Source: a virus. From it: a stretch of DNA of 21,878 nucleotides. The notes below the pieces were generated by a model that saw only the letters and a program-made list of their open reading frames with translations, was not told the DNA's origin and made no database searches. Numbering within the stretch: position 1 is the stretch's first letter; every line of letters starts with the position of its first letter. Of the stretch, positions 1-21,878 are shown one piece after another. The position numbers and the translations under genes were made by a program. The stretch is from IMG/VR virus record IMGVR_UViG_3300025132_000355, positions 1-21,878 of that record; one strand, 5' to 3'.

Positions 1-19
1 AATGTTTTGAAAGTTGCAT
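1..19 (-). CDS. Possible start of endolysin (peptidase M15-like), cut by window edge
   Basis: Only six codons are present, reading MQLSKH, starting at the ATG at 19-17 and running off the left edge. Many phage M15-family peptidoglycan peptidases (D-Ala-D-Ala carboxypeptidase type, PF08291) begin with a very similar 'M-x-LSK-x-FTL' stretch, and the gene lies 11 bases after a holin-like gene, where an endolysin is expected. No Shine-Dalgarno sequence is visible; the upstream bases are almost pure A/T. Six residues cannot prove identity, so this is a context-supported guess. Confidence 0.3.
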
Positions 20-30
20 GAAAAATTTTT

Positions 31-219
31 TTATCTAATAATTAAAGCAAATATAACATAAGCCATACCAGATATCAAAGCTCCAGTAGACACTAATAAT
101 ATGCTTTCTACACGGTTAATTTGACGTTCAAGTTTATTTATCTTGTCATGAGTTTGCTTTTGCATAATTCTGCAAAGCTTTTCATGATCCTCTATTTTTT
201 GTAGTGCGTTTTTTGCCAT
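31..219 (-). CDS. Holin-like small membrane protein (XhlA-type topology)
   Basis: This 62-aa protein has a charged, helical N-terminal part (about residues 5-38, heptad-like, with Lys/Glu/Arg and regularly spaced Ile/Leu) followed by one hydrophobic segment (about residues 40-61, ending ALIIR). A coiled coil followed by a single C-terminal membrane helix is the layout of the XhlA/haemolysin-associated family and of some class II/III phage holins. The likely role is to permeabilise the inner membrane so that the endolysin can reach the wall. It follows the largest virion gene with a TAATG overlap and has a strong GGGGAGA ribosome binding site inside the end of that gene. A lysis peptidase may begin just downstream. 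A structural or spanin-like membrane protein is the alternative. Confidence 0.6.
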   Translation of the reverse strand: MAKNALQKIEDHEKLCRIMQKQTHDKINKLERQINRVESILLVSTGALISGMAYVIFALIIR

Positions 220-3200
220 TAAGTTCTCCCCGCAATTACTTTTTCTGTTGGAGATAGTAAGGCAGTTTCAGTACGTGTCAAGTTTGTAATTGGATTTTTT
301 TGCATTGTATTTGTTGCTATTTTAACAGGCATCGGTGTCTTAGCTAAAGGTGGTGTTTTTACTTCTGCTGTTTGTATTTCTTCTACCGGTCTAATACTAG
401 ATTGTTTATTGTCCCCTAAACGTTTTTTAAGTTGCTCTATTCTTGATGGAGCCTCTTCTTCTTTTTTTAAATTTTTATCTTTGTATTCTCTAAGAATGTT
501 TCTAAATAATCGCTTAGGATAAAAATATTCTTTATTAATAGTTTCCCCTCTTTCTTTTGCAAGAATCTTAGCTTCATTAACTCTTTTTTTCATACGTGTG
601 TCATATCCTGTGTATGGAATATTTTTACCGTTAATTAATTTTTTAACTTTTGCATATGGTATTCCTCTTTTTCTTAAAATTTTTACTAATTCTTTTTTAG
701 GAACTCCTACTTCTAAAGCATCATTTAATATAAAATGAAAGTCCTGATTAACTCTATATGTTTCTTCTTGAATGTTTTTAAATTCATCTGCTAAAACTAA
801 AGGTCCTCTTCGTTGAAAGTTTTCTAAACCAAAAAACTTTTCCGCAGTTGTTACAGATTTAAATTCTTTATTATAATTTGTAACTTTGTATTGCATAGTT
901 CGTGGAACATCTACGTTTATAATTCTAATACCAGAAAATAATGCAAGTAACTCATCCTGTAAGTTTACTGGTTGACCACCTCTTTTAACGTCCTTCTCTA
1001 CTCCTTTGATTAGTTTTCCACCTGTATCAAAAGCAGTAGGTTTAACTCCTTTTATTATATGTCCGAGACTTTTCATAAATGCAGTTGGTCCGTCATCAGT
1101 AACAGAATATACTTTGCTTCCTGTTTTAGTTTCACCTCCTCTTCCCCCGATGATTAATCCTCTAGGAATTACATCAGATATTTTTTCAAGTGCAATAGAC
1201 TCAGATACAAAGGGATCTATCAATTTTCTTACAGGCCCATCAGCTCCTAAAAATAAATTAAATACAACATCATCTACATCTTGTTGTTTTAAATTGCCTT
1301 CTTGAAGTGTTTTAATTGCAGCTCTAACTGGCTGTGTGACAACATCATATGGACTAAAATATGAAAAGTTAATAGCTTTACCTACTCCATCTTTCCATTT
1401 ATTAATTGGAAGAATTGCTGCTCTTGAATTCCATGGTGCAGCTAAACTTCTCTTATAAGATTCTACTTGGTCCATAGTTACACCAGTTAAATTTTGAGCA
1501 AGTTCACTCGCGCCTTTTTCTGCTCCTCCTAGTGTTACAGCAGCTCCTAATAATCTTCGATATCCAGCTTGTCTTAATTTAGCATTAGACGAAGTTGCTT
1601 CTTTCATACCTAAGCTTACAATATTATGAGTAGTTCTAATCATTTCAGCCGGGAATGATACAAAGTTACCAAATGGTAGTTTTCTTAGATCTTTAATAAA
1701 TTGAGGTACCTTACTGTATGTTGGATAAGTATTTCTTATTTGCCATGCAGCTGCTTCATCTATTGCTTCATCAAATGTTTTTTTAGCTCCAGTAAAAGTA
1801 TTGATAGGGTTAAATTTTCTTCCAGTAATTTCTTGTGTCCATTTTGCAATATCATCTACAGTTCTATACATCCCCTTCATTTGAGATTTTACATATTCAT
1901 GACCATACCATTTCCAAAGGTTATCACCTCCAGCATATATTCTAGTAGCTGTTTTTAACATTTTTGTATTAGACAATTTGTTAAGTAAACTATCTAAGTT
2001 TTTTACTTTAGCACCGGCACGTATGTCTTGTAGTACTGCTTTTAATTCAGAAGCCACAATGTTTTCATCAATAACTCCTAACCTTATTTTGTTTTCTAAA
2101 TTTTTAATAAACTTTTCTTCGTTAATTAATTTTCCTGCACCGAAGATATCGTCCATTACCATTTTTAAAGAATCAGTTACAGATGCTCTTCCACCTATAT
2201 GACCATTAGCTAATGGAAACATACTAGCAGATGTAACGTTTCTAACTTGTGTTGCTGGAGATAAAACTGTTTTACCAAACTGAGTTGCAACTTTAAATTG
2301 TAAAATGTTTCTATAAACAGTACTTTGTATCCAGCTATCAAATGTTCCAGGAACTCCTTTTAAAGCAGCTGCCATATCTGCATTAGCATAAAGTTTACTT
2401 ATGTTACTTTTTAATAAACCAAGACCTTTTAGATCTCCTACTTTTGAAGCATCAAACACTTTCTTTGAGTCCGCTGCGACTTGATTTTTAAATAACCACC
2501 CTTCAGCTACGCCAATATCTGCTAATCTATCCAAAGTTCTTTTGTTAACAGCTTGTGTTATTGCATGAGATGTTGTTTGTAATACGGAAGATTTAAGATT
2601 ATTTTCTTCTCCTAATAATTTTTTAATTACATCTGGTAATTCTTCACCAGTTTTAATTAGTTTATCAGATCTTAAAGTGTCTTTTGATATTTGTTGTAGT
2701 ATTCTTAAAGGGTCAGCACCATCTTGTTTTGTAAGTGTTAATGTTTTTTCCATCATGGTGTCAGCCATTTCTTTTAAAGCTTGTTGATCTGTCATCTTAG
2801 AAGTTTTTAAAGTTTTAATAGCTTCTTTTTTAATATCAGCATTTCTTTTAACTACATTTTCTAAAATCCATTTAGAAGCAGCTTGTTTTATTTTTGGATC
2901 TGCCATGTACTCAGGATTAGTAAAAGTTGCAAAAGATTTTCTCATGTAAGTTTTTAGGTTATTCAGCATAAAATCTTTTAACTCATTTTCTGGTAATAAC
3001 TCAGCAAATGTTTTTTTAGTATTTACTAATTCTTTCTGAAGAAATTCTGCTGTTTCTTGTAGCTCTTTTGGTAAATCAGATTTTTTAAGTTGACCTTTTA
3101 AGTAAGCTAGAACTCTATCTAAATAATAATCTTGTCCTGCTGGTGATGTGCTTGCAGTATTGTATTGACCTTCAAATCTTTTAGCTAAATTATAAGATTT

Positions 3201-4379
3201 TTCTTCAATAGACTCTAAATACTTTTCTATTGTTCTTGATCTTGCTTTTATTTCTCTTTTTGCTTCTGATGTTAATTGAAAACCAAGCCCTGTGTATTTA
3301 CCTAAAGATCTAAATGCAGCTAAAAAATTATCTAATTTTTTTAATCTTTTCTGTAATGGGTCACTACTTTTTATAGAAAACATTCTCCATTGATCAAACG
3401 CGGGTAATTGTTTTTTAGGATTACCAGCTAAAACTGTAGATAAAGATTTATCAATTACATAACTACTTGCATTTCTAATTAATTTTCCTGCTTTAGCAGA
3501 ACCTGGTATGTTAGCAGCAAGATAAGTTGCCGGTCTTACAGCTAAGAAATCAACACCTCTTAATGCATAACCTGCTGGTTTCATTAATCCATACTTTGCA
3601 CCAACTGTTGCTATTTTTGCTAAAGGTTTTCCTAATAAAACAAAACCTCCTCCAATAAGAGTTCCTTCTGCTCCGAATCTTAATCTGTTTCTAAATCTTG
3701 TAAGAGCTAAATCTCTTCCCTCTAAACCTTCTTCACTCTCCTTATCTAAAAATAAAGTTTCAACTTCAGGTCTTGCTACTAAAAAATCTGTAGCTCCAAA
3801 AGCTCCAGCCATATAGCCTGCTCTTTTTGCAATCTGTGTTCCTTTGGCCACGGTTCCTGTTGCATCGGCTGCTGCATTTAAGGCTTTCTTACCTCTGAAC
3901 ATTTTCCTAGCTCTATTCATTATTTTAAATACAGCTCCGCCAGGTACGCCGTATTCAATAAGAACTTTATTAACTGTTCCTAATAATGTTTCAGGATCTT
4001 TAATTTTATTTTCTTTATAAACTTTATCTAAGGCTTCTGTAAGGTTAGTGTCTTTAGCTGCATCAATACCTGTTGTAACTAAATCTCCAAATGAATAGAG
4101 TATATTCTGAGCACCACCATAAAAAGATTTCTCCATGTCTTCAAAGAAATCAATATAATCTTTTTCTTTGGCAGGGCTTCCCTCCATTAGTTCTTTAAGT
4201 CTATATTGTTTTATTCTACTAAATGGATTGGTGTTGAGAAAACCTTGTGCAAAATTAGCTGCTCCTTTCCAAGTAAATTTTACTGGTTTCTTTTTCTTTG
4301 TAAGAGTTTTTTGAATTGTTTCTGCAACAGTGTTTTTATCTAGTGTGATTCTAGTGTCTTTTGGCTTAAAGGGTTCCAT
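219..4379 (-). CDS. Giant internal virion / DNA-ejection protein (1386 aa)
   Basis: This is the largest gene in the window. It is mostly alpha-helical and Lys-rich, with small hydrophobic Gly/Ala segments near residues 188-202 and 238-275 that could interact with membranes. A segment around residues 702-717 (KTVLSPATQVRNVTS) is one I associate with very large virion proteins of marine phages. Size, composition and position, last of the virion genes and just before lysis, fit the role of T7 gp16 or P22 gp16/gp20: packaged in the capsid and ejected to carry DNA across the envelope. I see no lytic transglycosylase motif, so the T7 gp16 enzymatic domain appears absent. The C-terminal 100 residues are Pro/Thr/Lys-rich and probably disordered. 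A GGGGG ribosome binding site precedes the start, which lies one base after the previous stop. Confidence 0.65.
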   Translation of the reverse strand: MEPFKPKDTRITLDKNTVAETIQKTLTKKKKPVKFTWKGAANFAQGFLNTNPFSRIKQYRLKELMEGSPAKEKDYIDFFEDMEKSFYGGAQNILYSFGDLVTTGIDAAKDTNLTEALDKVYKENKIKDPETLLGTVNKVLIEYGVPGGAVFKIMNRARKMFRGKKALNAAADATGTVAKGTQIAKRAGYMAGAFGATDFLVARPEVETLFLDKESEEGLEGRDLALTRFRNRLRFGAEGTLIGGGFVLLGKPLAKIATVGAKYGLMKPAGYALRGVDFLAVRPATYLAANIPGSAKAGKLIRNASSYVIDKSLSTVLAGNPKKQLPAFDQWRMFSIKSSDPLQKRLKKLDNFLAAFRSLGKYTGLGFQLTSEAKREIKARSRTIEKYLESIEEKSYNLAKRFEGQYNTASTSPAGQDYYLDRVLAYLKGQLKKSDLPKELQETAEFLQKELVNTKKTFAELLPENELKDFMLNNLKTYMRKSFATFTNPEYMADPKIKQAASKWILENVVKRNADIKKEAIKTLKTSKMTDQQALKEMADTMMEKTLTLTKQDGADPLRILQQISKDTLRSDKLIKTGEELPDVIKKLLGEENNLKSSVLQTTSHAITQAVNKRTLDRLADIGVAEGWLFKNQVAADSKKVFDASKVGDLKGLGLLKSNISKLYANADMAAALKGVPGTFDSWIQSTVYRNILQFKVATQFGKTVLSPATQVRNVTSASMFPLANGHIGGRASVTDSLKMVMDDIFGAGKLINEEKFIKNLENKIRLGVIDENIVASELKAVLQDIRAGAKVKNLDSLLNKLSNTKMLKTATRIYAGGDNLWKWYGHEYVKSQMKGMYRTVDDIAKWTQEITGRKFNPINTFTGAKKTFDEAIDEAAAWQIRNTYPTYSKVPQFIKDLRKLPFGNFVSFPAEMIRTTHNIVSLGMKEATSSNAKLRQAGYRRLLGAAVTLGGAEKGASELAQNLTGVTMDQVESYKRSLAAPWNSRAAILPINKWKDGVGKAINFSYFSPYDVVTQPVRAAIKTLQEGNLKQQDVDDVVFNLFLGADGPVRKLIDPFVSESIALEKISDVIPRGLIIGGRGGETKTGSKVYSVTDDGPTAFMKSLGHIIKGVKPTAFDTGGKLIKGVEKDVKRGGQPVNLQDELLALFSGIRIINVDVPRTMQYKVTNYNKEFKSVTTAEKFFGLENFQRRGPLVLADEFKNIQEETYRVNQDFHFILNDALEVGVPKKELVKILRKRGIPYAKVKKLINGKNIPYTGYDTRMKKRVNEAKILAKERGETINKEYFYPKRLFRNILREYKDKNLKKEEEAPSRIEQLKKRLGDNKQSSIRPVEEIQTAEVKTPPLAKTPMPVKIATNTMQKNPITNLTRTETALLSPTEKVIAGRT

Positions 4380-4380
4380 T

Positions 4381-5481
4381 TTACGCCCCCTGTGGTAACG
4401 TCAAATTTACATCATATTGTTGATTAAATTGAGCTATATCTTCTGACGTTTTAATGTTTGCAAAGTCCATTAAAGCTTCTTTACTGTTTGCAAGTAACTG
4501 CACTATGTCATTTGATATTTCACTTGGTAGTCTTGATCTTAGTTCTGTAAAAGATAAATCTTGAACTTCACCTGTTTCTTGTTCTGCTTCAACAACAGAT
4601 TCCATCATTGCAGGTTTACTACCAAAAGCTAAACCGACTCTACCTCCAGAAGCAAAGCCATATTTTTGTTTTAATTTTGCAATTGTAAAATCCGAAGCTT
4701 CTGCGGAATTTACATTAATAACTTCAACATTTGCAACTATTTCTTCTGGTGTTGCATCTGGGTTTTCAGCTTTATATTCATCTTCTCTTCTTTGGTTTTC
4801 TGTTTCTATATAATCTGCTTTATAAGAATCAAATACCTCTGCATTGCCAAGAATAGCTGCGTATTCTGCAGGTACACCTAGTTCTTTTTGTAAAACGTTT
4901 TGATTAATTTTAATTTTTTGTTCAGCAGCGAGTATTTCTTCTTCAGTAGAATCGGGGCTGTCTTTTATTGCCGTTGCATCAAAAATATTTTGTTGAGCAT
5001 CTCTAATTAGTTTTGCTTCTAGTTCTGGTGTTTTCATGTCACCGTACTTGCCTTTTTCTCGTTGTTCTAAAATATCGTATTCAGAAGCTAACGCTCCTGA
5101 GAATACATCTCTTGCTGCGTCTCTTCTATCTGCTTGTTCTGTTAGTTTTGCAGCTTGGTAAGTTTCAAAAGGTCCTTTAGCTGATTGTGCAGCTGTTTGA
5201 AATATGTTTCCTGTTGGTGGTCTAGATAACATGTCTAAACCAAAAGATGTTAAAAAGTTGGATAATGATCCTGGCATAAATCCGCCTCCTCCTTGTGGGT
5301 TTAACTGAGGATCTTGCAGATATCTTGTAGTAACTTTTTTAGCTCTATCGAATGGATCAGTTCCAGCATAACCACCTGGTTCATCTACTAAACCTCTTTT
5401 AGGTTTATCTAAACCAGAAGTTATTCCAGTTCCTGTAGACCCTCCCATTCTAAACATTGGTCTTTTTAAAATTCTGTTCAT
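4381..5481 (-). CDS. Putative internal virion protein, RPMFRMGG family
   Basis: This 366-aa protein starts with a basic, Gly-rich segment (MNRILKRPMFRMGGSTGTG), a type of N-terminus I recognise from marine phage virion proteins. The middle (about residues 110-260) is highly charged and helical, rich in Glu, Asp, Lys and Ala. Around residue 279 it carries ASGGRVGLAFGSK, a short Gly-rich motif resembling one in the 399-aa neighbour. It lies between two other candidate ejection proteins, which suggests a place in the internal core or ejectosome. No enzymatic motif is visible. The ribosome binding site is weak (AGG only), and the start lies 7 bases after the stop of the upstream gene. Structural role: inferred from position and composition. 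Confidence 0.55.
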   Translation of the reverse strand: MNRILKRPMFRMGGSTGTGITSGLDKPKRGLVDEPGGYAGTDPFDRAKKVTTRYLQDPQLNPQGGGGFMPGSLSNFLTSFGLDMLSRPPTGNIFQTAAQSAKGPFETYQAAKLTEQADRRDAARDVFSGALASEYDILEQREKGKYGDMKTPELEAKLIRDAQQNIFDATAIKDSPDSTEEEILAAEQKIKINQNVLQKELGVPAEYAAILGNAEVFDSYKADYIETENQRREDEYKAENPDATPEEIVANVEVINVNSAEASDFTIAKLKQKYGFASGGRVGLAFGSKPAMMESVVEAEQETGEVQDLSFTELRSRLPSEISNDIVQLLANSKEALMDFANIKTSEDIAQFNQQYDVNLTLPQGA

Positions 5482-5488
5482 AGTTAAC

Positions 5489-6568
5489 CTATACTATTCT
5501 GTTAGCTCCCGCCGCTGCCATTGTTCCAAAGTTTGTACTACCTGGATTTCTTAATCCTCCATAAATACCAGCTAACGTTGTACCAACACCTAGTGCCGTT
5601 TGTAATGGTGTAGGGTTAGGTACATTAGTTGTTACAGCTTGTCCTGGATATCCACCCATTAATCCTGTTACTTGCGCAGCGTATCTATCAAGTTGTTCTT
5701 GCGGTTGGTAAGCTGCCATTCTTGCTGCTTCTCTTTGTGCATCAAGACCTGCTTGTGTTTGTGCCTGGTTCAACGCGCCCAGTCGACCTAAAGTAGAAAT
5801 ATCTCCTTGTTGTAATCCAGGCACGAGTGATGCTAGACCTGCTTGTTGTTGTCCTAGTCCAGCTTGAAATGATCCTAAACCTTGTTCTGCTTGTGATATA
5901 CCAAACCTATTTGCGATGTCTTGTTGCCTTGCCTGCATAGCTTGACCATAACCTTGGTTTAATAGTCCTGCTTGTAGTAAAGCCCTTTCTCTCGCTGCCC
6001 CTGTGCCAAACTCTGCGAGTTGCACTCCCGCTCGACCACTGCCGAGCGCACCCAAAGCGGTTTGTTGATCTCTTATTTGTTGTTCTTGAATTTGTTTGTT
6101 ACGATCAAATTCTGCAAGAGATGCATCTATAACTTGTGATTGGTATGGGGACATGAAGTCCGTTACTTGTTGAGTAGTCGGAGCTCCTGTTGAAATTCCT
6201 GATAATGTTCCAAGGGCCTGGGTTCCTAATCCAGAAGCCAATGATGCTTGTGTTCCTGCTGCTGTTACATAAGGAGCATAAGAACCAATTCCTTGTTGTG
6301 CTAATGTTTGTGCTTGAGTTTGTAATGCGTCTTGACCAGCAACTTGTGGTGCAAGTCCTGATAAACTTTGTTGTCTTGTTGTAAATGCTTGAGCTGCGTC
6401 TTGTCTTGCTTTAAATGCTGCAGCTGTTTCACCAGGCTGCTGTGAAATACCAGCAATACCTGTTGATACCATAGGTATACCACTTTGGCCCGTGATCTGT
6501 GTTGCAAGATCCTTGCCTAAAGTTTCTACGAATTGTGCGGGTAATGTTCTTTGTTCTGTTACAGCCAT
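5489..6568 (-). CDS. Putative internal core / ejection protein, Gln-Ala-rich
   Basis: This 359-aa protein is extremely rich in Gln, Ala and Gly and poor in hydrophobic core residues until the C-terminus (about 320-345), which has a small hydrophobic Gly/Ala segment. Around residues 165-200 it carries ALGALGSGRAGVQLAE, similar to the 'GAFGGSR' segment of other marine phage internal proteins. Long Gln/Ala helices are typical of phage ejection proteins (P22 gp7/gp20, T7 gp14/gp15), which I take as the best functional analogy. It begins with a TAATG overlap with the 399-aa gene and has a GAGGAAG ribosome binding site. The segment at 6001-6060 is unusually GC-rich for the window, at 39 of 60 bases. 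Confidence 0.55.
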   Translation of the reverse strand: MAVTEQRTLPAQFVETLGKDLATQITGQSGIPMVSTGIAGISQQPGETAAAFKARQDAAQAFTTRQQSLSGLAPQVAGQDALQTQAQTLAQQGIGSYAPYVTAAGTQASLASGLGTQALGTLSGISTGAPTTQQVTDFMSPYQSQVIDASLAEFDRNKQIQEQQIRDQQTALGALGSGRAGVQLAEFGTGAARERALLQAGLLNQGYGQAMQARQQDIANRFGISQAEQGLGSFQAGLGQQQAGLASLVPGLQQGDISTLGRLGALNQAQTQAGLDAQREAARMAAYQPQEQLDRYAAQVTGLMGGYPGQAVTTNVPNPTPLQTALGVGTTLAGIYGGLRNPGSTNFGTMAAAGANRIV

Positions 6569-7767
6569 TATATAACTTCCTCTAATCTTTGTGATGTTTG
6601 AAACATTTCTCTAGCGCCTTCTAAGCCTTGCGTTTCTTCTGATACTTCACCTCCGGCTTCGAGGTTTTTCATTACGTTATACATGACTTCTGCACCAGCG
6701 TCAATGTCTCCTCCGCCTGCTGCTCTTACAGCATCTGCTGTAAATACAAATTCATTTTTGCTTAATCTAGCTGGAACGTCATCAGCTTTTTCTTCTTTAC
6801 CTATTGGTACAAAACCACCTTCTTCTCTGTAGTCTTTTTCCATGCCTCCAAGGTCCATTAAACCGCCTTCTTGAGCCGCTACTCTTCCGCCTTGAGCAAA
6901 GTTCTCTTCTGCATAAGCTGCAGCAAACTGTTCAAATGAAAGAGTGCCTCCATTTTTTACATACTCATCATAAATCTTTTTTATTTCAATTAATTTTTCA
7001 TCCATTCCACCAGCATACCTTGTACGCATTATTCCGCCTTCAGCCGCAAATCTTGGTGATAAATATTTTCTAGGATCAGCTCTTATAGCTTCTATATCTA
7101 CATCTAAATCTTCACCTCCATAAGCAGTTTCGTCTTCATCAAACTCTAGTACTGGTTGATCTGCTGTCATTACACCTGCCGTTATTGCAGGTATTCCAAT
7201 CGCGGCTGCTGTTTTAAATAAATCTCTGTTTCCTGGTAATTTTAAATTCATTGCTTTTTGTTCAGCGCCCCCTGTTAAATTCCTAAGATCTAATAGTTCT
7301 TCTTCCGCCCCTTGAACCCGTGACAGATCTCCTAGTGCTTCTTTTTTAAAACTATCATCTTGAAGAAGATAGGAGCTTGATTCTTTAGAACCGCCAAAAC
7401 CTGGAAATTTCATACCTATTTGTTCACCACTTCCAATTCCTGTTCTAAAAGGATTTCCTAAATTAGCTAAAAGTTTAGGATCTCTTAATCTTTCAGCAAA
7501 AGTCATTTTTCCTGTTCCACCAAATGCTTGCGTACCACCTAGGTAAGTTCCTGCGGCATACATTAAAGCTAATTTTCCAATTGGACTTTTAGCAACTTTC
7601 TTAACTGCTCTAGTAATTTTCTTTGGAATGCTTGTAAGCCTTTTAAAACTTCCCCTTAAATATCCTTTTCTTCCAGTTGCACTATCCATAATACCACCGA
7701 AAGCTGCTCTTGTTCTTCCACCGTAAGCTAGTAGTTGTTTAAACTGTTGTGAATTTGTAATGGCCAT
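6568..7767 (-). CDS. Conserved virion protein with DDVPARLSKNEFVF motif
   Basis: This 399-aa protein has three parts: a basic N-terminus (about 1-75, with several Lys/Arg clusters and a short hydrophobic stretch at 62-75), an acidic middle, and a Gly-rich C-terminal third. That third holds GGIMRTRYAGG, AQGGRVAAQEGG and then KADDVPARLSKNEFVFTADA followed by VRAAGGGDIDAGAEVMYN. This last block is one I recognise as strongly conserved among structural proteins of uncultured marine phages, although I know of no proven function. Its location, at the head of the block of internal proteins, suggests a core or ejection component. The ribosome binding site is weak (GAGAT). It follows a 59-aa gene by 9 bases. 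Confidence 0.55.
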   Translation of the reverse strand: MAITNSQQFKQLLAYGGRTRAAFGGIMDSATGRKGYLRGSFKRLTSIPKKITRAVKKVAKSPIGKLALMYAAGTYLGGTQAFGGTGKMTFAERLRDPKLLANLGNPFRTGIGSGEQIGMKFPGFGGSKESSSYLLQDDSFKKEALGDLSRVQGAEEELLDLRNLTGGAEQKAMNLKLPGNRDLFKTAAAIGIPAITAGVMTADQPVLEFDEDETAYGGEDLDVDIEAIRADPRKYLSPRFAAEGGIMRTRYAGGMDEKLIEIKKIYDEYVKNGGTLSFEQFAAAYAEENFAQGGRVAAQEGGLMDLGGMEKDYREEGGFVPIGKEEKADDVPARLSKNEFVFTADAVRAAGGGDIDAGAEVMYNVMKNLEAGGEVSEETQGLEGAREMFQTSQRLEEVI

Positions 7768-7776
7768 CTATCTCTT

Positions 7777-7956
7777 TTATTTTGTTTTTCCTAAAAGATC
7801 AAGGCTTGGCATGATAACTTTTACATCTCTTTTGATGTCTGACTCGGCTATTCCTTTAGCCTTCCAGTCGCTTTCATCCTTATATATTTCCCCTGTTTTT
7901 AGGTTTGATATTGTTGTTATTATCTTATCTGGTTTAAAAACCGGTAAGTCCTTCAT
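7777..7956 (-). CDS. Small conserved phage protein, 59 aa
   Basis: This short gene fills the space between two larger ones. It reads MKDLPVFKPDKII... and ends ...MPSLDLLGKTK. It starts with a TAATG overlap with the 113-aa gene and stops 9 bases before the next gene, so both ends fit the operon. The protein is compact, mixed charged and hydrophobic, with one Trp (W31 in SDWKAKGI) and no Cys, signal peptide or membrane segment. I recall similar small proteins ('KPDxxxTTIS', 'VIMPxLxLLGKT') at this position in marine phages. Function unknown; probably a minor virion or assembly protein. Confidence 0.65.
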   Translation of the reverse strand: MKDLPVFKPDKIITTISNLKTGEIYKDESDWKAKGIAESDIKRDVKVIMPSLDLLGKTK

Positions 7957-8297
7957 TATGTTACTACCTCTCTTGGCTGTATTTCTAATATTGAAGCTAT
8001 GACGTGCAGCTCATTCGCGTCAGCGGCTTGTACTTTTAGTACTTCACTTTCCTCCATTACTAGAGGCTGAGTTAAAAGTTCTGTTGTAGCATTTGATGCA
8101 ATAGATTTGGTTTTAAATAAACTAAATATAGTTCCACTAGAATTAACCAATGTTACAGTAATTGTAGTTCCTGATCCAGCATCCTCGGATACTAACAATG
8201 ATTTAACAACAGCCGTTTTAAAATTAGGCACAGTATATAATGTGGTAAGATCTGTTGTCGTTAAATCTGCTTTTTTATTTATAAAACTATTAGCCAT
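7956..8297 (-). CDS. Small beta-sandwich virion protein
   Basis: This 113-aa protein is rich in Thr, Ser and Val in alternating patterns, which suggests an all-beta fold. It has no catalytic motif, signal peptide or Cys. It shares layout with the 119-aa protein at 15294-15653: an early beta strand followed by a D-G/S turn (VSEDAGSG here, ISNDDGTN there), then an acidic 'L/I-x-x-x-A' strand, ending in 'V-x-x-x-E-(I/L)'. That suggests two related decoration or fibre-cap proteins. It overlaps both neighbours by TAATG. Likely structural; the exact virion position is unknown. Confidence 0.55.
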   Translation of the reverse strand: MANSFINKKADLTTTDLTTLYTVPNFKTAVVKSLLVSEDAGSGTTITVTLVNSSGTIFSLFKTKSIASNATTELLTQPLVMEESEVLKVQAADANELHVIASILEIQPREVVT

Positions 8298-8461
8298 TAT
8301 TGTAAAAAGAAGTTAAATGCTTCTACCTCTTGTTTTAGTTCTTCTTGAAACGTTGTATTTAATTTTTCTACAATTGCATCAAGATCTCTAACTTGTGCTT
8401 CTGCAGTTGATAAATCATATTGTTTTGCTGGTCTTGTTAATACCTGTACTATTTTTGCCAT
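8297..8461 (-). CDS. Small coiled-coil protein, 54 aa
   Basis: The reading frame begins MAKIVQVLTRPAKQYD and ends EVEAFNFFLQ. It is joined at both ends by TAATG overlaps, to the nozzle gene upstream and to the 113-aa gene downstream, which strongly supports it being real. The segment after residue 18 is one acidic/basic amphipathic helix with heptad-like Leu, Ile and Val spacing (AQVRDLDAIVEKL), so a coiled coil is likely, with a hydrophobic FNFFLQ tail. Function unknown; a minor tail or assembly protein is the simplest idea. There are no Cys and no membrane segment. Confidence 0.65.
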   Translation of the reverse strand: MAKIVQVLTRPAKQYDLSTAEAQVRDLDAIVEKLNTTFQEELKQEVEAFNFFLQ

Positions 8462-10665
8462 TATCTTCTTCCGTCCGGTTGTGTGTCTAATCTAAATGTT
8501 CCTAACTTCCAATTTTGAGAAGTCGAAGTATTTGCTACTTTTAATGCAATTGCTCTAGCCCTAGCTCTTGTATCAACCTTTTTTGTAGATGAAGTAATTG
8601 TAAAAGGTCCTAATGATGAGCTAGTTTGAGAATCATTTGGATAATCTCTTAATTGTAAAGTAATCTGTGTGTTCCCTGTTTGAGATATAAAATCTGGAAC
8701 AAACCTTCTTATCTTCATTAAGTATTCACCGTCTCCTCTAAAGTCTGAAGTACCTGATGTTTGTCCTTGAGCTAGTCTCTGTGTAATATCAAAATCTCCT
8801 GATTCAATACTAGCTGTTATAGCTGTAATCGTTCCATTTTTATTTTGATCAGTTCCTGTTTCATGTTCATAGTATGAAGTTCTACCTTCTGTGTTTCCTT
8901 TTACATCAAAAGATGTATCGGTGTCTGCATCATAAGATAATGCATGGGGTAAACCAAACACAGCAGAGTCTCTCCACATTGTTCTAGCTAAAGATCCAAT
9001 AGTCCAAACAGGTCTTTGAGGAGAAGAGTCAAAATAATTATATGCAACCATTCTGTTTACAACAGAAGATGTAGAGGTTGGATAAAACCAAATTATTTCT
9101 CCAAATAAATTATTTAAACCTGCAGATATCATTTGGTTACCAGAGTCTAAATTTATATCGTCATAAACATAATCCTCTACTAAACAATGTAGTGATTCTA
9201 GCTTACCAGCATATCTAAAGAAACCATTCTCTGACATCCAGTATGCAGCACCATCAACTTCAATACATGCATTCTGACCTGTTAATCCACAGTTGGTTCC
9301 AACTTGTGCGAATGCAAAAGTAAAAGGTTGACCAACAAAACGTTGTGTAAATAAAGCTGTATCAGTCCAAACATAAATTGCATCACGACCTCTGATTGCT
9401 CCTCTGATCTGTGATCCATCGGCCAGTCTTTGTGTACCAGCGGTATTGGTTGCTGTAGGTGTGTATGTATTTATATCTTCTTGGTCCGAGAATCTAATAA
9501 ACATATCATCCTGAGTACTCGTATCCCCTATTGTAGTTTCTGTTCCAAAAAATACTAAGTGACGATCCGGTGTCGATACAACCATATGTCTTGATGCAGT
9601 TGGCGCACCAGATATAATTGTAGCTCTTGTTTCGTTTGCATTTGATAAACTTGAATCCCATTCAAAACATGCACTGTCATGAATTAAACAAATAGCTTTA
9701 TCACCAAAATTATCTAATGACCACATGCCTGGTTCTAATACTAAGTCTCCTGATGCTGCTTCTCCCCACGCAACATAATCTGAAGAGTTTGTAACGGTTG
9801 CACCATCACTATGAGCAGCTCTTGTAGAGTTTCTTACTGCTCTAGTAATACCTGTTAAATTATTTCCAGAAACACCTGTGTAAGATATTTCTTCTGTTCC
9901 TACCTGAATATAATTAGTCCCTGAACTTGGAAACTGTGAAGCGTCTGTTAAAGTTATAGAAGTCCCTGATCCACCTGTTCCTGCAGTATCATTTAATAAT
10001 GCACCATTTAAAGTAGTTGTTAATGCTGAGGTATCTTCTCCACCCCAAGATCCAAGACCCCAACCAAAACCTTTTGCTTGCACTGCTGGTCCTACAGGAT
10101 AATAATGCTGTACTCTAATTCCTCCTGATGTTGTTGCACCAGAACCTGATTCATTTGAAGGCATTGTAATTGTTAAAGTAGTAGCCGTAGGGACAGTTGT
10201 TACCATAAATTTTATATCGTCAAAATCACTAGCTCCAAAGTTAGATCCAGTAATTGTACTAAAATTATCTAATAAAATTATATCTTGAGGATTTATATTG
10301 TGAGAAGTGCTGAAAGTTATTGTAACAGTTGGTGATCCATTGGTTGTACTAAAAGCACTCGTTAAAGTTGTAGTGCTTTTAATAGGGTGAATGTCATAAA
10401 AGACTCCCCCTGAATATGCGTATAAAATTCTGTTTGTACCAATAATAGAATATTTTCTAGCTCCACTATTTATAAAATGGTGAAGCCCTCTTCCTGCACC
10501 TGTTAATTCGTTTGATCCCGATCCGCCTAGCTGATTCCATCCTCCTATTTTCTCAGGAGAATTATATCTAAACCTAACATTATCGCAGTTAACCCATTGG
10601 CCTTCGGCGGTTGTTGGTGTTATCTGTTTATTTATACCTGGCTGAAATCCTATTTTTTGTAGCAT
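8461..10665 (-). CDS. Tail nozzle / packaged-DNA stabilisation protein (P22 gp10-like, T7 gp12-like)
   Basis: This 734-aa protein opens with MLQKIGFQPGINKQ and continues through WVNCDNVRFRYNSPEKIGGW, the hallmark start of the phage stabilisation protein family (P22 gp10), whose beta-propeller forms the tail nozzle and plugs the portal channel after packaging. Residues about 110-290 are two inserted beta-rich segments, one containing a TEEISYTG turn found in many phage proteins. The rest is repeating beta strands with W and Y, as expected of a propeller. It would bind the gp4-like adaptor encoded at 20016-20765. The length is greater than P22 gp10 because of the insertions. The ribosome binding site is GAAGGG, and a promoter-like sequence lies just upstream. 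Confidence 0.75.
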   Translation of the reverse strand: MLQKIGFQPGINKQITPTTAEGQWVNCDNVRFRYNSPEKIGGWNQLGGSGSNELTGAGRGLHHFINSGARKYSIIGTNRILYAYSGGVFYDIHPIKSTTTLTSAFSTTNGSPTVTITFSTSHNINPQDIILLDNFSTITGSNFGASDFDDIKFMVTTVPTATTLTITMPSNESGSGATTSGGIRVQHYYPVGPAVQAKGFGWGLGSWGGEDTSALTTTLNGALLNDTAGTGGSGTSITLTDASQFPSSGTNYIQVGTEEISYTGVSGNNLTGITRAVRNSTRAAHSDGATVTNSSDYVAWGEAASGDLVLEPGMWSLDNFGDKAICLIHDSACFEWDSSLSNANETRATIISGAPTASRHMVVSTPDRHLVFFGTETTIGDTSTQDDMFIRFSDQEDINTYTPTATNTAGTQRLADGSQIRGAIRGRDAIYVWTDTALFTQRFVGQPFTFAFAQVGTNCGLTGQNACIEVDGAAYWMSENGFFRYAGKLESLHCLVEDYVYDDINLDSGNQMISAGLNNLFGEIIWFYPTSTSSVVNRMVAYNYFDSSPQRPVWTIGSLARTMWRDSAVFGLPHALSYDADTDTSFDVKGNTEGRTSYYEHETGTDQNKNGTITAITASIESGDFDITQRLAQGQTSGTSDFRGDGEYLMKIRRFVPDFISQTGNTQITLQLRDYPNDSQTSSSLGPFTITSSTKKVDTRARARAIALKVANTSTSQNWKLGTFRLDTQPDGRR

Positions 10666-10683
10666 ATAACCCTTCTATCACAT

Positions 10684-10711
10684 ATTATATTATAAAAATA
10701 GCCATAATCAA
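10684..10711 (-). promoter_or_regulatory. Candidate sigma70-type promoter before the nozzle gene
   Basis: On the minus strand, TTGATT (complement of 10706-10711) and TATAAT (complement of 10684-10689) are separated by 16 bases. The -10 is a full consensus match and the -35 matches at four of six positions. It sits in the largest gene-free gap of the window (10666-10769) and would start RNA a few bases before the ribosome binding site of the 734-aa gene. The region is AT-rich, so a chance match is possible. No clear terminator hairpin precedes it. Confidence 0.4.
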
Positions 10712-10769
10712 GGCGAACTAAAACTGTTTACTACACTTTATTAGATAATTCTAGAGGAAAACTTTTGCT

Positions 10770-11378
10770 TTATTTTATATCCTTTGGAGGAACAAAATGA
10801 AGCCACCCTGTTACAATATATTTTTCATACTTTTCTGAAATCTGCCCTCTATGCATATGTGTCCATTCTGCTGGCCATATTAGTGTTAAACCTTTTTTAG
10901 CAGGGGTCGTTACTTTTTGATATGAAAAATTAGTGCCTCCATCTTCAACGTCATTTAAATAAGTCATAAATACCAAAACTCTATCAGCACAATGATATGA
11001 TCCTCTTTCACAATGCTCGTGAAAGAACCCTTCTTTAGGTTTATAATACTGAACGTTATATTCCTTAACCAAGCCTATTTGATCTAAACCTGTATAAATT
11101 CCGACGTAATATTTTTTTTGATATTCTTGTAAACATTTCAAAAGTTCTTTTTCATAAGTAATGAAAGGCTCTCCGAATTGTGGCCTTACAGTTAAGTCTG
11201 TAGATTTTTTTTTATTTTGATCACTATTCTCTCCTCCTTTATTCAAAGTGTAAAGCGCCCCTTTATGTTTCCAAAAATCTGGTGTTTGATTATAGAATTT
11301 AATTAAATCATCACAAAGTTTAGGGTTAATAAACCATCCCCCCATAAAAGTTTCTTTCTTTAGTTTGTATTCTTTCAT
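10770..11378 (-). CDS. 2OG-Fe(II) oxygenase-like protein 4, HxE type
   Basis: This 202-aa protein has a double-stranded beta-helix signature. An iron site is expected at H122 and E124 (HCE within FFHEHCERG), with distal H174 in WPAEWTHMHRG. A basic residue near the 2-oxoglutarate pocket may be K186, in EKYIVTGW. The block LIWPAEWTHMHRG...YIVTGWLHF matches a 2OG-Fe(II) oxygenase subfamily common in cyanophages and marine phages. Such enzymes hydroxylate a substrate using oxygen and 2-oxoglutarate. The substrate is unknown; neighbours suggest virion fibre proteins or a host surface component. It starts with a TAATG overlap with the previous oxygenase gene and ends the array. Confidence 0.7.
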   Translation of the reverse strand: MKEYKLKKETFMGGWFINPKLCDDLIKFYNQTPDFWKHKGALYTLNKGGENSDQNKKKSTDLTVRPQFGEPFITYEKELLKCLQEYQKKYYVGIYTGLDQIGLVKEYNVQYYKPKEGFFHEHCERGSYHCADRVLVFMTYLNDVEDGGTNFSYQKVTTPAKKGLTLIWPAEWTHMHRGQISEKYEKYIVTGWLHFVPPKDIK

Positions 11379-11926
11379 TAATTTTTTTTTGATATGTCTC
11401 CAGATATTAAATTAAAATTTACATTTAACTTTAATTTTGTATCTGTTTGAAAGACAGGTTGATGAGGGATATCTCCTGAAAAAACTATCAGGGTATTTTC
11501 TTTAGCTGGGACAAATAAAGGCTCTTCTTTATGAAAAATAGTTCCTCCGTTACATGTGTTTATAGAGTAAAGGGCGGCTACATGTTTAAATTCTTGATCT
11601 GTATGTTTAAAACCTTTTAAATTTTCTGGCTGTCTAGGATAGCAATTAACTTTAGCTCTATGTAAAGCAAGCTGATAAAGATGGTTATTTAATTGGCTAA
11701 ACTCAGGCATCGTTTTTATTTTATTAAAAATAACATCTGCTATACCAAAGAAGTTACTAGATTTTCTACCCTCTATATAAAGATGATGAGCAAAAAAAAA
11801 TTGAGTTTCTTTTCTTTCTTCTGATACTTCATCTTCATAGAAGTAAGGAAAATAAGAAGAACGTACTACTTTATTTAAGTCCTTTACTTGATCAATAGGT
11901 AAAAAGTTTTCAATTATTTCTAACAT
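11378..11926 (-). CDS. 2OG-Fe(II) oxygenase-like protein 3, HTD type
   Basis: With the start at 11926 (MLEIIENFLP) the protein is 182 aa. A start upstream at 11983 would overlap the previous gene by 55 bases and add a basic leader, so the shorter form is preferred: it begins two bases after the upstream stop. Metal ligands are H108 and D110 (FKHTDQE) and H155 (SGDIPHQP). The usual 2-oxoglutarate-binding Arg is replaced by Lys (K164 or K166 in TDTKLKLNVNF). The fold and spacing are those of the 2OG-Fe(II) oxygenase superfamily (small PHD-like type). It probably hydroxylates a protein or a small molecule; the substrate is unknown. An internal GGTIFHKEE segment is typical of the turn between the core strands. 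Confidence 0.7.
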   Translation of the reverse strand: MLEIIENFLPIDQVKDLNKVVRSSYFPYFYEDEVSEERKETQFFFAHHLYIEGRKSSNFFGIADVIFNKIKTMPEFSQLNNHLYQLALHRAKVNCYPRQPENLKGFKHTDQEFKHVAALYSINTCNGGTIFHKEEPLFVPAKENTLIVFSGDIPHQPVFQTDTKLKLNVNFNLISGDISKKN

Positions 11927-11928
11927 AT

Positions 11929-12618
11929 CTATAACCCTTCTGTAAAAGGAATATCGCCGGGCCTTTCCCATACCCCTAAACATTGTCTGCCATCGTATAA
12001 GAGTTTTTTATTAAGTGCAGTCGCTTCGACAAAATGTAAAAAGACTTGCCCACATTCATTACCATTAAAGGGCTCTCTCCAATGTTCTAAAATATCTCCA
12101 CGATAAACTAATAGATCTCCTGGTGTTAAATTTATTTTAACGCCTTTGTTAGTGGTTTCCATAGTAGCGCCGTTTTCACCTGGTCGTCCTATATTTTTTT
12201 TTGGTTCTAAAAATATTGGCCACTCATCTCCTCCTAAATTTAAAGTAGTAGAAAAGGCACACTCAGGTCTATCTTTATGTCTTTTTAAAACATCCCACTT
12301 TGTATAAAGTCTAGCATAAGAATATGTAGGGAGTAATTTTAAACCAGTTTCTTTTTCAAGAATAGGTTGTACTAATAATAATAAAGTATCAAAGGTAGGA
12401 GTTCCATATATACAAAAAGTTTTTGGGTTATTTTGAACCTGCGGATCTCCAAATCTACCAATTCTCCAATTTTCATAAGGAGAAACAAATCTTTCTTTTT
12501 TAGCGACAACTGCCACTTGTCTTTTTACAATAAAATAATTGTATAAGAAAATAGCTAACTCTCTGCTTATTGCACTTTTTATAAGGGAGTAGTTATTTTT
12601 TTTAAATGTTTTTTTCAT
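11929..12618 (-). CDS. 2OG-Fe(II) oxygenase-like protein 2
   Basis: This 229-aa protein belongs to a phage family I recognise by LKRHKDRPECAFSTTLNLGG and by the later GDLLVYRGDILEHWRE. The likely iron ligands are H114, D116 and H179. No Arg sits at the usual spacing after H179; the chain runs CGQVFLHFV instead, so co-substrate binding may differ from classic members. Because the ligand triad is intact, activity is plausible. It begins inside the stop of the preceding gene (ATGA overlap) and lies in the middle of the oxygenase array, so the enzymes are made together. Its substrate cannot be read from sequence. Confidence 0.65.
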   Translation of the reverse strand: MKKTFKKNNYSLIKSAISRELAIFLYNYFIVKRQVAVVAKKERFVSPYENWRIGRFGDPQVQNNPKTFCIYGTPTFDTLLLLVQPILEKETGLKLLPTYSYARLYTKWDVLKRHKDRPECAFSTTLNLGGDEWPIFLEPKKNIGRPGENGATMETTNKGVKINLTPGDLLVYRGDILEHWREPFNGNECGQVFLHFVEATALNKKLLYDGRQCLGVWERPGDIPFTEGL

Positions 12619-13247
12619 TTAAATTTTGGTCCTTGACACCATCCTACCAAAGAAAGTCTTTGGCCTCTAATAACGGGGGTTACTTTATGCCACAAAAACG
12701 AAGGAAAAAGAGTAAGCGTTCCTTTTTTAAGAGATTTATCAGAAAATAAAATACTTTCATTTTTATCAAAAGGACTTTCTTTTTGTTTAGGGTTAGAATT
12801 GTAAATTAAAAGCTGACCTCCGCTATATTCTTCTGGATCTGACAGCTGTATAGTAAAAGACAGTTTTCTTTTTCCAAAATAATTATCACTTTCAGGATCA
12901 GAATCCGTATGCCAAGTGTAGTGTTGATTACTATTATACATAGTAAATTGTATTTTCTCTAACATATCTAGATCAAAGTTCCATGCTGCCTGTTTATTTC
13001 CTTCCATAATAGCAGTTATTATTTCAACACTTATCCACGGTTCATCTAAAAAAGAAACAGTAGAGTCTCTCATTTCTTTTTGTTTTTTTATTTTTTCCTT
13101 AGTCCATTCTTTATTTGATGCATATTCACTAAATTCTCCGGTTGTTGCCATAAGTTTATTGGTAGCCATACCAAAAGCTATAACCTCGTTACAAAAAGAT
13201 TTTGAAAAAGCATCGGGTATACACCAGAAATTATTTTTACTAAACAT
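12615..13247 (-). CDS. 2OG-Fe(II) oxygenase (prolyl-4-hydroxylase / PKHD type)
   Basis: This 210-aa protein is the clearest oxygenase of the set. It has H113-T-D115 in YTWHTDSDPE, distal H187 in FLWHKVTP, and R197 ten residues later in RGQRLSLVGWC, which is the H-x-D...H...R/K pattern of Fe(II)/2-oxoglutarate dioxygenases. The strand SFTIQLSDPEEYSGGQLLIY is the typical P4Hc strand and turn. It would hydroxylate a protein or peptide residue using 2-oxoglutarate and O2. The start directly abuts the stop of the 181-aa gene (TAAATG), so the two are translated together. The similarity to PKHD-type hydroxylases (PiuC family) is by motif, not by alignment. Confidence 0.8.
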   Translation of the reverse strand: MFSKNNFWCIPDAFSKSFCNEVIAFGMATNKLMATTGEFSEYASNKEWTKEKIKKQKEMRDSTVSFLDEPWISVEIITAIMEGNKQAAWNFDLDMLEKIQFTMYNSNQHYTWHTDSDPESDNYFGKRKLSFTIQLSDPEEYSGGQLLIYNSNPKQKESPFDKNESILFSDKSLKKGTLTLFPSFLWHKVTPVIRGQRLSLVGWCQGPKFK

Positions 13248-13793
13248 TTATCTACCTAATCTATATTTTACAATAGATCTTTGATTAGTAGCTGGAGTAA
13301 AATAATACTCTAAATTACTATTGAATACAAACCACTCATTATTTTTTATTTCATGAGTCCATTTTTTATCCAGGGCTTTATTATCTGGGCATTCTATAAT
13401 TAACCTGTCTTTTGATTCTATATCGCTTTCTGCTAAACAAGATATGTAAAGTAGAGTAAACTCTGGACCATTTTGAATATTAACTGAATTCATGTCTTTT
13501 AATTTAAGAGTACCCTGTCCCTTTTGATGGTACATGACTCTAGGGCCTTCTAAAGCCGAAACAAATAATTTTTCTTTAAGGTGTAATTGACTTGAAATAT
13601 ATTTAAAAACTTTATCAATTTCTATTTCGTAAGGAATTAACATTCCTTCTTCAGGGGCAAAGATTTTATTTGAATCATTTAATTCAAATCTTTCTACTAT
13701 AAATTGATGAATATAACCCTGTCGTACATTTGTAGTATGTAAAGGAATCTCTCCCGTATATAAATTACTTTCTATAAGTTTTATTTTATTCAT
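13248..13793 (-). CDS. Hypothetical protein, possibly a degenerate double-stranded beta-helix protein
   Basis: I do not recognise this 181-aa protein with confidence. Its last third, WFVFNSNLEYYFTPATNQRS followed by IVKYRLG, resembles the C-terminal strand pair of 2OG oxygenases (…H-x-V-x-P…x-R-x-S-I-x-x-x…), but the position of the distal His is occupied by Phe or Tyr. The earlier candidate site HQK (H89-Q90-K91) lacks the Asp/Glu. If the fold is right, the metal site is lost and the protein could be a non-catalytic partner or substrate-binding member of the array. It is first in the oxygenase module, with no visible ribosome binding site and a start codon inside a potential hairpin. It ends by abutting the next gene. 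Confidence 0.4.
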   Translation of the reverse strand: MNKIKLIESNLYTGEIPLHTTNVRQGYIHQFIVERFELNDSNKIFAPEEGMLIPYEIEIDKVFKYISSQLHLKEKLFVSALEGPRVMYHQKGQGTLKLKDMNSVNIQNGPEFTLLYISCLAESDIESKDRLIIECPDNKALDKKWTHEIKNNEWFVFNSNLEYYFTPATNQRSIVKYRLGR

Positions 13794-13825
13794 ACTGTAT
13801 ACAAAGTATGTTTTACAACATACTT
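13791..13825 (-). promoter_or_regulatory. Inverted repeat able to form two alternative hairpins, overlapping a start codon
   Basis: On the minus strand, AAGTATGTT-GTAA-AACATACTT (13825-13804) is a perfect 9-bp inverted repeat with a 4-base loop. The second arm can instead pair through CATACT with AGTATG at 13796-13791, which contains the ATG of the 181-aa gene (loop of 8 bases). The two structures exclude each other: the first leaves the start codon free and the second hides it. The repeat could equally be a DNA operator, since it overlaps the -10 of a candidate promoter. The repeats are read directly from the sequence; any switching role is inference. Confidence 0.5.
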
Positions 13826-13838
13826 AAAAAACTGTCAA
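13810..13838 (-). promoter_or_regulatory. Candidate sigma70-type promoter of the oxygenase module
   Basis: On the minus strand, TTGACA (complement of 13833-13838) is a perfect -35 consensus lying directly after the stop codon of the 160-aa gene. After 17 bases comes TAAAAC (complement of 13810-13815), which matches four of six -10 positions. Transcription would start near 13800-13804, leaving almost no leader before the ATG at 13793 and matching the lack of a ribosome binding site there. The inverted repeat covers the spacer and the -10, as an operator would. Confidence 0.45.
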
Positions 13839-14321
13839 CTATACCGAAGGTTTTTCGTCTAATATGACGTTTTCTTCAGTAACATATTTCCATTTTTGAT
13901 CGGCTTCAAACCAAAGCCAGTGATCATTTTCATCTGGGCATGCAATAGGTGCTTCCCAATAGTTTTTGGACTGATTCCACACCCAACTTGTACTTTCAAT
14001 GTTATCACCAGAAAATGGTTTTGGGGGTCTAAAAGTTTCTGTTGCAGAATCATAAAATGATCCTACTTCACCATAATTTCCTCTAAAAGCTTTTTCTTGA
14101 GTCTCGGAAAGTTTAGTTTCATATGTATTAGAAGTAAAATGTTTTCCTTTTTTTGTCTTTACAGATGTTTGTACGTAAGTTCCACCACCATGAACACTTT
14201 GTAAAAATGCAATTCCAACAGCTTCTGATTCATTTCCGTTTTCATCTAAACAGTTTTTATCAGCAACTTTTTCTACACCTATAACAATGTTGTTTTCATC
14301 TAATTTGCAAAACGTAGCCAT
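13839..14321 (-). CDS. Tail-fibre accessory protein, conserved in marine phages
   Basis: This 160-aa protein starts MATFCKLDENNIVIGV and continues through RGNYGEVGSFYDSATETFRP and PKPFSGDN to repeated Trp-containing strands (WVWNQSKNYWEAP, WLWFEADQKWKYV). This layout, a short beta start followed by 'FR-NY-G-Y-D…F-PPKPF' and a Trp-rich end, is one I recognise from proteins encoded beside tail fibres in cyanophages and pelagiphages. The exact role is unproven; a fibre-tip, chaperone or attachment protein is likely. It directly follows the glycine-rich adhesin gene and is the last gene before the oxygenase module. The ribosome binding site is weak. Confidence 0.6.
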   Translation of the reverse strand: MATFCKLDENNIVIGVEKVADKNCLDENGNESEAVGIAFLQSVHGGGTYVQTSVKTKKGKHFTSNTYETKLSETQEKAFRGNYGEVGSFYDSATETFRPPKPFSGDNIESTSWVWNQSKNYWEAPIACPDENDHWLWFEADQKWKYVTEENVILDEKPSV

Positions 14322-14323
14322 AA

Positions 14324-15268
14324 TTATTGGTACCTATACCTTATCATAACAATTCCGGCTGCACCAGTTCCTGCAGGGTTTGTTGGACCGTGTGTTCCTG
14401 CACCACCTGATCCTGAATTTTCTATACCATCTCCACCGGCATAAGATCCTCCACTTCGAACCATACCACCGCCGACACATTGACCACCTAGTGCTCCTGG
14501 ACCACCGCCGCCACCGCCAGCAGAAAAAAAAGCTCCACCACCGTCTCCTGCATTTGTAGGAGTACAAATTGCTGCTGGTCCTCCACCAGCTATTTGACAT
14601 AAAATTCCTTGACCAGCACCAACGCCAGATATTCCTATAGTCATTGGACCTGTACACATAGCTCCACCACCACCGTTAGGGGCTCCATTAGTTCCTTGAG
14701 GGGGACTAACAGGAGGTGTATTTCCTGCACCGCCAGCATGAGGAGGCAATCTTCCTGCACCGCCTCCAGAGGCACCAGCACTACCAGCGCCATTTGAATT
14801 TCCATTTCCACCACCAGCAGATGTAATATTTGAAAAAGTTGAAGTACCACCAGCAGCTCCAACTGTTATTGGATATGATCCTGGACTTGCAGAAACAGGG
14901 AGTAAAGCTCCAGAAGCTAAGGGATCAGGGAAAGCAAAACCGGAAGCTCTATATCCGCCTCCGCCGCCTCCGCCAGCAAATCCTAAATTTCCAGAATTAC
15001 CCGCACCGCCGCCACCACCAACAACTACATAATCAACACCAGCACTTTCCGGAGCTCCGGAACCTACTGCGTTTACTGTAAGAGTTGCTGAGGATTTAAA
15101 AACGTGAATTTTGTAATCACCAATCGTTAAAGTTTCATCACCACCAGAAGCTGAAATGTAATTTCCACCCGCAGATCCTGAAGAAGCAGAGTAAACTCTT
15201 CCGCTAGAATCAACAGATAAATCAGTTAATGTAAAATCTCCTTTTGATGGTTTAATTATTTTAGGCAT
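14324..15268 (-). CDS. Glycine-rich tail-fibre adhesin / receptor-binding protein
   Basis: This 314-aa protein has a short N-terminal part (about 1-82) with beta strands (DYKIHVFKSSATLTV), followed by YVVVGGGGGAG and then about 215 residues dominated by Gly runs with Ala, Ser, Pro and Asn. It closes with IVMIRYRYQ. This is the architecture of the phage glycine-rich domain family, in which polyglycine type II helices bundle, as in the gp38 adhesin at the tip of T2/S16 long tail fibres. The likely job is host recognition at the fibre tip. The Gly/Pro content (for example PPVSPPQGTNGAP) could also make it a substrate for the neighbouring oxygenases, which is speculation. A strong AAGGAGG site precedes the start. 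Confidence 0.7.
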   Translation of the reverse strand: MPKIIKPSKGDFTLTDLSVDSSGRVYSASSGSAGGNYISASGGDETLTIGDYKIHVFKSSATLTVNAVGSGAPESAGVDYVVVGGGGGAGNSGNLGFAGGGGGGGYRASGFAFPDPLASGALLPVSASPGSYPITVGAAGGTSTFSNITSAGGGNGNSNGAGSAGASGGGAGRLPPHAGGAGNTPPVSPPQGTNGAPNGGGGAMCTGPMTIGISGVGAGQGILCQIAGGGPAAICTPTNAGDGGGAFFSAGGGGGGPGALGGQCVGGGMVRSGGSYAGGDGIENSGSGGAGTHGPTNPAGTGAAGIVMIRYRYQ

Positions 15269-15293
15269 AAATTATCTTTCCTCCTTATTAAAA

Positions 15294-15653
15294 TTAATCT
15301 ATCAATTCAACATATGAAACATGATAATCTAAATCACTGGCAGTGCCAGCTGTGATCGCGATTAAATCTGTTTCATCTAAATAAATTGGTGTATCAATTA
15401 AACTTAATGTTGAATCAGCAGGTACAGAAATTGTACTTGCAATTTTATAATATGTTGAACCGTTATCATTACTGATTTCTACTGTTGCATCACATGCATT
15501 AGTTCCATCATCATTTGAAATTAAAATTGTGTCTATTCTTACTGCAGATTCTGCAGCAACGTCTATCATAGTTGTTCTGTTAGTATCCCCTAAAGATCCC
15601 ATTGCATTTTTAGGTGATATTGTTGCGACGTTTACAAGATTTGGTGTTGCCAT
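15294..15653 (-). CDS. Small beta-sandwich virion or fibre protein
   Basis: This 119-aa protein is all-beta in appearance, rich in Thr, Asp, Ile and Ser, with ILISNDDGTNACDATVEIS in the middle and HVSYVELID at the end. It has no signal peptide or catalytic motif. It resembles the 113-aa protein at 7956-8297 in length and strand pattern. Its place between two fibre genes suggests a fibre-associated or decoration subunit. A GGAG ribosome binding site is present, and the gene lies 21 bases after the stop of the 271-aa gene. Function unproven. Confidence 0.55.
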   Translation of the reverse strand: MATPNLVNVATISPKNAMGSLGDTNRTTMIDVAAESAVRIDTILISNDDGTNACDATVEISNDNGSTYYKIASTISVPADSTLSLIDTPIYLDETDLIAITAGTASDLDYHVSYVELID

Positions 15654-15674
15654 TTTTTATACTCCTATTCTTTT

Positions 15675-16490
15675 TTATCCGAAAATCATGGAAAGTACAA
15701 TACCTTTTCCATCAGTTGTTACAAGCTGTGTACTTTGGTTTGTACCAGCATTATTTGTTAATTTAACAGTACCAGTACCATTTGGTGCTGTTGTTATATC
15801 CCCATTTGCTCCATCAGCTATAACAATTGAACCAGAATTAGTGCCATTATTTGTGTTTAATGTTAAATCTCCGGTTCCCTGAGTTGTTAATGTTGCATTA
15901 GCGTTATTATCACCAATTTGAACTGTATCTGCCCCAAGATTTACATCTCCAGTTCCATTTGGAATTATATCAATATCTGCATTTGAAGTTGAAACAATAT
16001 CATTTCCATTTACATCTAAATCACCACCTAATTGAGGTGAAGTATCATCAACAACGTCTCCTCCAAACTCAACTGTAGTAATATTTGGGTTAGTTCCATC
16101 ATCTGCTTTTGCATAAGCTAATTGAGTTTTACCACTTGCAATCGTAGAACTTGTACCTGTTCCAGTTACATATTTTAAAACTACGTTCTGAGATCCAGAA
16201 GTTCCATTCTTAACTAAATAAAGTTGTTGAACATCTAAAGGAATTGTAACGTTTCTAGATGCTGTAAGTGTTCCTGTAAATTCTATAACTCTGTGTGCAA
16301 GAGTTGCACCAGTTGATCCATCCGAAACTGAAAGAGTTGTGTCTCCAGAATCAGAGACCGCTTGAGTAGTATATCCACCAGCTAGTTGCTCAATAATTTC
16401 TAAATTTGTATTTGTCTTCGTACCCCAAGTACCGGCATTTTCACCAGTTGCTTGTTTCTCTATACCTAGAGGTGTGTATGTTGATGCCAT
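15675..16490 (-). CDS. Tail-fibre protein with beta-helix-like repeats
   Basis: This 271-aa protein begins MASTYTPLGIEKQATGENAG and then TWGTKTNTNLEIIEQ, a well-known start of marine phage tail fibres that serves as the virion-attachment domain. From about residue 145 it carries repeated short strands of the type 'G-(D/N)-(L/I)-x-(I/L)-x-(T/N)…' (for example GGDLDVNGNDIVSTSNADID and later IIPNGTGDVNLGA), as in triple-stranded beta-helix or beta-prism fibre shafts. The C-terminus (LVTTDGKGIVLSMIFG) is short and hydrophobic and could be a trimer tip. It would form the shaft that carries the receptor-binding parts. A GGAGA ribosome binding site precedes the start. Confidence 0.7.
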   Translation of the reverse strand: MASTYTPLGIEKQATGENAGTWGTKTNTNLEIIEQLAGGYTTQAVSDSGDTTLSVSDGSTGATLAHRVIEFTGTLTASRNVTIPLDVQQLYLVKNGTSGSQNVVLKYVTGTGTSSTIASGKTQLAYAKADDGTNPNITTVEFGGDVVDDTSPQLGGDLDVNGNDIVSTSNADIDIIPNGTGDVNLGADTVQIGDNNANATLTTQGTGDLTLNTNNGTNSGSIVIADGANGDITTAPNGTGTVKLTNNAGTNQSTQLVTTDGKGIVLSMIFG

Positions 16491-16500
16491 ATTTTATCTC

Positions 16501-17865
16501 CTATGCGACGTCACTATAACTTGTATTTGATCCAGTTGCAACATCGGAATAAGAGTTATTTGAACCAGTAGATTTATCGCTGTACGATGTATTTGATCCG
16601 GTTCCTTTATCAGAATAACTATTATTCGATCCTGTTGATACATTACTATAAGATGTATTTGATCCCGTGTCAACAGGTCCATAAATTGGAATTGTTGTAA
16701 CACTTCCTAAATGAGAAGTTGTTGTTATTCCAGTTAATCCCATTATTTGATCAGCTGGTGCTATCGCTCCAATAGAGAAGCTTGCAGAAACTCCTGTTAA
16801 TCCCATGACATCCGCAGGACTTATTGCTCCAACAGAAGCAGTTGTAGAAAGACCAGTAGGTAGTACTATAGGGTTTGATGTAACTGTAGCGGTTCCTTGT
16901 GATGAAGTTATTGACTGACCTGATACACCAATTGCCATATCTGTTGGTGTAATTGCTCCAACAGAAGCAGTAAATGATTGACCAGTTAATCCTACAACAT
17001 CCGCAGCAGTTAATGATCCAACGCTTGCTTCAAATTCTTCACCAGTTAATCCCATAACATCTGCAGGACTTATTGTTCCAACAGAAGCAGTAAATGATTG
17101 ACCGGTTAATCCAACAACCATATCTGCAACAGTTGTAGATCCAACACTTGCAGTTACAGAAAGACCTGTGGGTTGAATAACTTTATTTACAGAATCGCCC
17201 CATGATTCTTCGCCCCAGCCATTTCTTCCCCAACCAACTAATGTTCCAACACTAGCTAAATCTCCTAGTGTAGAAGTTATTACACCAGCGGTTGAAATTC
17301 CTACAACATCTGCAGGAGATATATCTCCAATTGATGAAGTTATTGACTGACCTGATAATTCTACTGTTTCAATAGCTGTACCAGTAGCTGTTCCTAAAGA
17401 AGAAGTTATTGATTGACCAGATAGTTCTACAGAATAATGAACACCCCAACCTGAATTACCCCAAGCTTGTCTTCCCCAACCTGCTAAGTTTTCTGCATTA
17501 GCTGTTCCTAAAGAAGAAGTTATAGAGTATCCTGTTACACTAACAGGTGTAGTATTCGAAACTGTAGGATAAGTTGCATCAACGTTAGTTGACAAACCAT
17601 TAAGTGAGGCTATTGTAGTAGGAGACCCTTCTGCAGTTCCTTGTGATGAAGTTATTGATTGACCAGACGGTTCAACAGAATATTCAACTCCCCAACCGGA
17701 GTTGTTCCATTGTTGTCTTCCCCAACCTTCAACGTTAAAAGCTGATTCATCTCCTAATTCAGAAGTTATAGAAAAACCTGTTAAAGAAACAGAAACTGTA
17801 TTAGATTGCCAAGTGTTAACGCCCCATGGTACTGAAGGATTGTCTCCACCCCAAATTGATGCCAT
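16501..17865 (-). CDS. Repeat-rich tail/fibre protein with Trp blocks and a C-terminal 11-residue repeat
   Basis: This 454-aa protein has clear internal order. An N-terminal Trp-rich block (SIWGGDNPSVPWGVNTW) is followed by three related Trp blocks near residues 47-58, 129-141 and 211-223 (GWGRQQWNNSGWG, GWGRQAWGNSGWG, GWGRNGWGEESWG). Between and after them are about a dozen copies of a beta repeat of 'GQSITSSxGT' or 'GLTGQSFTASVGxISPADV' type (about 25-388). Residues 400-454 are five copies of an 11-residue repeat, TGSN(T/N)SYSDxx. This repeat architecture suits an elongated surface fibre, a baseplate spike or a neck appendage. I know of no precise family. An AAGGAGG ribosome binding site precedes the start. 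Confidence 0.6.
   Translation of the reverse strand: MASIWGGDNPSVPWGVNTWQSNTVSVSLTGFSITSELGDESAFNVEGWGRQQWNNSGWGVEYSVEPSGQSITSSQGTAEGSPTTIASLNGLSTNVDATYPTVSNTTPVSVTGYSITSSLGTANAENLAGWGRQAWGNSGWGVHYSVELSGQSITSSLGTATGTAIETVELSGQSITSSIGDISPADVVGISTAGVITSTLGDLASVGTLVGWGRNGWGEESWGDSVNKVIQPTGLSVTASVGSTTVADMVVGLTGQSFTASVGTISPADVMGLTGEEFEASVGSLTAADVVGLTGQSFTASVGAITPTDMAIGVSGQSITSSQGTATVTSNPIVLPTGLSTTASVGAISPADVMGLTGVSASFSIGAIAPADQIMGLTGITTTSHLGSVTTIPIYGPVDTGSNTSYSNVSTGSNNSYSDKGTGSNTSYSDKSTGSNNSYSDVATGSNTSYSDVA
16504..16668 (-). repeat. Five 33-base repeats encoding TGSN(T/N)SYSDxx
   Basis: The 3' end of the 454-aa gene carries five 33-base units, each encoding an 11-residue repeat. Position 5 of the unit alternates T, N, T, N, T, and the last two residues vary (VS, KG, KS, VA, VA). 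The DNA units differ at many silent positions while the peptides stay nearly constant, which suggests old units under selection for the protein sequence rather than recent duplication. Confidence 0.85.
16958..17112 (-). repeat. Near-identical 35-base direct repeats in the middle of the fibre-like gene
   Basis: Two 35-base stretches, 16958-16992 and 17078-17112, differ at one position (accag versus accgg). They are 120 bases apart and encode the GLTGQSFTASVG unit. Such close DNA identity, unlike the C-terminal repeats, points to recent duplication or gene conversion between units and could allow repeat-number change. Confidence 0.8.
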
Positions 17866-17879
17866 AAGGATTTACCTCC

Positions 17880-18332
17880 TTATGCTAATCTAATGATAGC
17901 TGTTGTAGCTCCCGCTGTTGGGAATTGAATTGTGAAAGTTCCAGATGAAACTGTTTTATCTGCACCAAATGCTATAATAGCAACCGCATCAGTTGTCGAT
18001 GTATCTGTCCCAGTTGTTGTATTATATATCATTGCACCATTTGCCGTAAATGTAGCAGAAGTAAATGATACATCTGAAAAATCTGTAAAAGCTGTTGTTG
18101 AAGATAAAGACACACCAGAATTTGTTAGTGTTGCACCACCAGCTGTATAAGCTGTGCCAGACGTATTTGTAATTTCATTTGAAGTTGAATAATCAGTTGT
18201 TGCAGCCCCTAAAGATGCAGAACTAGTGAATAAAGCTATTTTAAATGTATCCCCACTAGAAGAACTAAAATTGTGTTTTCCTTGTAAGAGTTCTTGTTTG
18301 AAACTTGAACAAATTGCTGATGTAATTGCCAT
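17880..18332 (-). CDS. Conserved marine phage structural protein, MAITSAIC family
   Basis: This 150-aa protein begins MAITSAICSSFKQELLQGKH and then shifts to Thr/Ser-rich beta strands with little charge (TDYSTSNEITNTSGTAYTAGG, DVSFTSATFTANGAMIYNTT). It ends TIQFPTAGATTAIIRLA. I recognise this start as a widespread virion structural protein of marine phages. The likely role is a minor tail or head-surface protein. It sits between the adaptor-like gene and the fibre genes. An AGGAGA ribosome binding site precedes the start. No catalytic residue pattern is seen. Confidence 0.6.
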   Translation of the reverse strand: MAITSAICSSFKQELLQGKHNFSSSSGDTFKIALFTSSASLGAATTDYSTSNEITNTSGTAYTAGGATLTNSGVSLSSTTAFTDFSDVSFTSATFTANGAMIYNTTTGTDTSTTDAVAIIAFGADKTVSSGTFTIQFPTAGATTAIIRLA

Positions 18333-18345
18333 ATTTTATCTCCTA

Positions 18346-19059
18346 TTAAGGGTTTGCTGAGTTTATTGGAATACGAACAGTACCATCTGTATAGTCATCT
18401 CTTCGTCTTCTACCAACTTGCTCGTTAGCAAACTTCTGTACTTCCTCTTTATACTTATTTTCATATAGTGTCAACATGTCCATCGGACCTTTTAAGAATC
18501 CATATGTCTCTACCAAGCAAGCATATAAAAGGCCATTTGGGAAGTTTAGACTGATATAATTAGTTGTATTATCTGAAGCTAAAGTAGTTGGCATTTTATT
18601 ATAATGAACTCTAAATCTGTAAGTTGTATTAGGAACCGGAGCAAAAGCTATTCTACCAGATGTAGTCGCAGCATCTCCTGTTGCCCCACCGTACATAGCA
18701 TAATATTTAGGTTGCCCTTGAGCTGCAGATGTGCCCGTAATATCTTGATACTCTTGTAAATAAGTATAGTCTTTTTTTTCTAGCCATCTATTAGCTCCAG
18801 TGGTTTCAGATCCTGCAGTGCTATAAACTTGTATACCTCTAATAAATAAGCATCCTGCGGGTGTATTTATAGTTTCCTGTCCTGCTACTAGATTTCCTAA
18901 TGATTGTTGTCTTTCAGCGTCAATTGGAACATCTCTAAAAATCCTGTATTGAGCATTTAAAATAATATTTTCTAAAATATCTGTAGTTAGAACATTAGAA
19001 TCTGTTTCTGTATAATTTCTAATTTGTGTAACTAATCCACTATAACTTAATCCAGCCAT
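18346..19059 (-). CDS. Adaptor-like head-tail connector protein
   Basis: This 237-aa protein starts MAGLSYSGLVTQIRNYTETD and continues through ILENIILNAQYRIFRDVPID, two helical segments typical of phage head-tail adaptor proteins (SU10/T7 gp11-like). Middle strands (YYAMYGGATGDAATTSGRIA, FRVHYNKMP) and a final helix (MLTLYENKYKEEVQKFANEQ) complete the pattern. It probably forms a ring below the portal or around the tail entry. The C-terminus is basic (QVGRRRRDD). It starts with a TAATG overlap with the 54-aa gene. A second adaptor-like gene (20016-20765) lies in the same module, so the two probably occupy different rings. Confidence 0.6.
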   Translation of the reverse strand: MAGLSYSGLVTQIRNYTETDSNVLTTDILENIILNAQYRIFRDVPIDAERQQSLGNLVAGQETINTPAGCLFIRGIQVYSTAGSETTGANRWLEKKDYTYLQEYQDITGTSAAQGQPKYYAMYGGATGDAATTSGRIAFAPVPNTTYRFRVHYNKMPTTLASDNTTNYISLNFPNGLLYACLVETYGFLKGPMDMLTLYENKYKEEVQKFANEQVGRRRRDDYTDGTVRIPINSANP

Positions 19060-19223
19060 TATACTCTCTCTACCCTCCCACCTTTAAGATAACCTATTTT
19101 TTTTAATTTTATTTCTAGTTTTTTTAGTTGTCCTTTAGTTAAGGATCTTTTTTTTGTTCTTTTCAATTCTTCTTTTACCAGCTGTAAAGCCATCTCATTT
19201 ACATTTTTTTTAGCTCTTGTCAT
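19059..19223 (-). CDS. Small basic protein, 54 aa
   Basis: This gene lies between two larger genes and is joined to both by TAATG overlaps. It has an AGGAG ribosome binding site about 12 bases before the ATG at 19223. The protein begins MTRAKKNVNEMALQLVKEEL and is strongly basic and helical, with many Lys and Leu, ending YLKGGRVERV. No Cys, signal or membrane segment is seen. It could bind nucleic acid or scaffold adaptor assembly; no family is recognised. The terminal GGRV recalls Gly-rich motifs in two internal virion proteins of this window. Confidence 0.6.
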   Translation of the reverse strand: MTRAKKNVNEMALQLVKEELKRTKKRSLTKGQLKKLEIKLKKIGYLKGGRVERV

Positions 19224-19393
19224 TATTTAACTATCTCCTGACAAAGCAAACAGCTTTTTCTAAATCTACTGTGAATAACACAGTGTTCTGGTTTTTCTAC
19301 ATGCACTGGAATTGTTAGCTCCATTTCTTCTGGACACGCACATTGTTTAATGTACAAAATTTTACAAATCCATTTTTTTAAAAATTTAATCAT
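19223..19393 (-). CDS. Cys/His-rich microprotein, 56 aa, possible zinc binder
   Basis: The start at 19393 (MIKFLKKWICKILYIKQCAC) is chosen because it forms an ATGA overlap with the preceding stop; a start 30 bases upstream would lie inside that gene. The protein has a hydrophobic-basic N-terminus (1-17) followed by C18-x-C20, H31, H37-C38, H41 and C48-x-x-C51. That is enough ligands for one zinc site or a small disulfide knob. I recall small proteins ending 'HSRFKKSC-x-x-C' in marine phages, with no known role. The gene is translationally coupled to both neighbours. Confidence 0.6.
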   Translation of the reverse strand: MIKFLKKWICKILYIKQCACPEEMELTIPVHVEKPEHCVIHSRFRKSCLLCQEIVK

Positions 19394-20016
19394 GCTTCTA
19401 TTGTTACGGGTCCTATTGAACAACCATACCCGCCTCCTTTAACTCCTCCATTTGTAGCAGTATCTGTATCAACTGTAAAATAAAAAAAATTTTGAACTGC
19501 GTAATCTGAGCTTACTCTTGCTCCTGATACATATAATCCTGTTGTAATTGCATAGCCTGCAGCTTTTGCAATTTTTGATCCAGTAATTCCATCAAAAGGT
19601 TGTGGATCAGAATATGCAAAAACAGATGTACCATTAACCCCTGTTACTGGATCATATGCAGTTCCTGTTCCTGGTGAAGTAGTTGGGGCACCTCTAAATC
19701 TATAAGTAGTCCCATTAGTTAATCCGTGTCCAGGAGCAGTAACATTTAAAATTCTAGATCCTGATGCATAAGTTTCAAAACCATCATCAATTATTCTTAC
19801 AGTTACTTCTGGCTCTGTTCGATCAGTTCTCACATTTCTTAATGCAATGCCATCACCAGAAATTGGTTTTGGTTCTAACTGTGGTTGTTTAGGTTCGTAT
19901 TCTGTGTAGTGAACAAACGCACCATTCCATTCTCTTACCATTTCTTTGTAAGGAAATTGCAATCCTGATCTATCAGAAATTGCTAATGCGTGTTTACCTG
20001 TTGCATATTTTGCCAT
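19390..20016 (-). CDS. Conserved structural protein, KHALAISDRSG family
   Basis: This 208-aa protein begins MAKYATGKHALAISDRSGLQ and continues FPYKEMVREWNGAFVHYTEY and EPKQPQLEPKP, a segment I recognise in cyanophages and other marine phages, where the proteins are annotated only as structural. The rest is beta-rich (GHGLTNGTTYRFRG, VNGTSVFAYSDPQPF). Neighbours on both sides are head-tail connector genes, so a neck or head-completion role is likely. It starts with a TAATG overlap with the gp4-like gene. No enzymatic motif is seen. Confidence 0.6.
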   Translation of the reverse strand: MAKYATGKHALAISDRSGLQFPYKEMVREWNGAFVHYTEYEPKQPQLEPKPISGDGIALRNVRTDRTEPEVTVRIIDDGFETYASGSRILNVTAPGHGLTNGTTYRFRGAPTTSPGTGTAYDPVTGVNGTSVFAYSDPQPFDGITGSKIAKAAGYAITTGLYVSGARVSSDYAVQNFFYFTVDTDTATNGGVKGGGYGCSIGPVTIEA

Positions 20017-20765
20017 TATGTACCTGGGTAATAAGCTTTAGGTGTAATATGTGTACTTGAAGCTGACCCATCCTCTGCTAATGCTCTTGCTAATTCATCT
20101 TCGTAATATAATTTCATAGCTTGAACTAATTCTGGTTTATATTTTTGTGCTAAATAAAAAGCTAATCCTGATACCATACAAGGTAAAAATCTAAATGGAA
20201 CATCGCTCGCATTTGTATAATCTCCAACGTCTTGAATTTTTTTTATATAATAGATATGCATATCTTTAGATGCATTTGTAGAATCTGGTGTTGGATAAAC
20301 ACTGACACTTACATAATCAATAAATCTTTGAACCCAATATTGAGCTGGTGTCCCTTTAGAAAGTTTGTTTGAAAAACCTGCATAAGTAGATCTATCTACT
20401 TTTGTCATTGGACTATCTGATTGTGTTGTTTGAGTTCTATTAGACCTTAATTGTCCTTCAAGAACATCTGACATTCCATAAATACCAGAAGGTGTTGAAG
20501 TAGCACTTGTGCCATCATCACTGGATCTATAAAATTTATATTCAGCTTGCCCTTCAATAAGGTCAATATTTGTACTCGCTATTTCCCAATAGTGAATACC
20601 CCTATTTCCCCATTCTTGAAATAAAAGATTTAGAGTTCTTTTAGCTGTTTTAAGTTGATACCCAGCTACATTTTGTAAGCCAATACGTTCGTGAGCTTCT
20701 TCTATTATTTCATCAATAGAAAAAGTTTTACCGAATGTAGCAGTACCAGAAGTAGTGTTAGCCAT
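20016..20765 (-). CDS. Head-tail adaptor, P22 gp4-like
   Basis: This 249-aa protein has FSIDEIIEEAHERIGLQNVA followed by GYQLKTAKRTLNLLFQEWGN and RGIHYWEI at about residues 14-64. This 'helix, AxxxLNxLLxxW, then W/Y' arrangement is the signature of the P22 gp4 tail accessory factor, whose twelve subunits bind below the portal and seat the gp10 nozzle. Later strands and a C-terminal helix (MKLYYEDELARALAEDG) agree. The nozzle partner is encoded at 8461-10665, separated from it by fibre and oxygenase genes. A GGAGG ribosome binding site overlaps the previous stop codon. Confidence 0.7.
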   Translation of the reverse strand: MANTTSGTATFGKTFSIDEIIEEAHERIGLQNVAGYQLKTAKRTLNLLFQEWGNRGIHYWEIASTNIDLIEGQAEYKFYRSSDDGTSATSTPSGIYGMSDVLEGQLRSNRTQTTQSDSPMTKVDRSTYAGFSNKLSKGTPAQYWVQRFIDYVSVSVYPTPDSTNASKDMHIYYIKKIQDVGDYTNASDVPFRFLPCMVSGLAFYLAQKYKPELVQAMKLYYEDELARALAEDGSASSTHITPKAYYPGT

Positions 20766-20773
20766 CTAACCTC

Positions 20774-21190
20774 CTAGTCGTAAACTTTAATCCATTCACA
20801 AACTACTGTGCCGGTGTCTCCATTTGAACAAGCTGGTAATGTTAAGTTAACATCTCCAGTGTATCCAGTTGCTTCAGTGTTTTTTAATCCACCGAAAGTT
20901 GTGTAATCAAAAGCCATTTCACCCGCTAGTGTTTGAAACACTACGTCTGTGTCAGCATCCCATGCTAATCTAATAGCGTCTACTGGTGCTGTTATAGAAA
21001 CGTTAAAATTAATTTTAACTAATCTAACTTTAGTACAAGCTGAGCCTACTGTTCCACCACGAGAATATTGTAAATTAGCAACTTCAACTATTTTAGTTGT
21101 GCCTCCACTTGAATCAGAAACTACATTGTAGTGAGTGATAAGTTTTTTAGTTCCATCAAATACAGTTGAATTTAATACTGTGTCTGCCAT
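20774..21190 (-). CDS. Small beta-rich structural protein
   Basis: This 138-aa protein starts MADTVLNSTVFDGTKKLITH and alternates polar and hydrophobic residues throughout (KIVEVANLQYS, CTKVRLVKINFNVSI), with an acidic loop (AWDADTDVV) and a C-terminal WIKVYD. It has three Cys and no signal peptide. It is preceded by an AGGAGG ribosome binding site and by the strong hairpin at 21211-21234. I recall similar short proteins between capsid and adaptor genes of marine phages, with no proven role. Likely a virion surface or head protein. Confidence 0.55.
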   Translation of the reverse strand: MADTVLNSTVFDGTKKLITHYNVVSDSSGGTTKIVEVANLQYSRGGTVGSACTKVRLVKINFNVSITAPVDAIRLAWDADTDVVFQTLAGEMAFDYTTFGGLKNTEATGYTGDVNLTLPACSNGDTGTVVCEWIKVYD

Positions 21191-21210
21191 GTTTTTGTCC
21201 TCCTTTTAAA

Positions 21211-21234
21211 GGACGCCTGCATTACCAGGCGTCC
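21211..21234 (-). terminator. GC-rich stem-loop between decoration and small structural genes
   Basis: A perfect 9-bp inverted repeat, GGACGCCTG-CATTAC-CAGGCGTCC, stands out in an AT-rich gap. On the minus-strand RNA it lies 17 bases after the stop of the 184-aa gene and is followed by UUU, then the ribosome binding site of the next gene. The U tract is too short for a strong intrinsic terminator, so partial termination or an RNA-processing or stability structure is as likely. Confidence 0.7.
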
Positions 21235-21250
21235 CGAGTTAATTTATTTA

Positions 21251-21805
21251 TTACGATGCAAATGCAAATGCACCAGTAGTTTGAGTTGTTTCTCTAGCTA
21301 ATGATGATGCGATGTGCCACGTACCGTCTTCGTAACAAATGAAAGCAATTTGTCCACCAACAGTTAACAAGTTTGTTGTTGCGTTAGCTGCTGTAAAAAC
21401 TAATTGAGTTTCACTTGCTGCTGAAACGTCAATATCTGCTTCTCCACCTGATCTTGATTCAATAACTGAACCAGTAGCCCAAACATCAGATCCAGCTGCA
21501 TCAAAAGTTAGGGTGTTAGTTCCACCAGTTGTGTCAACTGCTTGCATGTAAACAACCACTGTTCCTGCTGTTGCTGCAGGTAATGTGCAACCTGCTGCAG
21601 CCGCACCTGTGTAGTTTACGATTGATATAGTGTCTGCTGCTAATGTTAAACTAGCACCTGTTGCTACATCTGCTTTTGATAAACCAGTTAAGTCAGGCAT
21701 GCCTGAACTCATTCTAGTTGTTACTGCACCAGTTGTCGTATTTTTGGTTGCCACTTGGAAACCTTTTTCCGAACGTACCGGTCCATTAAACGTTGTGTTT
21801 GCCAT
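21251..21805 (-). CDS. Virion decoration-like protein, MANTTFNGPVRSE family
   Basis: This 184-aa protein begins MANTTFNGPVRSEKGFQVAT, a start I recognise from abundant virion proteins of cyanophages and pelagiphages, encoded next to the major capsid gene. The rest is Thr/Ala/Gly-rich beta structure (TAGTVVVYMQAVDTTGG, SETQLVFTAANATTN), ending GAFAFAS. A capsid decoration or head fibre role is likely. It has a strong AGGAGG site 7 bases before the start and is flanked by hairpins on both sides, as if its message were produced or stabilised separately from the downstream tail genes. Confidence 0.6.
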   Translation of the reverse strand: MANTTFNGPVRSEKGFQVATKNTTTGAVTTRMSSGMPDLTGLSKADVATGASLTLAADTISIVNYTGAAAAGCTLPAATAGTVVVYMQAVDTTGGTNTLTFDAAGSDVWATGSVIESRSGGEADIDVSAASETQLVFTAANATTNLLTVGGQIAFICYEDGTWHIASSLARETTQTTGAFAFAS

Positions 21806-21827
21806 AATTATATCCTCCTAGTTTTCC

Positions 21828-21868
21828 GAATACTGTCTCTAGGCCGTCGACTATACTCGTCAGTATTC
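21828..21868. other. Imperfect long-loop hairpin at the right edge
   Basis: GAATACTG (21828-21835) and CAGTATTC (21861-21868) form an 8-bp inverted repeat with a 25-base loop, just upstream of the ribosome binding site of the 184-aa gene. Beyond it, 21869-21878 is too short to identify the previous gene. The stem is AT-rich, so it may be a weak terminator or a 5' stabiliser, or coincidence. Confidence 0.4.
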
Positions 21869-21878
21869 TAATTAATTG

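Follow-up and report, generated by a model that had tools for sequence, protein, structure and literature searches.

Several non-orthologous 2-oxoglutarate (2OG) oxygenase genes are co-located in HTVC023P-type pelagiphages, beside a gene read as encoding a ferrochelatase (Wittmers 2022, PMC9599517). The stretch of DNA considered here (21,878 nucleotides, hereafter the window) comes from an HTVC023P-type-like marine podovirus and presents the same combination in the same phage group, multiple co-located 2OG oxygenases with a neighbour of the ferrochelatase-labelled type (g3). There are differences. The oxygenases of the published clusters are nearby 'although not adjacent' whereas those in the window are directly adjacent, g3 itself has the predicted fold of an oxygenase, and a pseudo-oxygenase appears to lead the cassette.

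Related arrangements occur elsewhere. In the Pelagibacter myophages HTVC008M and Mosig EXVC030M, tail or neck genes adjoin an unbroken run of five to six 2OG-type genes. The g3- and g4-types are among these, with the g2-type also in Mosig and the g1-type also in HTVC008M. The two phages belong to another family, however, and a conservative g5 profile detects no g5-type lead gene in them. The available part of the report on cyanophage S-SCSM1 (PMC9602691) lists 24 2OG oxygenase genes, likewise many divergent enzymes in one marine phage, but these are ORFs numbered from 16 to 249 and not one cassette, and that part describes no pseudo-oxygenase. The nearest solved relatives of g1, g3, g4 and g5 are prolyl 4-hydroxylases (P4H)/PHD2 and PKHD-type enzymes (PiuC, YbiX), which share their fold and, in the case of g1 to g4, the catalytic triad. 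Identity in the fold matches is about 20% or less though, the metal ligands are missing from g5, and g1 is of the HxE type. Among Fe/2OG hydroxylases that tailor RiPPs, CanE (a lasso peptide Asp hydroxylase, PMC9266682) and CorC (corallotide, PMC13097080) hydroxylate peptides. The likeness of g3 to these is one of context, with cellular homologues in apparent RiPP clusters beside a PF13640 oxygenase; unlike those systems, the phage cassette contains no recognised precursor peptide.

Organization and recurrence of the cassette

The interval 10770-13793, at the fibre-nozzle junction, consists of five minus-strand genes (Table 1). The initial annotation described four oxygenase-like genes joined by ATGA, TAG-AT-ATG and TAATG junctions between the fibre genes and the nozzle gene. 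The junctions and the location are confirmed on the minus strand and g1 to g4 can be assigned to the oxygenase superfamily, but the fifth gene, g5, had been left out. We suggest that the five form a self-contained oxygenase cassette of four putative enzymes and an inactive partner, and in this explanation as a whole, including a peptide or fibre substrate, we place middling confidence.

Table 1. Features of the cassette and its surroundings (positions in the window).
Feature	Position	Strand	Remarks
g1, putative P4H-like 2OG-Fe(II) oxygenase	10770..11378	-	PF13640, phrog_61; 202 aa
g2, putative 2OG oxygenase, phrog_274	11378..11926	-	182 aa from conserved start; ORF open to 11983; assigned by motif and profile
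g3, predicted 2OG-oxygenase-fold protein, phrog_2954	11929..12618	-	229 aa; assigned by predicted fold and invariant residues
g4, putative PKHD-type/PF13640 2OG oxygenase	12615..13247	-	phrog_61; 210 aa; H113-x-D115...H187, R197
g5, candidate pseudo-oxygenase	13248..13793	-	181 aa; heads the cassette and adjoins g4 directly; predicted fold without HxD...H
Palindrome AAGTATGT-TGTAAA-ACATACTT, candidate operator	13804..13825		over spacer and -10
Promoter-like site before g5	13810..13838	-	TTGACA (13838-13833), 17 nt, TAAAAC (13815-13810)
phrog_7759 protein	13839..14321	-	160 aa; upstream neighbour of cassette, likewise in SAR11 single-cell relative
Gly-rich fibre-region protein, candidate substrate	14324..15268	-	PF21722
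Nozzle/stabilisation protein, phrog_3287	8461..10665	-	other flank of cassette; survey anchor

The view that g1 to g4 represent four subfamilies (P4H-like, phrog_274, phrog_2954 and PKHD/PF13640) and not a simple local duplication is borne out. No pair of the five proteins matches at E≤10 in phmmer, for each of them closer relatives are found in other phages, and profile-profile links within the cassette range from strong (g1-g4, 98%) to none (g3). The absence of any pair match and the profile-profile comparison rule out local duplication as the origin of the cassette. Chance occurrence of the HxD/E...H motif is also ruled out, since it is present in 482 of 612 family ORFs as against 75 of 608 other ORFs in the same length range. 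In a check for profile drift, none of 2563 reversed decoys was matched.

Such cassettes are nearly universal in this abundant marine phage group. In a survey anchored on the nozzle gene, 49 of the 51 relatives with enough sequence have at least two such oxygenase genes at the same junction, and 19 of the 51 have at least four adjacent, with up to eleven. A multi-copy set is not a rarity; it is close to ubiquitous, which is half of what the initial annotation named as refuting its reading, and its co-location is published (PMC9599517), but the set is not functionally characterised. Among phages whose nozzles share about 80-98% identity with that of the window, gene sets differ strongly. A SAR11 single-cell contig displays the same layout with a nozzle 83% identical, and because of this the host of the window phage is probably SAR11.

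Is the cassette part of a tail operon, as first proposed? Not simply so. Its genes are packed closely together between fibre and nozzle genes, but there is a promoter-like site of its own before g5, and the cassette is inverted in some relatives (L067, L082, L086, L096 and HTVC027P), being mobile as a block. The position of the site is conserved, with 20 of 25 relatives scoring at least 9/12 against 4.5 expected (maximum 10 in 300 draws), although it is weak or absent in some. A generic promoter scan of the region gave no excess (33 sites, 33.2 expected), so the claim depends on position and recurrence across relatives. The site and the inverted cassettes point to a separate transcription module, whose transcription may well start at the promoter-like site that precedes g5.

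The putative enzymes g1 to g4

Both g1 and g4 match PF13640 above the Pfam cut-off, at 1.5e-8 and 9e-17 respectively. The g4 motif reads HTD (113-115), followed by H187 and the basic residue R197. The g1 triad is of the HxE type, H122-x-E124...H176. Here the initial annotation needs amendment: its motif residues for g2 to g4 and H122/E124 of g1 stand, but the distal histidine of g1 is H176, kept throughout the family, and not H174, which is not conserved. The lysine in a conserved EKYIxTGW motif is the probable 2OG anchor of g1, and the protein matches an algal prolyl 4-hydroxylase with E=8.5e-5.

For g2 the match is to phrog_274 (PHROG, 8e-34). Its HTD occupies positions 127-129 in the long ORF and 108-110 when translation starts at 11926, the start used by relatives, giving a triad of 108/110/155. 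The HxD...H pattern is kept in relatives, including the P-SSM7 'denV', and the distal basic residue is lysine where arginine is usual among relatives. A phmmer search of the PDB returned only weak, meaningless matches. By motif and profile g2 appears to be a member of the 2OG oxygenase superfamily. The public label of phrog_274, 'DNA endonuclease V' (T4 endonuclease V, DenV), looks wrong; motif and profile lead us to reject that identity, as does a Pfam search in which g2 of the window had no endonuclease match.

The g3 protein matches phrog_2954 (PHROG, 3e-42). Residues H114, D116, R117, H179, R181, Q191 and H195 are invariant and the triad, HKD at 114-116 with H179, is preserved in all 101 aligned rows. 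No obvious arginine occupies the usual place for binding the 2OG C5-carboxylate; the invariant R181 and Q191 are found instead. The structure check proposed for a double-stranded beta-helix bears out the assignment of g3, as of g1 and g4 through PF13640. The AlphaFold model of g3 (pLDDT 87.7) has 638 Foldseek matches in the PDB at E≤1e-3 and the best 50 of the 638 all belong to the 2OG oxygenase superfamily, with modest TM-scores of 0.46-0.59 (query-normalised) for most top matches. The best are prolyl hydroxylases, and AlkB is also among the matches. The ferrochelatase domain PF00762 is found in none of the 101 members at E≤0.1, which with the predicted fold and invariant HxD...H leads us to reject the 'ferrochelatase' identity; that label of phrog_2954 also looks wrong. 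Cellular homologues of g3 lie in apparent peptide-tailoring (RiPP) clusters, assigned by gene content alone. One in Xanthomonas has a 54-aa peptide ORF, a radical SAM protein and a PF13640 oxygenase, another in Brevundimonas an HPr-kinase-like protein and an asparagine synthase.

The candidate pseudo-oxygenase g5

The window sequence of g5 has no Pfam or PHROG match and its profile finds no match in the PDB, so the fold assignment draws on the AlphaFold model (pLDDT 86.9, pTM 0.86), on Foldseek, where the best PDB matches are PHD2/P4H with E about 1e-5, and on one relative, L075, that matches PF13759 at 1.9e-14. The window copy lacks the metal triad, its ligand columns holding L98/D100 and the Y163-Y164 region, and of the aligned relatives only L075 has it; g5 is therefore not classed as an active oxygenase. 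A g5-type gene was recognised in 11 of the 51 relatives. In tblastn across phage records g5 gave no match, and viral contigs queried with g5 alone or g2 alone yielded only one near-identical contig; the g5 alignment is too divergent to serve as a query of this kind.

That g5 is the decaying, functionless product of a pseudogene might be argued from the lost triad and from the lack of such a gene in most relatives. We consider this very improbable. The dN/dS values of 0.12-0.37 (eight pairs), similar to those of the enzyme neighbours, indicate purifying selection and lead us to reject decay, length and position are conserved, and the fold prediction is confident. In nearly all g5 loci the next gene is a cassette oxygenase, in most cases g4, and the two usually overlap. 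Given purifying selection and this abutment with g4 in most relatives, g5 looks like a pseudo-oxygenase partner that has lost its metal site.

Possible function and substrates

We propose that g1 to g4 act as Fe(II)/2OG oxygenases, with g5 retained as a non-catalytic partner that probably binds the substrate or one cassette enzyme. The likeliest enzyme would be g4, since in most relatives its gene touches or overlaps that of g5. Overall, the most likely activity would be to hydroxylate side chains of proteins or peptides, a best guess based on prolyl hydroxylases being the nearest folds and on the apparent peptide-tailoring clusters of cellular g3 homologues. Receptor-binding or fibre proteins of the phage would be the favoured substrates, a host protein coming second. 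Modification of the phage's own virion fibres, envisaged in the initial annotation, is plausible and weakly supported: with nozzle and downstream genes corrected for, cassette composition follows the fibre genes (partial Mantel r=0.16, p=0.015), and it shows no such relation to downstream genes (r=-0.02), but the weak correlation might also arise if neighbouring genes are transferred together. In cyanophages, homologues of g2 and g3 adjoin unrelated genes (dam, clamp loader, Rnf-Nqr), so a fibre substrate cannot be general, and a literature search for phage prolyl hydroxylases that modify tail fibres found none. A bolder version, which we consider rather unlikely, is a modular oxygenase stack headed by the dead oxygenase as adaptor, hydroxylating the phage's own receptor-binding fibres combinatorially and differently from phage to phage. 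If true, this would be a post-translational diversification system in one of the ocean's most abundant phage groups. A conserved pseudo-oxygenase at the head of a set of putative enzymes gives a practical way into the questions of substrate and complex formation.

The enzymes might instead be directed at the host, where they would modify a glycan or protein of the cell surface or another protein, for instance a translation factor, and so aid infection or exclude competitors. Among the structures that Foldseek places near g3 and g5 is a P4H of Pseudomonas bound to EF-Tu, glycosyltransferases are encoded a few genes away in HTVC023P and HTVC027P, and a promoter of its own would free the cassette from the timing of the structural genes. 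However, gene-set variation at such high nozzle identity exceeds what is expected for a fixed host target, and composition is linked, if weakly, to fibre genes and not to downstream genes; we judge a host target rather unlikely. Action on DNA or RNA by AlkB- or TET-like members, g3 above all, is less probable again. Six of the 101 g3 members match the AlkB-type family PF13532 (best 6e-5), a weak profile match links g3 to a Naegleria Tet-like dioxygenase (E=0.04-0.06), and AlkB is a Foldseek match, but the best fold matches are prolyl hydroxylases, the clusters that hold the cellular homologues look like ones for peptide tailoring, and the cassette is in the fibre region, not with replication genes.

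Scarcely more probable than nucleic-acid modification is a metabolic role, auxiliary genes drawing down 2OG or working with a ferrochelatase in iron or heme metabolism. It accords with the published reading of 2OG oxygenases with partner ferrochelatases (PMC9599517), the enrichment of phrog61 and phrog2954 in seasonal viruses (PMC11561400) and a model of 2OG levels (PMC3037559). The supposed ferrochelatase has the features of an oxygenase described above, though, and bulk consumption of 2OG would seem to need neither 2-11 divergent enzymes nor a dead member. Hydroxylation of proteins or peptides remains our preferred reading. The phrog_2954 and phrog_274 labels have been used in ecological work and, as they appear wrong, what has been concluded from them on viral heme metabolism should be revised; our literature search found no published correction of the ferrochelatase label, though one record in GenBank already carries both names.

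Gene order and phage identity

The structural gene block lies on the minus strand of this 21.9-kb virus contig and runs downstream from the fibre genes through a Gly-rich protein, the phrog_7759 protein, g5, g4, g3, g2 and g1 to the nozzle gene. Four tandem 2OG-Fe(II) oxygenase-like genes had been described here in the initial annotation; they stand as g4, g3, g2 and g1, and the interval assigned to them also covers a fifth gene, g5. The nozzle shares approximately 46% identity with those of HTVC023P, HTVC027P and 023Pt_psg01, and 83% with that on a 62-kb contig (L149) of the SAR11 single-cell genome AG-404-L13, which displays the same fibre-cassette-nozzle layout and is a likely host link for the phage group. 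On the basis of these identities and this layout the phage is classed, from sequence, as HTVC023P-type-like, with SAR11 as its probable host.

Positions of cassette features and of compared loci
Feature	Position	Strand	Remark
Nozzle gene	window 8461..10665	-	
g1	window 10770..11378	-	
g2	window 11378..11926	-	start most likely at 11926, as in relatives
g3	window 11929..12618	-	
g4	window 12615..13247	-	
g5	window 13248..13793	-	
Promoter-like site	16 bases before g5 start		TTGACA-17-TAAAAC; palindrome over site
phrog_7759 protein	window 13839-14321	-	160 aa; directly upstream of cassette, here and in relatives
Marine virus run	L122:4085-9956		
Mosig cluster	L138:10984-12220		
HTVC008M cluster	L139:290-2249		
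S-SM1 gene pair	L144:301-1104		
Xanthomonas cannabis cluster	L180:2515-5450		
Brevundimonas cluster	L195:1505-6995		

The cassette proteins

g3 belongs to phrog_2954, publicly labelled 'ferrochelatase'. None of its 101 aligned members matches the ferrochelatase Pfam family and six match the AlkB-type PF13532; His114, Asp116, Arg117, His179, Arg181, Gln191 and His195 are invariant. All of the 50 best PDB matches of the AlphaFold model (pLDDT 87.7, pTM 0.85) are 2OG oxygenases, with modest TM-scores. HxDR and the distal histidine are likewise kept in the cyanophage 'ferrochelatases' of S-PM2, P-SSM7, S-SM1 and S-CAM8. Synechococcus phage S-SM1 carries two tandem genes so labelled (T4-GC 615, entered as 'Hyp. 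with ferrochetalase domain'; PMC3037559), both probably 2OG oxygenases.

PF13640 is matched by g1 (1.5e-8; phrog_61) and by the PKHD-type g4 (9e-17). The nearest solved structure to g1 is an algal prolyl 4-hydroxylase. Its conserved triad is an HxE variant, His122-x-Glu124 with His176; His174, initially taken as the distal ligand, is not conserved. g2 falls in phrog_274, publicly labelled 'DNA endonuclease V'. HxD...H is retained in its relatives, most of which also have a distal arginine, and g2 is linked to g1 and g4 by iterated profiles (g1-g2 82% by hhalign).

g5 has no credible match in Pfam or PHROG. In its family alignment (26 rows) one member, L075, matches PF13759 (1.9e-14) and retains HxH and the distal histidine, which all other rows, including that of the window's g5, have lost. 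Structural matches of the g5 model (pLDDT 86.9, pTM 0.86) include PHD2, bacterial P4H and 2OG oxygenases from phages, and dN/dS is 0.12-0.37 (eight pairs), similar to g2-g4. g5 is a selected protein with a predicted oxygenase fold, lacking the iron site. A cassette oxygenase, most often g4, directly follows nearly all g5 genes, usually overlapping by 1-14 bases (in L032-L034 g5 follows g3); we infer that g5 partners g4.

Frequency and modular organization

We surveyed 80 contigs chosen solely for a nozzle relative, 51 of them with 6 kb or more of sequence towards the cassette; the loci include near-duplicates and are not independent. At least two genes of 2OG-oxygenase fold occur in 49 of the 51 and at least four in 35; four or more directly adjacent copies, for which a survey had been proposed, are found in 19. 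A g3-type gene is present in 43 and a g5-type gene in 11. Reversed decoys gave zero matches in the profile search. A marine virus contig (L122) carries eleven consecutive such genes, mostly overlapping: nine of the ten scanned against Pfam and PHROGs fall in 2OG families or phrog_274, the tenth is g5-type and the eleventh g3-type. In the Pelagibacter myophages, six such genes stand in a row in Mosig and five in HTVC008M. Heme oxygenase and phycocyanobilin reductase genes are found next to the Mosig cluster or close by, and tryptophan halogenase and phytanoyl-CoA dioxygenase next to or close by that of HTVC008M.

Promoter-like sites scoring at least 9/12 lie within 80 bases upstream of 20 of 25 g5 genes, against 4.5 expected and a maximum of 10 in 300 draws of random 80-mers from the same contigs; before g3 the count is 23 of 106. 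A general promoter scan found no overall excess, which leaves position as the basis of the promoter claim. In L067, L082, L086, L096 and HTVC027P the cassette has the opposite orientation with respect to the nozzle, and it appears to be a module of its own. Window 8000-16600 holds 11 terminator-like hairpins where 3.7 (sd 2.0) would be expected; the majority are on the plus strand, with the genes on the minus strand.

Prior knowledge and possible substrate

HTVC023P-type phages were reported to have eight non-orthologous, co-located 2OG oxygenases with partner 'ferrochelatases', the oxygenases being termed nearby, not adjacent (Wittmers et al. 2022, PMC9599517). Seasonal viruses are enriched in phrog61 and phrog2954 (PMC11561400), and cyanophage S-SCSM1 has 24 2OG oxygenase genes (PMC9602691). 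Within the literature searched, the new points are the revised labels of g3 and g2, g5 as a pseudo-oxygenase, the direct adjacency of the genes and how often it occurs, where the promoter-like site lies, and the setting of cellular homologues in peptide clusters; the accessible literature yielded no functional data on any phage member.

Cellular g3-type genes adjoin PF13640 oxygenases in Xanthomonas cannabis and Brevundimonas. The former homologue also neighbours a 54-aa peptide ORF and a radical-SAM enzyme, the latter HPr-kinase-like and asparagine-synthase genes; both are apparent RiPP clusters. Since the fold is common to prolyl hydroxylases, and given these neighbourhoods, peptide or protein hydroxylation would be the favoured activity. 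Across 57 loci cassette content shows no correlation with downstream genes, and correlates weakly with fibre content (partial Mantel r=0.16, p=0.015, corrected for nozzle and downstream genes), for which linkage could be the source. We give about even chances to a protein-hydroxylating cassette with the fibres as favoured substrate.
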